NCBI GenBank assembly: GCA_019113165.1
Contig: DXHV01000060.1
Location: 1 to 64,000, forward strand
DNA length: 64,000 nucleotides
Direction of reading: 5' to 3'
DNA from: Candidatus Desulfovibrio intestinipullorum
Lineage (GTDB): Bacteria > Desulfobacterota > Desulfovibrionia > Desulfovibrionales > Desulfovibrionaceae
A program made the position numbers and the translations under genes. Position 1 is the stretch's first letter. Every line of letters begins with the position of its first letter. Positions 1 to 64,000 of the stretch are shown here, piece by piece. The notes below the pieces were generated by a model that was not told the DNA's origin, made no database searches, and saw nothing but the letters and a program-made list of their open reading frames with translations.

Positions 1-80
1 ATTCCGAACTCGGCAGTTAAGCTCCTGTTCGCCGATGATACTGCATATCTTCATGTGGGAAAGTAGGTCGTTGCCAAGAT
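1..80 (+). rRNA. rrf: 5S ribosomal RNA, 3' part (truncated by window start)
   Basis: ATTCCGAACTCGGCAGTTAAGC...GCCGATGATACTGC...GTGGGAAAGTAGGTCGTTGCCA matches the conserved 5S rRNA 3' half. Confidence 0.93.
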
Positions 81-90
81 TTTTTTGAAA

Positions 91-127
91 AGCCCCGTCG
101 AGCTCCAGTCAGCTCCGGGGCTTTTTT
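91..127 (+). terminator. Rho-independent terminator of rRNA operon
   Basis: AGCCCCG...CGGGGCT stem followed by TTTTT. Confidence 0.85.
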
Positions 128-253
128 CGTGCTCTTTGGCCTTCTTGCCACCCCGCGGGATCCTGGGGTAGCAGAAAGGGACGGGGCAGGAAGAACGGGA
201 GCTGCCGGTCCCTGCCAGCAGCCCGCGACACGTGACGCAACGGAAAACACCAC

Positions 254-304
254 TTTGTCACGTTCTGCTCAACTTTGTTATCTGTTTGTCATGTGATTGT
301 CACA
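254..304 (+). promoter_or_regulatory. Candidate Pho box array upstream of the polyphosphate operon
   Basis: TTGTCAT-GTGA-TTGTCAC (7-bp repeats, 4-nt spacer), preceded by TGTCA/TGCTC/TGTTA units at 256/266/276; TGTCA units at 287 and 298 (10-11 nt phasing). Confidence 0.6.
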
Positions 305-390
305 TTCAAAGCATGTGCCTGTAACCCCCCGGGACTAGTTTGCGACAATACGTTTTGTACCTGCAGCCCTTTTACCCTGGGGAGAACACT

Positions 391-591
391 ATGCTTCACA
401 CTGCCCTTTCTCGTTGTCTGGGATTAGTTCTTTTTGCGTTGAAGGCTGCCCGAAAAATTATGCAATCCATGCAAGCAAGACATGAAAAAAAGCTTTTTCA
501 TATTCTTGATCTTGCTTATACAGTAGCGACAACAAAAGAAGGACGCGTGCGTCTCTTCTCCATGTATGCACTGTCGAGGGAACTTTCATGA
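391..591 (+). CDS. Small hypothetical protein (66 aa), start/stop overlap with ppk
   Basis: GGGGAG Shine-Dalgarno-like motif about 9 nt upstream of ATG; stop TGA overlaps the ppk ATG (ATGA). Confidence 0.4.
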   Translation: MLHTALSRCLGLVLFALKAARKIMQSMQARHEKKLFHILDLAYTVATTKEGRVRLFSMYALSRELS

Positions 592-2954
592 ATACTGAGG
601 GTCTTTCCATGGCAGATTCGCCTGAATCAGAAACGAATTCTGCTACCATTACGTCCTATGAGGAGAATTTCTCCATGAGTGACAAGAACGGCCAGGCCAA
701 GGACAGCAAATCCGCCAAGGCAAAAGAGGGAACTTCTGCTGCCGATCAGGAGCTGAAGGACGCCGATCAGGCTGACAAGAGAAAAGAAGACAAGTCTGCC
801 GGCACCTGCAGTGTGGAAATTCCTGAACTGGAATCCTGCTCTGAAGCGGATCTCAAGGACCTGGACTGTCCGGGCCTCTACATCAACAGGGAAATCAACT
901 GGCTGGAATTCAACTCCAGAGTGCTTGAATGTGCCCTGGACAAGTCCGCTCCCCTGCTGGAACAGTTCAAATTCCTGTGCATCTTCTGCAACAACCTTGA
1001 TGAATTCTTCATGGTGCGCGTGGCCAACGTCTTCAGGCAGTACCGCAGCGGCACGGCTCCCACGGGACCGGACCGCATGAGTCCTGCCCGGCAGCTGGCC
1101 GACATCCGTCGCCGCGTCATGACCATGACCAGCATCTGTCAGGATCACTGGCGCAAGAAGCTCGTCCATCAGCTGGCCGAAAGAGGCCTGCGCTTTGTGC
1201 GCTATGCCGATCTTTCGGAAAAGCAGCGCCGTTTCCTGTCGGACTACTTCACCAATGAAATCTATCCGGTCCTGACGCCCCAGGCCATTGACCCGACCCA
1301 TCCCTTCCCCACCATCTCCAATGTGAGCCTGAACTTCCTCGTGCAGCTGCGCGACAAGCAGGGCAACAGGCACTTTGCCCGTGTGCGCTGCCCGGGCAAC
1401 ATGTCTCGCCTCATCTTTGTGCCGCGCAGCAAGGAAGGAAAATCCTACGCACAGCTTGGCCTTGTTTCCAACATGCGCGACACGGACATCCTCCTTCTGG
1501 AAGACATGGTGCAGGAATACCTCTCCACGCTCTTCCCGGGCTACGAAGTGGTTTCTTCGGGCTGCTTCCGCATCACCCGCAACACGGACGTGGAAATCGA
1601 AGAGGACGAGGCCGACGATCTGCTCGAGGCCGTGAAGGATCTGGTCGATCAGCGCCGCTTCGGCGATGTGGTCCGTCTGGAGACAGCCCACGGCATGCCC
1701 GCCGACCTGCGCGAGTTCCTCATCAAGAAGCTGCGCCTGAAGCCCTTCCAGGTCTACACCGTGCGCGGCCCCATGGCCTTTGCGGATCTCATGCCCCTGT
1801 ACGGCGTGGACCGTCCGGCCCTGAAGATCCCCGGACAGCCCGGACACGCCCTGCAGCTGCACAGCGACATCTTCAGCCGTCTGCGCGAAGGTGACGTTCT
1901 GCTGCACCACCCCTACGACAGCTTCACCACGGTGCTGGACTTCATCAAGACCGCTTCCACGGATCCTGCCGTCATTGCCATCAAGCAGACCCTGTACAGG
2001 GTGGGCAACAACTCCCCCATCGTGGCTTCCCTTGTGGACGCCAGACGCCGTGGCAAGCAGGTGACGGCCGTCGTGGAACTCAAGGCCCGCTTTGACGAGG
2101 AACGCAACATCACCTGGGCCGAGGAACTGGAAGCCGCTGGTGTCAATGTCGTCTACGGTCTGGTTGGCATGAAGATCCACGCCAAGCTCTGCCTGGTTGT
2201 GCGCCGCGAGGAAAAGGGTGTCATGCGCTACGTGCACATCGGCACCGGCAACTACAATGCCTCCACGGCCAAGATCTACACGGACATGGGGCTTCTGACC
2301 TGCAACCAGGACATCTGTTCCGACGTGACGGATCTCTTCAACGTGATGACCGGCTACGCCGTGCGCAATCAGTACCGCAGGCTCCTGGTCTCTCCGGTCA
2401 CCATTCGTCCCGGCCTGCTGGAACTCATTCGTCAGGAAATTGCTACCCACAAGGAATACGGCAACGGCGAGATCGTCCTCAAGTGCAACCAGCTTGTGGA
2501 TGCCCGTCTCATCCGTGCCCTGTACAGGGCGTCCCAGGCCGGTGTGAAGGTGCGTCTCATCATCCGCGGCATTTGCTGCCTGAGACCCGGCCTGCCCGGC
2601 ATCAGCGAAAACATCACCGTGACCTCCATTGTGGGCCGCTTCCTGGAACACGTGCGCGCCTACTGGTTCCATGCCAATGGGGCCAACCTCCTCTACATAG
2701 GCAGTGCGGACCTCATGCCCAGAAACCTGGATCACCGCATCGAGGTGCTGGTGCCGATTCTGGACGAGGACAAGAAGGCCTATATCCGCGAGCACGTCCT
2801 TGGCTGGCAGCTGGATGACAACCAGCAGGCCTGGAGGGAGTTGCCTGACGGTTCCTACGTCAAGGTGGAGCCTGAAAAGGGTGCCCCCCTGATCAATGCC
2901 CAGGAAATGCTTCTCAAGGAAGCAACGTCCAAGAAGGACGACGATCTTGGCTAA
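588..2954 (+). CDS. ppk1: Polyphosphate kinase 1
   Basis: Full-length ORF with PPK1 signatures (YINREINWLEFNSRVLECA, NLDEFFMVRVA, KQTLYRVGNNSPIVASL, KIHAKLCLVVRRE, HIGTGNYN, IYTDMGLLT). Start could also be the internal ATG at 675. Confidence 0.95.
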   Translation: MNTEGLSMADSPESETNSATITSYEENFSMSDKNGQAKDSKSAKAKEGTSAADQELKDADQADKRKEDKSAGTCSVEIPELESCSEADLKDLDCPGLYINREINWLEFNSRVLECALDKSAPLLEQFKFLCIFCNNLDEFFMVRVANVFRQYRSGTAPTGPDRMSPARQLADIRRRVMTMTSICQDHWRKKLVHQLAERGLRFVRYADLSEKQRRFLSDYFTNEIYPVLTPQAIDPTHPFPTISNVSLNFLVQLRDKQGNRHFARVRCPGNMSRLIFVPRSKEGKSYAQLGLVSNMRDTDILLLEDMVQEYLSTLFPGYEVVSSGCFRITRNTDVEIEEDEADDLLEAVKDLVDQRRFGDVVRLETAHGMPADLREFLIKKLRLKPFQVYTVRGPMAFADLMPLYGVDRPALKIPGQPGHALQLHSDIFSRLREGDVLLHHPYDSFTTVLDFIKTASTDPAVIAIKQTLYRVGNNSPIVASLVDARRRGKQVTAVVELKARFDEERNITWAEELEAAGVNVVYGLVGMKIHAKLCLVVRREEKGVMRYVHIGTGNYNASTAKIYTDMGLLTCNQDICSDVTDLFNVMTGYAVRNQYRRLLVSPVTIRPGLLELIRQEIATHKEYGNGEIVLKCNQLVDARLIRALYRASQAGVKVRLIIRGICCLRPGLPGISENITVTSIVGRFLEHVRAYWFHANGANLLYIGSADLMPRNLDHRIEVLVPILDEDKKAYIREHVLGWQLDDNQQAWRELPDGSYVKVEPEKGAPLINAQEMLLKEATSKKDDDLG

Positions 2955-3810
2955 GGATGCTTCCGGGCAAGCGGACGTTTTTTCTGGACACGCAGGTGTG
3001 GATGGGCTGCAGACGGAAAACTTTCCGGCTGCAGCCGAAGACAGGCCGGATCTGTCTGCATCCAGCCTGCGTGTCTGTTTGGCTGATCTGACAGGCAGGG
3101 TGGCTTCCCTTGTCCAGGGGAGCGGCTGGAAACAGCATGCCTGGCAGCAGGGCAGGGTGGTGCTTCTCCCTGAAGCCGCAAACTCTGCTGATGCTGTCGA
3201 TGGCTCCGTGGCCGCCATTCTCCATGATGCCCTGCGGCACGGCCGCCATGTTTCCACTCTTGCCCTGGAACTTTTTGATGGTCTGAAAGCCCTGCACGGC
3301 CTCTCCGATATCTGGCGCAGTCGTCTTGGCATGGCTGCGCTTCTTCACGATATCGGGCAGATATACGGAGAACGGGCGCACCACAAGAATTCTCAGGCGC
3401 TCATTCTGGGAGAGAAGGCAGCCTGCGATGACCTGGGGACCGTGGCAAAGGCCGTCCGTGTGCTTCTGGAGGTCGTGCCTTCACAGGAGCGCACCTGTGT
3501 GGCACAGCTGGCCCGCTACCACCGCAAGGCCTGGCCAAGCATGACACATGAACTCTTTGCCGGGCTGTCCCTCATGGATCGCCAGGCTCTCCTCATCACC
3601 GCCTCCATCCTACGTATCGCCGACGGGCTTGATGTGCAGCATGAAGGCACCATTCATCATGTCTGCGTGCAGACACAGAGAGGCGCAGTCCTTGTTGGGG
3701 TTCAGGGAAGCCCGGAGCAGGACTGTGTTGTCTGCATGCAGCGCGCCGGGATCAAGGGTGAATTGTTCTCGGAGCTTTTTGCAAGGAATCTTTTATGGCA
3801 GCAATTTTGA
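2947..3810 (+). CDS. HD domain-containing protein, related to the C-terminal HD domain of Ppx/GppA
   Basis: TTG start overlapping the ppk 3' end; HGRHVSTLALELFDGL...RLGMAALLHDIGQ...RYHRKAWPS HD motifs. Confidence 0.75.
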   Translation: MAKDASGQADVFSGHAGVDGLQTENFPAAAEDRPDLSASSLRVCLADLTGRVASLVQGSGWKQHAWQQGRVVLLPEAANSADAVDGSVAAILHDALRHGRHVSTLALELFDGLKALHGLSDIWRSRLGMAALLHDIGQIYGERAHHKNSQALILGEKAACDDLGTVAKAVRVLLEVVPSQERTCVAQLARYHRKAWPSMTHELFAGLSLMDRQALLITASILRIADGLDVQHEGTIHHVCVQTQRGAVLVGVQGSPEQDCVVCMQRAGIKGELFSELFARNLLWQQF

Positions 3811-5423
3811 CTCCGCCGCGAGGCACGGGCCGTGTGATCGCCTTTATCGATCTCGGGAGCAACTCCCTGCGCCTGCTGGTTGCCCGCATCAACATTCAGG
3901 GAGTTGTGAAGGTGCTCAACGAGGCCAAGCAGATGGTTCGTCTCGGAGAGGGTGCCTTTATTCATCATCACCTCCAGCCCGAGGCCATGGAACGAACGCT
4001 GGAGACGCTGCGTTCCTTTGCGGACATGTGCCAGGGCTACGGCGTGGAGGAATATATTGCCGTGGCCACGGCGGCCACGCGTGATGCTGTCAATGGCGAA
4101 GAGTTCCTGGCTGAGATCCGCAGGGAGACGGGCATAGACTTTACCGTCATCTCCGGCAAGGAAGAGGCCAGGCTTATCTGGAGAGGTGTTGCCTCCGGCT
4201 TCGAGAAGAGCGACACGCTGCGCCTCTACCTGGACATTGGCGGCGGTTCCACCGAGATAGCCGCAGCGTCCACGGACGCCTACCAGGTTCTCGATTCCCT
4301 GAAGATAGGCTGCGTGCGTCTGGCCAACATCTTCCCCTGCGGCGAAAAGTCCGTGAGCGCCAAGCAGTACGAGGCCATGCAGATGTATGTGCGCAACGAG
4401 GGCGTGCATGCCTTCCGCCGTCTGGCCGATCTGAACATCCCGCAGATTGTGGCAAGCTCGGGTACGGCCCAGAACCTGGCCCAGATTACCGAGCTGATGA
4501 ACAGGAACAGCGGCTCCAACGCTCCCGACACTGCTCAGACCCTGACCTACAGGGGCCTGTGCCGCTGCGTGAAGGAACTCTGTTCGCGCACGCGCCAGGA
4601 ACGGGCCGAAATGCCCGGTCTGAACATCAAGCGCCTTGATGTCATCATCCCCGGCGCCGCCATCCTGCAGACTGTCCTGGAAGAACTCAATTTCGATACG
4701 GTGTCCATCACCTCCCGCGGCCTGCGCGATGGCATGGTGACCGAATACGTGGAACGCAGCTGTCCCGGAGCCCTGCTTGCCCCGGATGCCAGCATTCGAG
4801 AAAAGAGCGTGCTCGGCCTCGGCCGTTCCTGCCGCTTCGAGGAAGGCCATTCCCGGCACGTGGCGGAACTGACCCTGTCCCTCTTTGATTCGGCCAGGGA
4901 AGTCGGTCTGCACGACTTTTCCATGGAAGTGCGCGAACTGCTGCGCTATGCCGCCCTGCTGCATGATGTGGGCATCTTCATTACCTTCAGCAACCACAAC
5001 GTGCACAGTCACTATCTTATCAGCAATTCGGAACTGCTGGGCTTTACGGACAGGGAAGTGCGCTTCATAGCGGCACTGGCCTTCTTCCACAGGGCCAAGC
5101 CCTCCAAAAAGCACCGCATCTTCAATGAACTGGAGCCCTCGGCCCGGGAAGTCGTGAAGGTGGTCTCCGTCTTCCTGACCGTGGCCGAGGCCCTGGACAA
5201 GAGCCACATGTCGGCCGTGGCCTCGGCTCGCTTTGCCCGTCAGAAGAAAAAGTGCGTGCTCGAAGTCCTCTGCAAGATGGCCGCCCCTCTGGAACGCGGA
5301 CGGCTCATGCGCTGCGAGGACAGGCTGAAGAAGCTTTGTGGCAACGACATGCAGATTGTCTTCGAGGAACCGCCGGCACGGCATTTCATTGCCGGCACGG
5401 GCGAGATGCCCGCAGCCGAATAG
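3795..5423 (+). CDS. ppx: Exopolyphosphatase, Ppx/GppA family with C-terminal HD domain
   Basis: FIDLGSNSLRLLVARI, AVATAATRDAVNG, YLDIGGGSTEIA; HD domain SRHVAELTLSLFD...LLHDVG. Confidence 0.92.
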   Translation: MAAILTPPRGTGRVIAFIDLGSNSLRLLVARINIQGVVKVLNEAKQMVRLGEGAFIHHHLQPEAMERTLETLRSFADMCQGYGVEEYIAVATAATRDAVNGEEFLAEIRRETGIDFTVISGKEEARLIWRGVASGFEKSDTLRLYLDIGGGSTEIAAASTDAYQVLDSLKIGCVRLANIFPCGEKSVSAKQYEAMQMYVRNEGVHAFRRLADLNIPQIVASSGTAQNLAQITELMNRNSGSNAPDTAQTLTYRGLCRCVKELCSRTRQERAEMPGLNIKRLDVIIPGAAILQTVLEELNFDTVSITSRGLRDGMVTEYVERSCPGALLAPDASIREKSVLGLGRSCRFEEGHSRHVAELTLSLFDSAREVGLHDFSMEVRELLRYAALLHDVGIFITFSNHNVHSHYLISNSELLGFTDREVRFIAALAFFHRAKPSKKHRIFNELEPSAREVVKVVSVFLTVAEALDKSHMSAVASARFARQKKKCVLEVLCKMAAPLERGRLMRCEDRLKKLCGNDMQIVFEEPPARHFIAGTGEMPAAE

Positions 5424-5454
5424 CCTGAGCACGCGTCCGGAATAGCGATTTGTC

Positions 5455-5493
5455 CTGCAAGCCGGGAGGGAGAAGTTCTCCCTTCCGGCTTGC
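5455..5493 (+). other. Strong hairpin after ppx (terminator-like, no U-tract)
   Basis: CAAGCCGGgAGGGAGAA-gT-TCTCCCTtCCGGCTTG. Confidence 0.5.
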
Positions 5494-5710
5494 TGCGTTC
5501 CTGTGCAGGGCAAAGGCGCCTGACACGGCAGCCCCGGCAGGGGCAGCAGAAATTAGCAAAAATTTTCGATCTGGCCTCTGGACGAAGGCGCACAATGTCT
5601 TACCTTATGGACAAGCAAAAGATGTCCCAGAACAGCTGGCCTTCAGTGCAAGGCCATACATCTGAAGCTTTTATAATGATGAAGTTCTTGCTGAGGAGGC
5701 TCTAAATATT

Positions 5711-7612
5711 ATGTCCAAGATTATTGGTATCGACCTCGGAACGACCAACTCATGTGTCTACGTGATGGAAGGCACGGAAGCCAAATGCATCACCAACTCT
5801 GAAGGCGGACGCACCACGCCCTCCATCGTGGCCTTCACTGACAAGGAACGCCTGGTGGGTGAAATCGCCAAGCGTCAGGCCGTGACCAACCCCACTCGTA
5901 CCATTTTCGCCATCAAGCGTCTCATGGGACGCAAGTACAATTCTCCTGAAGTGGATCGCTGGAAGGAAAGTTCTCCTTACGCCATCAAGGAAGGCGCCAA
6001 CGGCGATGCCGGCGTGGAAGTGGACGGCCGCGTCTACAGCGCCCCGGAAATTTCGGCCATGATTCTGGCCAAGCTGAAGGCTGATGCCGAAGCCTACCTG
6101 GGCGAGAAGGTGACGGAAGCCGTCATTACCGTGCCCGCCTACTTCAACGATGCCCAGCGTCAGGCCACCAAGGACGCCGGTCGCATTGCCGGCCTGGAAG
6201 TGAAGCGTATCATCAACGAACCCACCGCCGCTTCCCTGGCCTACGGTGCCGACAAGAAGAACAACGAGAAAATCGCTGTGTTCGACCTTGGCGGCGGCAC
6301 CTTCGATATCTCCATCCTGGAAGTGGGCGACAACATCGTTGAAGTCCGCGCCACCAACGGCGACACCTTCCTGGGCGGCGAAGACTTTGACCAGCGCATC
6401 ATCAACTGGATGGTGGACGAATTCCGCAAGACCAACGGCATCGACCTGACCAAGGACAGCATGGCCCTGCAGCGTCTGAAGGAAGCTGCCGAAAAGGCCA
6501 AGAAGGACCTGTCCACCTCCATGGAAGCCGACATCAATCTGCCCTTCATCACGGCAGACCAGAACGGCCCCAAGCACCTGGTCATGAAGCTGTCCCGCGC
6601 CAACTTCGAGTCCATGGTGGCCGACCTTGTGGAACGCACCAAGGAACCCTGCCGCAAGGCCCTGTCCGACGCCGGCTTCGGTCCCCGCGACATTGACGAA
6701 GTCATTCTGGTCGGCGGCATGACCCGTATGCCTCTGGTGCAGAAGATGGTTGGCGAGTACTTCGGCAAGGAACCCAACCGTTCCGTGAACCCCGACGAAG
6801 TGGTGGCCATGGGCGCTGCCATTCAGGGCGGCATCCTTACCGGCGACGTGAAGGACGTGCTCCTTCTCGACGTGACCCCCCTGAGCCTTGGCATCGAGAC
6901 CATGGGCGGCGTGTTCACACGCCTCATCGACCGCAACACCACCATTCCCACCAAGAAGAGCCAGGTCTTCACCACGGCTTCCGACAACCAGCCGGCCGTG
7001 TCCATCCACGTCCTGCAGGGCGAACGTCCCATGGCTGCCGACAACATGACCCTGGCCCGCTTCGACCTGACCGGCATTCCTCCGGCACCCCGTGGCGTGC
7101 CGCAGATTGAAGTGACCTTCGACATCGACGCCAACGGCATTGTCAATGTGTCCGCCAAGGATATGGGTACGGGCAAGGAACAGTCCATCAAGATCACCGC
7201 TTCCTCCGGCCTGTCCGAGGAAGAGATCCAGCGTCTGGTGAAGGAAGCCGAAGCCCATGCCAGCGACGACAAGAAGAAGCAGGAACTCATCGAGGCCAGA
7301 AACAAGGCTGACAGCCTGATTTACGGCACCGAAAAGTCCCTGAAGGATCTTGGCGACAAGGTGGCCAGCGACACCAAGAGCGAAGTGGAAGCCCGCATTG
7401 CCGACCTGAAGAAGGCCATGGAAGGCGAAGACATCACTGCCATCAACAATGCCGTTGAAGCGCTGTCCACAGCTTCCCACAAGCTGGCCGAACAGCTCTA
7501 TCAGCAGCAGGGTGCCGCAGGCGCAGCCGGTGCCGCCGGTCAGCCTGGTGGCCAGCAGAACAAGGGTGACGACGACGTCGTGGACGCCGACTTTACCGAA
7601 GTGAAGAAGTAA
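5711..7612 (+). CDS. dnaK: Molecular chaperone DnaK (Hsp70)
   Basis: [74 protein letters not shown]. Confidence 0.99.
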
Positions 7613-7652
7613 GCCCCAAGGCAGGCCTGGTCCTGCCGTGAAAGCACTACAC

Positions 7653-7696
7653 AAGTCCAGGGAGAGCACAGTCTGCTTTCCCTGGACTTCTTTTTT
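7653..7696 (+). terminator. Rho-independent terminator of dnaK
   Basis: AAGTCCAGGG...CCCTGGACTT followed by CTTTTTT. Confidence 0.9.
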
Positions 7697-7996
7697 GCCT
7701 GATGTGGCAAATGACATCATCCTGTCGGAAGACGGAAAAACTTTGGCGGCAGCAGGGCCTGTCCTTGCGTGCCAACAACGTCTATACTACAAAGGGCTTA
7801 CGATCAGAGTGGCGGTCAGTCCCGACCGTCCCGTTCGCCTGTAGTTTCCGGCAGTCCGGCCCTTGAGGCCTTCAAGATTCATCTGCTGGTCCCTGTCCCG
7901 GCCCGAGCTCCGAGTCCCCGAACAGGCGCCAGCGTCTTTTCCGGGAGTCAGCTGCGCGTGAGCGTGCGTGCCGCAGACTGAAAGGGTTCCCGGTAC

Positions 7997-9379
7997 ATGG
8001 GGAGTTGCACCGTGCCCAGTTATCGAACAGTTTTTCGAAGCGCCCTCGTCCTGTCGCTCATCCTGTCTCTGGCTCTTCTTGCCGGCTGCGCCATGCCGGG
8101 CTTTCTGAAACCGCAGAAGCCGGAGAAGCCGGCACAGCCCAGGGGCACGACCGTGGCTCTGGTGGTTCCCTCGGGCAAGGTGGCCAGCATTGTCACTGCC
8201 CTGACGTCCGGCGCCAGGCTGGCGGCCCAGCAGCAGGCCGGTACCGGGCCCGTGACCGTGCGGGTCATTGCCACCCAAGGCAACTGGCTGCAGGAACTGG
8301 CGGCCCTGCCGGAGAACACGGTCATTGGCGGACCGCTCTCCGAGGCCAGCTACAAGAAGATGAAGGCTGCGGGCATCATGGACAAGAAGGTGGTCTTTGC
8401 CTTCCTGGGCAAGCTTGATGCCGGTGACGAAGGCACTGTGGCCTGGCGCTTCTATCCGAGCCTGGAAGACCAGATAGACGCCGTGGTCAAGCTCAGCGTG
8501 GACCGCCTGGACATCCGCACCATGGCCTCCTTCGGACCTGCGGACAATTTCTCCGTGGCTGCCACCAACCTGCTGGAACAGAAGCTTGCTGCCCAGAACA
8601 TCATCCTGCAGCGCATCAGTGCGGGCAGCAATCCCGCGACCTGGGGCGAACAGCTCAAGCCCTACATCAATACCCAGACAGACGAGGCCACAGGGGCTCT
8701 CATTCCCCAGACGCCCTTCGAGGCCGTCTTCCTGCCCGACTCCTGGCGCCGTCTCGGCTCCGTGCACACGGCCTTTGCAAGCAATGGCGAAGACCGTCTG
8801 GTGATGCTGGGCACCATGCTCTGGGACGGCTTCAATACACGGGGCACCCAGAACGCCTCCCAGTACACGCTGGTGGCCTATCCCAGCGCCTTTGTGCGCT
8901 CCACGGCTCCGGCCTCCCTTGCCAAGACGAACTTCGCAACCTTCTGGGGTGCCCTTGGCTACGACTTTGTACGCTTTGCCAGCCGCCTGAACGTGCAGGG
9001 CCGTCCGGCCTCGCCCAGGGTGAGTGCGGCAGCAAGGCAGGCAGCGCTTATGGACTTTGCCATGGCCCCCATCTCCTATGACGCCGGCGGCAAGGCCTCG
9101 CAGAAGCTTGTCATGGTGCAGCCCGGTCTGGCCGGTCCCGTGCCCGTGGACCTCAACACCATGCGCGCTGCCAGGGCGGCAGCCCAGCAGAGAGTGGAGG
9201 ACAGGCGCCTGCAGGCCACGGAGGCTGAAGCGGCCCAGGCAGCCCAGCCTGTCCAGCCCGTCCAGGGTACCATGGCACCCGTGCAGGCTCCCGGCCTGCC
9301 CGGACCGGACACAGGCAAGCCCATCATGCGCACAACACCGCATTCTTCCTACAAGCTGAGCCTGCCCGGAACCCGCTAG
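7997..9379 (+). CDS. Lipoprotein, penicillin-binding protein activator / periplasmic-binding-protein-like
   Basis: Lipoprotein signal (LILSLALLAGC); type I PBP-like fold pattern (VALVVPSGKVASIVTALTSGARLAAQQ...VIGGPLSE). Confidence 0.65.
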   Translation: MGSCTVPSYRTVFRSALVLSLILSLALLAGCAMPGFLKPQKPEKPAQPRGTTVALVVPSGKVASIVTALTSGARLAAQQQAGTGPVTVRVIATQGNWLQELAALPENTVIGGPLSEASYKKMKAAGIMDKKVVFAFLGKLDAGDEGTVAWRFYPSLEDQIDAVVKLSVDRLDIRTMASFGPADNFSVAATNLLEQKLAAQNIILQRISAGSNPATWGEQLKPYINTQTDEATGALIPQTPFEAVFLPDSWRRLGSVHTAFASNGEDRLVMLGTMLWDGFNTRGTQNASQYTLVAYPSAFVRSTAPASLAKTNFATFWGALGYDFVRFASRLNVQGRPASPRVSAAARQAALMDFAMAPISYDAGGKASQKLVMVQPGLAGPVPVDLNTMRAARAAAQQRVEDRRLQATEAEAAQAAQPVQPVQGTMAPVQAPGLPGPDTGKPIMRTTPHSSYKLSLPGTR

Positions 9380-9456
9380 GGACAGGGCATCAATCGTACA
9401 GAAAACACTGGTCCGGGCCTTCCCCCTTTTTGGATGGTCCGGACTGACCCTTTAGC

Positions 9457-9480
9457 CTGGCACCGGCAGGTGCCAGTTTT
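9457..9480 (+). terminator. Short Rho-independent terminator-like hairpin
   Basis: CTGGCACC-GGCA-GGTGCCAG-TTTT. Confidence 0.65.
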
Positions 9481-9491
9481 CAGGAACAAGA

Positions 9492-9791
9492 ATGGTCCAA
9501 GATATACCGGCAATTTCCCGTGAGGATGTGCTGCACATGGCACAGCTGGCCCGTCTGACCGTGGACGAGGCCGATGTGGATCGTTTTGCCAGGCAGATGA
9601 GCGACATTGTCGCCTACATGGATGTGCTCAACTCTGTGGACACAAGCGACGTCGCTCCCCTGTATTCCCCGGCAGGGCATGACATTCAGTACCGGACCGA
9701 CACGGCCGCGCATGTGCGCACCCGCGAGCAGGTCCTGGCCAATGCCCCGGACAGGAACGAGAACTACTTTATCGTTCCGAGAATCGTGTAG
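9492..9791 (+). CDS. gatC: Asp-tRNA(Asn)/Glu-tRNA(Gln) amidotransferase subunit C
   Basis: [47 protein letters not shown]; adjacent to gatA. Confidence 0.95.
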
Positions 9792-9819
9792 CCTGCCGCA
9801 GGAAGAAGGAGAACGACAG

Positions 9820-11289
9820 ATGGATGACCTCACTCAACTTTCCCTGACCGAGGTTGCCGGAGCGCTCAAAGACGGTCAGGTCAAGGCGGTGGAAGCAACG
9901 GCTGCCTGTCTTGATCGCATTCAGGCAACGGAAGACCAGCTCGGAGCCCTGCTCTACGTGGACGCCGAAGGGGCCATAGAGCTGGCCGAAAAGATGGACA
10001 GCGAAGGCCCTGATCCGGAAAAGCCTCTGTGGGGCGTGCCCGTGACCGTGAAGGATGCCCTGGTGACCAGGGACATGCCCACCACGGCAGCCTCGCGCTT
10101 CCTGCAGGACTTTCGTCCCATGTACGATGCCTTCGTGGTCGACCGCCTGCGCAAGGCCGGAGCCATCATTCTGGGCAAGAACAACATGGACGAATTTGCC
10201 ATGGGCTCCACCACGGAAAATTCGGCCTATCAGACAACGCACAATCCCTGGGATGTGACCAGAGTGCCCGGCGGCTCCTCCGGCGGTTCTGCCTGCAGCG
10301 TGGCTGCCAGACAGTGCTACGCCTCTCTTGGATCCGACACCGGCGGATCCATCCGTCAGCCTGCGGCCTTCTGCGGCTGCGTGGGCATCAAGCCCACCTA
10401 CGGCAGGGTATCCAGATACGGCCTCATTGCCTACGGTTCCTCCCTGGATCAGGTTGGTCCCCTGACCAGGACGGTGGAGGACTGTGCCCGTGTGCTGTCC
10501 GTCATTGCCGGCTGGGACGAACGGGACATGACCTGCTCGCCCAGGGACGTGGACGACTATGTGGCAGCCATGAAGCCGGAAAACCTGGAAGGCCGGGTCA
10601 TTGGCCTGCCCAGCGAGTATTTTGGCGAGGGCCTCTCCGACGAGGTGCGCGAGGGCCGGGATCGGGCCGTGGCAGCCCTGCACGAGCTTGGCGCCACTAC
10701 TGTGGAGGTGAGCCTGCCCAGTACCGAAGCAGCCATTGCCACCTACTACATCATAGCCATGGCCGAAGCGAGCTCCAACCTGGCCCGCTATGACGGCGTG
10801 CGCTACGGCCACCGCTGCGAGGCGCCAAAGGACCTGCAGGAAATGTACACTCTGTCCCGCAAGGAAGGCTTTGGCGATGAAGTGAAGCGCCGCATCATGC
10901 TGGGCACCTTCGTGCTCTCCTCCGGCTATTACGACGCCTACTACAAGAAAGCCGCCCAGGTCCGGCGTCTCATCAGAGACGAATTTGTGGCCGCCCTCTC
11001 CAAGTGCGACTGCCTGCTGGCCCCGGTGTCGCCCATCGTGGCCTGGCCCCTGGGCGCCCATGCCCAGGATCCCCTGCAGGCCTTCCTCATGGACGCCTAT
11101 ACCTGCCCGGTCAACCTTGCCGGCCTGCCCAGCCTATCTTTGCCTGTGTGCCTGGGCTCTTCCGGTCTGCCCGTGGGCATGCAGCTCATAGGCAGGGCCT
11201 TTGACGAAACAACCCTCTTCTCAGTAGGCAGTGCCCTGGAAAGGAGCCTGCCTTCCATAGGATCACCCGCAGCTGTCGACGCAGAGTAA
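9820..11289 (+). CDS. gatA: Asp-tRNA(Asn)/Glu-tRNA(Gln) amidotransferase subunit A
   Basis: Amidase signature [29 protein letters not shown]...[18 protein letters not shown]. Confidence 0.97.
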
Positions 11290-11332
11290 GGGAAGGCTGG
11301 CTGCAAAGCGGTGTCTGCCTTGTTCCCTTCAC

Positions 11333-11386
11333 AAAGGCCTGGTCTCTTTTGCTATGTCTGCGGCAACAGGGGGCCAGGCCTTTTTT
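11333..11386 (+). terminator. Rho-independent terminator of gatCA
   Basis: AAAGGCCTGG...CCAGGCCTTTTTT. Confidence 0.85.
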
Positions 11387-11474
11387 GCCGACACGGGCGG
11401 AAGCATGCCGCACGCTCTCTGTTTTTTTTTTTGAAATGCAGCCTCTGCGCAACGGACTCTCTTGGGAGGACAAT

Positions 11475-12482
11475 ATGGCATCAACACTGCACTTGGGCGC
11501 CCTGAAGGAAGAAGACATATGGGCCGCCTGCGACAGCCTGGTCAGCAGGGGCAGGAAGCCGACGCAGGCTGCCGTGCGCGAGTTTCTGGGCAAGGGCTCC
11601 TATTCCACCATAGGTCCGGCCCTGCGATCCTGGCAGGAACATCAGCTCTTTATCCTGCGGACGCCCAGGGATCAGGCCGCCAAGGCCGTGCACGACATGG
11701 CCCAGGAATTTTGCCGCAACCTGATGGACAGGCTGACGGTCTGGCAGAAGGAGCAGGAGGTCTTCGAGAAGCAGTGCGATCTCGGGCGGCAGGTGGCGGA
11801 GGAACTGCATGAAACGTCTGCTGCCAGGGCGGAAACACTGGAGCGCAACCTGCAGAAGCTGGAAGCGGATCTGGCCCGCATGGAACAGGAGCGCAACCAG
11901 GCCCTGGAGCGCTGTGCCGTGCTGCTTGATCAGCTCAGGCAGCTGCAGCAGGAGCGCGACAGCCTTGTGCAGCGCCTGGAAGAGCAGGACGGCCCGCTGC
12001 CTGCGGAGCAGTCGGCAGCCCGGCAGGAGGCACAGGCCAGGGACCCCATGGAGGAGGCGGCAGACCGGGAGCAGACGCAGGAAGGCACAGACGAGGTGCC
12101 GGGCCAGGGAGCTTTTGAACCTGAGCCTGCCCGCGAAGACGAAGAAGAGGCAGAGCAGTCGGCCGAATCCGTCCCCTGCGGGGACGACGGCTCTGCGCCT
12201 GAAGGATCGGGTACAGAATTTGCAGCGGCTGAAGAGGCTTGTGCAGATGAGGCAGCGGCTCTTGCAGATGGTGCGGACGCCGGGCCTGTGCTCTCTCTGC
12301 CCTATCTGAATGACAAGGATCGTGCCCTGCGCCCCATGGCACTTGCCCAGCTGCGCAAGTGGCCGGACGGCAAGAAGCTGACGGCCAACAAGCTGCTCAA
12401 GGCCATGGACATGAAGTCCAACGAAAACAATGTGACCCTGGCCAGATACTGGTGCGATCATGCCGACGAGCTGCGCGACTGA
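11475..12482 (+). CDS. KfrA N-terminal-like DNA-binding, coiled-coil protein
   Basis: ALKEEDIWAACDSLVSRGRKPTQAAVREFLGKGSYSTIGPALRSW resembles the KfrA_N DNA-binding domain, followed by a long Glu/Gln-rich coiled coil and a conserved-looking C-terminus. Confidence 0.7.
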   Translation: MASTLHLGALKEEDIWAACDSLVSRGRKPTQAAVREFLGKGSYSTIGPALRSWQEHQLFILRTPRDQAAKAVHDMAQEFCRNLMDRLTVWQKEQEVFEKQCDLGRQVAEELHETSAARAETLERNLQKLEADLARMEQERNQALERCAVLLDQLRQLQQERDSLVQRLEEQDGPLPAEQSAARQEAQARDPMEEAADREQTQEGTDEVPGQGAFEPEPAREDEEEAEQSAESVPCGDDGSAPEGSGTEFAAAEEACADEAAALADGADAGPVLSLPYLNDKDRALRPMALAQLRKWPDGKKLTANKLLKAMDMKSNENNVTLARYWCDHADELRD

Positions 12483-12848
12483 AAGAGAGCTTCCCTGTGC
12501 GTCCCATGAGGAAAGGCTTCCGAAGGACGTCTGCGGTTTTTTGCCCGACGGATCTCTTTGCATCCGGCCCTCATTTTGCTACGGTGAAGAGGTAGCAAAA
12601 CAGAAAATCGCGACGCTTTCATCCGAAGGCGAGGGCATGTCTGCCAGACTGTCGTTTCGCCTGTCCATGCCAGTATCAGCGGCGCAAGGACGTGCAGCGC
12701 CTCGTGGTGGTCCATGGTGGTGCCCTTGAGCAGGCTTTTTCGCGCAACGCTGTGAATATGCCCATACCGATCCGGGGGCAGAACAAACCGGCCTCCGGAA
12801 TGTCGTAAACAAAAGGGAAGACTCCCGCATCGAACTGCGGGGGCATTC

Positions 12849-13379
12849 ATGGAGGACAACATGATTCGTTCTTTTGTTGCTGCGCTTGTTCTGAGCCTTT
12901 TTGTGGCAGGCAGTGCTTCTGCTGCCAAGGTGGATGTTTCCAAATTGCAGCTGGCTGGTGACATCACCCAGGCCCAGGCCGAGATTGTGCTGAAGGGTGC
13001 CCTGGCCAAAGCCGTGGATCAGGGTGTGCCCATGAACATCGCCGTTGTTGACGCCGGTGGCAATCTCAAGGCCTTCCTGCGCATGGACGGCGCCTTCCTG
13101 GGCAGCATCGACGTTTCCATCGGCAAGGCCGAGACAGCTCGCCGCTTCAACATGTCCACTGCGGCCCTGGGCGCTGCAGCCCAGCCCGGCGGTGAACTTT
13201 TCGGCATTGAAGTGACCAACGGCAGACTGGTCATCTTTGGTGGCGGCGAACTGCTTCGTGACGCAAACGGCGTGATCATCGGTGCCATTGGCGTGAGCGG
13301 CGGTTCTGTGGCCGAAGACACCAATGTGGCCAAGGCCGGTGTGGCTGCCCTGGAAAAGGCTGTGAAGGCCAAGAAGTAG
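12849..13379 (+). CDS. GlcG/HbpS-type heme-binding family protein, exported
   Basis: Signal peptide (FVAALVLSLFVAGSASA); GVPMNIAVVDAGGNLKAFLRMDGAFLGSIDVSIGKAETA...GGELLRDANGVIIGAIGVSGGSVAEDTNVAKAG. Confidence 0.87.
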   Translation: MEDNMIRSFVAALVLSLFVAGSASAAKVDVSKLQLAGDITQAQAEIVLKGALAKAVDQGVPMNIAVVDAGGNLKAFLRMDGAFLGSIDVSIGKAETARRFNMSTAALGAAAQPGGELFGIEVTNGRLVIFGGGELLRDANGVIIGAIGVSGGSVAEDTNVAKAGVAALEKAVKAKK

Positions 13380-13411
13380 TCCGCACAAAGACAGATTAAG
13401 GCATTTTTGCA

Positions 13412-13463
13412 GGGGCCTGTCCGCCCGGTACTGACGTACCGGGGAGGGACGGGCCCCTTTTTC
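13412..13463 (+). terminator. Rho-independent terminator
   Basis: GGGGCCTGTCC...GGGACGGGCCCC then TTTTT. Confidence 0.85.
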
Positions 13464-13595
13464 GTGCCTCCAGCCAGGGGCCTGTGACTGCAGCCTCTTG
13501 GCAAAACAGGACATTTGCTGTATGCATTCCTCTCCAATGGCTCACTATTTCGCAAAGAGATACAGGCTGGGCATTGTGTTTCTGGAGGATATTCT

Positions 13596-15026
13596 ATGTC
13601 TGGAGTGTGGTATTTCTGGGGAAGCCTTGCGCTGCTTGTGGGCGGCTATTTTGTCTACGGCTCCCTGGTGGAAAGGATCTTTGGTGCCGACTACAGGAGG
13701 CCCACTCCCTTGCAGACCAAGGGAGATGGCGTTGATTATGTTGCCCTGCCCAAATACAAGATATTTCTCATTCAGTTTCTGAACATAGCAGGACTTGGTC
13801 CTGTGCTTGGTCCCATTCTGGGCGCCCTGTACGGCCCGTCCGCCCTCCTGTGGGTGGTCTTTGGCTCCATCTTTGCCGGAGCCGTGCACGATTACTGCTC
13901 GGGCATGATGAGCCTGCGCCTTGGCGGTGCCTCCTATCCCGAAATCATAGGCCACAGCTTCGGCATGAAGATGCGCCGCTTCATGGAGATCTTCACCGTC
14001 TGCTTCATGATCATGGTGGGCGCCGTCTTTGTGCTCGGACCTGCCGCCCTGCTGGCCAGCATGACGCCCTTTGGCATCGTGTTCTGGTCCTGCATCATCT
14101 TCCTCTATTACTTCCTGGCCACCATCATGCCCATTGACGTCATTATCGGGCGCATCTATCCCTTTTTCGGACTGCTGCTCCTGGTCATGGCCTTTGGCCT
14201 GGTGGGCGCCCTACTGCTGGGCGACAGGCCCGTGCTGCCCAATACGGACTTTTTTGTCAATACGGATCCCAGTGGCCTGCCCCGCTGGCCTCTGCTCTTT
14301 GTGACCATAGCCTGCGGCGCCATCAGCGGCTTCCATGCCACGCAGTCGCCGCTCATGGCCCGCTGCATGAGCAGCGAGAAGGATGGCCGTCTGCTCTTCT
14401 ACGGCCCCATGATTGCCGAGGGCATCATTGGCCTCATCTGGGTGACACTGGGCCTTTCCTTCTACGAGTCCCCCGAAGCCCTGCAGGCCGTCATTGCCAA
14501 GGGCTCGCCCACCCTGGTGGTCAAGGAAATCTCCATGGAGCTGCTGGGCGGCTTTGGCGGCTTCCTGGCCATACTGGGTGTCATTGTCCTGCCTGTCACC
14601 ACGGGCGACACGGCCTTCCGCGGCGCCCGTCTGCTGGTGGCCGATGCCCTGCACATCGATCAGAGCCGGATCAGCAGCAGGCTCATGCTGACCGTGCCCC
14701 TCTTTGCCGCGGGCATTGTGCTCACCATGGTGGATTTTGACGTCATCTGGCGCTACTTCGGCTGGGCCAACCAGACCATGGCCTGCGTGACGCTCTGGGC
14801 CGTGGCCATCTACCTTGTGCGCGAGCACCGTCTGCACTGGATTGCCACCCTGCCGGCCGTGTTCATGACAGCCGTCTGCGTGAGCTATCTGTGCAATGCC
14901 AAAATAGGCTTTGGTCTGAGCCTGCAGGTCTCCAGCGTCATCGCCGTCCTGGTCAGCCTGCTCTGCCTTGCCGCCTTCCTGCGCATGGCGCCCCGCGGGC
15001 AGCAGGCCGTCATGCAGACCAGCTGA
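13596..15026 (+). CDS. Carbon starvation CstA family protein (peptide/pyruvate transporter)
   Basis: LPKYKIFLIQFLNIAGLGPVLGPILGALYGPSALLWVVFGSIFAGAVHDYCSGMMSLRLGGASYPEIIG, hallmark CstA N-terminal domain. Confidence 0.9.
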   Translation: MSGVWYFWGSLALLVGGYFVYGSLVERIFGADYRRPTPLQTKGDGVDYVALPKYKIFLIQFLNIAGLGPVLGPILGALYGPSALLWVVFGSIFAGAVHDYCSGMMSLRLGGASYPEIIGHSFGMKMRRFMEIFTVCFMIMVGAVFVLGPAALLASMTPFGIVFWSCIIFLYYFLATIMPIDVIIGRIYPFFGLLLLVMAFGLVGALLLGDRPVLPNTDFFVNTDPSGLPRWPLLFVTIACGAISGFHATQSPLMARCMSSEKDGRLLFYGPMIAEGIIGLIWVTLGLSFYESPEALQAVIAKGSPTLVVKEISMELLGGFGGFLAILGVIVLPVTTGDTAFRGARLLVADALHIDQSRISSRLMLTVPLFAAGIVLTMVDFDVIWRYFGWANQTMACVTLWAVAIYLVREHRLHWIATLPAVFMTAVCVSYLCNAKIGFGLSLQVSSVIAVLVSLLCLAAFLRMAPRGQQAVMQTS

Positions 15027-15061
15027 TGCCCGCCAGACGATGCAGGCTTGCCGTGCCGCGG

Positions 15062-15111
15062 CCCTGACGCACGGACGCCCCTGACGAACGGTCGCCCTGA
15101 CGCGAAGTCGC
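15062..15111. repeat. Imperfect tandem repeat, 3 copies of a 16-17-bp unit
   Basis: CCCTGACGCACGGACGC / CCCTGACGAACGGTCGC / CCCTGACGCGAAGTCGC. Confidence 0.7.
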
Positions 15112-15142
15112 GCCGAGGGGCCTGCCTGACAACACAAGCAGA

Positions 15143-15182
15143 AAAGCCGCCGGAAACAGAGAGTGGTTTCCGGCGGCTTTCT
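15143..15182. terminator. Bidirectional terminator between cstA-like gene and recR
   Basis: AAAGCCGCCGGAAAC-agagagtg-GTTTCCGGCGGCTTT. Confidence 0.85.
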
Positions 15183-15222
15183 TATTGGTGTCTGGCTGAT
15201 GTGTCTGGGTGTTGGATCGCTG

Positions 15223-15834
15223 CTATTGCAGGGCCTGGCGGTATTTGAGCGACTGGCGCAGGGTTTCGGCATCCATGTGCTTGACCTCGCTGCCAAGGGG
15301 AATGCCCTGGGCCAGACGGGTGATGCGGATGGCAGGAAAGTCTGCCTGCATGAAGGCCTGGATGAAGGAGGCCGTGTTTTCGGCCTCAAGGGTGGCGCCA
15401 AGGGCCAGGATGAGCTCCTGCACCTCGCCTTCGGCAAGGCGGCTGGTCAGTCTGTCCAGATCCATCCTGTCCTGGCCGCTCTTGTCCAGGGGATTGAGCA
15501 GGCCGCCCAGGATGAGGTACTGGCCGCGGTAGAAACCGCCGCGCTCCAGGGTCAGCTCGCTGTCCCAGTCCGTGACCAGACAGAGGGTTTCCCTGCTGCG
15601 GGAGGGATCGGCGCAGATAGGGCAGACGGGAGCCGCGGAAAGGCCTCCGCAGCGGCTGCACAGATGGAGCTTGTCGCGCAGGGTGGCAATGCTCTGGCCA
15701 AGTTCCCTGGTCTGGGCCTCGGGCCAGCTCAAGAGGGTCATGGCCACACGCAGGGCCGACTTGGGCCCCATGCCCGGCAGACGGCCGAGCCTGGTCACCA
15801 GATCCTGCAGCGGGGCCGGCAGTTCGCAGGACAT
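15223..15834 (-). CDS. recR: Recombination mediator protein RecR
   Basis: LVTRLGRLPGMGPKSALRVAMTLL, zinc finger LCSRCGGLSAAPVCPICAD, Toprim YLILGGLLNPLDKSG. Confidence 0.97.
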   Translation of the reverse strand: MSCELPAPLQDLVTRLGRLPGMGPKSALRVAMTLLSWPEAQTRELGQSIATLRDKLHLCSRCGGLSAAPVCPICADPSRSRETLCLVTDWDSELTLERGGFYRGQYLILGGLLNPLDKSGQDRMDLDRLTSRLAEGEVQELILALGATLEAENTASFIQAFMQADFPAIRITRLAQGIPLGSEVKHMDAETLRQSLKYRQALQ

Positions 15835-15835
15835 G

Positions 15836-16159
15836 CTAGAACAGGCCGGGCAGGCGGATGCCGCCGGACAGGTTGGTCATCTCGCGTTCCAGGCTTTCCC
15901 TGGAGATGCGGTTGGCCTCGTTGACGGCAGAGATGATCAGATCCTGCAGCATTTCGGCGTCGCAGTCCTTCAGGGCGCTGGGCTCAATGGTCAGGCTCTG
16001 GATGACCTGCTTGCCATTGACCGTGACCTTGACCATGCCGCCGCCACTGGAGGCTTCGAAGGTGCTGGCTTCGGCTTCCTGCTGCAGTTTGCTGAGCTTG
16101 TTTTGCATAATCTGTGCCTGACGCACGATTTCATTCATGTTGCGCATGAAAATCCTCAC
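15836..16159 (-). CDS. ybaB: YbaB/EbfC family nucleoid-associated protein
   Basis: MNEIVRQAQIMQNKLSKLQQEAEASTFEASSGGGMVKVTVNGKQVIQSLTIEPS; between recR and dnaX. Confidence 0.95.
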   Translation of the reverse strand: MRIFMRNMNEIVRQAQIMQNKLSKLQQEAEASTFEASSGGGMVKVTVNGKQVIQSLTIEPSALKDCDAEMLQDLIISAVNEANRISRESLEREMTNLSGGIRLPGLF

Positions 16160-16207
16160 AGGGAAAAAGAGTAGGAGAGAAAAAGGAAAAACAGGCCGTC
16201 AGGCCTG

Positions 16208-18262
16208 TCATCGTCTCTGGACGTGATCCACATGAGCCTTGAGCAATTCAAAGCAGTGCTTGAGCTCCGGTCTGTCCAGCACAATCGGGGTGCTCTGGGC
16301 CTGCGCATGCGTGCGGCCCCTTTCGGACAGGGAGAGCTCGACCTGTACCGCAGTCTTCAGGAACTGGGACAGGGAAGATTCCAGGGAGGGCAGTGCCCGC
16401 TTAAGCGAGGCAAGCTGGCTGGCATTGTCGGCTTCAAGGACCAGGGTGTTCTCGCGCCTGGCAATGCAGCGCACGCCGTTCAGAAGATAGGGGGCAGGGG
16501 ATCCGGGCGTCTGCTGGGCAAAGGCCCGGTAGGCTGCCCAGTCCGGCAGGGCCGAGGCCATGCGCACCTGGCCCAGGGGCGCATCGCCCATGACCTCCTC
16601 GAAGTCGTCCTCGTCCTGCCCCTCGTCGCTGTCCGCACTGCTGCCGAAGCTGGTCGCCGGCCGGACAGGGGGCTGGTAGGTAGAGAGGTCCTGGGCCGGT
16701 TCTGCTGTCCTGGCGCTGTCAGCCGCAGCAGTATCGGGGGCAGCAGGCATCGCCCTGTCGGCTGCTGCCAGTTCGGGAGCCGTCTTGTCCGTCCCCTGAG
16801 TCTGGGCAGAAGGCTGACCCTGGGCAGGTTCCCGGGACTGCGCGGGCCTGTGCGAAAGAGGCGCACTGTTTCCGGCCGGGGGCGTTGCCTGTGCCTGCGT
16901 TGCCTGTGCCGGCTGTTGTGTCGATCTGGCGGCCTGCGCTGCGGCAGCCTTGTGGTCCTGCCAGGAGGGGCGGCCTGTGCCGGCTGTGCCAGACGCGGAA
17001 GAAGCGGACGGAGCGGGGCTCCGGGACGGGGCGGCCTGTGCCGACGGCGCTGTGCTCTGCTGAACGGGTCGTGTGGTCTGTGCCGGAGGCTGGGCTCCGG
17101 CTGGCCTAGGGCGCGGTGCGGCTCCCTCCTCTGCAGAGCCCTGATCGGCAACAAGGGAAGAGGGAAGCAGGCGCGGCAGCAGGGCCAGGTTGACCAGCAG
17201 GAGTTCCAGGGCTGCGGCAGGCTCCTGGCTGATGGTGACGGAGCGCTGGGCATTGAGGATCATCTGCCAGGCCGCATGGAGGTAGGAGGGCGTGAAGCGC
17301 GGCGCAATGCTTTCCAGAAAATCCAGCTCTCCGGCAGGCACACCCAGTCGGGTCACGGCGTCCCTGTCGCACTGGCGCAGCAGGAAGAGCGAGCGGAAAT
17401 AGTCGGTGAGCTCGCGCAAAAAGAAGCCTATGTCCACTTCCTTGGAAACCAGTTCCCTGGTGAAGAGGGCCGTGCCCACGCAGTCTGCCCTGGCCAGGGC
17501 ATCAAAGAGGCTTGAAAGGGCATCCATGCCGGCAAGGCCCAGGACCATGCGCACGGTCTCGGCGGTGAGCTCCTCACGGCCATAGGCCAGAATCTGATCG
17601 AGCAGGGACATGCTGTCCCTGGCAGAGCCTGCGGCACGGCGGGCTATGAGGCGCAGGGCGGCCTCTTCGCAGGGCACGTTTTCCTTCTGCAGGATGCCGG
17701 CAAGGTGCGCGGCAATGGTGTCTTCGCTGAGATGGCGGAAGGAAAAGACCTGGCAGCGGCTCAGGATGGTGGCCGGAAAGCGGAAGAGCTCCGTGGTGGC
17801 AAAGATGAAGACCACATGCTGCGGCGGTTCTTCCAGGGTCTTGAGCAGCGCGTTGAAGGCGTTGCGGGTCAGCATGTGCGCTTCGTCGATGATGAAAATC
17901 TTGTAGCGTCCTTCCATGGGCGCAAAGCCCACGGTCTCGCGCAGGGCGCGGGCATCGTCGACGGTATTGTTGGAGGCACCGTCGAGCTCGATCACGTCGG
18001 GGTGCGTGCCCTGGGTGATGCGGCGGCACTGCTCGCAGGTATTGCAGGGCTCGGCGCAGGGGGCGTGTGCGCAGTTGAGCGCCTCGGCGAAGATGCGGGC
18101 AATGGTGGTCTTGCCGACACCGCGTGTGCCGCTGAGCAGATAGCCGGAGGCCACGCGATCCTCGGCCGAGGCCCTGGAGAGGACGGCCTTGATGAGATCC
18201 TGGCCTGCGACTTCGGAAAAGCGCTGCGGACGATAGCGGGTGGCAAGGGAAAGATGCTTCAT
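16208..18262 (-). CDS. dnaX: DNA polymerase III subunits gamma/tau
   Basis: SLATRYRPQRFSEVAGQD, GTRGVGKTTIARIFAEALNC, FIIDEAHMLTRNAFNALLKTLEEPP; start at the MKHLSLATRYRP methionine. Confidence 0.97.
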   Translation of the reverse strand: MKHLSLATRYRPQRFSEVAGQDLIKAVLSRASAEDRVASGYLLSGTRGVGKTTIARIFAEALNCAHAPCAEPCNTCEQCRRITQGTHPDVIELDGASNNTVDDARALRETVGFAPMEGRYKIFIIDEAHMLTRNAFNALLKTLEEPPQHVVFIFATTELFRFPATILSRCQVFSFRHLSEDTIAAHLAGILQKENVPCEEAALRLIARRAAGSARDSMSLLDQILAYGREELTAETVRMVLGLAGMDALSSLFDALARADCVGTALFTRELVSKEVDIGFFLRELTDYFRSLFLLRQCDRDAVTRLGVPAGELDFLESIAPRFTPSYLHAAWQMILNAQRSVTISQEPAAALELLLVNLALLPRLLPSSLVADQGSAEEGAAPRPRPAGAQPPAQTTRPVQQSTAPSAQAAPSRSPAPSASSASGTAGTGRPSWQDHKAAAAQAARSTQQPAQATQAQATPPAGNSAPLSHRPAQSREPAQGQPSAQTQGTDKTAPELAAADRAMPAAPDTAAADSARTAEPAQDLSTYQPPVRPATSFGSSADSDEGQDEDDFEEVMGDAPLGQVRMASALPDWAAYRAFAQQTPGSPAPYLLNGVRCIARRENTLVLEADNASQLASLKRALPSLESSLSQFLKTAVQVELSLSERGRTHAQAQSTPIVLDRPELKHCFELLKAHVDHVQRR

Positions 18263-18275
18263 GGCGGTGCATGCG

Positions 18276-18355
18276 GACGAGGTTCGCACGGCATTGTGGC
18301 AGGGCTTTTGTGCGGCTGCGTGGGGCAGGCGCACGGGATGCGTGCGAACCTCGTC
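18276..18355 (-). other. 15-bp perfect inverted repeat in the ilvE-dnaX gap (dnaX leader hairpin)
   Basis: GACGAGGTTCGCACG (18276-18290) / CGTGCGAACCTCGTC (18341-18355). Confidence 0.75.
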
Positions 18356-18369
18356 AGGAGGGATTTTTG

Positions 18370-18410
18370 TGCCGGCACCTGGGGACCTGTGCAGTCCTCA
18401 GGTGCCGGCA
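18370..18410. other. GC-rich hairpin between ilvE and dnaX, no U-tract
   Basis: TGCCGGCACCTGgGG ... CCtCAGGTGCCGGCA. Confidence 0.6.
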
Positions 18411-18466
18411 GGAAATCGAAAAGGGCTCAAAAAGGCGGTCAGCCCATCAGCTCGGCAACTGGTCGA

Positions 18467-19390
18467 CTAGTCGACGGTGTAGGGAGCGAGCCATTCCTTG
18501 TACTTGGGATTCTCGCCCCTGGCGACCTTGAAGAATTCCTGCTGCAGATGCTTGGTCACGGGACCGGCACAGCCGGCGCCGATGACGCGGTGATCCATTT
18601 CGCGGATGGGGGTGATTTCGGCAGCAGTGCCGCAGAAGAAGGCTTCGTCGGCAATGTAGATTTCGTCACGGGAGAGCGGAGCTTCCTCGACGGTGTAGCC
18701 GAGATCCCTGGCCAGCACGATAAGGGAGGAGCGAGTGATGCCACCCAGGGTGTTGGTCAGCTGGGGCGTCTTGATGGTGCCGTTGGTGACGATGAAGATG
18801 TTTTCACCGGTGGCTTCGGAGACAACGCCTGCAGGATCCAGCATGACGGCTTCGTCATAGCCGTCGGCCACGGCCTCGATCTTGGCCAGAATGGAGTTGA
18901 CGTAGTTGCCGGCAGCCTTGGCCTTGGACATGAGGGTGTTGGGATGGATGCGGGTGAAGGAGCTTGTGCGGATACGGATGCCCTTTTCCAGAGCCTCGGG
19001 TCCTAAATAGGCGCCCCAGGGCCAGCAGGCAATGATGGTCTGCACGGGGTTGTGGCCGGGATTGACGCCCATTTCGCCATAGCCCACAAAGGTCAGCGGA
19101 CGGATGTAGCCGGCTTTCAGCTTGTTGGCACGCAGCGTTTCAATGGTGGCGTCGAAGATCTGCTCGGCGGTGTAGGGCATGTTCATGCCCAGGATCTTGG
19201 CAGAGTTGATGAGGCGCTGGGAGTGTTCCTTGAGACGAAACACGGAAGAACCGGCGGCACCGCAGTCATAGGCACGAATGCCTTCAAAGACTGCATCACC
19301 ATAATGAAGAGCATGGGTGAGCACATGCACCTTGGCATCAGCCCAGGGCACCAGTTTGCCGTCAAACCAGATGAATTCGGTAGTTTCCAT
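18467..19390 (-). CDS. ilvE: Branched-chain amino acid aminotransferase
   Basis: [37 protein letters not shown]...[10 protein letters not shown]...[25 protein letters not shown]. Confidence 0.97.
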
Positions 19391-19841
19391 AGCTATATCC
19401 TTGCAACTAATTCTTCGTCGTGCTTTTTCGGAGCATGGCAAAGGCAGTCTCGCGAAAGGCTTCAGGGCACGTCCCCTGCGGAGGTACAGTGAAGCCGGCC
19501 CCTCCGGTCTCCGTGCAAGGGGGCCGTCCCTGAAGAGAAGGGAGCGTCACACAGAAGGGCAGGGGCAGTGTGCTGCACGGTCTCCCGGGGGAAGGAACAC
19601 GGGGCAGCGGGCCTTCTTTTGTACTGAAAGTCGCCTGCCTGTGCAAGATGCACAAGAGCAGGAAAGGCAGGGATAAGGCCTGCATGCAGGGCTATTGCAG
19701 TCGTTTGTCCTGCCCTTTTGCAAGCCCTGTGCGCATGGGCATGGCCCTTGCGGGGACCTGGGGCAAGAAGAGTGTCTGCAAAGCCTGCATGCCGGGGGCA
19801 GGAGCTTCTGGCAGGAGCAGTCCCGGGCTTTTGTCCGCTGC

Positions 19842-19870
19842 TTGACAGGGCAGGTGGAAAGGTCTAGGTC
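19842..19870 (+). promoter_or_regulatory. Putative sigma70-type promoter of the FMN riboswitch transcript
   Basis: TTGACA - 17 nt - TAGGTC immediately upstream of the riboswitch. Confidence 0.45.
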
Positions 19871-19883
19871 TGAAGCAACATCG

Positions 19884-20052
19884 GTAAATTCTCAGGGCAG
19901 GGTGCAATTCCCGACCGGCGGTAAGTATGAGGCATGAACCACAAAGAAAGGTTGCTGCCATGTGCAAGCCCGCGAGCCTGTTTCAGGTGAAACAGTGCAG
20001 ATCTGGTGCAAGGCCAGGGCCGACGGTTAGAGTCCGGATGGAAGAGGATGGA
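19884..20052 (+). ncRNA. FMN riboswitch (RFN element)
   Basis: TCTCAGGGCAGGGTGCAATTCCCGACCGGCGGTAAGT...AGCCCGCGAGCC...GATCTGGTGCAAGGCCAGGGCCGACGGTTAGAGTCCGGATGGAAGAGGAT; ATTCTC/GAGGAT can form P1. Confidence 0.95.
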
Positions 20053-20323
20053 TGAGATGTACTCCGTACTGGTGATCCCTCGTGCAGAGCTCTGCGCAGT
20101 GATCTCCCCTGGCAGCGATCCCTTCTCGCGGCGATCGCTTCCTGGACGTGCATTGATGCCATTTTTGCTGCCCTAAATTCTTGGACAAGATTCGGAGACC
20201 AGGCATGCGCCAAGAGATTTTGGGTTCAGAACAGCAGAAGCAGACGAGCCAGACGAAGCAGAAGAGGCTGACGAAGACGGGAGACAACGTCTTCTTCCGC
20301 TGAAGACAGAACTTCAGGCAGAG

Positions 20324-20377
20324 CGTCCCTGAGAGGCAGAACCTTATGTTTCTGCCAGTGCAGGGCGTCTCCTTTTC
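20324..20377 (+). terminator. Terminator-like hairpin downstream of the FMN riboswitch
   Basis: CCCTG-agaGGCAGAA...TTCTGCCagtg-CAGGG followed by CGTCTCCTTTT. Confidence 0.4.
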
Positions 20378-20623
20378 GCGTGCCCTGATGCCGTTTCAGG
20401 CAAAAGGCAGTGCCGGCAGGAGAGGCCCCTTTGGACGAGCTGCTCTTGACGCCTGCCCGCCTGCTCCCCATATAGTACCGGGGCGCAGTCTGGCTGTGTC
20501 AGGAAAGCAGGGCCTTTTCCCTGAAGAGCGAACTGTTTTGAGAATGGCAGCACGACAGGCTGCCCTGCCTGCGGAGCATAACCACCCTTTTTCTTTTCTT
20601 CTCTCTTGTGCAGGAGTCTTGCA

Positions 20624-22366
20624 GTGAACGAACATGCTGTAGTTCTGGGCATTGATTGCGGTGGTACGCATACGGATGCCGTTGTCTGCGCGGGCAGACA
20701 TCTTCTTGCCAGTGCCAAGGTCGTCACGGATCACGACAATCTGCCGGGCTGCATAGCAAAGGTCCTGCAGGAGCTCGTGCAGGAGACGGATCGGGACATC
20801 CTGCAGAAGGTGGAGCGCATCACCCTGGGAACGACCCTGCTTGTCAATGCCTGCGTGCAGGGCCGGCTGGACAGGGTCGGACTTGCCCTGAGCGCAGGCC
20901 CGGGCCTGGCCCCGGACCGCTTTGCCCTGGGGCAGGACGTGTGCATTGTGCCAGGCGGCCTGGACCACCGCGGCGTGGAAGTGACGCCGCTGGAGACGGG
21001 TGTCCTGCAGAAGCAGGTGCGGGCCTGGCAGGAGGAGGGCGTGCAGGCCTTTGCCTGCGTGGGCAAATTCTCCCCGCGCAATCCCGCTCACGAGGAGCGC
21101 ATGGGTGCGGTTGTCACGGATCTCTGTGCGCAGCCTGCCCTGACCCTTGGCCATCATCTGAGCGGCGCACTCAATTTTCCCCGCCGCATTGCCACGGCCT
21201 ATTACAACAGCGCCAGCCTGCGCCTGCACAATGCCTTTGTGGACGCCGTGACGGCCGTCCTGGCAGATCTCGGCTGCAGGGCGCCGGTCTTTTTGCTGCG
21301 GGCCGACGGCGGCTCCATCCCCCTGCAGCGCTCGCGCCCCTATCCCGTGCACTCCCTGCTTTCCGGTCCGGCAGCAAGCGTCATGGGCGCCCTGGCCCTG
21401 ACACAGGATTTGGGATCGTGCAGCCTGCTTATGGACATAGGCGGCACCACGACCGACCTGGCCCTCTTTGTGGCAGGTTCCCCTGTCCTTGATCGCGAGG
21501 GCATGACCGTGCAGGGACGGCGCACCCTGGTACGGGCCCTGGCCACCCGCTCCATAGGCATAGGCGGCGACTCTCTCGTCAGCCTGCAGGAGGACGGGTG
21601 CGTGTGCACGGGGCCGCAGCGAATCGGACCTGCCATGGCCTTTGGCGGCACGCAGCCGACCCTGCTGGATGCCCTCAATGTGCTTAATGCCGAGGGATCG
21701 GAGCTGGGATCAGGGGATGTCTGCGCAGGCCGGACGGAACGCTCCCTTGCAGGTCTCACGGAACTGGGTGTCAGGTCCGGCAACACGGCACAGGAGCTCG
21801 CCCTGGCAGCCTGGCTTGATGCGGCCCTGAAGATTTCCCGGGCCATGCAGGACCTTGTGGACGAAATCAATGCCCGCCCGGTCTATACCCTGCGGGAACT
21901 CCTGGGCCACATGGACGTGCGGCCGCAGGGCATTCTCCTGGTCGGAGGTCCTGTGCACTGCCTGCACAGGCGGCTGCAGAGCTTTGTGCAGCTGCCCGTG
22001 GACCCCCTGCCAAGGGCCGATGTGGCCAATGCCATAGGAGCTGCCCTGACCAGACCTTCTGCCCAGCTGGAGGTCTACGCGGACACGGGCCGCAGGACAC
22101 TGCTTGCTCCGGCCCTGGATCTTCAGGAGGCACTGCCAAGGACGGCCACCCTGGACTACGTGAAGGAGCGGGCCCTGGCCCTGCTTGAAAGTCAGCTGGC
22201 AGAGGAGGGCATTGTCGATCTCCCTCTGGAAGTGGCCCAGGCCGACCTCTTTGCCACCCTGTCCGAGTCCGGTGCAGGGGCCAGGGACATGCGCGTGGCC
22301 TGCCAGGTTGTGCCGGGTCTTGTGCACGGCCTTGATCTCGGACCTGACCACGGCTCCGAAGCCTGA
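20624..22366 (+). CDS. Hydantoinase/oxoprolinase family protein
   Basis: GTG start; VVLGIDCGGTHTDAVV, ITLGTTLLVNACVQGR, LMDIGGTTTDLALF, SIGIGGDSLV ATPase-fold motifs of HyuA/oxoprolinase. Confidence 0.85.
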   Translation: MNEHAVVLGIDCGGTHTDAVVCAGRHLLASAKVVTDHDNLPGCIAKVLQELVQETDRDILQKVERITLGTTLLVNACVQGRLDRVGLALSAGPGLAPDRFALGQDVCIVPGGLDHRGVEVTPLETGVLQKQVRAWQEEGVQAFACVGKFSPRNPAHEERMGAVVTDLCAQPALTLGHHLSGALNFPRRIATAYYNSASLRLHNAFVDAVTAVLADLGCRAPVFLLRADGGSIPLQRSRPYPVHSLLSGPAASVMGALALTQDLGSCSLLMDIGGTTTDLALFVAGSPVLDREGMTVQGRRTLVRALATRSIGIGGDSLVSLQEDGCVCTGPQRIGPAMAFGGTQPTLLDALNVLNAEGSELGSGDVCAGRTERSLAGLTELGVRSGNTAQELALAAWLDAALKISRAMQDLVDEINARPVYTLRELLGHMDVRPQGILLVGGPVHCLHRRLQSFVQLPVDPLPRADVANAIGAALTRPSAQLEVYADTGRRTLLAPALDLQEALPRTATLDYVKERALALLESQLAEEGIVDLPLEVAQADLFATLSESGAGARDMRVACQVVPGLVHGLDLGPDHGSEA

Positions 22367-22408
22367 CTGCTCCTGCCCGTACGCTCGAAATTTCCATAAG
22401 GATCGTAC

Positions 22409-22891
22409 ATGGAAGTTGTTCTTTATGAGCCGGAAATCCCGCCCAATACCGGCAATATTGCCCGTCTGTGCGCCGTGACCGGCACAACGCTGCACCTCAT
22501 AGAGCCACTGGGCTTCAAACTGGAGGATCGCTATCTCAAGCGGGCAGGCCTTGACTACTGGCCCCACGTCAGCCTGCACGTCTGGCCGGACATGGCTCAT
22601 TTCCTTGCGGACCGTCAGGCCACACGTCCCGGCGCAAGGCTTGTCATCACCTCCTCGAAGAAGGGCGGTCAGCCCTGCCACCGCTTTCCCTTCCAAAGGG
22701 ATGACATCCTGATTTTCGGCAAGGAGACGGCCGGCCTGCCGGACGAGGTCCGCGATCTCTCGTCCCTGCATGTGCGCATCCCCATGCTGGCAGGACATGG
22801 CCGCTGCCTCAACCTGTCCACAAGCTGCGGCATCGTGCTCTACTTGGCCCTGTCCGCAAGCGGCATGCTGGACGGAGAGGACTGGCTCTAG
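22409..22891 (+). CDS. trmL: tRNA (cytidine(34)-2'-O)-methyltransferase, SPOUT class
   Basis: MEVVLYEPEIPPNTGNIARLCAVTGTTLHLIEPLGF...ILIFGKETAGLPDEV...LNLSTSCGIVLY. Confidence 0.95.
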   Translation: MEVVLYEPEIPPNTGNIARLCAVTGTTLHLIEPLGFKLEDRYLKRAGLDYWPHVSLHVWPDMAHFLADRQATRPGARLVITSSKKGGQPCHRFPFQRDDILIFGKETAGLPDEVRDLSSLHVRIPMLAGHGRCLNLSTSCGIVLYLALSASGMLDGEDWL

Positions 22892-22951
22892 CCCCGGAAG
22901 ACCCTGCAGGGGAAAGCCTCCTGCCAGGGACCCGTTTACAGGAACGTCTTC

Positions 22952-23839
22952 ATGTACCTTGCCTTGCTCACCATATTCTGCCTGACCGTCTTTGCCGGCA
23001 ATTCCATCTTCTGCCGTGCAGCCCTGGTTACCTGCGACATGGGGCCCATGCTCTACACGGGCGTGCGCGCCCTGTCGGCAGCCCTCATCCTGGCAGCCCT
23101 GTGCTGCCTCCACATCATCAAGCCCCTTGCTCGTGAGCACACGCAGGGGGCGGTGTGGCGGGATGCCTGGCAGCAGAGTTCCTGGACCGGAGCCCTGGGA
23201 CTCTTTGCCTACATGCTCTGCTTCTCTCTTGGCTACGTGGCCATGCCCTCGGCCCCGGGCACCCTCATCATCAACATGAGCGTGCAGGTCAGCATGATTG
23301 GCTGGGGCATGCTGCACGGCCTGTATCCGAACAAAAAACAGTATCTGGGCTTTGCCATTGCCACGGCAGGCCTCATTATCCTGCTCTCTCCGGGCCTCAC
23401 GGCGCCGCCCCTCCTCCATTCCCTGCTTATGGGCGGATCGGGCTTTGCCTGGGGCGTGTTTACCGTGGCCGGCAGGGATGCCCGCTCCGCGGCCCTGGCC
23501 ACGGCGGGCAGCTTCTGGCGGGCCGCCCTTCCGGGTGCTGTCTGCCTTGCGGCAGGCCTGCTCCTTGAGCCGGGGCCCGCGCCCATGGCCTGGATCTTTG
23601 TCCTGGCCGGAGGCCTTGCCTCCTCCCTGGGCTACATTCTGTGGTACTCCATTGTCCCGCGCTATTCGCTGGTCAATGTGTCCATCATTCAGCTGGCCGT
23701 GCCTGTCATCACGGCCATACAGGGGGCGCTCTTCCTTGGGGAGGGCATTACCCTGCGCTTTGTGGTCGCAACCATCCTCATTCTTGGCGGCATCTGTCTG
23801 GCTCTCAGGGCCGGGGCAGCCCGTGCCGCCGGAAAGTAA
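22952..23839 (+). CDS. EamA/DMT superfamily transporter
   Basis: Multi-TM ORF with two EamA-like halves (AGNSIFCRAAL...; LGYILWYSIVPRYSLVNVSIIQLAVPVITAIQGALFLGEGIT). Confidence 0.85.
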   Translation: MYLALLTIFCLTVFAGNSIFCRAALVTCDMGPMLYTGVRALSAALILAALCCLHIIKPLAREHTQGAVWRDAWQQSSWTGALGLFAYMLCFSLGYVAMPSAPGTLIINMSVQVSMIGWGMLHGLYPNKKQYLGFAIATAGLIILLSPGLTAPPLLHSLLMGGSGFAWGVFTVAGRDARSAALATAGSFWRAALPGAVCLAAGLLLEPGPAPMAWIFVLAGGLASSLGYILWYSIVPRYSLVNVSIIQLAVPVITAIQGALFLGEGITLRFVVATILILGGICLALRAGAARAAGK

Positions 23840-23928
23840 GGGTGCATGCAGTCTCTCAAGCTTTTGCCAGGGGCCGTTCCTGCGCCTGCAGGACTGGTTC
23901 CTGAATTCGATATGTAAGGAGTGTTCCT

Positions 23929-25143
23929 ATGCCTCTGTGCAGCGTTGAAGAAGCCATTGCCGAAATCAAGAAAGGGAAGATGATCATTCTTGTGGACGAT
24001 GACGACAGGGAAAACGAAGGCGATCTCACCATGGCCGCCGAGTTTGTCACCCCTGAGGCCATCAATTTCATGGCTCATCACGGGTGTGGTCTCATCTGCC
24101 TGCCCCTGGCCCCGGAATTGTGCAACAAGCTGAATCTTCCGCCCATGACAGAGCGCAACACCTCGCTCTATCACACCAACTTCACCGTCTCCATCGAGGC
24201 CAGGGAAGGGGTGACCACCGGCATTTCCGCTGCGGACCGTGCCACCACCATTCTGGCTGCCGTGGCCGATGACGCCCGCCCCGAGAGCCTGGTGACGCCC
24301 GGCCACATCTTCCCCCTGCGTGCCCGTCCCGGCGGCGTGCTCGAGCGCACCGGCCAGACCGAAGGCTCCGTGGATCTTGCCCGGCTCGCCGGCCTCAAGC
24401 CTGCGGCTGTCATCTGCGAGGTCATGAAGGAAGACGGCACCATGGCCCGCCTCCCCGATCTGGAAGTCTTTGCCGAAAAGTACGACCTCAAGATTGCCTC
24501 GGTGCGCGACATCATTCGCTACCGTCTCGACCATGGCCAGGTGTCCGTGCGCTGCGACGCCAAGGCCCACCTGCCCACCATCTACGGCGACTTCACGGTC
24601 TATGCCTACGAGAGCAATACCGAGCGCGGCACCCATCTGGCCCTGGTCAAGGGCGATCTCTCCGGGCCCGAGCCCGTGCTTGTGCGCGTACACAGCCAGT
24701 GCCTCACCGGTGACGCCCTGGGCTCCCTGCGCTGCGACTGCGGCGGCCAGCTCGGCGCTGCCCTGCGCCAGATCGAGCGCGAAGGACGAGGCTGCCTTGT
24801 GTACATGCGCCAGGAAGGACGCGGCATAGGCCTTGCCAACAAGATTCGCGCCTATGCCCTGCAGGACAAGGGCTATGATACCGTGGAAGCCAACAAGATG
24901 CTGGGCTTCCCGGCCGATCTGCGCGACTATGGCACAGGCGCCCAGATTCTTGTGGACCTTGGTATCCACAAGATCCGTCTGCTCACCAACAATCCCAAGA
25001 AGATTGTGGGCCTGGCCGGCTACGGCCTGGAAATCGTGGAGCGCGTGCCCATTGAAATGGAAGCCTGCACGGACAACCTCCATTATCTGGAAGTCAAGAA
25101 GGAGAAGATGGGACATATCCTGACCGGCATCCGCTGCCACTAG
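23929..25143 (+). CDS. ribBA: Bifunctional 3,4-dihydroxy-2-butanone-4-phosphate synthase / GTP cyclohydrolase II
   Basis: [43 protein letters not shown] and [24 protein letters not shown]...[18 protein letters not shown]. Confidence 0.98.
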
Positions 25144-25238
25144 TGTCTAATTACAAAAATCCATCATGCTACATGCGTCTGAAAATACAGTGATTTTCAA
25201 TCGATAGCAGTATGTGGACTAATAAAATTAAACACTAG
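25140..25238. mobile_element. Candidate MITE-like / IS-remnant element bounded by CTAG
   Basis: CTAG-TGTCTAATTA...TAAAATTAAACA-CTAG; terminal inverted repeats TGTcTAATT/AATTaAACA with further TCCA match; internal TGAAAAT/ATTTTCA hairpin; AT-rich in GC-rich context. Confidence 0.5.
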
Positions 25239-25360
25239 ACGCTGCAGAACCGGAATATTGTTGAGGGGGGGGAAGGAGCTTCCCCCCGAGGAGCAGGGCG
25301 GGCGAAGAAAAGACTTGAGACACAGGTTTTTTGTTCACCCGCCCTTTTGTGATCAATGCT

Positions 25361-26350
25361 ATGCAGTACCTACATCTCGATTCAACGGATCCTGCCACCA
25401 ATCTGGCCTTGGAAGAAGCGCTGCTCCATGTCCTGCACGAAGGGGCACCTGGCTATTTTCTGCTCTGGCGCAATGCCCCGAGCATCATCCTTGGCAGAAA
25501 CCAGAACGCGCTTGAGGAAATCAACAGAAACGAGGTGGAACGGCGCAATCTGGCCGTGGTGCGGCGTTCCACCGGCGGTGGCGCCGTCTACCATGATCTC
25601 GGCAACCTCAATTTCTCCTTTCTGGAATGCAAGAAGGAAGCGCGCTCCGTCGACTTTGCCCGCTATCTGGCGCCGGTGCAGCGGGCCCTGCACAGGGCCG
25701 GCGTGGAGGCCACCCTGTCCGGACGCAATGATCTGGAGGTGGGCGGCCGCAAGATTTCCGGCTCGGCCCAGCGTCTGGCCCAGGACAGGGTGCTGCACCA
25801 CGGGACCCTGCTGGTGAATGCCGACTTCGAGGCCATGACCAGGGCCCTGCAGCCCGATCCGGACAAGTTCCTCTCCCATGGCGTGGCCTCGGTCCGGGCC
25901 AGGGTGGCCAATGTAAGCGAGTTCTGGGCCGAGGGCATGACCCTTGACAGGCTGTGCACACTGCTGTGCGAGGAAGTGGGCGCAGAGCCCGGGCATATTG
26001 ATGCATCCACCCTTGCCCAGGCGCAGCGCATACGCCGGGAACGCTACGGCTCCTGGGAGTGGAACATAGGCAGTTCGCCCAGGTTCACGGCCCGCATGGC
26101 CCGGCGCTTTCCCTGGGGCAGGGTGCAGATCTGCGTGCAGGTCCGAAAGGGGCGCATCGCGGAGTGCCGCATCTACGGCGATTTCTTTGCGAAGGACGAT
26201 GTGCGTAGGCTGGAACAGCTGCTCGTGGGCGCGCCCCTGCGCAGGGAAGAGCTTGGACGCAGGCTTTGCGGGGTGAACTTCTCCTCGTTCTTTGTGGGCT
26301 GCACGGAAGAGATGGACAGCGAAATACGCGACTTCTTCCTGTCGCTGTAG
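25361..26350 (+). CDS. lplA: Lipoate--protein ligase family protein
   Basis: LALEEALLH...FLLWRNAPSIILGRNQNALEEINRNEVERRNLAVVRRSTGGGAVYHDLGNLNFSF; RNDLEVGGRKISGSAQ. Confidence 0.93.
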   Translation: MQYLHLDSTDPATNLALEEALLHVLHEGAPGYFLLWRNAPSIILGRNQNALEEINRNEVERRNLAVVRRSTGGGAVYHDLGNLNFSFLECKKEARSVDFARYLAPVQRALHRAGVEATLSGRNDLEVGGRKISGSAQRLAQDRVLHHGTLLVNADFEAMTRALQPDPDKFLSHGVASVRARVANVSEFWAEGMTLDRLCTLLCEEVGAEPGHIDASTLAQAQRIRRERYGSWEWNIGSSPRFTARMARRFPWGRVQICVQVRKGRIAECRIYGDFFAKDDVRRLEQLLVGAPLRREELGRRLCGVNFSSFFVGCTEEMDSEIRDFFLSL

Positions 26351-26626
26351 GATTCTCGTGTCTGCACTGCCCTTGGCGACATCCCGCAGGAAGACGTGCA
26401 GACGGGCGATATCAGGGTCTGTTTTTCTTGTTTTCGCTCTTTCTCTGTAGTAGGGTCCGCAGAAACAGTGAAGAACGGGACGTGTTCGGGGATCCCGCAT
26501 AGTCCCGGTCCCGTGTCTCGCACTTGCCGGCCGGGAGCCTGAACGCGTGACAGGTCTCAGGCGATCCGAACCGGTCGGGTTTCCCGAATCATCAGAAATT
26601 TCCGAAACCATTCGAAGGAGTGGGAA

Positions 26627-27715
26627 ATGGCAGATTTGCTGAAAACACCGCTGACTGCCTGGCATGAAAGCCACGGAGCCAAGATGGCCCCCTTTGCCGG
26701 CTGGAACATGCCCATTCAGTATGAAGGCATTCTGGCCGAGCACAAGCACACCCGCGAAAGTGCCTCGGTCTTCGATATATGCCACATGGGCGAATTCCTT
26801 GTTCATGGTGCCGGCGCCAGGGAAGCGCTCATGAAGGCCGTGAGCCACAGTCTGGCCGAGCTCGCCGAGGGCCGCTGCCGCTACGGCTTCATTCTCAACG
26901 ACAAGGGTGGCGTGCTGGACGACTGCATCATCTATCACCTGGGCCCGGATTCCTACATGGTCGTTGTCAATGCCGCCTGCAGCGCCACGGACTTTGCCGT
27001 GCTGAGCGAGCGCCTGCCCGGCCTTACTTGCGAGGACGTGTCGGACACCACGGCCAAGATAGACCTGCAGGGCCCCAGGGCCGTGGAAATTCTGGAAGAC
27101 TTCCTTGGCGAGGATCTGCACAATCTCGGCTACTTTGCCTTCAGGTACACCACCTGGCAGGGCAAAAAGCTCCTGGTCAGCCGCACGGGCTACACCGGCG
27201 AACTGGGCTATGAACTCTACATCGACGCCGGTTCTGCCCTGGATCTGTGGGAAGGCCTGCTCAAGGACGAGCGCGTCAGGCCCGCAGGACTTGGTGCCAG
27301 GGACACCCTGCGCATGGAAGCAGGCCTTGCTCTGTACGGCCACGAGCTGGACACGGAACACACCCCAGTGGAAGCCGGCCTTGGCATCATGATGAAGAGC
27401 CAGGCCGACTACGTGGGCAAGGAAGGCCTTGCCACGGTGCGCGAAAAGCTTCTGCCCCTGGAACTGGACGGCCGGCGTGCCCCGCGCCACGGCGACGCTG
27501 TCGCCCTGGGCGACGAGGAAGTGGGCCGGGTCACTTCCGGCACCTTTGCCCCCTCGCTCAACAAGGCCATTGCCTTCGCCTGGGTCCGGGCGGACAAGGC
27601 CGAGGCCACGGAGTACACCATCGTGACCCCGCGTGCCAGGCTTGCGGCCAGGGTCGTTTCCCTGCCCTTCTACAAGCAGGGCACGGCCAGGACCAAGCTG
27701 ACTCCCAGGGGCTGA
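26627..27715 (+). CDS. gcvT: Glycine cleavage system aminomethyltransferase T
   Basis: LLKTPLTAWHESHGAKMAPFAGWNMPIQYEGILAEHKHTRESASVFDICHMGEF...SRTGYTGELGYELY. Confidence 0.97.
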   Translation: MADLLKTPLTAWHESHGAKMAPFAGWNMPIQYEGILAEHKHTRESASVFDICHMGEFLVHGAGAREALMKAVSHSLAELAEGRCRYGFILNDKGGVLDDCIIYHLGPDSYMVVVNAACSATDFAVLSERLPGLTCEDVSDTTAKIDLQGPRAVEILEDFLGEDLHNLGYFAFRYTTWQGKKLLVSRTGYTGELGYELYIDAGSALDLWEGLLKDERVRPAGLGARDTLRMEAGLALYGHELDTEHTPVEAGLGIMMKSQADYVGKEGLATVREKLLPLELDGRRAPRHGDAVALGDEEVGRVTSGTFAPSLNKAIAFAWVRADKAEATEYTIVTPRARLAARVVSLPFYKQGTARTKLTPRG

Positions 27716-27800
27716 TCGCAAAAAAAACTGCGGTATTCCTGTGGTATTATCACTGTTTTCTGCCCTTTTTCATCTGCCATTCTTTGTGAGGAGGCACACC

Positions 27801-28184
27801 ATGTCCAATCCTGCAGATCTCAAATATTCCAAGAGCCATGAATGGGTCCGCGTCGAAGGCGGCGAGGCTGTTGTCGGTATCACCACCTTTGCCCAGGAAG
27901 CCCTGGGCGACATTACCTACGTGGAAGCTCCCGCCGTGGACGACGAAGTGGAAGCCGGCGCCGAATGCGGTTCCATCGAATCCGTGAAGGCAGCAAGCGA
28001 CCTCATCTCCCCAGTGTCCGGCAAGGTTGTTGCCGTCAACAGCGAGCTTGAGAGCGCTCCCGAAATCATCAACCAGGATCCCTATGGCAAGGGCTGGATC
28101 TACCGCGTGGCCACGGACGCCCTGCCGGACGATCTGCTTGATGCCGCAGCCTACGAAGCCGTGTGTGCACAGGAAAGCCACTAG
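27801..28184 (+). CDS. gcvH: Glycine cleavage system protein H
   Basis: KYSKSHEWVRVEGGEAVVGITTFAQEALGDITYVEAP...ECGSIESVKAASDLISPVSG (lipoyl-lysine motif). Confidence 0.98.
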   Translation: MSNPADLKYSKSHEWVRVEGGEAVVGITTFAQEALGDITYVEAPAVDDEVEAGAECGSIESVKAASDLISPVSGKVVAVNSELESAPEIINQDPYGKGWIYRVATDALPDDLLDAAAYEAVCAQESH

Positions 28185-28196
28185 GCTGGAGGAACA

Positions 28197-29564
28197 ATGC
28201 CCTATATTCCTCATACCCAGGCTGAGCTCGACCACATGCTCGCAACGGTGGGCGTGAAGAGCCTGGATGATCTCTTTGCGGACATTGCACCGGATATGCG
28301 TCCCCGCAGCTTCCTGGCCAGGCGCGGTCTGCCCGAGCAGGAAGTGATCGCCCTGTGCGAGGAACTGGCCAACCGCAACCAGTCCGTGCTCTCCTTCCTG
28401 GGTGCCGGCTACTATGATCACGGCATTCCCGCGGCAGTGGACGCCCTGGCCGGCCAGAGCGCCTTCCTGACCGCCTACACGCCCTATCAGGCTGAGTGCT
28501 CCCAGGGCACGCTGCAGGCCATCTTTGAGTTCCAGACGGCCGTGGCCCGGCTCATGGAGCTGGACTGCGCCAATGCCTCCCTCTATGACTGCGGCACGGC
28601 GCTTTTTGAAGCCAGCACCATGTGCGTGCGCGCTGCCAAGAAAAGGAAGATCGTCCTGGACGAGGGCGTCAATCCCATCTGGCGGAACATGCTGCACACC
28701 TATGCCGAAAACCTGCCCATGGAATTTGTCCTGGTGCCCCATCGGGACGGCAGGCCGGACAAGGAGGCTCTGATCGCGGCCATTGACAAGGACACGGCCG
28801 GCGTTGTGGTGCAGAACCCCAACTTTTTCGGCGTGGTCTGCGACTACGCGGACGTTTTTGCCGCCGCCAAGGCCGTCAAGGCCGTCAGCGTCGTGGCCGT
28901 GAACCCCGTGCTGCAGGCTGTGCTGAAAACGCCCGGCGCCATGGGTGCCGACATTGCCGTGGCCGAGGGCCAGTCCCTGGGCCTGCCCCTCAACTTCGGC
29001 GGTCCCTACCTGGGCCTCATGGCCTGCACCAAGACCCTGATCCGGCAGATGCCCGGACGCCTGGTGGGCCGGACCCACGACAAGGAAGGCCGGACCGGCT
29101 ACGTGCTGACCCTGCAGGCCAGGGAACAGCACATCCGCCGCTCCAAGGCGACCTCCAACATCTGCTCGAACCAGAATGCCTGCGCCCTGCGCAGCCTTAT
29201 CTACCTCTCCCTGATGGGCCCCCAGGGCCTGCAGGACGTGGCGGAAAACAGCATGGAAATGGCCCATTACGCGGCCAGGACCCTGACTGCGGGCATTGAG
29301 GGCGCCGAGCTCCTCAACGACGCGCCCTTTGGCAACGAAGTGGCCCTGACCCTGCCCGTGTCCGCCGACCTCGTGGTGCAGCGCTGCCTTGCCAAGCACA
29401 AGGTCGTGCCCGGCTACCCCGTGGGCAGAACCTATCCGGGCATGGACAAGGTCCTGCTCGTGGCCTGCACGGAAAAGAACACCGTCGGACAGGTGGGCAT
29501 CCTGCTCGATGCCATGCAGGATGTCATTGCCGACATCCGGCAGGAAGAAGCACTGCGTGGCTAG
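28197..29564 (+). CDS. gcvPA: Glycine dehydrogenase (decarboxylating) subunit 1
   Basis: YIPHTQAELDHMLATVGVKSLDDLFADI...SFLGAGYYDHGIPAAVDAL. Confidence 0.97.
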   Translation: MPYIPHTQAELDHMLATVGVKSLDDLFADIAPDMRPRSFLARRGLPEQEVIALCEELANRNQSVLSFLGAGYYDHGIPAAVDALAGQSAFLTAYTPYQAECSQGTLQAIFEFQTAVARLMELDCANASLYDCGTALFEASTMCVRAAKKRKIVLDEGVNPIWRNMLHTYAENLPMEFVLVPHRDGRPDKEALIAAIDKDTAGVVVQNPNFFGVVCDYADVFAAAKAVKAVSVVAVNPVLQAVLKTPGAMGADIAVAEGQSLGLPLNFGGPYLGLMACTKTLIRQMPGRLVGRTHDKEGRTGYVLTLQAREQHIRRSKATSNICSNQNACALRSLIYLSLMGPQGLQDVAENSMEMAHYAARTLTAGIEGAELLNDAPFGNEVALTLPVSADLVVQRCLAKHKVVPGYPVGRTYPGMDKVLLVACTEKNTVGQVGILLDAMQDVIADIRQEEALRG

Positions 29565-29570
29565 GGGGGA

Positions 29571-31022
29571 ATGAAGATGCAGACCATATTTGAAAAATCC
29601 GTTCCCGGACGCCGTACCACGGGGCTTGCTCCCGAGGCTGCCCTGCATCGTGCGAACGAGCTTGTGCCGGGCGAACTCACCCGTGCCCAGGCCGTGCGCC
29701 TGCCCGAATGCTCGGAACTTGATGTCGTCCGTCACTTCACGCAGCTTGCCAAGCTCAACTACAGCGTGGACGCCAACTTCTATCCCCTGGGATCGTGCAC
29801 AATGAAGTACAATCCCAAGGTCACCGAAGTGGTGGCTGCCCTGCCGGGCTTCAACAAGGTGCATCCGCTTCTGGCCCGCATAGGCAACGGCCAGGGCTGC
29901 CAGGGCTCCATGCACTGCCTCTATGTGCTGGAGCGCAGCCTGTGTGCCATTACCGGCATGGAGGCCTTCACCCTGCAGCCCATGGCAGGCGCCAACGGCG
30001 AGTTCACCGGCGTCTCCATCATTGCCGCCTACCACCGTTCCAAGGGCCGTGACCGCCGCATCATGCTCATTCCCGATGCCGCCCACGGCACCAATCCGGC
30101 CTCTGCCGCCATGGCAGGGTTCACGGTCGTGGAACTGCCCTCCAGGGACGGCATGGTGGATCCCGAGGCCGTGAAGGCAGCCATGGACAAATACGGCGAG
30201 AATATTGCCGGCCTCATGATGACCTGCCCCAACACCCTGGGCCTCATGGAAGTGCACCTCAGAGAAGTGGCAGCTCTGCTGCACAGCATCGATGCCCTGG
30301 TCTACTACGATGGCGCCAACATGAACGCCATCCTGGGCAAGATGCGCGTGGGCGACGTGGGCTTTGACGTTGTGCACCTGAACCTGCACAAGACCTTTGC
30401 CACGCCTCATGGTGGAGGCGGTCCCGGCGCCGGTCCGGTGGGTGTGTGCGAGCGCCTCATCCCCTTCCTGCCCTCGCCGCGCATTACTCGCAAGGCGGAC
30501 GGCAGCTACGAGTTCCTGCCCGACAATCCCGAGAGCATCGGCCATGTGGGGCCCTTCTACGGCAGCTACGGCGTGCTCATGAAGGCTCTGGCCTATATCC
30601 TGCGCCTGGGTGGCGAAGGCCTGGAACGCGTGGCCGAGTACGCCGTGCTCAATGCCAACTACCTGCGTGCAAAGCTCAAGGACGTTCTGGACGAACCCTA
30701 TGACCGCATCTGCATGCATGAGTTCGTGGCCTCCGCTCCGGCCGGCCTGAAGGCCCTGGACATTGCCAAGGGCCTGCTGGAACTGGGCTTCCACGCGCCG
30801 ACCATGTACTTCCCCCTGCTTGTGCACGAATGCCTCATGCCCGAGCCCACGGAAACGGAAAGCATGCAGACCCTGGATGCCTTCTGTGATGCCGTGCACG
30901 CCATCGTGGCCCGTGCCAAGGAAGATCCGGAGTATCTGGCCGAAGCACCCCGCGGCCTGCCGGTCTCCCGTCTCGACGAGACCGAAGCGGCCAGGAAGAT
31001 GCATCTGACCGAAGACATGTAG
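29571..31022 (+). CDS. gcvPB: Glycine dehydrogenase (decarboxylating) subunit 2
   Basis: LNYSVDANFYPLGSCTMKYNPKV...HGTNPASAAMAGF...LNLHKTFATPHGGGGPGAGPVGV. Confidence 0.98.
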   Translation: MKMQTIFEKSVPGRRTTGLAPEAALHRANELVPGELTRAQAVRLPECSELDVVRHFTQLAKLNYSVDANFYPLGSCTMKYNPKVTEVVAALPGFNKVHPLLARIGNGQGCQGSMHCLYVLERSLCAITGMEAFTLQPMAGANGEFTGVSIIAAYHRSKGRDRRIMLIPDAAHGTNPASAAMAGFTVVELPSRDGMVDPEAVKAAMDKYGENIAGLMMTCPNTLGLMEVHLREVAALLHSIDALVYYDGANMNAILGKMRVGDVGFDVVHLNLHKTFATPHGGGGPGAGPVGVCERLIPFLPSPRITRKADGSYEFLPDNPESIGHVGPFYGSYGVLMKALAYILRLGGEGLERVAEYAVLNANYLRAKLKDVLDEPYDRICMHEFVASAPAGLKALDIAKGLLELGFHAPTMYFPLLVHECLMPEPTETESMQTLDAFCDAVHAIVARAKEDPEYLAEAPRGLPVSRLDETEAARKMHLTEDM

Positions 31023-31078
31023 CAAGAGGCCGGGAGAACGTGTCCGTTTGCTTCTCCCTGCAGTTGACCTGATTTTGA

Positions 31079-31133
31079 AAAGCACAGAGGTGTGTTGCGT
31101 TCCACGCGACTCCTCTGTGCTTCTTCCTTTTTC
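31079..31133 (+). terminator. Rho-independent terminator of gcv operon
   Basis: AAGCACAGAGG...CCTCTGTGCTT followed by CTTCCTTTTT. Confidence 0.85.
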
Positions 31134-31702
31134 CGGCTTTTTTTTTGCCCTGTGCCCGGTCTTTGCGCCAGGACATGGCGTCCCGGGCAGCCGTCAGGAA
31201 TGGCAGTGTCGGGCTGCGGTGAGATGGTCTTTTTTTGCCGTGAATGGAATGGACAAAAGAAAGTCCGTACACTGGAGGATGCCTGCCAGGCAGGATTTTC
31301 CTGCAGAATGCGATGTGCGCAGAGGAGAGGTCTTGTTATTCCACTACAAAAAAACAGGCAGGACGAACCCAGTGACCTGTGAAACTGTGCATGGAAAGTA
31401 CATTGCAGAAAAAGAGAAGAAGCTTTTCATTTTGTGAATGAGAAATGAGCACTTTATTTCTGTTTCTGAACAAATGGTGATAATTACTTGACAATACTAA
31501 AAAGTTGGTGTAACTAAGTCTAGATAGCTTTCAAGTCTTTGTACAGGGCTCTCCCGCAAAAAGAAGACTCTTTTCTGCGCTGATGAGTCTTTTTGCAGAG
31601 GGAAAGCCGCTTGATAATCACTCGCATTCTGCATGTTTTTGATGGTAACTGCTGTGTGGATAGGCAGTTTGTGAATATTTCCACTTTTGTGCTTTGGCCC
31701 TA

Positions 31703-31712
31703 TTGTATACAA
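31703..31712. promoter_or_regulatory. Candidate GntR(FadR-subfamily)-type operator upstream of lut genes
   Basis: Palindrome TTGTATACAA within ATTGTATACAAAATTGG, about 30 nt upstream of the ATG. Confidence 0.4.
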
Positions 31713-31744
31713 AATTGGTCTTATAATGGACGCAGGAGACCTTT

Positions 31745-32380
31745 ATGTCCAACATCAACCCGGAACTTGTAGAAAAATTTACTGCGATGGCGCAAGCTGT
31801 CGCTGCTACAGTCGCTGAAGTTCCTTCCAAGGAAGAAGCCTTCAAATACGTCGTGGATCTGTGCCTTTCCAAGGATCCCTGTGAACTGCTCGCCGACGAG
31901 CCGGGCACAGAAAAAGGCCCCCTTGGTCCGAACCGCGTGCCGACCCGTGTGCAGCGCGTGCTTGCTGCTCCCTCTCTGAATGACGAGGACTTTGCCCTGC
32001 TTGATAAGCTCTGCCAGGAAAAGGGCATCCTCTGCCTGCGCGACAAGGTGCGTCAGTATGCTGCCGGTATCGACATCGGCATCAACGAGGCTGTGGCTGC
32101 CGTGGCCGCAAGCGGCACCTGTCTTTGCCCCACCACGGACGAAGACGTGCGTCTGGCCGGCATGATCAGCGAAATCAGCGTCGTGCTGCTGAAGAAATCG
32201 GACATCTATCCCGACCTTCCTTCCGTGGCTGGCATAATGCGCGAAGCAATCGGCAACGGCCCCGAAGGAAGCTTCACCACCCTGATCACTGGTCCGAGCC
32301 GTACCGCCGATATCGAATGTGTTGGCGCTGTCGGCGTCCATGGTCCGCTCATGATGCATGTTCTTCTCCTGGAGGCCTAA
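31745..32380 (+). CDS. LUD domain lactate utilization protein (LutC/YkgG family)
   Basis: Domain pattern ...ASGTCLCPTTDEDVRLAGMISEISVVLLKKSDIYPDL...TLITGPSRTADIECVGAVGVHGPLMMHVLLLEA. Confidence 0.9.
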   Translation: MSNINPELVEKFTAMAQAVAATVAEVPSKEEAFKYVVDLCLSKDPCELLADEPGTEKGPLGPNRVPTRVQRVLAAPSLNDEDFALLDKLCQEKGILCLRDKVRQYAAGIDIGINEAVAAVAASGTCLCPTTDEDVRLAGMISEISVVLLKKSDIYPDLPSVAGIMREAIGNGPEGSFTTLITGPSRTADIECVGAVGVHGPLMMHVLLLEA

Positions 32381-32383
32381 GCA

Positions 32384-34543
32384 ATGCAACAAGCACCCAA
32401 GACATACGGCGAGTACAGCAAAGAAATTGATGAAGCTCTGAACGATCCGCAGCTTCGCAAGACTCTGGACAAGTACTCCATTACCTATCGCACCAACCGC
32501 GCCGTTGTGATGCGTGACATTGATGAGGCGACTCTGATCCACGAAATCGCCGAATTCAAGGACGATGCCGCCGCCCACATGGAAGAGCTGTACCAGCAGT
32601 TCAAGGCCGAGGCCGAAAAGCGCGGCGTGCATGTCTACCGTGCCGCCACGGCCGCCGAAGCCAATCAGCTCATTTCCGACATCGCCAGGAAGGAAGGCGT
32701 CAAGCGCATCGTCAAGTCCAAGTCCATGACTTCGGAAGAGACGCAGCTCAACCACAAGCTCATCGCCGACGGCTACATTGTGGACGAAACCGACCTTGGC
32801 GAATGGATTCTCCAGCTGCGCCACGAGACCCCCTCGCACATGGTCATGCCCGCTATTCACCTGAGCCGCTATCAGGTGGCCGAAGACTTCTCCAAGGTCA
32901 CCCAGGTGAAGCAGGATCCCGACATTGATCGCCTGGTCAAGGTGGCCCGCGTGCAGCTGCGCCGCAAGTTCATTGCCGGCGACATGGGCATCACGGGCTG
33001 CAACTTCGCCATTGCCGAATGCGGCGCCATCACCACGGTCACCAACGAAGGCAACGCCCGCATGGTCGAGACCATGCCCCGCGTGCACACCGTGCTGGTG
33101 GGCCTGGACAAGCTCGTGCGCTCCATTGACGATGTCATGATCGCCCTGCAGATTCTGCCCCGCAATGCCACGGCCCAGCGCATCACCTCCTACGTGTCCT
33201 GGGTCTGCGGTCCCACCAAGTGGAAGGGCTCCGCGGACGGCCAGAAGAGCATGCACATTGTCTTCCTGGACAATGGCCGTACCAGGGTTGCCAAGGATCC
33301 CATCTTCAAGCAGGTCTTCCGCTGCGTGCGCTGCGGTGCCTGTACCAACGTCTGCCCCGTCTTCCGTCTCATTGGCGGTCACAAGATGGGCTACATCTAC
33401 ATGGGCGCCATCGGTCTCATCCTGACCTACCTCTACCACGGCGAAGACAAGGCCAAGATTCTCAGCCAGAACTGCATCGGCTGCGAAGCCTGCCACCATG
33501 TCTGCTCCGGCGGCATTGACCTGCCCATGCTGAACCGCGAAGTGCGCAATCGTCTTGTGGACGACGGCGATGGCAATGCCATGGGTTCCCTCATGAAGAT
33601 TGTCATGACGAACCGCAAGATGTTCCACAACCTGCTGCGCTTTGCCAGCAAGGCCCAGCGCCCCTTCACCGCCGGTACCCAGTTCCAGCGCCACCTGCCC
33701 ATGATCTTCCTGAAGAAGCACGACTTCAAGGCCCTGCCCGCCATTGCCGACAAGGCCTTCCGTGATCAGTGGGGCGATATTGCACCCAAGGTGAGCAATC
33801 CCAAGTACCGTGTGGCCCTCTTTGCCGGCTGCGCCGAAGACTTCATCTATCCCGAACAGCTTGTGGCTGCCGTGAAGATCCTGGCTGCCTGCAACGTGGC
33901 CGTGGACTTCCCCATGGATCAGACCTGCTGCGGTCTGCCCCTGGGCATGATGGGCCAGCGCAAGGCCGTGCAGACAGTGGCCCGCCAGAACGTGCGCGCC
34001 TTTGCCGACGGCAATTACGACTACATTATTACCCTGTGCGCCAGCTGCGGTTCCACCCTCAAGAAGCAGTACGGAAACTACCTGGCCAATGATCCCGACA
34101 TCTCCTACGGTGTCGTGTCCCGCTTCCAGGACAAGATCATTGACCTGAGCTCCTTCCTGCGCGATGTGCTGGATCTGAAGCCCGAAGACTTTGTCAACAC
34201 CCATGAGAAGGTCACCTTCCATGCCTCCTGCCATCAGTGCCGTGCCCTGAAGGCTGCCGACAAGTCCCGCGATCTCATCAAGGATGTGGCCGACTACGTG
34301 CCCTGCTTCGAAGAAGAAGTGTGCTGCGGCTTTGGCGGCACCTATTCCGTGAAGTTCCCCATCATCTCCAAGGAAATCATCGAGAGGAAGGTGAAGAGCA
34401 TCGCCGAGACCAAGGCCGAGCGCGTGGTCATGGACTGCCCCGGCTGCGTCCTGCAGATCCGTGGCGCCGTGGAAAAGGAAAAGCTCAACGTCAAGGTCAC
34501 ACACCTCTCCGAACTGCTGGCTGACAAGATTCAGCCCAAGTAG
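32384..34543 (+). CDS. LutB/LldF-type LUD + ferredoxin + CCG-domain fusion (lactate oxidation Fe-S protein)
   Basis: KRIVKSKSMTSEETQLNHKL, FAIAECGAITTVTNEGNARM, FRCVRCGACTNVCPVFR, ILSQNCIGCEACHHVC; C-terminal CCG motifs FPMDQTCCGLPLGMMG and CCGFGGTYSVKFP. Confidence 0.92.
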   Translation: MQQAPKTYGEYSKEIDEALNDPQLRKTLDKYSITYRTNRAVVMRDIDEATLIHEIAEFKDDAAAHMEELYQQFKAEAEKRGVHVYRAATAAEANQLISDIARKEGVKRIVKSKSMTSEETQLNHKLIADGYIVDETDLGEWILQLRHETPSHMVMPAIHLSRYQVAEDFSKVTQVKQDPDIDRLVKVARVQLRRKFIAGDMGITGCNFAIAECGAITTVTNEGNARMVETMPRVHTVLVGLDKLVRSIDDVMIALQILPRNATAQRITSYVSWVCGPTKWKGSADGQKSMHIVFLDNGRTRVAKDPIFKQVFRCVRCGACTNVCPVFRLIGGHKMGYIYMGAIGLILTYLYHGEDKAKILSQNCIGCEACHHVCSGGIDLPMLNREVRNRLVDDGDGNAMGSLMKIVMTNRKMFHNLLRFASKAQRPFTAGTQFQRHLPMIFLKKHDFKALPAIADKAFRDQWGDIAPKVSNPKYRVALFAGCAEDFIYPEQLVAAVKILAACNVAVDFPMDQTCCGLPLGMMGQRKAVQTVARQNVRAFADGNYDYIITLCASCGSTLKKQYGNYLANDPDISYGVVSRFQDKIIDLSSFLRDVLDLKPEDFVNTHEKVTFHASCHQCRALKAADKSRDLIKDVADYVPCFEEEVCCGFGGTYSVKFPIISKEIIERKVKSIAETKAERVVMDCPGCVLQIRGAVEKEKLNVKVTHLSELLADKIQPK

Positions 34544-34601
34544 CAGGATTCGAAGAAACGTGCCGGCTCTTTGAACGAGGAGCCTGACGCCCGAATGTGA
34601 A

Positions 34602-34641
34602 GAGGGGCCGGAAACAGGACGTGTCCTGTTTCCGGCCCCTC
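34602..34641. repeat. Perfect 19-bp-arm palindromic hairpin between convergent genes
   Basis: GAGGGGCCGGAAACAGGAC-GT-GTCCTGTTTCCGGCCCCTC. Confidence 0.9.
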
Positions 34642-34701
34642 ATTGCGTCTGAGGCCACGAAGAAGTCGAGACATGAGGCTTGCGCCTCTGGCTCTGTGTC
34701 C

Positions 34702-35508
34702 CTACGGCAGCACAGAGCCTAGTGTCTCGGCAATGACCGTGGGTTTGCGTTGCTCCAGCAGGGCTTCTTCCAGGGTGGCCTCGCCGCTCAGGACCAGGAT
34801 GAAGTCAATGCCTGCGTTTTCCGCCAGGCGCTTGTCCGTGCTCAGACGATCGCCTGCCATGACCAGGGCCGACGGAGGGTAGAGCCTGAAGAGCGGTTCC
34901 AGAACTTCGGTATTGGGCTTGCCGAAGATCTTTTCCGGACGCCGGCCCGTGGCAATTTCGTAGAGGCCGAGAAAGCTGCCCACATCAGGAAGCGGACCTT
35001 CCGGCGAAGGACAGACAAGATCCGGGTGGGTGGCAAAGAAGCGGACTTTGGGCTTTTGCAGGAGCAGGGCCGAACGGGCCAGCTTTTCGTAGGTGAGCTC
35101 GGTGTCGTAGGCCAGGATGACGCACTGTGCTTCTTCCTCTGTCTGGACAAGTTCTGGCATGCGCCGGGCAAGGTCGGCCCTGAAGGCCGTATTGCCCACG
35201 ACATAGGCGCGCTTTATGCCTTCCTCCACAAGAAAGTCCACAAGCGGAGTTGTGGGGGCCAGAAACTGTTCCAGCCTGGCCGGAATGCCCATGCGGTTCA
35301 GCTTGTCCACATAGGTGGCCGGCGAGTGGGAGGTGTTGTTGCTCAGAAAGCGGAAGTCAAAGCGCTCCCAGTTGCGCAGGATGCCGGCAACGGCCGGGGC
35401 AATGGGAATGGATCCAAGATAGACGGTGCCGTCCAGATCCAGAACAACGCAGCGCTTTTCTGACCAGTCAATGGCGGACGTGTTGTCCGGGGAAGCGTTG
35501 GTCTGCAT
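34702..35508 (-). CDS. HAD-IIA family hydrolase (NagD-like)
   Basis: CVVLDLDGTVYLGSIPIAPA...FRFLSNNTSHSPATYVDKL...GKPNTEVLEPLF...ALVMAGDRLSTDKRLAENAGIDFILVLSG. Confidence 0.92.
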   Translation of the reverse strand: MQTNASPDNTSAIDWSEKRCVVLDLDGTVYLGSIPIAPAVAGILRNWERFDFRFLSNNTSHSPATYVDKLNRMGIPARLEQFLAPTTPLVDFLVEEGIKRAYVVGNTAFRADLARRMPELVQTEEEAQCVILAYDTELTYEKLARSALLLQKPKVRFFATHPDLVCPSPEGPLPDVGSFLGLYEIATGRRPEKIFGKPNTEVLEPLFRLYPPSALVMAGDRLSTDKRLAENAGIDFILVLSGEATLEEALLEQRKPTVIAETLGSVLP

Positions 35509-35868
35509 GGCAATCTTCTTTGGTACGGGATTCAGGAGAAAGTGAAGGGATGCGGAGAGGGGACAGATTCCTGTCTGCAGGGACAATAGATGAATTTGGA
35601 GCCTTGGGCCAGACACAGGAGAATGGCCGCCAGGGCAGGAAAATACGCACAGACAGAATATTTGTAGTAAATGTAGTATAATGTATCAGTCTGTTCTGCG
35701 GACGGACGTCAACGCAGCCCGATTTGTTCTTCCCCTGGACAGACAGGGAAGCAGGACGGGAAAGAACGATAAAAACAGATTGTTTCAAGTGGTTATAGTG
35801 TACAAAACCATGAAGAGTTGACGGTAGATAGTAGTAATGTTACAAAATCATGTCAATTTTTCGTTCTT

Positions 35869-35884
35869 TGCATAAAATTATGCA
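35869..35884. promoter_or_regulatory. 16-bp palindrome upstream of glpAB
   Basis: TGCATAA-AA-TTATGCA. Confidence 0.35.
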
Positions 35885-35950
35885 GCATCCATGGTGGATC
35901 TTCCCCCGGGCACGAAAAGTGTACGACCCGCAGGGAAAGGGTGGATTGTG

Positions 35951-38872
35951 ATGGAAACGACGGTTGTTATCATAGGCGGTGGTGCCACGGGTACCGGCAT
36001 ACTGCGTGACCTCTCCATGCGCGGCATTCCGGCCATATTGTTCGAGCAGGGCGGCCTGTGTCACGGGACAAGCTCCCGCTTTCACGGGCTTTTGCACAGT
36101 GGCGGCCGCTATGCCGTGAGCGACAGTGAGGCTGCGGCCGAGTGCATCCGGGAAAACACCATACTGCGCTCCATAGGCAGGCAGTGCATCCATGAGACCG
36201 GAGGCCTCTTTGTCCTGACCGAAGATGACGATCCGGCCTATGTTGATCAGTGGGTGAAAGGCTGTGCTGCTGCCGGCATCAGTGCCAGGGAACTGGATCC
36301 TGCAGAGGCCCTGCGCCTGGAGCCTGCCCTGAATCCACATCTCAAACGCGTCTTTCATGTACCGGATGCGGCCGTGGACGGCTTTCGCCTGGTCCTGCAC
36401 AATGCCATGAGCGCACAGCGCTATGGCGGACAGTTTTGCACCTACCACGAGGTGTTGGGCATTGCCACGGCCAATGGCCGGGTCACGGGCGTGGATGTGG
36501 TGGACCAGCAGACCGGCCAGGCCAGACGGGTCCATTGCCGGATCGTCATCAATGCCGCAGGTTCCTGGAGCGGCCGGGTAGCAGCCCTGGCAGGCCTGCA
36601 TGTGCCGGTGACGCCGGACAAGGGCACGCTCATTGTCTTCAACCACCGCTGCACCTCCCATGTGGTGAACAGGCTGCACAAGAGTTCGGACGGCGACATC
36701 TTCGTGCCCAACGGATCCGTGACCATCCTGGGCACAACCTCGCAGACCGTGGACGATCCCGGCGACTTTCATGCCACTACCGGGGAGGCCCTGCGCCTGC
36801 TCGATCTGGGACGCCCCCTCTTTCCCCGGATTGACCGCTTCCGCATTCTGCGTGTCTTTGCCGGCACACGCCCCCTGTACACGCCGGGTACTGCCGCAGG
36901 CCGTTCGGCCTCCAGGGGCTTTCACATCAGCGATCATGCCGAAGAGGGGCTGGAAGGCCTGTACACCATTTTCGGCGGCAAGCTGACCACCTACAGGCTC
37001 ATGGCCGAAAAGATGGCAGACATGGTGGCCGAGCGGCTTAACGTTACTGTCCCCTGCCGCACGGCCGAGGAAGCGCTCATCCACGAAGTGTCACAGGAGC
37101 TCCGCGAACAGGCGGCCCGCATCTTTGCCGTGCAGGGCCTGGACCTTGTGGCCGACCGTCTTGGCGACGACTTTGCCTCCTGCGTTGCCGACAATGCCGG
37201 CCGCAAGCGGGCCGCCAATCCCCTGCTGTGCGAATGCGAAATGGTGTCTGCGGCCGAGCTGCTCCATGTGGCCAGACAGCCGTCCACCCATTCGCTCAAT
37301 GATTTGCGCCTGCGCACCCGTCTTGGCATGGGCACCTGCCAGGGCACCTTCTGTGCCCTGCGGGCGGCCTCCTTCCTGGTGGAGCAGGGCATATGCCTTG
37401 GCAAGGATCCCTTAAGCGACATGCGCAACTTTGTGCAGGAGCGCTGGAAGGGCACACGGCCCGTCTTCTGGGGGCAGCTTGCCAGGGAAATGGAATTTGC
37501 CCGCAACCTTTATGCCGGCACCCTGGGCACGGAGCCCGGTACGGTGTCCGTGCCCGAGGTCCGGGTGGAGACCAGGGCCCGCCAGAACTCGCAGACAGGC
37601 AGGGTCCGGACGAGCAGGGTGGCGGATCTGGTTGTCGTGGGCGCGGGCCTGAGTGGTCTGTGGGCTGCCTGTGTGGCCGCCCGGGCAGGCCGCAGGGTCT
37701 GTGTGCTGACCAGGGGCGCAGGAAGCCTGCACATAGGCTCGGCCACCATTGATGTGCTGGGCATGACGGGTGCAGGCCAGGTCTTGGGGGATCCTCTGGC
37801 GCATATTGCCAGGCTGCCTGCACGGCACCCCTATGTCCTGCTGGGACGCAGGAAGGTTGGCGCAGCCCTGGCGTCCTTTGCCAGCTTCTGTACCAGGGCG
37901 GGCTTTCCCCTGTACGGAGCAGGGGAGGAGGACGTCCTGCACAACAGCCTGCTGCCCACAGCCCTGGGCACGAGCAAGATTTCCTGTCTCTATCCGGAAA
38001 GCCTCAATCCGGCCCCCCTGACCAGGGCACGGCGCATTGTGGTCTGCGGCATAGAGGGCCTGCGCGACTGCATGCCCGGCATGGCCGTCTACAATCTGCG
38101 CAGGCGACCGGAGTTTGCCGACAGGATGATTACAGCCAGCTGGCTGCCCAGTCCTTGGCCTGGCGGTACCCGCACTCAGACAGCCCTGGATGTGGCCCGT
38201 ACCCTGGAGAGTGCGCCCTGCCGGGAGTTTTATACAGCCCTGGGACGCGTGGCCACCGGTGCCGAAGTAGTCCTTGTGCCGCCCATTGCCGGCACAAGGC
38301 CGGACAGCACGGTCCTGCACAGACTGAGCAAGGCTGCAGGCTGTCCGGTGGTGGAAATGACGGGTCTTCCTCCGGGCGTGACCGGCATGCGCCTGGGCAG
38401 GCTCCTGCTGGACGAGCTGCGCAGGGCAGGCGTCCCGGTCCTTGAAAATGCCACGGTGACAGGGTGCGAGATAGAGGGCCAGCGCCTGCAGGCCGTGCGG
38501 ACAAGCCATGAGGATGGCGAGCGCCGCTATGTGGCGGATCACTTCATCATTGCCACGGGCGGCATGGTGAGCGGCGGGCTTGTGCTGCAGCCGGGCGTGG
38601 CCAGGGAACCCATCCTGGGCCTTGAATGTGCCACTCCGGGAGAGACAGAGACCTGGACTGCGGCCAATCCCTTTGCCTCGCAGCCTGTGGCCTACCTGGG
38701 CGTGCCGGTTCTGCCTACTCTGGAACCGAGTCTTGACGGAGAAGAGCCCCTGTTGCGCAATGTGCGCTATGCAGGCCGCATGCTCGCAGGCTGTGACACG
38801 GCCTTCGAGCGCAGCGGCAATGGCCTGGCGCTGGCAACAGCCTCGGCCGCGGCGCTGGAGCCGTGGCTTTAG
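35951..38872 (+). CDS. glpAB: Anaerobic glycerol-3-phosphate dehydrogenase, fused subunits A and B (GlpA-GlpB)
   Basis: N-terminal GlpA (TTVVIIGGGATGTGILRDLSMRGIPAILFEQGGLCHGTSSRFHGLLHSGGRYAVSD; BFD-like CECEM...GTCQG), then a second Rossmann motif VADLVVVGAGLSGLWAACVAARAGRRVCVLTRG typical of GlpB, in one uninterrupted ORF. Confidence 0.9.
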   Translation: METTVVIIGGGATGTGILRDLSMRGIPAILFEQGGLCHGTSSRFHGLLHSGGRYAVSDSEAAAECIRENTILRSIGRQCIHETGGLFVLTEDDDPAYVDQWVKGCAAAGISARELDPAEALRLEPALNPHLKRVFHVPDAAVDGFRLVLHNAMSAQRYGGQFCTYHEVLGIATANGRVTGVDVVDQQTGQARRVHCRIVINAAGSWSGRVAALAGLHVPVTPDKGTLIVFNHRCTSHVVNRLHKSSDGDIFVPNGSVTILGTTSQTVDDPGDFHATTGEALRLLDLGRPLFPRIDRFRILRVFAGTRPLYTPGTAAGRSASRGFHISDHAEEGLEGLYTIFGGKLTTYRLMAEKMADMVAERLNVTVPCRTAEEALIHEVSQELREQAARIFAVQGLDLVADRLGDDFASCVADNAGRKRAANPLLCECEMVSAAELLHVARQPSTHSLNDLRLRTRLGMGTCQGTFCALRAASFLVEQGICLGKDPLSDMRNFVQERWKGTRPVFWGQLAREMEFARNLYAGTLGTEPGTVSVPEVRVETRARQNSQTGRVRTSRVADLVVVGAGLSGLWAACVAARAGRRVCVLTRGAGSLHIGSATIDVLGMTGAGQVLGDPLAHIARLPARHPYVLLGRRKVGAALASFASFCTRAGFPLYGAGEEDVLHNSLLPTALGTSKISCLYPESLNPAPLTRARRIVVCGIEGLRDCMPGMAVYNLRRRPEFADRMITASWLPSPWPGGTRTQTALDVARTLESAPCREFYTALGRVATGAEVVLVPPIAGTRPDSTVLHRLSKAAGCPVVEMTGLPPGVTGMRLGRLLLDELRRAGVPVLENATVTGCEIEGQRLQAVRTSHEDGERRYVADHFIIATGGMVSGGLVLQPGVAREPILGLECATPGETETWTAANPFASQPVAYLGVPVLPTLEPSLDGEEPLLRNVRYAGRMLAGCDTAFERSGNGLALATASAAALEPWL

Positions 38873-38883
38873 GGAGAACAATC

Positions 38884-40077
38884 ATGCAGCAAGTTCATGT
38901 CGATCCTGATGCCTGTATCGCCTGTACGACGTGCACGGTTTTCTGCCCTGTGGCCGCGGCAACGGGAGAGTTTGCCGGCCCCAAGATGACTGGCCCGGCC
39001 TACGAGCGCTTCCGTTTGAGCGGCCTGAGCGAGGATACTTCCTTAAGCTATTGCGCAAACTGCAAGAACTGCGACATTTCCTGTCCGCAGGGCGTCCCCA
39101 TTGCGGCCATCAACATGGTGGCCAGGGCTCGCCAGTGCGAGAAGGAGCATCCCCACTTTCTGCGGGACTGGATTGTGAGCCACTCCGAGACGCTGGGTCA
39201 CCTTATAGGTCCTGTGCCGGCCAGCCTCAAGAATGCCTCCCTGCGCAATCCCTTGATCCGTGACGTCCTGGACCGGATAGGCATTGCCCGCGAGGCCACC
39301 ATGCCCTCCTATGCCAAAAGGCGCTTTCGCAGTCAGCTGGCCAGGCTGAAGCAGCCTGCCACAGGCAAAAAGGTGGCCTTCTTCCCTGGCTGCTACATTG
39401 ATCTCTACGAACCCGAGGCTGGCCTTGACATGGTCTGGGCCCTGAACCGGGCAGGCTACGAGGTGGTCAGTCCGTCCGCGTTCTGCTGCTGCGGCGTGCC
39501 CATGATAGCCAGCGGCTTCATGAAGGACGCAGAAAGGAATGCCCGCAAGAATGTGGCTGTCATGCGCTCCCTTGCCGAAGAAGGCCTGCCCGTGCTCACG
39601 GGCTGCCCCTCTTGCGAGCTCATGTTCAGGGAGGAGATGCCCCTCTTCTTCCCGGATCTTGCAGCTGAAGGCCTGCCGCGCATTACCGACGCCCAGGAAT
39701 TTCTGCTCAACTGCGCCCAGGAGGGTACGCTCAGGCTGGAAGAGGCTGTGAGCAGGCGGCCCATTCTCTACCATGCACCCTGCCATCTGCGCGCCCTGGG
39801 CATAGGCCTGCCGGGTCTTGAGCTTCTGCAGGCCCTGGGCCTTGAGGTCCAGCCGGCCAATGCCGGCTGCTGCGGCATTTCCGGCAGCTACGGCTTCAAG
39901 AAGGAAAAGCACGCCATTGCCATGAAGGTGGGGGCCGAGCTCTTCCGCGTGGTCCGGGAAAGCGGTGCCAAAGTCGTGGCTACGGAATGCGGCACCTGCA
40001 GGCTGCAGATACAGTCTGCCACAGGCGTGCCCTGCAGGCACCCGGTCAGCCTGCTCAAGCAGCTTGCCAGGGACTAG
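38884..40077 (+). CDS. glpC: Anaerobic glycerol-3-phosphate dehydrogenase subunit C
   Basis: Two Fe-S motifs (CIACTTCTVFCP, CANCKNCDISCP) and CCG motifs (FCCCGVP, GCCGISGSYG); directly after glpAB. Confidence 0.93.
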   Translation: MQQVHVDPDACIACTTCTVFCPVAAATGEFAGPKMTGPAYERFRLSGLSEDTSLSYCANCKNCDISCPQGVPIAAINMVARARQCEKEHPHFLRDWIVSHSETLGHLIGPVPASLKNASLRNPLIRDVLDRIGIAREATMPSYAKRRFRSQLARLKQPATGKKVAFFPGCYIDLYEPEAGLDMVWALNRAGYEVVSPSAFCCCGVPMIASGFMKDAERNARKNVAVMRSLAEEGLPVLTGCPSCELMFREEMPLFFPDLAAEGLPRITDAQEFLLNCAQEGTLRLEEAVSRRPILYHAPCHLRALGIGLPGLELLQALGLEVQPANAGCCGISGSYGFKKEKHAIAMKVGAELFRVVRESGAKVVATECGTCRLQIQSATGVPCRHPVSLLKQLARD

Positions 40078-40191
40078 CCTGCCTTTCCCCCAATTTGTTT
40101 GTTTCCAGTCGTTCTGCTTCCCAGCTTGAACGCCAAGGGATTTGTGCCTGAGAACAAAAGGCATGAATCCCTTTTTGCTGCCCAAAGAAAA

Positions 40192-40221
40192 GAGGATCAC
40201 CCGCACAAAGGGGTGATCCTC
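40192..40221. terminator. Hairpin between convergent glpC and dctM
   Basis: GAGGATCACCC-gcacaaagg-GGGTGATCCTC region. Confidence 0.65.
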
Positions 40222-40297
40222 CTTGGAAGATCTTCTGGGCGCTGTCAGGAGCAGGAAACGGATCCTGCCCTGTCTGCTCTGCCTGAAACACCGTCTC

Positions 40298-41578
40298 CTA
40301 CATAAGCCACTTCAGGGGGACAAGAGAGAGGTCGGGGAAGAAGAGCAGGAGGAAGAGCATGCCGATTTCCACCAGCATGAAGGGCATCAGCTTCTGTACC
40401 AGATAGGAAAACTTTATTTCGCCAATGCCGCTGACCACGTAGAGCACGGTACCGACGGGCGGTGTGATGACGCCTATGCCCAGGTTGAGGATGAAGAGCA
40501 GGCCAAAGTAGTAGGGATCAATGCCTGCCTGCGTGATCAGGGGATAGAACACTGGGGCAAAGATGAGGATGTTGGGCGTGAGATCCATGACCATGCCCAT
40601 GAAGAGCATGAAGACCATGATGGCGCACAGAAGGAGCTTGGGCGAATCGATGAGGGGATGGAAGAATTCCACCACCTGCTGCGGTATCTGGGCCACGGTG
40701 ATGAAGAAGCCCACGGCCGAGGCCGTGGCAACGATGAACATGACCACGGCAGTGGTGCGGGCCGCGCTGGCACTCACGCGGATGAGTTCGCGCAGGGAGA
40801 GTTCCCGGTAATAGCCCATGCAGACCACGATGGCATAGATGGCCGCAAAGGCGCCGCCCTCGGTGGGGGTGAAGATGCCGAAGCGGATGCCGCCAAGCAG
40901 CAGGACGGGCATCATGAAGGCCGGCGTGGAATCCAGAATGATGCGGACAACTTCCTTTCTGGTGAAGGTCTTGGTGTCATTGTAGTTGTCCTTGCGGACA
41001 ATGAACCACCAGACGACCATGAGGGATAGGCCGATGAGGATGCCGGGGATCAGACCGATCATGAAGAGCTTGGTGATGGAAAGACCGGAAACTGTGGCAC
41101 CCAGGATGATGAAGTTGGTGCTCGGGGGGATGATGGGACCAAGAATGGCGCCTGAGGCAATGACGGCGCCGGCCCGGCCCTTGTCATAGCCCACCTGCTT
41201 CATCATGGGGAGCAGCAGGCCGCCCAGGGCTGCTGCCTCGCCCACCGACGATCCCATGAGGCCTGCAAAGATGATGGAGGCCACAATGGCTGCGTAGCCA
41301 AGACCGCCGCGGATGCGGCCCACCATGAGCTGGGCCAGGGCCACAACACGCTTGGAGAGGCCGCCGGCAGCCATGATTTCGCCGGCAAAGACGAAGAAGG
41401 GGATGGCCATGAGCGGATAGTTGTTGGCGCCGTCCAGCATGGAGGTGGGGATGATCATGGTATCCCACATGCCGGAATGGCCCATGAGCACAATGGCGCA
41501 GATGACAAGCACCAGAGCCAGGGGAATACCCAGACTCATGAACAGGAAGAGCGTGCCGAGAAAAAGCAGTAATTCCAT
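40298..41578 (-). CDS. dctM: TRAP transporter large permease (DctM)
   Basis: MSLGIPLALVLVICAIVLMG...YPLMAIPFFVFAGEIMAAGGLSKR...IPPSTNFIILGATV...VITPPVGTVLYVV. Confidence 0.97.
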   Translation of the reverse strand: MELLLFLGTLFLFMSLGIPLALVLVICAIVLMGHSGMWDTMIIPTSMLDGANNYPLMAIPFFVFAGEIMAAGGLSKRVVALAQLMVGRIRGGLGYAAIVASIIFAGLMGSSVGEAAALGGLLLPMMKQVGYDKGRAGAVIASGAILGPIIPPSTNFIILGATVSGLSITKLFMIGLIPGILIGLSLMVVWWFIVRKDNYNDTKTFTRKEVVRIILDSTPAFMMPVLLLGGIRFGIFTPTEGGAFAAIYAIVVCMGYYRELSLRELIRVSASAARTTAVVMFIVATASAVGFFITVAQIPQQVVEFFHPLIDSPKLLLCAIMVFMLFMGMVMDLTPNILIFAPVFYPLITQAGIDPYYFGLLFILNLGIGVITPPVGTVLYVVSGIGEIKFSYLVQKLMPFMLVEIGMLFLLLFFPDLSLVPLKWLM

Positions 41579-41587
41579 ACCAGTCTC

Positions 41588-42172
41588 CTACATGTTGTCC
41601 TTCATGAACTCGGCAATCTTTTCTTCCTTGCTCTTGACGGGATTGACCTGGCTGGCCGGCGTGCGCAGAAGCTTCCAGAGATCCTTGAGGAAGAAGACGA
41701 GCGCAACGGCGGCACAGATGGGCAGGGAGCTGTTGATGATGCTCATGTTGATGTTGGTGGAGACCGAATAGGTGTCAATGGTCTGCCGGACGTATTCTAT
41801 GCCGCCCACAAGGAGCAGGCCCATGGCACCGATGGAGCAGAGCAGGGCAATGATGTCCACGGCTTTGCGTGTGGCACCGTGCAGCTTGTCCGTCACCAGA
41901 TCCACGGCAATGTGCCTGTGGTGGTAGAAGGCTTCTATGGCACCGAAGAAGGTCACGTAGATAAAGAGAAAGCGTGCCCACTCTTCACTGGGCGGAAAGC
42001 TCGAACGGAAGGCATAGCGAAGAAAGGCATTGTACGTCACAAGGCCGATCATCCCCAGAAAGATGACGGCACAGAAAATTTCAAAGAGAAAGCGGCCCGG
42101 AGAGGTCTTCTCCTGTGCCGGCTGGGCTGCGGAAGGCGTGCTGCCTGCAGATTGTTCCTGGTCACTGGCCAT
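41588..42172 (-). CDS. dctQ: TRAP transporter small permease (DctQ)
   Basis: NAFLRYAFRSSFPPSEEWARFLFIYVTFFGAIEAFYHHRHIAVDL; adjacent to dctM/dctP. Confidence 0.95.
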   Translation of the reverse strand: MASDQEQSAGSTPSAAQPAQEKTSPGRFLFEIFCAVIFLGMIGLVTYNAFLRYAFRSSFPPSEEWARFLFIYVTFFGAIEAFYHHRHIAVDLVTDKLHGATRKAVDIIALLCSIGAMGLLLVGGIEYVRQTIDTYSVSTNINMSIINSSLPICAAVALVFFLKDLWKLLRTPASQVNPVKSKEEKIAEFMKDNM

Positions 42173-42336
42173 AATGGCTCCTTGGGCAAAGGCTTGCGGG
42201 AAGGGGCTGCCCCTTGTGCTGCAGACCGGATGGTACTGCATGAACAGGGAGGCGTGCGGCAGGATGGGGCAGCCCCGAAAAAGCAAAGGTCCGCCTTCGC
42301 CGGATGTTCGGGAAAGCGGACCAGATGGCAGGAACG

Positions 42337-43356
42337 TTACTTCGCGGTGCGGTAGCTTGCAGCGCTGTCAAGAATTTCCTGAGCGTTGGGGACGTAGTTG
42401 TTGGACTTGGGGTCCAGGAAGAGCTGCCAGCTGCGCTTGCCGGCCTCGACCATGTACTGATGCAGCTCGGGCGAAGGTTCGGCCACGGAACCGCCATGGC
42501 TGGTGATTTCCTTGATGGCGTGTTCGTCCACCTTGGTGGCATTGGCCCAGGTTTCCTCGGCGCACAGGCGTGCGGCCTCGTCAAACCAGGCACGGTCTTC
42601 AGCGGGCAGGCTCTGATAGAACTTCTCGTTGATGTAGAGGGCATGGATGACGAGGATGTGCCTTGTCTGGGTGATCATGGGGCACTTCTCGTACATCTTG
42701 TCGGCAATGATGTCGGACAGGGGGCTGTCGCCGCCGTCAATGACACCCTGGTCCAGGGCTGCCGGAACCTCGGCAAAGGGCATGGGCTGGCCGCTGATGC
42801 CGCATTCCTTGGCAAAGTTGGTGTACAGGGGGATGTTGGGCACGCGCATGCGCAGACCCTTGATGTCATTGATGCTCTTCACGGCATGCTTGGTGTAGAA
42901 GTTTCTGAAGCCGAGAGGGAAGGCATTGAGCATGCGCAGGCCGGACTTTTCCGGGAAGCCCTTGTTGATGAGTTCAAAGGTCTTGCCGGTCATGGCGCGG
43001 TGGGCGTGCTCATAGTCGTCGAAGAGCATGGGTGTTTCCAGCATGCCCATGGAAGGCTGCAGGGAAGAGGTCTGCGTGCCGGTGGCACACATCTGAATGA
43101 TGCCCTTGCGGGTATTGGCAATATAGGCATCTTCCTTGCCGAGCATGCTGTTCGGGAAGACCTGCACCTCGTACTTGCCCTTGGACAGGGTCTCAAGATG
43201 CTTGCCGAAGCTGTGCATGGCAACAGTTTCGGGCTCGCCCTCGGGTTTCATGCCGGCAATCTTGATCTTGATGGCGCACTGCGCAGGATCAGCGTGCAGG
43301 ACGGCAAAGCCCAGAGTCAGGGCGCAGATAAGAAGCAGTACGTGGAGACGTTTCAT
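42337..43356 (-). CDS. dctP: TRAP transporter substrate-binding protein (DctP)
   Basis: Signal peptide MKRLHVLLLICALTLGFAVLHA; GKHLETLSKGKYEVQVFPNSMLGKEDAYIANTRKGIIQM...NDIKGLRMRVPNIP. Confidence 0.96.
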   Translation of the reverse strand: MKRLHVLLLICALTLGFAVLHADPAQCAIKIKIAGMKPEGEPETVAMHSFGKHLETLSKGKYEVQVFPNSMLGKEDAYIANTRKGIIQMCATGTQTSSLQPSMGMLETPMLFDDYEHAHRAMTGKTFELINKGFPEKSGLRMLNAFPLGFRNFYTKHAVKSINDIKGLRMRVPNIPLYTNFAKECGISGQPMPFAEVPAALDQGVIDGGDSPLSDIIADKMYEKCPMITQTRHILVIHALYINEKFYQSLPAEDRAWFDEAARLCAEETWANATKVDEHAIKEITSHGGSVAEPSPELHQYMVEAGKRSWQLFLDPKSNNYVPNAQEILDSAASYRTAK

Positions 43357-43812
43357 TGTTTCCCTCCAATGTGGGTTGTACTGAAATGGGGAGTCTTTTC
43401 TGATATGGTCTGTTCCGGAAGACAGTCTGCTGTGCACAGGGGCTGACAGGGTGACTGAAACAGGGACATGGGGAGCGCCTGCCTGCGCACGACAGGGAGC
43501 AAGCCTGAAACGCAGCCCCTGGCAGGCCGAACGTCCCGCAGACGGACTGTACCGGCACAAGGCAGAGCTCCTTTGCAGGGGGATGCCGGACGCAACGGCA
43601 GGCATACGGGCTGTTTCCTTTCCGGGAGCTTGGACATCAGGCTCCATATGTTTCTTATTTGTAACCTAAATGCTATCAAAAAGTCACATGGAGATCCAGA
43701 CTCCCATCCTTCAGGCACGGCAAGTGATCCGGCTTGCAGGTCAGCCAGAGCAGGATTTTTGTGGTCTGCCTCAACAGGCTGGCAGAAACCTCGGTGGTTG
43801 CAGTCTGACCTC

Positions 43813-43840
43813 TTGTCTGTCTGTATCTGATTCGTATAAT
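43813..43840 (+). promoter_or_regulatory. Putative sigma70 promoter upstream of mutM
   Basis: TTGTCT-16 nt-TATAAT. Confidence 0.5.
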
Positions 43841-43973
43841 GATTCCAAAAAAAATGTAAACAATCGGATTGCAGGAGATACCCCTGCACTGACAGGGAAT
43901 TGCAGACATTTTTGTGAAAGGGAATCTTCAGAAAGATTATTCAGGAAGCAAATTACAGCAGAAGGAAACAGCC

Positions 43974-44972
43974 ATGCCCGAACTTCCAGAAGTGGAAACC
44001 GTTGTGCGCACCCTCAGGCCCCATGTTGCAGGCAGGAAAATCGTGTGCCTGAAAGAAGTGCAAAAGCCTTGTTTTGTTGAGAAAAGCCTGCCCTGTACCA
44101 GGGCTCGGGGCCTTTTTGTGCACAAGGTTGTGCGCAGGGGCAAGTTCATTGTCTGCCGGCTTGGGGCAGCTGTGTGTCCCTGCGCAAGCCTGACCCTGGA
44201 CGCAGAGCATGCCGGCAATCAGGCAGCAGCGCTTTTTGAGGGGGCGGCCGAAGACGATTTGTACTGGGTGACCCATCTGCGCATGACAGGATCCTTCATG
44301 GCGTATGAAGTGGCCACATCCGCGCACGAGTCCTCATCTGCAGACGCGTCCTGCGACACGCAGCCTGGCAGGTACACAAGGGCCCGGGCCAGGCTTGCCG
44401 GACCCGGGGCCGACCCTGGACTGGTTGGAGCCGGACAAGACGGGACGGGCCAGGAAGGCTGCGTGCTGCTCTTCAATGACGTGCGCACCTTTGGCCGCAT
44501 GTTTCTGGGCACACGGGCCATGCTGGAGGCCTGGCCTGCCTGGACAAGGCTTGGCCCCGAACCTCTGACCATGGGCGCAGAGGCCTTTGCTCAGGCCATA
44601 CGGGGCAAAAGATCCATCAAGACCGTGATCATGGATCAGCACGTGCTGGCGGGCATCGGCAATATCTATGCCGACGAGTCTCTCTTTGCCGCCCGTCTGG
44701 ATCCGCACACGCCCGCGGACAGCCTCTCCCTGTCACAAAAGCTCGAACTCCATGCCCAGATGGTGCGCCTCTTGCGCAAGTCCATAGCCGAGTGCGGCAG
44801 TTCCATTCGCAACTATCAGGATGCCGACGGCAATGTGGGTGCCTTTCAGAACAGCTTTGCCGTCTACGGCCGGGCGGGCAGTCCCTGTCCCGTATGCGGC
44901 ACAATCTTGCAAAAATGCGTTCTCAATGGCCGGGGCACAACTTTCTGCCCCGTCTGCCAGAAGAGGCCGTGA
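43974..44972 (+). CDS. mutM: Formamidopyrimidine-DNA glycosylase
   Basis: MPELPEVETVVRTLRPHVAGRKI catalytic N-terminus; FNDVRTFGRMFLG; C-terminal zinc finger CPVCGTILQKCVLNGRGTTFCPVC. Confidence 0.95.
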   Translation: MPELPEVETVVRTLRPHVAGRKIVCLKEVQKPCFVEKSLPCTRARGLFVHKVVRRGKFIVCRLGAAVCPCASLTLDAEHAGNQAAALFEGAAEDDLYWVTHLRMTGSFMAYEVATSAHESSSADASCDTQPGRYTRARARLAGPGADPGLVGAGQDGTGQEGCVLLFNDVRTFGRMFLGTRAMLEAWPAWTRLGPEPLTMGAEAFAQAIRGKRSIKTVIMDQHVLAGIGNIYADESLFAARLDPHTPADSLSLSQKLELHAQMVRLLRKSIAECGSSIRNYQDADGNVGAFQNSFAVYGRAGSPCPVCGTILQKCVLNGRGTTFCPVCQKRP

Positions 44973-45170
44973 GCCTTGTGCGAGGAACAGGAGCAGGAAA
45001 CGAAGGTAGTGCAGACAACAGAGACAGAAATCACTCCTTGTTGCAGGGAATACATGTGTGTGGCAATTGTGCAGTCTGGAACTTGTTTTTCAGGATTGAC
45101 AGACTAATGGATAACGCCTACTATTTGCAGCACTAAAATACACGTTTCTCTCATGAGCATGGAGTGACCC

Positions 45171-45626
45171 ATGTCCGATCTTCATCATCCCCAGACGCGC
45201 ATGACACAGCAGCGTTCGGTGATCCTCGAAGAGTTACGCAAACTCAATACCCATCCGACTGCTGATGAACTGTATCAGATAGTGCGTCTCAGGCTGCCCA
45301 GGATAAGCCTTGGCACAGTGTACCGCAATCTTGTCTTCCTCACCGAGAGCGGCCAGATCATGCGCCTTGAAAGCGCAGGCAATACCAATCGCTTTGATGC
45401 CAACATGCAGCCGCACCAGCATGTGCGCTGTATCTGCTGCGGAGCCATTGCCGATATCTTTCCTCCGGTGCTTGCTCCCGAGACAGACAACATTCATGTA
45501 CCGGGCTTTGCCCGCATTCTGCAAAGCCGCATCGAATACGACGGTCTGTGCGAGAAGTGTGCAGCCCAGGCGGACGAAACCGGCCACAAGGCCGTCCTCT
45601 ATCACGGTTCGCTGAGCGACAACTGA
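45171..45626 (+). CDS. Fur family transcriptional regulator (PerR/Fur-like)
   Basis: RMTQQRSVILEELRKLNTHPTADELYQIVRLRLPRISLGTVYRNLVFLTESGQI...HVRCICCG. Confidence 0.95.
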   Translation: MSDLHHPQTRMTQQRSVILEELRKLNTHPTADELYQIVRLRLPRISLGTVYRNLVFLTESGQIMRLESAGNTNRFDANMQPHQHVRCICCGAIADIFPPVLAPETDNIHVPGFARILQSRIEYDGLCEKCAAQADETGHKAVLYHGSLSDN

Positions 45627-45649
45627 TCAGCAGGACATCTCTCAAAGGC

Positions 45650-45689
45650 AAAAAGCCCCTGACTTCGGGAAACAAGTCAGGGGCTTTTT
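45650..45689. terminator. Bidirectional Rho-independent terminator
   Basis: AAAAAGCCCCTGACTT-cgggaaac-AAGTCAGGGGCTTTTT. Confidence 0.93.
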
Positions 45690-45730
45690 GCGATCAGGGG
45701 CTCTGTCACTGTCACTCGAAAAAGTCAGGC

Positions 45731-46243
45731 TTAGTAGGGGGCCATGGTTTCCGGATTGCGGGCAATGGGGGCGTACTGAGCTTCTGCGGCACGCAGGAGA
45801 TCATCGGGGGCAAGTTCCAGCTGCACACCGCGCTGCCCGGCACTCACAAAGATGGTCTCGTGCAGCATGGCGGTCTCGTCCACAAAGACCGGGTACTTCT
45901 TCTTGCCGGCCAGGGGCGAACAGCCGCCGCGCACATAGCCTGTGAGGGGAAAGACTTCCTTCAGATGGACCATGGCGACCTGCTTGTTGCCGCTGGCCCT
46001 GGCCAGGGCCTTCAGATCGAGTTCCGCGTCCGCAGGAATGCAGGCCATGAGAATGCTGTTCCTGTCGCTCCTTGTCACCAGCGTCTTGAACACCCTGGCC
46101 TTGTCTTCGCCAAGCTTTGCCGCCATGCTCACTGCCGACAGATCGTCCAGATCCACCTCTGCCTCGTGCATGCTGTAGCTGATACCAAGCTCGTCCAGAA
46201 GTCGTGCCGCATTGGTCTTGGATGTTTTCTTGTCGTGGCTCAT
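45731..46243 (-). CDS. ybaK: Cys-tRNA(Pro) deacylase YbaK/EbsC
   Basis: TNAARLLDELGISYSMHEAEVD...KTLVTRSDRNSILMACIPADAELDLKALARASGNKQVAMVHLKEVFPLTGYVRGGCSPLAGKKKYPVFVDETA. Confidence 0.95.
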   Translation of the reverse strand: MSHDKKTSKTNAARLLDELGISYSMHEAEVDLDDLSAVSMAAKLGEDKARVFKTLVTRSDRNSILMACIPADAELDLKALARASGNKQVAMVHLKEVFPLTGYVRGGCSPLAGKKKYPVFVDETAMLHETIFVSAGQRGVQLELAPDDLLRAAEAQYAPIARNPETMAPY

Positions 46244-47973
46244 GCCTTGTGCCTCTCGTCCCTGTCCGTTCCCGCGTCCTGCCACAGCCCGTGAAAGAAG
46301 GTCGTGATCCTGGTTGCACGCTCCCTTCTTCTGCGCTCAAGCTCGGGCAGGATCTCTTCTTCAAGCCTGTGCTCGAGTTTTTCCCTGTTGCCTGTGTTGT
46401 CGAGCACAAGGTCACAGGCTGAGAGTTTCTTCTCCTCGTCCCACTGCCAGTGTTCTATGGTCGCGATTTTTTCGTTCGACCAGTTCCTGGTGGCCGCAAG
46501 CCTGGTCTTTCTGGTGGCAAGAGGGGCCCTGACCCCAAGTGTCAGGGGAGCGGGCACAAAGCGCCCCTTGTGCCAGCCGCACTCGAAATAGAGCGGAATT
46601 TCGGCAACGGCCAGTTCCCGCCGTTCCTGCTGGCAGCTGGCAAAGAAGTCGCGGATGTCGCCAAGGACCAGCCTGTGACACAATTCCTCCACTTCCCTGC
46701 GCACATCGGGAGAGCGGGCGAAGACCGCCATGAGTCCTGTGCGATCCACGCTGCCCGCCTCGTCCAGGATGTCGCTGCCAAATCGCTGGCAGAGCCACTG
46801 GGCGACCTCGCCTCCGGCCTGGTAGTAGCCCTTCACCAGCTCGTCCGCACTGATGGCGGGAATGCCCTGCCTGACCATCATCCTGAGGACAAGACTCTTG
46901 CCGCTGCCGGGATTGCCGGTGACAACCAGAGTCTGGGTCGCGAAGGCCTGCCGGACAAGACAGTCCAGAAAGTCTTTTGGCGGAGGCAGGGTCAGGGAAA
47001 GCTCCCGGTCTCCTGCCGGATGGGGCACTGTCAGGGAAAAGGCGTGCAGCATGACCCTCGGGGCAAGGCCTGCGATGAGGGACGGCGCGTAGGTGGCGTC
47101 CCCCAGAAGCGGGTGCCCCAGGTGCGCCATGTGCACGCGTATCTGGTGGGTGCGGCCCGTGTGGATGTGCACGCGCACAAGGGAGGCGCTCTCGTCCCCT
47201 GCCACCCACAGGCGCTCGAAGGTCGTTCTGGCCTCCCGTCCCCCCTGGGAGACGGGCACGCAGGCCATGCGCGTCTTGTGCACGGGATCCCTGCCAATGC
47301 TCATGGTGCAGGATCCGCTCTCCGGAGCCTTGCCCGCCACAATGGCCAGGTAGATCTTGCGCACTCTGCGCTCGGCAAAGGCCCTGGTGAGGAAGAGTCG
47401 TGCCTTTTCGTTCCTGGCGACAATCAGAAGGCCACTTGTTTCCTTGTCGAGACGGTGCACGATGCCTGGTCGCAGGCCGCCCATGGCGCCCAGTTCCGGG
47501 TAATGAAACAGGAGGCGCTGGATGAGCGTATTGGCCGGACAGGACGGGCAGGGATGCACGGTCAGACCCGCCTCCTTGGCGCAGACCAGGACGTCCGCGT
47601 CCTCGTGGAGCACAGTGACCGCTCCCTCTTCGGGCACAAGGCCGCTGTCCTCTCCGGCCAGCTCAAGCTCGACGCTGTCGCCCATTTTAAGCTTTTGCGC
47701 AGCCTGGGTGCAGGCTGTGCCGTTCACAAGGCACAGGCCCCGGGCAATGAGCTTCTTTATGCCTTCCCGGGAAATGCCGGCACTGTCTGCCCTGTCCCTG
47801 GACTCGTCGCAGCACAGGTCTTCGTCCCCGGGGTCTTCCAGGGCGTTGCCCATGGCATTTTCCAGGGTGTTTCCAGACTCGGTGCCGGCTGTTTCCAGAT
47901 TCTGGCACAAAAACTTGTCCAGCCGGATTTTGCCGGTCTCCCGGGGAACCGTCAGGCGCAGAGTGCGGGCCAT
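46240..47973 (-). CDS. Fusion protein: RluA-family pseudouridine synthase + dephospho-CoA kinase (CoaE)
   Basis: S4-like N-terminus; RluA catalytic motif GIVHRLDKETSGLLIVARNEKA and GRTHQIRVHMAHLGHPLLGD; C-terminal P-loop TLVVTGNPGSGKSLVLRMM followed by a CoaE-like IPAISADELVKGYYQAGG...LDNTGNREKLEHRLEE. Confidence 0.88.
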   Translation of the reverse strand: MARTLRLTVPRETGKIRLDKFLCQNLETAGTESGNTLENAMGNALEDPGDEDLCCDESRDRADSAGISREGIKKLIARGLCLVNGTACTQAAQKLKMGDSVELELAGEDSGLVPEEGAVTVLHEDADVLVCAKEAGLTVHPCPSCPANTLIQRLLFHYPELGAMGGLRPGIVHRLDKETSGLLIVARNEKARLFLTRAFAERRVRKIYLAIVAGKAPESGSCTMSIGRDPVHKTRMACVPVSQGGREARTTFERLWVAGDESASLVRVHIHTGRTHQIRVHMAHLGHPLLGDATYAPSLIAGLAPRVMLHAFSLTVPHPAGDRELSLTLPPPKDFLDCLVRQAFATQTLVVTGNPGSGKSLVLRMMVRQGIPAISADELVKGYYQAGGEVAQWLCQRFGSDILDEAGSVDRTGLMAVFARSPDVRREVEELCHRLVLGDIRDFFASCQQERRELAVAEIPLYFECGWHKGRFVPAPLTLGVRAPLATRKTRLAATRNWSNEKIATIEHWQWDEEKKLSACDLVLDNTGNREKLEHRLEEEILPELERRRRERATRITTFFHGLWQDAGTDRDERHKA

Positions 47974-47983
47974 TTGCGTCCCC

Positions 47984-49312
47984 CTAGCGTGGCGTTCCGC
48001 CCAGCACCGTCAGGGTGTGGAAGCGGTCGCCAATGGTTGTGTTGTTGGTCAGATTGGGCAGTTCCTTGCCCGGGGTGAGGCTCGAGACAATGACCTTGCC
48101 CACAATGAGCCTGTTGTCCTCGCCAGCCGGTTCATCAACGCGGATGCCCCAGAGATCGTGCAGGATGACCGGGCGCCCCTTGTAAGTACCTACATAGAGC
48201 ACCACATGGCCCTTCAGGGTGACCAAGGAGGCAAAGGGCACGCCCTGGCGTACAATGGTGCGCTCGCGTTCGCGCACGCTCATGTTCTTGAGAGAGATGC
48301 GCTCGCCGGCCCGTGCCTGGGCCTGGGAGTTTCTGGGCAGCCAGATACCGAAGGGCGCCATGAGATCGCGGGTCATGGCCGAGCAGTCACGCAAATCCAG
48401 CATGCCGCCCCAGCCGTACTTCTGGCCCACCATGGCATTGCCGAGGCGCGCCACATTGGCTTCCGTCATGGGCAGGGGCATGGCTTCCACGGCACCCGGG
48501 GCCACATTGGCACGCATGGCAACGGCCAGGCCGCTCTTGTCCTTCACAGGCACCATGACGGCATTGACGCCAGCCGCAGGCAGAATCACGCCTATGTCTG
48601 CCACGCGGCCCGTAGCGCCGAGCACGGTATGCTCCTGCACAATGGCTGCCAGGGGGCTTGCCTCCCAGCTCTCCATGAAGGTTTGGGTGACAGGAGCCAC
48701 ATCCTTTGCGTCCACCCAGCCGCAGGCAATGGAGGTTTCCACATAGTACCAGCGCTTGTCCGCGCTTCTGTGGCACAGGAGCACGGGCAGGCCCACAGGC
48801 AGGCGCGAGTACTGGAAGTAGTCAAAGGGATTTTCCTCGGGATCCGGGGTCGGCTCAGTGAAGCGGGGCAGGTGGGTGGGCATCTCCCGCAGGTCTGTGG
48901 AGGTCACCACAATGCCGGGACGGTTGATATTGGGATAGGTCTGCATGCGCGCATTGCTGCGCATGGCCTTCCATTCCCTGTCCTGCCAGCGGACCGATCC
49001 GTTCTTCCAGCCCCTGGCCTTGCGGTTGAGCATGAGGGAGGCATCCCTTCTGCTGATGGAGGGCTTTTTCATGTGCCAGGCGCCAAAGAGAGTGTTGCGG
49101 AACTTTTCCAGGGCTGCGCTCTGCTCGGCAGGGCTCAGTATGGGGCTTGCGGCATCCTTCTTGACATAGGCTGTCAGATCCTGGGGGAAGAGGCGCAGGT
49201 CGGCGATGTCGCACCTGCCGGTATAGACAGGGGGCTGGGCCGGCCTGCCGGCACAGCCTGCCAGGACAAGGCACAGGACAAGGCAGGCAAGACGAGTGTA
49301 AGGCTGAGCCAT
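47984..49312 (-). CDS. SH3/NlpC-P60 family lipoprotein (putative gamma-D-glutamyl-L-diamino acid endopeptidase)
   Basis: Lipoprotein signal LACLVLCLVLAGCAG; NlpC/P60 catalytic region VGQKYGWGGMLDLRDCSAMTRDLMAPFG...GHVVLYVGTYKGRPVILHDLWG. Confidence 0.88.
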   Translation of the reverse strand: MAQPYTRLACLVLCLVLAGCAGRPAQPPVYTGRCDIADLRLFPQDLTAYVKKDAASPILSPAEQSAALEKFRNTLFGAWHMKKPSISRRDASLMLNRKARGWKNGSVRWQDREWKAMRSNARMQTYPNINRPGIVVTSTDLREMPTHLPRFTEPTPDPEENPFDYFQYSRLPVGLPVLLCHRSADKRWYYVETSIACGWVDAKDVAPVTQTFMESWEASPLAAIVQEHTVLGATGRVADIGVILPAAGVNAVMVPVKDKSGLAVAMRANVAPGAVEAMPLPMTEANVARLGNAMVGQKYGWGGMLDLRDCSAMTRDLMAPFGIWLPRNSQAQARAGERISLKNMSVRERERTIVRQGVPFASLVTLKGHVVLYVGTYKGRPVILHDLWGIRVDEPAGEDNRLIVGKVIVSSLTPGKELPNLTNNTTIGDRFHTLTVLGGTPR

Positions 49313-49353
49313 GAAAACTCCTTGGACAGGACAGGGCCGGAAATGGCAGGAAA

Positions 49354-50232
49354 TCAGCCCAGTGTGACTGTGAACTTGTGCAGGAAGCCGGCCGGATGAT
49401 AGCTCTCCTTGGCCAGACGCAATCCTTCCTCGTCGAGATCCTGGGCCCTGTTGATCCACTGCACATCCGTGCAGGCATTCTTGCAGAAAACGTTGTTGAT
49501 GGTTTGATAGACACCGCGGATGTCGTTGAGACCCTTTTCATAGTGCACGCCCATGGTCTGTTCGTCCAGGCGTTCGCCAATGGAAAAGGCCACAATGTCC
49601 TTCCCTATGTAGAGGGAGCCTCCGCAGAGATTGTGGAACGTGTTGTAGTGGGAGAGGACGCGGTTGATGGCGTCGTTTTCGGCCGTCAGGGACGGCGAGT
49701 GGTCACAATCATGCCACTGGCACCATGTGTCCTGCAAGGCCAGACAGTCCTCTGCCATCCTGTCGTCCAGGGGATGGTAGTCCGGTTCGCCGTAGGTGCG
49801 GATGAAGCCGGAGACGTGATTCTTCTTCTTGTGGAAGCGGTTGCCGGGCAGGCGGACAAGGTCACTCTGGGCATAGAGGTATTCCCACTGTCCGCGGGCC
49901 GGTGCGGACGAGATGCGGCCGGGCAGCTGCTCCTGCCAGAGCGCTTCCAGCGCTTCGGGAACGCGGATGAAGGAGATGGGGCCATCGGCAAGGCAGGCCG
50001 CCCAGTCCACGGCATGCCAGTCGCCCACCGGGGCCCAGTAGGCCGTAAAGCAGGGCCAGGTCTGGCGTATCCAGCACAGATGCTCGGTAAAGCACCATTC
50101 CAGACCATAGTGCTGCTGCCATCCCCAGAGATTGACCAGACTGTAATCTATGGAACGCTGCGGCGTTTTCTGCCAGTAGGAGTAAAAGCGTTCGGCCTCT
50201 TCAAGCGTGACGGGAGAAAAGTGCAGATCCAT
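49354..50232 (-). CDS. DUF2156 (phosphatidylglycerol lysyltransferase C-terminal-like) domain protein
   Basis: GNRFHKKKNHVSGFIRTYGEPDYHPL...GGSLYIGKDIVAFSIGERLDEQTMGVHYEKGLNDIRGVYQTINNVFCKN. Confidence 0.8.
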   Translation of the reverse strand: MDLHFSPVTLEEAERFYSYWQKTPQRSIDYSLVNLWGWQQHYGLEWCFTEHLCWIRQTWPCFTAYWAPVGDWHAVDWAACLADGPISFIRVPEALEALWQEQLPGRISSAPARGQWEYLYAQSDLVRLPGNRFHKKKNHVSGFIRTYGEPDYHPLDDRMAEDCLALQDTWCQWHDCDHSPSLTAENDAINRVLSHYNTFHNLCGGSLYIGKDIVAFSIGERLDEQTMGVHYEKGLNDIRGVYQTINNVFCKNACTDVQWINRAQDLDEEGLRLAKESYHPAGFLHKFTVTLG

Positions 50233-50418
50233 GCTAGCAAGTCCCGGGCCCGGCTGGGCCCGATGCCTCCTTGAAAGAGAAAAATAGAGGGAGCCGCAGG
50301 CCCCGGGCACAAGGTCAGGCAGGCGGCTGTCAGAATGGCAAGATAAGTCCTTGTCCGTCGTTGTCAGCAGTCCGGTCGGGCAGGGACGGGACAGGGCGGG
50401 CAAAGTCAGCCGCTTTGT

Positions 50419-51852
50419 TCAGCTTTTTTTTGCAATGGCTTTCGAATCGTTCGTAGCCCTTGTCCCTGCCGCCTCCGCCGTCCTCTTGTGATGAATGTGG
50501 GAGCGCATGGCACAGGCGGTCCAGCGTCCGCGGAAGAAGACACAGAGCATGCACAGCGTCTGCACAACCTGGGAGATGAGCATGGCCAGGAAGACGCCTC
50601 CTGCCGTGCCCCACAGGACGTGTCCGAGCAGATAGCCCAGGGGGATGCGCAGGCCCCAGAAGCTGCTGCCAAAGACCATGAGATTGTAGTGAGTGGCCCC
50701 TGCGCCGACCATGACGCCGCCAAGAACAGTGGAGGCAATGGAGAAGGGCGTGGAGATCAGGTTGTAGAAGAGGTAGTCCACAATGTAGTGCCTGGTCGTG
50801 GGATCCATGGAGAGCAGGGCGGCCAGTTCGGCCCGGAAGGGCCAGATGAAGACGGCGGCAATGCTCATGAGTACCACAGCCGTGCGCAGCAGGGAGAAGG
50901 ATACGCTGCGTGCCTCGGTATCCCGTCCGGCGCCAAGACAGTTGCCCACCAGGACGGAGGCCGACATGTTGAAGGCCATGGCCGGCATGAAGAGAAAGGC
51001 CTCTATGCGCAGGCCGGCGGTGAGGCCAGCCAGGGCAGCCACGCTGTCCGTGGGCACGGAGGCGACCAGAATGAAGAGGACCAGGTAGCCGGACTGCCAG
51101 ACCAGGGAGGAGAAGCCGGCCGGAATGGCCACGCGGATGAGGTAGGGCAGGCCTACCTTAAGCCAGGCAAGGCCTGGCAGGTATCTGTGGCTCAGGTAGC
51201 CGTCCCTGATGAGAATGGAGCAGTTGAGCAGGGCGCCGAAGCAGGAGGCAGCTACGCTGGCCCAGGCTATGCCGAGATAGCCCCACTGGGGCAGGCCGAA
51301 GAGGCCGAAGCTCGTTCCGAAGCAGAACAGGGCATGCAGGACGGTGACCAGGGAGGCAACGATGAGGGGCGGAATGACCCTGCGCGTGGCCCTGAAGATG
51401 ACCCCGGAGGAGGCATAGACGTACTGGAAGGGCAGGCCGATCATGAAGATCTGCCAGATGTCCCGGGCCACGGGCTGGATTTCGGCAGGGATCTGCAAAA
51501 GCTGCAAAATGTCTGCGGCCAGCAGGTAGCCTGCGGCGCCCATGAGGATGCCGAGCAGCAGGGTGAGGATCAGGGTGGTTGAGATGTAGAGATTGGCCCT
51601 GCGCACCCGCAGGGCTCCCAGGGACTGACTCACTGCGGCTGTGGCGCCCGAGGACACGGCCAGACAGATCACCGAGAGAAAGAGCGAGCACTGATTGGCC
51701 ATGCCCAGGGCTGCCTGGACATCGGCCCCCAGGCGTCCTGCCGTCCAGACCGGCGTGAGCGTCATGAAGAACATGACGTACATCATGAGGAGCTGCGGCC
51801 AGGTCAGGCGCCATATGGCCCTGGGAGAAGTGGAAAGATCCGGTGTCTGCAT
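50419..51852 (-). CDS. MATE family efflux transporter
   Basis: About 12 TM ORF; IWRLTWPQLLMMYVMFFMTLTPVWTAGRLGADVQAALGMANQ...MSASVLVGNCLGAG. Confidence 0.9.
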   Translation of the reverse strand: MQTPDLSTSPRAIWRLTWPQLLMMYVMFFMTLTPVWTAGRLGADVQAALGMANQCSLFLSVICLAVSSGATAAVSQSLGALRVRRANLYISTTLILTLLLGILMGAAGYLLAADILQLLQIPAEIQPVARDIWQIFMIGLPFQYVYASSGVIFRATRRVIPPLIVASLVTVLHALFCFGTSFGLFGLPQWGYLGIAWASVAASCFGALLNCSILIRDGYLSHRYLPGLAWLKVGLPYLIRVAIPAGFSSLVWQSGYLVLFILVASVPTDSVAALAGLTAGLRIEAFLFMPAMAFNMSASVLVGNCLGAGRDTEARSVSFSLLRTAVVLMSIAAVFIWPFRAELAALLSMDPTTRHYIVDYLFYNLISTPFSIASTVLGGVMVGAGATHYNLMVFGSSFWGLRIPLGYLLGHVLWGTAGGVFLAMLISQVVQTLCMLCVFFRGRWTACAMRSHIHHKRTAEAAGTRATNDSKAIAKKS

Positions 51853-52105
51853 GGTTTGGTCTGAATCTGCCTTGCGGCAGGGAAGGAAGCGCGGAAAAGA
51901 TCGCTGGGGGACGAGTGACGGGACAGGTAACGCTTTCACGCGCAGGAGACGGGTCTCTGTCTCCTGCCCCTGGTGTCCTGCATCGTTGTCAGGAGCGGCA
52001 AGCAAAAAAATCCTCTTTTTGCGAGAGCGACAAAAAGAGGACAGCCTCCTGTGCCTGTCACGATCTGGGGACAGACACAGGGAATGAAGGAAAAGACGGA
52101 AACGC

Positions 52106-52218
52106 CTAGTATTTTGTTTTTGAAGTTCGTTAACAAGTCTGGATTGGGAAAAATCCATTTTCTACCATATTGTAGGAATTTCTTTGCCTATTAACGAACT
52201 TAGAGAACGCTATACTAG
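52106..52218. mobile_element. Candidate AT-rich palindromic MITE-like element bounded by CTAG at the lysA 3' end
   Basis: CTAGTAT ... AAGTTCGTTAA(52123-52133) ... TTAACGAACTT(52191-52201) ... ATACTAG, with inner hairpins TGGATT/AATCCA and CTAC/GTAG. Confidence 0.45.
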
Positions 52219-53480
52219 ATGGTGGTTGCCGTGAGGTCGTCCAGCGTCTGGCGGCGGCGGATGAGGCGTGCCTCGCCCGCTTCCGTGATCAGAACTTCCG
52301 CAGGCAGGGGCCTTGTATTGTAGTTAGAGGCCATGGAGAAGCCGTAGGCGCCGGCATCCAGCACACCCACGAAATCGTTCTCATGGATTTCGGGCCAGAG
52401 GCGATCCTTGGCCATGATGTCGCCGCTCTCGCAGATATTGCCCACCAGGGTCTGTTCCATGACCGGGCGCTCGCCCTCTGCGTCGCCGTAGATTTCCACA
52501 TCGTGGAAGGATCCGTACATGGCCGGGCGCACCAGCACGTTGAAGCCCAGATCCGTGCCCACGTAGCGGCGCGGTCCGTTGTTCTTCACGGCTTCCACGC
52601 TGCCCAGGAGCAGGCCGCATTCGGCCACCACATAGCGGCCGGGTTCCACCAGGAAGCGGCCCTCGTAGCCGTGCTGTGCCTTCCAGGCAATGAAGAGCTT
52701 GTCCAGTTGTGCGCCGAGGTCGGCCAGATCCAGACGGGGCTCGTTCTCGTACTTGTGGTAGGGGATACCGAAGCCGCCGCCAAAGTCAATGACCTCGATC
52801 TGACTGCGCAGGGAGGCCGGGAAACCGGCAATGAGGTGCAGAAGGACGTCGGCGGCCGCCACATAGCCGTCAGGCTGCATGAAGAGGGAGCCTATGTGCT
52901 GGTTCACGCCGGCCAGGGTGAGATGGTGCTTTTCCAGAATACGGAAGGCCTCCTCCTGATCCTCTGGGCAGACGCCGAACTTGGTTTCCTTGCCGGCTGT
53001 GACGACCTTCTTGTGGTGGCCTGCGCCAATGCCGGGATTGAAGCGGATCATGACCCTGCCGCCGGGATTGAAGCTGCCGTACATGTCGAGCTGGGAGAGG
53101 GAGTCCACGCTCACCAGCACCTTGTGGGCAATGGCATTCTTCATTTCCGCAGGAGAAATGTTGTTGGAAATGTAGAAGACGTGATCGGTGTCGTAGCCTG
53201 CCAGCAGATCCATGTGCAGTTCGCCGGGGCTCATGGCATCAACAGTCAGCCCTTCCTCGCGCACAATCTGCAGGATGGTCTTGTTGGTATTGGCCTTGGC
53301 AGAATAGTTGACGACAAAGCCGGGCACTTTGCACATGCTGACGAGTTCCCGGCAGCGCTGGCGCAGGATGACTTCATTGTAGACATAGAGCGGAGTGCCG
53401 AATTCTTCGGCCAGGGAAGCAGGTGTGCGGGCGCCAAAGAAGGAGGTGCCGTCTGTATATGCGGAGCGGATGTTGGCCAT
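52215..53480 (-). CDS. lysA: Diaminopimelate decarboxylase
   Basis: FGTPLYVYNEVILRQRC, VNYSAKANTNKTILQIVREEGLTVDAMSPGEL, EVIDFGGGFGIPY, VEPGRYVVAECG, CESGDIMAKDR. Confidence 0.97.
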   Translation of the reverse strand: MANIRSAYTDGTSFFGARTPASLAEEFGTPLYVYNEVILRQRCRELVSMCKVPGFVVNYSAKANTNKTILQIVREEGLTVDAMSPGELHMDLLAGYDTDHVFYISNNISPAEMKNAIAHKVLVSVDSLSQLDMYGSFNPGGRVMIRFNPGIGAGHHKKVVTAGKETKFGVCPEDQEEAFRILEKHHLTLAGVNQHIGSLFMQPDGYVAAADVLLHLIAGFPASLRSQIEVIDFGGGFGIPYHKYENEPRLDLADLGAQLDKLFIAWKAQHGYEGRFLVEPGRYVVAECGLLLGSVEAVKNNGPRRYVGTDLGFNVLVRPAMYGSFHDVEIYGDAEGERPVMEQTLVGNICESGDIMAKDRLWPEIHENDFVGVLDAGAYGFSMASNYNTRPLPAEVLITEAGEARLIRRRQTLDDLTATTI

Positions 53481-53902
53481 GGGAAATATCCTTGAGAGAG
53501 TAGAAAAAATCAGGAAAAACGCAAACTAAGCGTTGAAGAGGCGGGCACGATAGCGCCCGCGAACAAAATTTGTCAATACATGCTTTCAGCTTTGCACGTG
53601 ACGGAATGGTGACACGGCAGCCTCAGGGGGTTCCCGGATGCCCGGGCTGCTTTCTTCCAGGCCGCAGGGCCTGGTCGGGCCCAAAGGGGGAGTGCTTTCC
53701 CTGTCCGTCAGGGACAGGGCAGGGGAGCCTTGCAAAAAAAATCATGTACTATCAAGCGCTAAGCTTTTTTGCGCGGTTGCTGCTGCTCTTGTCGAAACAG
53801 GCTTTTTAGGATAGGTACAATTCTTTGCTATCAATTTGATGCCAGGGCTGAAGCGCCCCGCACGCAGGGGCCGCCCCGATTTTCGCATGATGGAGGACAG
53901 GC

Positions 53903-54331
53903 ATGGGCATAGAAAACGGTGATACTGTCAAGGTGCACTACACAGGCACATTCCCTGACGGCAGGGAGTTTGATTCGTCCCGCAATTCGGGCCGCGAGCC
54001 GCTGGAATTTACGGTTGGACAGGGACGGATGATTCCCGGATTCGAGGAAGCCGTCCTCGGACATGAAGTCGGAGATCGCTTTGTGGTCACTCTGCCCTGT
54101 GAAAAGGCCTACGGAGCCGTGGATCCCAAGCTCTTCTTCACGGTGGCCAGAGAGCAGGTGCCTCCGTCCATTCCCCAGGAAGTCGGTACCAAGATAGAAC
54201 TGTCCAATGAACATGGCACCATGTATGCCGTGATTTCGGAAGTGACGGACACGGAAATCACGCTGGATGCCAATCACGAGCTGGCTGGCAAGGACCTGTG
54301 CTTTGACATCGAGATTGTGCAGGTGAGCTAG
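53903..54331 (+). CDS. FKBP-type peptidyl-prolyl cis-trans isomerase (SlyD-like)
   Basis: NGDTVKVHYTGTFPDGREFDSSRNSGREPLEFTVGQGRMIPGFEEAVLGHEVGDRFVVTLP...DANHELAGKDLCFDIEIV. Confidence 0.95.
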   Translation: MGIENGDTVKVHYTGTFPDGREFDSSRNSGREPLEFTVGQGRMIPGFEEAVLGHEVGDRFVVTLPCEKAYGAVDPKLFFTVAREQVPPSIPQEVGTKIELSNEHGTMYAVISEVTDTEITLDANHELAGKDLCFDIEIVQVS

Positions 54332-54430
54332 CAGCGTGCAGGCAACGCCCTTTCTCGCAACAAGGAGCGGCAGGGGTTTTCTCGAGGTGAACGAACATTG
54401 GTGCCCATTCCCCGGTGCCCGGAGATTTTC

Positions 54431-56623
54431 ATGAGCAAGACAAGTGCCCGGCAAAGTGCCATTCAGGCCATTACGACCTACAATCCCGAATCGGACGGCT
54501 TCAATTTCCGTGACGTCAAGCCCACGGAGCTCTTTGGCTGCAATGTCTTCAACGACAAGGTCATGCGGGAACGCCTGCCCAAGTCGGTCTACCGCTCCCT
54601 GACCAAGACCATACGCTACGGCGAGGCCCTGGATCCCGCCATTGCCGACACCGTTGCCGCCGTGATGAAGGACTGGGCCATAGAGCACGGAGCCACCCAC
54701 TATACCCACATTTTCTATCCCCTCACCGGCCAGACCGCAGAAAAGCACGACAGCTTCCTCATGCCCGACGGCAATGGCGGCGTCATTGCCGAGTTCTCCG
54801 GTTCCATGCTCATCCGCGGTGAGGCGGACGGCTCCTCCTTCCCGTCCGGCGGCCTGCGCTCCACCTTCGAGGCTCGCGGCTACACGGCCTGGGACGTGAC
54901 CAGTCCCGCCTACCTGCAGGAAAATCCCAACTGCATTGTCCTGTGCATTCCCACCATGTTCCTTTCCTGGACAGGTGTTGTCCTGGACAAGAAGACGCCC
55001 ATGCTGCGTTCCGGCCAGGCCCTGAACCGCGAGGCCAAACGGCTGCTCGAACTCTTCGACATCAAGAGCGACCTGCCCATTGTCTGCTTTGCGGGCCTTG
55101 AGCAGGAATACTTCCTCATAGACAACAACTACAATTTTGCCCGTCAGGATCTGCTCATTGCCGGTCGCACCCTCTTCGGGGCCAGACCTGCCAAGGGCCA
55201 GGAGTTCAGTGATCAGTACTTTGGCGTCATTCCCCAGCGCGTGCTGTCCTTCATGATGGAAGTGGAGCGCGAGCTCTACAAGCTCGGCGTGCCCGTGCGC
55301 ACGCGCCACAACGAGGTGGCTCCGAGCCAGTACGAAATTGCGCCCATCTTCGAGCAGGCCAACGTGGCCGTGGATCACAACCACATGATCATGTCCACGC
55401 TCAGAAACGTGGCCAAGCATCACGGTCTCAAGTGTCTGCTCCATGAAAAGCCCTTCAGCTGCATCAACGGGTCCGGCAAGCATCTGAACTATTCCGTGGG
55501 CAGCGCCGAACTGGGCTCGCTCTTCGATCCCGGCGACACGCCCCATGCCAATGCCAAGTTCCTGGTCTTCTGCTGCGCCCTCATCCGCGCCGTGCACAAG
55601 TACGGCGGCCTGCTGCGTGCCACCGTGGCCAGTGCCAGCAATGATCACCGCCTTGGCGCCAACGAGGCTCCGCCGGCCATCATGTCCATCTTCCTTGGCG
55701 ACGAGCTCACCCAGGTGCTGGAAGCCTTCCGCTCCGGGCATCTGGAACAGGCCGAGTCCGGCAAGAAGTCCGGCATCATGGACGTGGGTGTGGATACGCT
55801 GCCCCCGCTGCCTAGGGATCCCGGCGACCGCAACCGCACAAGCCCCATTGCCTTTGTGGGCAACCGCTTCGAGTTCAGGGCCCTGGGGTCGAGCCAGTCT
55901 GCCGCCGACTCCGTCACGGCCCTCAATGCCATGATGGCCGATTCCCTGGGCTATGCCGCCGACTGGCTGGAAAAGGAGCTTGCTTCCGGCATGAGCTTCA
56001 ACGAAGCCGTGCAGAGCTTCATCACCCATGTCATGGAAGAGCACAGCGCCGTGATCTTCAACGGCGACGGCTATTCCGACATCTGGCACAAGGAAGCAGA
56101 GCGCAGAGGCCTGCCCAATCTGCACAACACGCCCGAGGCCCTGCCCGTGCTGCAGGCTCCCGAAGTCGTCGAGCTCTACGAGCGCCTGGGCATCATGCGG
56201 GCTGCCGAAATCAGGGCCAGGACCGAGATCTATCTGGAACAGTACTGCAAGACCCTGCGCAGCGAGTCCATCCTGACCGTGCGCATGGCCAGGACCAGCA
56301 TTTTCCCGGCCGCCCTGGGCTACCAGAAGATGCTGGCCGAGACCTGCGCCGCCATCAAGGCCATGGGCCGGGAATTCAGGACCACAACCTTCGATGCCGT
56401 GACCGAGGGTCTGCGCGGCTTGCAGGACAGGGTCAACGAACTTGAGACCCTCATGGCGTCCGTGGAAGCCGAACAGGAACTGCAGAAGCGGGCCGACCGC
56501 TACTGCAACGAGGTCCTGCCGGCCATGGAGGCCGTCAGAAGCGTGGCCGACGAGCTCGAATGCCTGATTCCCGAGGATATGTGGAGCCTGCCCACCTATC
56601 AGGAAATGCTCTTCAACAAGTAA
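54431..56623 (+). CDS. glnN: Glutamine synthetase type III
   Basis: [99 protein letters not shown]. Confidence 0.97.
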
Positions 56624-56712
56624 CGAACGTTCCAGGCTGACGGGGAAGGGATGCCGCAGGGCATGCCTTTCCCGTCTTGCCTGTTTGTCTTCCCGTCAAG
56701 GAGAAACCCTAC

Positions 56713-57420
56713 ATGCCTCGTGTTGAGAACAAGCCCCTGTCTGCCGATCCCGGCCTGATGGGCAACATACAGTCCGAAGTGGCCGTGGAAAACCGGCCTC
56801 TGCTGGACTTTATCATCAGCAAATCCAAATTCCTGGTTGGCATCGTCGTCCTCCTCGTTGTCGCCCTGCTCGGCACAGCCGTCTACCGCTATGTGGAAGG
56901 CAGCCAGCGCGAGACAACCCTGGAAGAGCTGGCCAGGATCATGCAGCGTCCGGCCGATGCCAGACAGATTGCCGACATTGAAGCCCTGGGCAGGGACTGC
57001 CCGTCCAGCATGCGCACCGCCGTCTCCGTGGCCCTTGTGCAGAGTGCCCTGACTCAGGGCCTGCGGGACAAGGCCGAAGAGGGCTATGCCCAGGTGGCCA
57101 GCGCCGACTTTGACTCGCCCACCGGGCTTGCTGCCGCCCTGAACCAGGCCGGCATGCTCATGGGCAGCGGCAAGTATGCCGAAGGCGTGCGCATTGTGCA
57201 GAGCCTGCTGCCCCGTCTGGGCCAGCAGAGCGGAGTCCAGGCACGGATGATGCTGGCCGAGGGCGCCTTCCGCGCCGGCCAGTACGATCTGGCCGCGTCC
57301 ACCTTCGAGGAGCTGGCAGGCACGGTTCCCGTACAGCTTGACAAGGACTACTGCGCCGCACGGGCCGGGGAAATCCGGGCCATTGCCAAGGCCGAACAGG
57401 CTGAAAAATCTGAACAATAG
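56713..57420 (+). CDS. Single-TM tetratricopeptide repeat-like protein (YfgM-like)
   Basis: N-terminal cytosolic segment, one TM helix (FLVGIVVLLVVALLGTAVYRYV), TPR-like helical repeats. Confidence 0.65.
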   Translation: MPRVENKPLSADPGLMGNIQSEVAVENRPLLDFIISKSKFLVGIVVLLVVALLGTAVYRYVEGSQRETTLEELARIMQRPADARQIADIEALGRDCPSSMRTAVSVALVQSALTQGLRDKAEEGYAQVASADFDSPTGLAAALNQAGMLMGSGKYAEGVRIVQSLLPRLGQQSGVQARMMLAEGAFRAGQYDLAASTFEELAGTVPVQLDKDYCAARAGEIRAIAKAEQAEKSEQ

Positions 57421-57424
57421 AAGA

Positions 57425-57462
57425 CAGACCCGCGCAAGGCCCTGGGGCCTTGCGCGGGTCTG
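57425..57462 (+). other. Strong hairpin between TPR gene and iorA, no U-tract
   Basis: CAGACCCGCGCAAGGCC-ctgg-GGCCTTGCGCGGGTCTG. Confidence 0.6.
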
Positions 57463-57560
57463 CCTGCAACAATTGTCCTATGGACGACAGCACGGGGGAG
57501 GCCGCACACGTCCTTGCCAGCGCGCAACACGCCCTCTTGCTGTCATTTGGGGGTTTATAG

Positions 57561-59414
57561 ATGAGTAATCCTTTGCTTGAAGGGAAGGCGGACGAGTGCC
57601 ACCTGCTGCTTGGCAATGAAGCCATAGTGCGCGGTGCACTGGAAGCAGGCGTACACATTGTGACCTGTTATCCCGGAACGCCTTCCTCCGAGGTGCCGGA
57701 CACCTTCCGGCGCATCGGCGGAACGGGCCGGCAGTACCTGATGCAGTATTCGGTCAACGAGAAGGTGGCTATGGAAGTGGCCTGCGGCGCCTCCCTGGCC
57801 GGTGCCAAGGCTCTGGTGACCATGAAGCACGTGGGCCTCAACGTGGCAGCCGACCCGCTGTTCACGGCGACCTATACCGGTCTGCCCGGTGGCCTCGTCA
57901 TTCTCTCTGCCGATGATCCGGGTTTCCATTCCTCCCAGAACGAGCAGGACAACCGCAATTATGCACGCGCAGCCTCCCTGCCCTGTTTCGAGCCCTGTTC
58001 TGCCCAGGAAGCCAAGGACATGACGAAGGAAGCCTTCAGGGTGGCCAGGCTTCTGCAGCAGCCCGTGCTGCTGCGTACGACCACCCGCGTCAACCACATG
58101 CGTGGTGCTGTGCGCTTTGGTGCCCTTCCCGAGGAAAAGGATCCCCTGGTTGCCTTCGAGCGCAATCCCATGCGCTTTGTGCCTGTGCCGGCCGTGGCCA
58201 GGCTGCGCCATATGGCCCTGGAAGAGAACATGGCCAAGGCAAAGGCTCTGGCCGAGGAAAGCTTCTTCACGAAGGAACATGTCCCTGCCAGCGCACCGAA
58301 GGCCGGCATCATTGTCTCCGGCGTGTCCCGCAACTACGTGAGCGACGCCCTGCTGACCGGACAGTGGGAAGACAGGGTCCGCGTGCTCGAACTGGGCATG
58401 ACCTGGCCTTTGCCCGAACAGCGCATCGTGTCCTTCCTCAACTCCTGTGACAAGGTGCTCATTGTGGAGGAAAACGATCCCCTGCTTGAGAAGGATGTGC
58501 GTGCCATGGCCCAGAAGACTGGCTGCACCACGGCCATTTCCGGCAAAGGCGGCGTGCTGACCATACAGGGCGAATACTCCACGCCGTTGCTCATGCAGGC
58601 CATTGCCGACTTCCTGGGTGAGCCCCTTGAAAAGTCCCAGGTGCAGGCTCCGGCCCAGCTGCCCAAGCGTCCCCCGAACCTGTGCGCCGGCTGCTCCCAC
58701 AGGGCCGTCTACTATGCCGCACGCCAGATCTTCGGCGACGAGGCCGTCTATTCCAGCGATATCGGCTGCTACACCCTGGGCATGCTGCCGCCCCTGCGCT
58801 GTGCCGATTTCCTCTTCTGCATGGGCTCCTCCATCTCTGCCGGTTCCGGCTTTGCCATGCTGGCCAAACGCCAGGTGGTGGGCTTCATCGGCGACTCCAC
58901 CTTCTTCCATTCCGGCATGACGGGCCTGGCCAATGCCCTGTTCAACCGCATGGACATCATCGTGGTCGTCCTGGACAACGGCACAACGGCCATGACCGGC
59001 CATCAGCCCAATCCCGGCATGCTGCAGGATCAGCTGGGCGAGCTCTGCCAGCATCTGGACATCGAGGCCATCGTGCGCGGCATCGGCGTGACCCAGGTCA
59101 AGAAGGTGGCTGCCTTCAACCTCAAGGCCGTGGAACGGGCCCTGAAGGAATTCAAGGACATGCAGGGTGTGCGCGTGCTCATTGCCGAGGAACCCTGTGC
59201 CCTTTATGCCAGACGTTCCCTGCACAAGGGCGGCAGCCGCGTGGCTGTGGTCGTGGACCAGGGCGAGGCAACAAAGCGCTGCATTGACAGCTTTGCCTGT
59301 CCGGCCTTCTGCCGCAAGGACGGTGCCTATGCTGTGGATCCCACGCTGTGCACGGGCTGCGGCCTGTGTCTGCAGGTGGCACCGACGGGCTTCAAACTGG
59401 TGAAGCGTGCCTAG
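57561..59414 (+). CDS. iorA: Indolepyruvate ferredoxin oxidoreductase subunit alpha
   Basis: LLLGNEAIVRGALEAGVHIVTCYPGTPSSEVPD, CAGCSHRAVYYAARQIFGDEAVYSSDIGCYTLG, GDSTFFHSGMTGLANALFN, C-terminal ferredoxin CTGCGLCLQVAP. Confidence 0.97.
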   Translation: MSNPLLEGKADECHLLLGNEAIVRGALEAGVHIVTCYPGTPSSEVPDTFRRIGGTGRQYLMQYSVNEKVAMEVACGASLAGAKALVTMKHVGLNVAADPLFTATYTGLPGGLVILSADDPGFHSSQNEQDNRNYARAASLPCFEPCSAQEAKDMTKEAFRVARLLQQPVLLRTTTRVNHMRGAVRFGALPEEKDPLVAFERNPMRFVPVPAVARLRHMALEENMAKAKALAEESFFTKEHVPASAPKAGIIVSGVSRNYVSDALLTGQWEDRVRVLELGMTWPLPEQRIVSFLNSCDKVLIVEENDPLLEKDVRAMAQKTGCTTAISGKGGVLTIQGEYSTPLLMQAIADFLGEPLEKSQVQAPAQLPKRPPNLCAGCSHRAVYYAARQIFGDEAVYSSDIGCYTLGMLPPLRCADFLFCMGSSISAGSGFAMLAKRQVVGFIGDSTFFHSGMTGLANALFNRMDIIVVVLDNGTTAMTGHQPNPGMLQDQLGELCQHLDIEAIVRGIGVTQVKKVAAFNLKAVERALKEFKDMQGVRVLIAEEPCALYARRSLHKGGSRVAVVVDQGEATKRCIDSFACPAFCRKDGAYAVDPTLCTGCGLCLQVAPTGFKLVKRA

Positions 59415-59424
59415 GAGGGAAGCA

Positions 59425-60021
59425 ATGGACGCACAGAAGAAACTTCGCATCTATTTTACCGGTGTCGGTGGTCAGGGCTCCCTGACAGCCACAGCTCTTC
59501 TGGCCAGAACGGCACTCTTTGCCGGAGTGGACGTCGTGGCCGGTGAAGTGCACGGCATGGCCCAGCGCGGCGGCGTGGTGGAATCCGTGCTGCTGCTCGG
59601 CGGCTGGCGCTCCCCCAAGCTCGAATACGGCGAGGCCGACGTGATCCTGGGCTTCGAGCCCCTGGAGACCCTGCGCGGTCTGCCCTATTTGCGCAAGGGT
59701 GGCGTGGTCTTCTCGAGCTCCGATGCCATGCCTCCCGTGGGGGTGGCCCTGGGACTGGAACGCTATCCCGACATGGACGAGATCAAGGCCAGGATTGCCG
59801 AAGTGGCCAGCGAGAGCCATTTTCTGCCCTGCCGCGAGCTCGGTGCCAAGGCTGGCGCCGTGCAGGCCGGCAACACGGTGCTGCTCGCCGCAGTCTGTGC
59901 CTCCGGCATCCTGCCCTTTGGCGTGGATGTCTTCGAGGAGGCCCTGAAGCGCTTCCTGCCGGCCAAGCTTCAGCCTGCCAACCTGCAGGCCCTGGAATAC
60001 GGCCGCAGCTACTTTGCCTAA
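59425..60021 (+). CDS. iorB: Indolepyruvate ferredoxin oxidoreductase subunit beta
   Basis: IYFTGVGGQGSLTATALLARTALFAGVDVVAGEVHGMAQRGGVVES; directly after iorA. Confidence 0.95.
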   Translation: MDAQKKLRIYFTGVGGQGSLTATALLARTALFAGVDVVAGEVHGMAQRGGVVESVLLLGGWRSPKLEYGEADVILGFEPLETLRGLPYLRKGGVVFSSSDAMPPVGVALGLERYPDMDEIKARIAEVASESHFLPCRELGAKAGAVQAGNTVLLAAVCASGILPFGVDVFEEALKRFLPAKLQPANLQALEYGRSYFA

Positions 60022-60096
60022 GTGTCCGATCGTTGCAGCGGCTGGCCTGACAGGGCGCTGCGTGCTGCACTGACAGCAAAAAAGCATTCTGCAAAC

Positions 60097-60151
60097 AAAA
60101 AAGACCCGTCCAGAGAGGAAGACCTTCCCCCTCCCGGACCGGGTCTTTTTT
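60097..60151 (+). terminator. Rho-independent terminator of iorAB
   Basis: AAAAAAGACCCG...CGGGTCTTTTTT. Confidence 0.85.
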
Positions 60152-60289
60152 CATGCCGGACGAACGGAAATCTGGCTCTGAAACGCAGGAAAAACTGCCC
60201 CCCAGGGGCAGAGCCTGGCTCCGGTACCGGAGTTTGCTCTTGCTCCGGGGTGAAGGGCCTGTCCTTGTGCCAGACCAAAAGCCCGGATC

Positions 60290-60337
60290 AAAAAAGAGGA
60301 CAGGCGGGCCAGTGCTGGCCCCTTGCCTGTCCTCTTT
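60290..60337 (-). terminator. Rho-independent terminator of the HAD phosphatase gene
   Basis: Minus strand AAAGAGGACAGGC...GCCTGTCCTCTTTTTT. Confidence 0.85.
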
Positions 60338-60375
60338 ATGCTGACCGGTGTTGGGGGGGACTTGTTGGAAGGGGC

Positions 60376-61800
60376 TTAGCGGGTCTTGTAGCCTTCGAAG
60401 GTCTTGAGCTTGCCGGTGAGTTCGGGAGCCTTGTTCACCAGCTGGGCAGGTGTGGTGCCTTCGTTGAGCATCTTGAGCCAGCCTTCGGCCTTGGCGCTCA
60501 GCAGTTCGGGGCTCTTCTTGCCCAGAGCCTGCACTTCAGGCCTGGCCCAGAGCTTGCCGCCGTTTTCATTGCGGCCCTGCAGCACGTAGCGGATGTCGCC
60601 GCTCTTCATGGTGTCGGCCAGGGTCAGCTTCTTCTGGTTCTGGTAGACGGCAATGGCGGCCAGGATGCCGGCATCGTCCTTGCGAGCACGGTTCAGGCCA
60701 AGGCCGGTGACAGTGTCCTTGTACACGGTGCAGAAGTTGAAGTCGCCCTGGGAGTCAAAGGCCACGAGCACGGGACCCTGATTGCGGTAGAGGGGACGCA
60801 CCACCTTGTCGATGCTTTCGGCCTTGCCGGGGCCCTGGGTCTGGGCATGGAAATCGTAATCGTATTCGTTGGTGTAGACGCCGTTGACCTTCTTGTTGGT
60901 CATGGCCACAACGCCGTCCACGCCGGGAATATTGAAGGCCTTCACGGCTGCATTGATGACATCCACATAGGAAGCGGAGCAGATCCAGGCATCAATGCCG
61001 TTGGCTTCAAGGGCAGCAAAGAGTTCCAGCAGTTCGGGAGAAACAGTGATGCCCTGGTTGTAGGAGACGGAGAGGGAGCCGGCCACGGAGCCGGGATAGG
61101 AGGCGGGGCTTGTCCACTTGCACTTCTTCCAGAAGTCGGCCTTTTCGCTCTTCTTGGCGTAGTCCGTGAAGGCGGTGTAGGCCAGAGTATAGACTTCCTT
61201 GGGGCTCATGCCGGTGAACCAGTAGGTGATCCAGGGATAGGAGACGGACACGTCCATGGTGTCGCCAATGGCGCTGTAGAGCCAGCGGGCCTTGGTGGCA
61301 AATTCCTTCCAGTCGTCGCTGGCAAGCCATTCCTTCTGCCTGGCCTGCCTGCTCGTATCGGCGGCCACGTAGCCCTTGTCATACAGGCGCTTGTAGGCAG
61401 CGGCAGCGTCCCTGGCCACCTTGGCCACGGTGAGGTTGCCGTAGTCCTTGCCCAGATCCATGTTCACATCCGGAATGCCGGTGGTGAGCACCTCGTACAT
61501 CTTGTCGGGCTTGATGGCGAAACGCAGATGTTCGAGCTGATAGATGGCCAGCTGTTCTTCCACGTCGAGAATGGACACCGTATTGTCAAAGTCGAAGACC
61601 GCGTAGGGACGGATGGACGGATCGTAGTCCCTGGCCGTGTGACCAAAGCGGGTCATGGTGTCATTGAGGGTGGCCTTGACTATTGGGTCCCAGTTTTTGC
61701 TGGTGAGCAGGGTCACCTTGTCCTGGGCCTGGGCCAGACCGGCAACTGTGAAGACAGCCAGCAGGATGCCTGCACAGAACATGGATTTGAAAAGACGCAT
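60376..61800 (-). CDS. Exported HAD-superfamily phosphatase (phosphorylcholine phosphatase-like)
   Basis: Signal peptide MRLFKSMFCAGILLAVFTVAGLAQAQ; HAD motif I YAVFDFDNTVSILDVEEQLAIYQLEHLRF; SASYVDVINAAV motif II-like; AFDSQGDFNF. Confidence 0.8.
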   Translation of the reverse strand: MRLFKSMFCAGILLAVFTVAGLAQAQDKVTLLTSKNWDPIVKATLNDTMTRFGHTARDYDPSIRPYAVFDFDNTVSILDVEEQLAIYQLEHLRFAIKPDKMYEVLTTGIPDVNMDLGKDYGNLTVAKVARDAAAAYKRLYDKGYVAADTSRQARQKEWLASDDWKEFATKARWLYSAIGDTMDVSVSYPWITYWFTGMSPKEVYTLAYTAFTDYAKKSEKADFWKKCKWTSPASYPGSVAGSLSVSYNQGITVSPELLELFAALEANGIDAWICSASYVDVINAAVKAFNIPGVDGVVAMTNKKVNGVYTNEYDYDFHAQTQGPGKAESIDKVVRPLYRNQGPVLVAFDSQGDFNFCTVYKDTVTGLGLNRARKDDAGILAAIAVYQNQKKLTLADTMKSGDIRYVLQGRNENGGKLWARPEVQALGKKSPELLSAKAEGWLKMLNEGTTPAQLVNKAPELTGKLKTFEGYKTR

Positions 61801-62162
61801 ACAACCTCCGCGCCAAATGTGTCTGTCCGAAAAGGCTGCTGTGGGCTCTGGCATCACTGCCTGCGCAGCCTGTTCCGGGCCGTTCGCTCTGCCTTGTGTA
61901 GCAACAGGGGACGCGTGCCTGGGCATGCCCTGTCGTGCTGTGCGTGCAAAAGGCCCGATCCGCGGGCGGCAGAAGTTTTGCGGTGTGTAGCTTCCCAACT
62001 TCACGCCAGGTACTGTTCGTGCCGGCCTTGCGGATCGGACCGCTTGAACCATGCGACGACAGCGTGGCAATTTGGTGAAAATGAGACGAAGGTTTTACTA
62101 AATTTTTTTGCGAAAGGAGCCATGCCCCGCTGGTTCTTCGGATGCTATGGCCTGCAAATGCA

Positions 62163-62199
62163 GAAAGGGCATGCAGATGGCTTGTCTGCATGCCCTTTC
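62163..62199 (-). terminator. Strong hairpin downstream of cpoB
   Basis: GAAAGGGCATGCAGA-tggcttg-TCTGCATGCCCTTTC. Confidence 0.6.
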
Positions 62200-62247
62200 C
62201 TTCAGGGTGTCCCGTTGCGCACTGGCAAAGGGATCCCTGTCTGTCAT

Positions 62248-62274
62248 CAGTTGATCCGTCAGTTGATCCGTCAG
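62248..62274. repeat. Two-copy 12-bp tandem repeat
   Basis: CAGTTGATCCGT CAGTTGATCCGT. Confidence 0.8.
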
Positions 62275-62299
62275 TCAGCCGGCTGTTCAGCCGAACGTC

Positions 62300-63202
62300 T
62301 TACTTGTTGGTCTTGAGGAAGCTCCTGGCCCTGGCCGCCTCGGGGCTCTGGGGATACTTCTTGATGAGCTCGTTCATGCGGGCCCTAGCCGCCTTGTTCT
62401 GCTTGAGCTTGCTGAAGCAGATGCCCTGCTTCAGATAGGCTCCGGGCGCCTTGCTGGACTTGGGGTACTTGGTGATGACCGTGTCGTAGGCCAGGGCGGC
62501 GTCGGAGAACTGGTTCTTCTGGAAGTAGCATTCGGCCAGATAGTACTGGGCATCGGGTGCCTTGGGATCGGAGCCGAAGTTTTGCAGGAAGTCGCTGAAG
62601 GAGCGCTGGGCATCGTTGTACTGGCGGGCCTTGAAGGCGTTGACGCCGGCTTCGTACAGGGCCACGGTCATGTCCTTCTGGGCAGTGGGCTGCTTGGGCT
62701 TGGGCGTGGCCTGGCCCCAGGTGCTGCCGCTGGGCGCTGCCGTGGCGGCAGCGGCGCCGGCTGCGGCTGTGGCCGCAATGCCGCCGTAGGTGGGAGCAGC
62801 CTGGGCAGACTGGGCCGTCGCCTGGGTCAGGGAGGCCTGGGGCACTCCGGCCGCAGCGTCCAGTCCGCCCGCAGGAGCGGCAATGGGATCGCCCAGGTCA
62901 AACTTGAGGGCCATGGAGGTCTCTATCTGACGCAGGGCCTGATCATGGCGGTTCAGCTTGTCCACAAGCACTGCGGAGCCACCGATGCGGCGCAGATCGG
63001 CCAGCTGGCCGCGCAGGTCACTGACTTCGTCACGCAGGGCCTGCACCTGATTCCAGGCATCGGCCTGCACGGGCTGCATCTGCCGTATCTGTGCATCATG
63101 CTGCATGAGCTGGGCTTCCATCTCGTCATTTCTGTTGGCGCATCCAGAAAGCCCTGCAAGGAGAAGAGCAAGGAGAAGGAGAGAGAAAAGCGTATTTTTC
63201 AA
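62300..63202 (-). CDS. cpoB: Tol-Pal system TPR protein YbgF/CpoB, lipoprotein-like
   Basis: Lipoprotein signal LLLALLLAGLSGCANR; coiled coil; C-terminal TPR ALYEAGVNAFKARQYNDAQRSFSDFLQNFGSDPKAPDAQYYLAECYFQKNQFSDAALAYDTVITKYPKSSKAPGAYLKQGICFSKL. Confidence 0.92.
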   Translation of the reverse strand: MKNTLFSLLLLALLLAGLSGCANRNDEMEAQLMQHDAQIRQMQPVQADAWNQVQALRDEVSDLRGQLADLRRIGGSAVLVDKLNRHDQALRQIETSMALKFDLGDPIAAPAGGLDAAAGVPQASLTQATAQSAQAAPTYGGIAATAAAGAAAATAAPSGSTWGQATPKPKQPTAQKDMTVALYEAGVNAFKARQYNDAQRSFSDFLQNFGSDPKAPDAQYYLAECYFQKNQFSDAALAYDTVITKYPKSSKAPGAYLKQGICFSKLKQNKAARARMNELIKKYPQSPEAARARSFLKTNK

Positions 63203-63238
63203 GGAAAACTCCGCAGGAAAAGGGAAGAGTGGGCGTTA

Positions 63239-63451
63239 TCAGGATCTGACTATTTTGGCACCGGCCTGAGGGCGTCCGGCAAAGAGGTACACAAGACCGC
63301 CGATGACAGGCACGAAGACACAGAGCATGAGCCAGAGAACCTTTTTTTGCAGATTGTCGTTGAAGTCATGCCGCCAGATGTGCCACACGCCCCAGAGATT
63401 GGGAATGATGGGCACAATGGCGAGCAGGACATGCCACCAGGCAAAGGTCAT
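63239..63451 (-). CDS. PLDc_N (phospholipase D nuclease N-terminal) small membrane protein
   Basis: [58 protein letters not shown]. Confidence 0.88.
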
Positions 63452-63957
63452 AAGCTCTCCTTTTGAGAGGAGGGAAGGTCACGTCTGTCGTGACCAAGGA
63501 GAATGGCAAGGCCCGCCAGACCGGCGCCGACACAGATGGCTATGTCGGCCACATTGAAGGCCGGCCAGTGGGCATTCTGCCAGTAGAAATCCAGAAAGTC
63601 CGTCACTGCCCGCTCGCGCAGGCGATCGATGAGATTGCCCAGGGCACCGCCCATGACCAGGCTGAAGCCTGTCCACAGGAGCGGCGCCCGGCCGCTCCTG
63701 TGAATGAGCACCACAATGATCCAGCAGGCAATGATGGTGGCTCCCAGAAAGAGCCACATCTGCCAGTCTATGTCAGAGCGGTTCAGAAAGCCGAAGGCAG
63801 CACCTCTGTTGCGTATGTTCACAAGGTTGAAGAACCCGGGAAGGACGGGCACGGAACCATCCAGGGGAATGGTTCTGTTGACAAGCCACTTGCTCAGCTG
63901 ATCGAGCACAATGACCATGGGTACCGTCGCCAGAAGTATGCGCCAGCGGGTACGCAT
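63448..63957 (-). CDS. lspA: Lipoprotein signal peptidase (signal peptidase II)
   Basis: [43 protein letters not shown]...[45 protein letters not shown]. Confidence 0.98.
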
Positions 63958-63959
63958 GC

Positions 63960-64000
63960 CTATTCCCCGTGTGTGCCTTCAATCTCGTGCATGACCTGGG
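63960..64000 (-). CDS. C-terminal end of upstream gene, probably isoleucyl-tRNA synthetase (ileS)
   Basis: In-frame ...[12 protein letters not shown]-stop just upstream of lspA; ileS assignment rests only on common ileS-lspA synteny. Confidence 0.35.

Follow-up and report, generated by a model that had tools for sequence, protein, structure and literature searches.

An FMN riboswitch aptamer (RFN element) in the window, a 64,000-nucleotide stretch of DNA from Candidatus Desulfovibrio intestinipullorum, probably serves as the FMN-sensing leader for an operon whose last gene is ribBA, with the intervening hyuA-like and trmL-like genes carried along. The element (19884-20053, plus strand) was an end-to-end match to the Rfam family RF00050 (model positions 1-138; 101.4 bits, E 2.3e-22; gathering score 66.2 bits) and is an ordinary member of that family, in agreement with the initial annotation, which placed a complete RFN element near 19884-20052. 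A search of the whole assembly (2.77 Mb, 98% complete) revealed this to be the sole RFN copy. The annotation had also raised the question of whether ribDE or ribH carry an RFN element of their own; the ribD-ribE-ribH cluster sits on another contig and no RFN element was identified there in the same Rfam search. Profile searches detected a single PF00926 match in the genome, making ribBA the only DHBP synthase gene found, and no stand-alone ribB was identified.

The RFN is followed by a spacer of approximately 570 nt and then by hyuA, trmL, an EamA-family transporter gene and ribBA (Table 1), all on the plus strand and separated by gaps of 42, 60 and 89 nt, so that the previously described order, orientation and close spacing held. 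The hyuA gene starts with GTG at 20624, preceded by AGGAG at 20612, and ribBA lies four genes and nearly 4 kb downstream of the RFN on the same strand. The spacer had been described as having no recognisable flavin gene; its length was confirmed, but it is not featureless, since it contains blocks conserved with the sister species G099, among them a 32-codon ORF. The single gap ORF scanned (20346-20627) matched no Pfam family, and a terminator scan listed no convincing intrinsic terminator between the RFN and hyuA.

Table 1. Features of the riboswitch unit and the downstream gene cluster (positions in the window).
Feature	Coordinates	Strand	Evidence
Promoter-like sequence of the riboswitch unit: TTGACA (19842-19847), 17 nt, TAGGTC (weak -10)	19842-19870	+	Sequence inspection
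FMN riboswitch aptamer (RFN)	19884-20053	+	RF00050, 101.4 bits; core 98% identical in G099
P1 3' strand GAGGATGG, alternatively pairs with 20159-20166	20044-20051	+	Predicted fold, both species
Second platform helix, 5' arm GATGTACTCC, pairs with 20144-20154	20056-20065	+	Predicted, both species
Second platform helix, 3' arm GGACGTGCATT	20144-20154	+	Predicted fold
CCATTTTT, alternative partner of the P1 strand, end of platform	20159-20166	+	Predicted fold; within a block 88% identical in G099
GGAG, ribosome-binding site of leader ORF, 7 nt before ATG	20194-20197	+	Sequence; retained in G099
Leader ORF, 32 codons: MRQEILGSEQQKQTSQTKQKRLTKTGDNVFFR	20205-20303	+	G099 shares its start and stop, and its two ends are conserved
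Conserved hairpin over end of leader ORF, no T run after it	20273-20297	+	-10.8 kcal/mol in a 30-nt piece; near-identical in G099
Promoter-like block before hyuA: TTGACG, 19 nt, TATAGT	20446-20476	+	Lies in 20435-20480, which is 80% identical in G099 and flanked by regions of 59% and 56% identity
hyuA-like gene (hydantoinase/oxoprolinase family)	20624-22366	+	Pfam PF05378 (Hydant_A_N) and PF01968 (Hydantoinase_A)
trmL-like tRNA methyltransferase gene	22409-22891	+	Pfam SpoU_methylase; TIGR00185 under its cut-off
EamA-family transporter gene	22952-23839	+	Pfam PF00892
ribBA	23929-25143	+	Pfam PF00926 and PF00925

Comparison across the genus revealed an RFN element in 36 of 79 genomes, and 31 of these also had a stand-alone ribB, which follows the RFN directly in 30 of them; in G017 contig ends separate the two. 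The remaining five RFN genomes, which belong to a small clade, had no stand-alone ribB, namely this genome (G000), G099, G071, G077 and G089, although the loss of ribB is less certain in G071 and G089, whose assemblies are 71% and 84% complete. All five have the RFN inside the ribBA cluster, and it is this observation that favours the operon reading. The RFN is directly before ribBA in G071, G077 and G089, with an ORF of 16-18 codons between; the order in G077 and G089 is hyuA-trmL-RFN-short ORF-ribBA, while the stretch read for G071 did not include hyuA or trmL. G000 and G099 share the arrangement in which the RFN is upstream of hyuA-trmL-EamA-ribBA. This distribution suggests that the RFN may have taken over control of ribBA once its usual target, ribB, was lost. 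A tree of the locus proteins grouped the genomes as (G030,(G016,(G000,G099))) with (G077,G089), and neither RFN nor stand-alone ribB was found in G030 or G016; the relocation may have been a single move or more than one gain.

The hyuA loci of G030 and G016 were also searched for an RFN or a relic of one, and none was found, with the G016 locus broken by a contig end. In G030 the place of this genome's RFN unit is occupied by an opposite-strand long ORF between ilvE and hyuA (L091:2896-4593), which on inspection resembled a MATE-type efflux transporter. In G016, unrelated DNA runs from trmL to the contig end (L092:8616-9951; this stretch also contained a sub-threshold HgcC RNA match of 36.7 bits against 50) and ribBA is on another contig, so this locus is broken or rearranged. 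Arrival of the RFN on a plasmid or phage was considered as well and rejected; among the matches listed, only part of the aptamer was covered.

The initial annotation regarded flavin control of HyuA and TrmL as unusual, and our data do not support a flavin role for either. hyuA was found in 35 of 37 genomes tested, mostly with no RFN nearby, and many RFN-less loci of the genus have hyuA and trmL adjacent or close, ilvE divergent and ribBA downstream. Because the hyuA-trmL-ribBA order is found in RFN-free loci too, the comparative data suggest that hyuA and trmL are passengers.

To assess conservation, the locus was aligned with that of G099, a sister species with the same gene layout. The RFN promoter region (19835-19883) was identical at 48 of 49 positions, and its TTGACA also precedes the RFN in G071, G077 and G089. 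The aptamer core was 98% identical, compared with 53% for the P2 extension. The variable region of the platform was 36% identical and unalignable between the helix arms; identity then rose to 88% over 20148-20204, and to 92% and 97% at the two ends of the short ORF, before falling to 59% past its stop, rising to 80% in the block 20435-20480, and falling again to 56% up to hyuA. Four-fold degenerate sites of the neighbouring genes were 83% identical overall (hyuA 73%, ribBA 94%). The RFN could in principle be a relic of the lost ribB that now regulates nothing, as the lack of a stand-alone ribB and the resemblance of the G099 leader ORF to the RibB N-terminus (P = 0.006) might indicate. A functionless element would not be expected to keep a near-invariant promoter region and aptamer core amid barely alignable spacers and 83% four-fold identity, and we regard a relic as very improbable. 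The leader ORF of this genome did not resemble the RibB N-terminus (P = 0.86), and the other three leaders gave no support either, which leaves G099 as the only case in which a ribB remnant was supported. Separately, ribBA was far more conserved with G099 than its neighbours (97.6% of bases); local recombination or codon selection are possible explanations.

Folding of the leader predicted an expression platform shared by this genome and G099. With the P1 strand left free and folding extended to the T tract, the P1 3' strand (20044-20051) paired with CCAUUUUU (20159-20166) at a probability of 0.98 in both species, enclosing the second helix; these helices rest on two sequences with minimal covariation. 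This pairing excludes P1, and FMN binding should therefore release CCAUUUUU. The leader as a whole was not unusually stable compared with shuffled sequences (z = -0.6 and -0.3), so overall stability provides no argument. The same fold would suit an intrinsic terminator switch, in which FMN frees the segment ending in CCAUUUUU and polymerase stops at approximately 20166 with the leader ORF uninvolved, as an inner hairpin of approximately 10 pairs remains in the bound model once P1 forms. However, this hairpin ends approximately 11 nt before the T tract, and without a T tract immediately behind the inner helix this is not a standard terminator; the site near 20166 was also not listed by the terminator scan. 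Such a switch differs from the operon-leader reading in mechanism only, and we consider it decidedly unlikely.

Masking of a start codon, as seen at ribB, was also examined. At most RFN-ribB loci, CCTGATGC before ribB is complementary to the ATG-CATCAG start region, as expected for translational control, and the CTGATGC/GCATCAG complementarity is retained at the short ORFs of G071 and G077. Inspection of 20054-20230 in this genome revealed no CCTGATGC/GCATCAG masking, and fold proxies indicated no change between states in the accessibility of the leader ORF GGAG and ATG, and this mode of control was rejected here.

A short ORF with a ribosome-binding site follows the aptamer and is conserved in the two species compared, with 32 codons in this genome and 44 in G099 (a net difference of 36 nt, in frame). 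The few substitutions in its aligned ends are all non-synonymous and thus give no support for selection on the protein; what is conserved may be the RNA. No convincing relatives of the small protein were identified in approximately 200 family genomes, in an insensitive search that missed the ORF's own copy among the matches listed. The hairpin over the ORF end (20273-20297) was rejected as an intrinsic terminator, as no T run follows it.

The initial annotation posed two options, a long operon with ribBA at its end or a separate short transcript. The comparative evidence sided with the operon and the short transcript was the less favoured, although it retains some standing because the RFN is separated from hyuA by the conserved leader ORF and a promoter-like block. 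According to this alternative, control by the RFN extends only to the 32-44 codon ORF, which would give a small protein or regulatory RNA, and a separate promoter near 20446-20476 drives hyuA-trmL-EamA-ribBA. The conserved leader ORF with its ribosome-binding site, the hairpin at its end and the promoter-like block beyond would all fit, but the hairpin lacks a T run, no small-protein relatives were found in a search of low sensitivity, and the position of the RFN would be a coincidence, yet five of five non-ribB RFN elements sit in the ribBA cluster. We therefore judge it unlikely, while giving it some weight. A related possibility, that the RFN governs a product confined to this lineage, either a small protein or a regulatory RNA freed from the leader, and that FMN would influence flavin supply both by way of this product and by way of ribBA, appears distinctly doubtful. 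The block at 20446-20476, which was not listed by a promoter scan allowing spacers of 16-18 nt, could provide a basal flavin-independent hyuA-ribBA transcript or could separate these genes fully from the RFN unit.

Taken together, the operon reading is supported by an aptamer well above threshold with a conserved core, by a layout shared with G099 in which the genes are co-directional with short gaps and no convincing terminator was listed, and by a platform helix that is predicted with high probability in both species and excludes P1. It is weakened by the promoter-like block between the leader ORF and hyuA and by the distance of nearly 4 kb to ribBA. We infer that the RFN and ribBA are co-transcribed. 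When FMN is low, the P1 strand would pair downstream and the leader would be permissive; when FMN is high, P1 would be stabilised and CCAUUUUU released from its 3' strand. The rearranged leader would then reduce translation of the leader ORF, transcription into the operon, or both, and less ribBA would be made. That the switch works in this direction and that the leader ORF is translated are likewise inferred, and the leader possibly acts via the translated ORF.

Rho could mediate the effect of lost leader translation. Rho-dependent FMN riboswitches precede E. coli ribB and C. glutamicum ribM, and FMN-dependent loss of translation can give premature termination (both as cited in PMC11647493). 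The leader of G077 is C-rich and G-poor (41 C to 15 G in 80 nt) and would be suitable. Unlike these systems, the leader in the window has no C-rich stretch or bias of C over G, and searches of this assembly (98% complete) for Rho_RNA_bind and Rho_N gave no rho gene, which makes the Rho step weak for this genome. rho was present in G099 and in 17 of 20 genus genomes tested, with G030 and G089 also without a match; its absence here is probably an assembly gap, but may be a true loss.

RFN elements precede ribB in E. coli and in Oleidesulfovibrio alaskensis G20 (PMC11124144 for O. alaskensis), and a survey reported that most proteobacteria have a single FMN-controlled gene, ribB or ribH2 (PMC3766115). 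Most RFN-bearing members of the genus have exactly this proteobacterial RFN-ribB arrangement. The element in the window resembles it in aptamer family, in being the single RFN and in its probable target, 3,4-dihydroxy-2-butanone 4-phosphate synthesis. It differs in lacking a stand-alone ribB, in having ribBA, far downstream behind a short ORF, as its first flavin gene, and in the absence of the ribB-type start masking. The loci of G071, G077 and G089 are similar in that these genomes have no stand-alone ribB and place the RFN within the ribBA cluster, followed by a short ORF, but there the RFN stands immediately ahead of ribBA instead of upstream of hyuA, and the start masking kept by G071 and G077 and the C-rich leader of G077 are both unlike this genome. 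The succession of riboswitch, short ORF and operon also recalls Mycobacterium tuberculosis, where an Mbox before pe20 (PMC12810186) and a B12 switch before ppe2 (PMC11260477) control upstream ORFs and are reported to act on the ORF and to influence the genes downstream (PMC12810186, PMC11260477), with loss of translation acting through Rho (PMC12810186). Those cases involve another ligand and aptamer, and translation and termination were measured there, whereas our comparison is of sequence. A literature search of partial coverage identified no report of an RFN element placed four genes upstream of ribBA with a short ORF following it, and the locus is an unusual arrangement of known parts.

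If the operon reading is correct, one genus shows a change of riboswitch target in which the sensor persists, the original gene vanishes and the sensor comes to head the operon of the replacement enzyme, once from nearly 4 kb away and across unrelated genes. The loci would form a natural series from RFN-ribB through RFN-short ORF-ribBA to RFN-short ORF-hyuA-trmL-EamA-ribBA. The case also cautions against assigning a riboswitch to the nearest gene, as an automatic call would make hyuA flavin-regulated.

Two minor features were observed at the margins of the cluster. A MITE-like element of approximately 100 bp with inverted ends (CTAGTGTCTAATT...) occupies 25140-25240 (L112:130-228), with the ribBA stop codon, TAG, provided by its left end; G016 has a similar element upstream of ribBA. 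On the other side, a minus-strand promoter-like sequence (TTGCAC-N17-TACAAA, 19619-19651) faces ilvE and is conserved in G099, G016 and G030.
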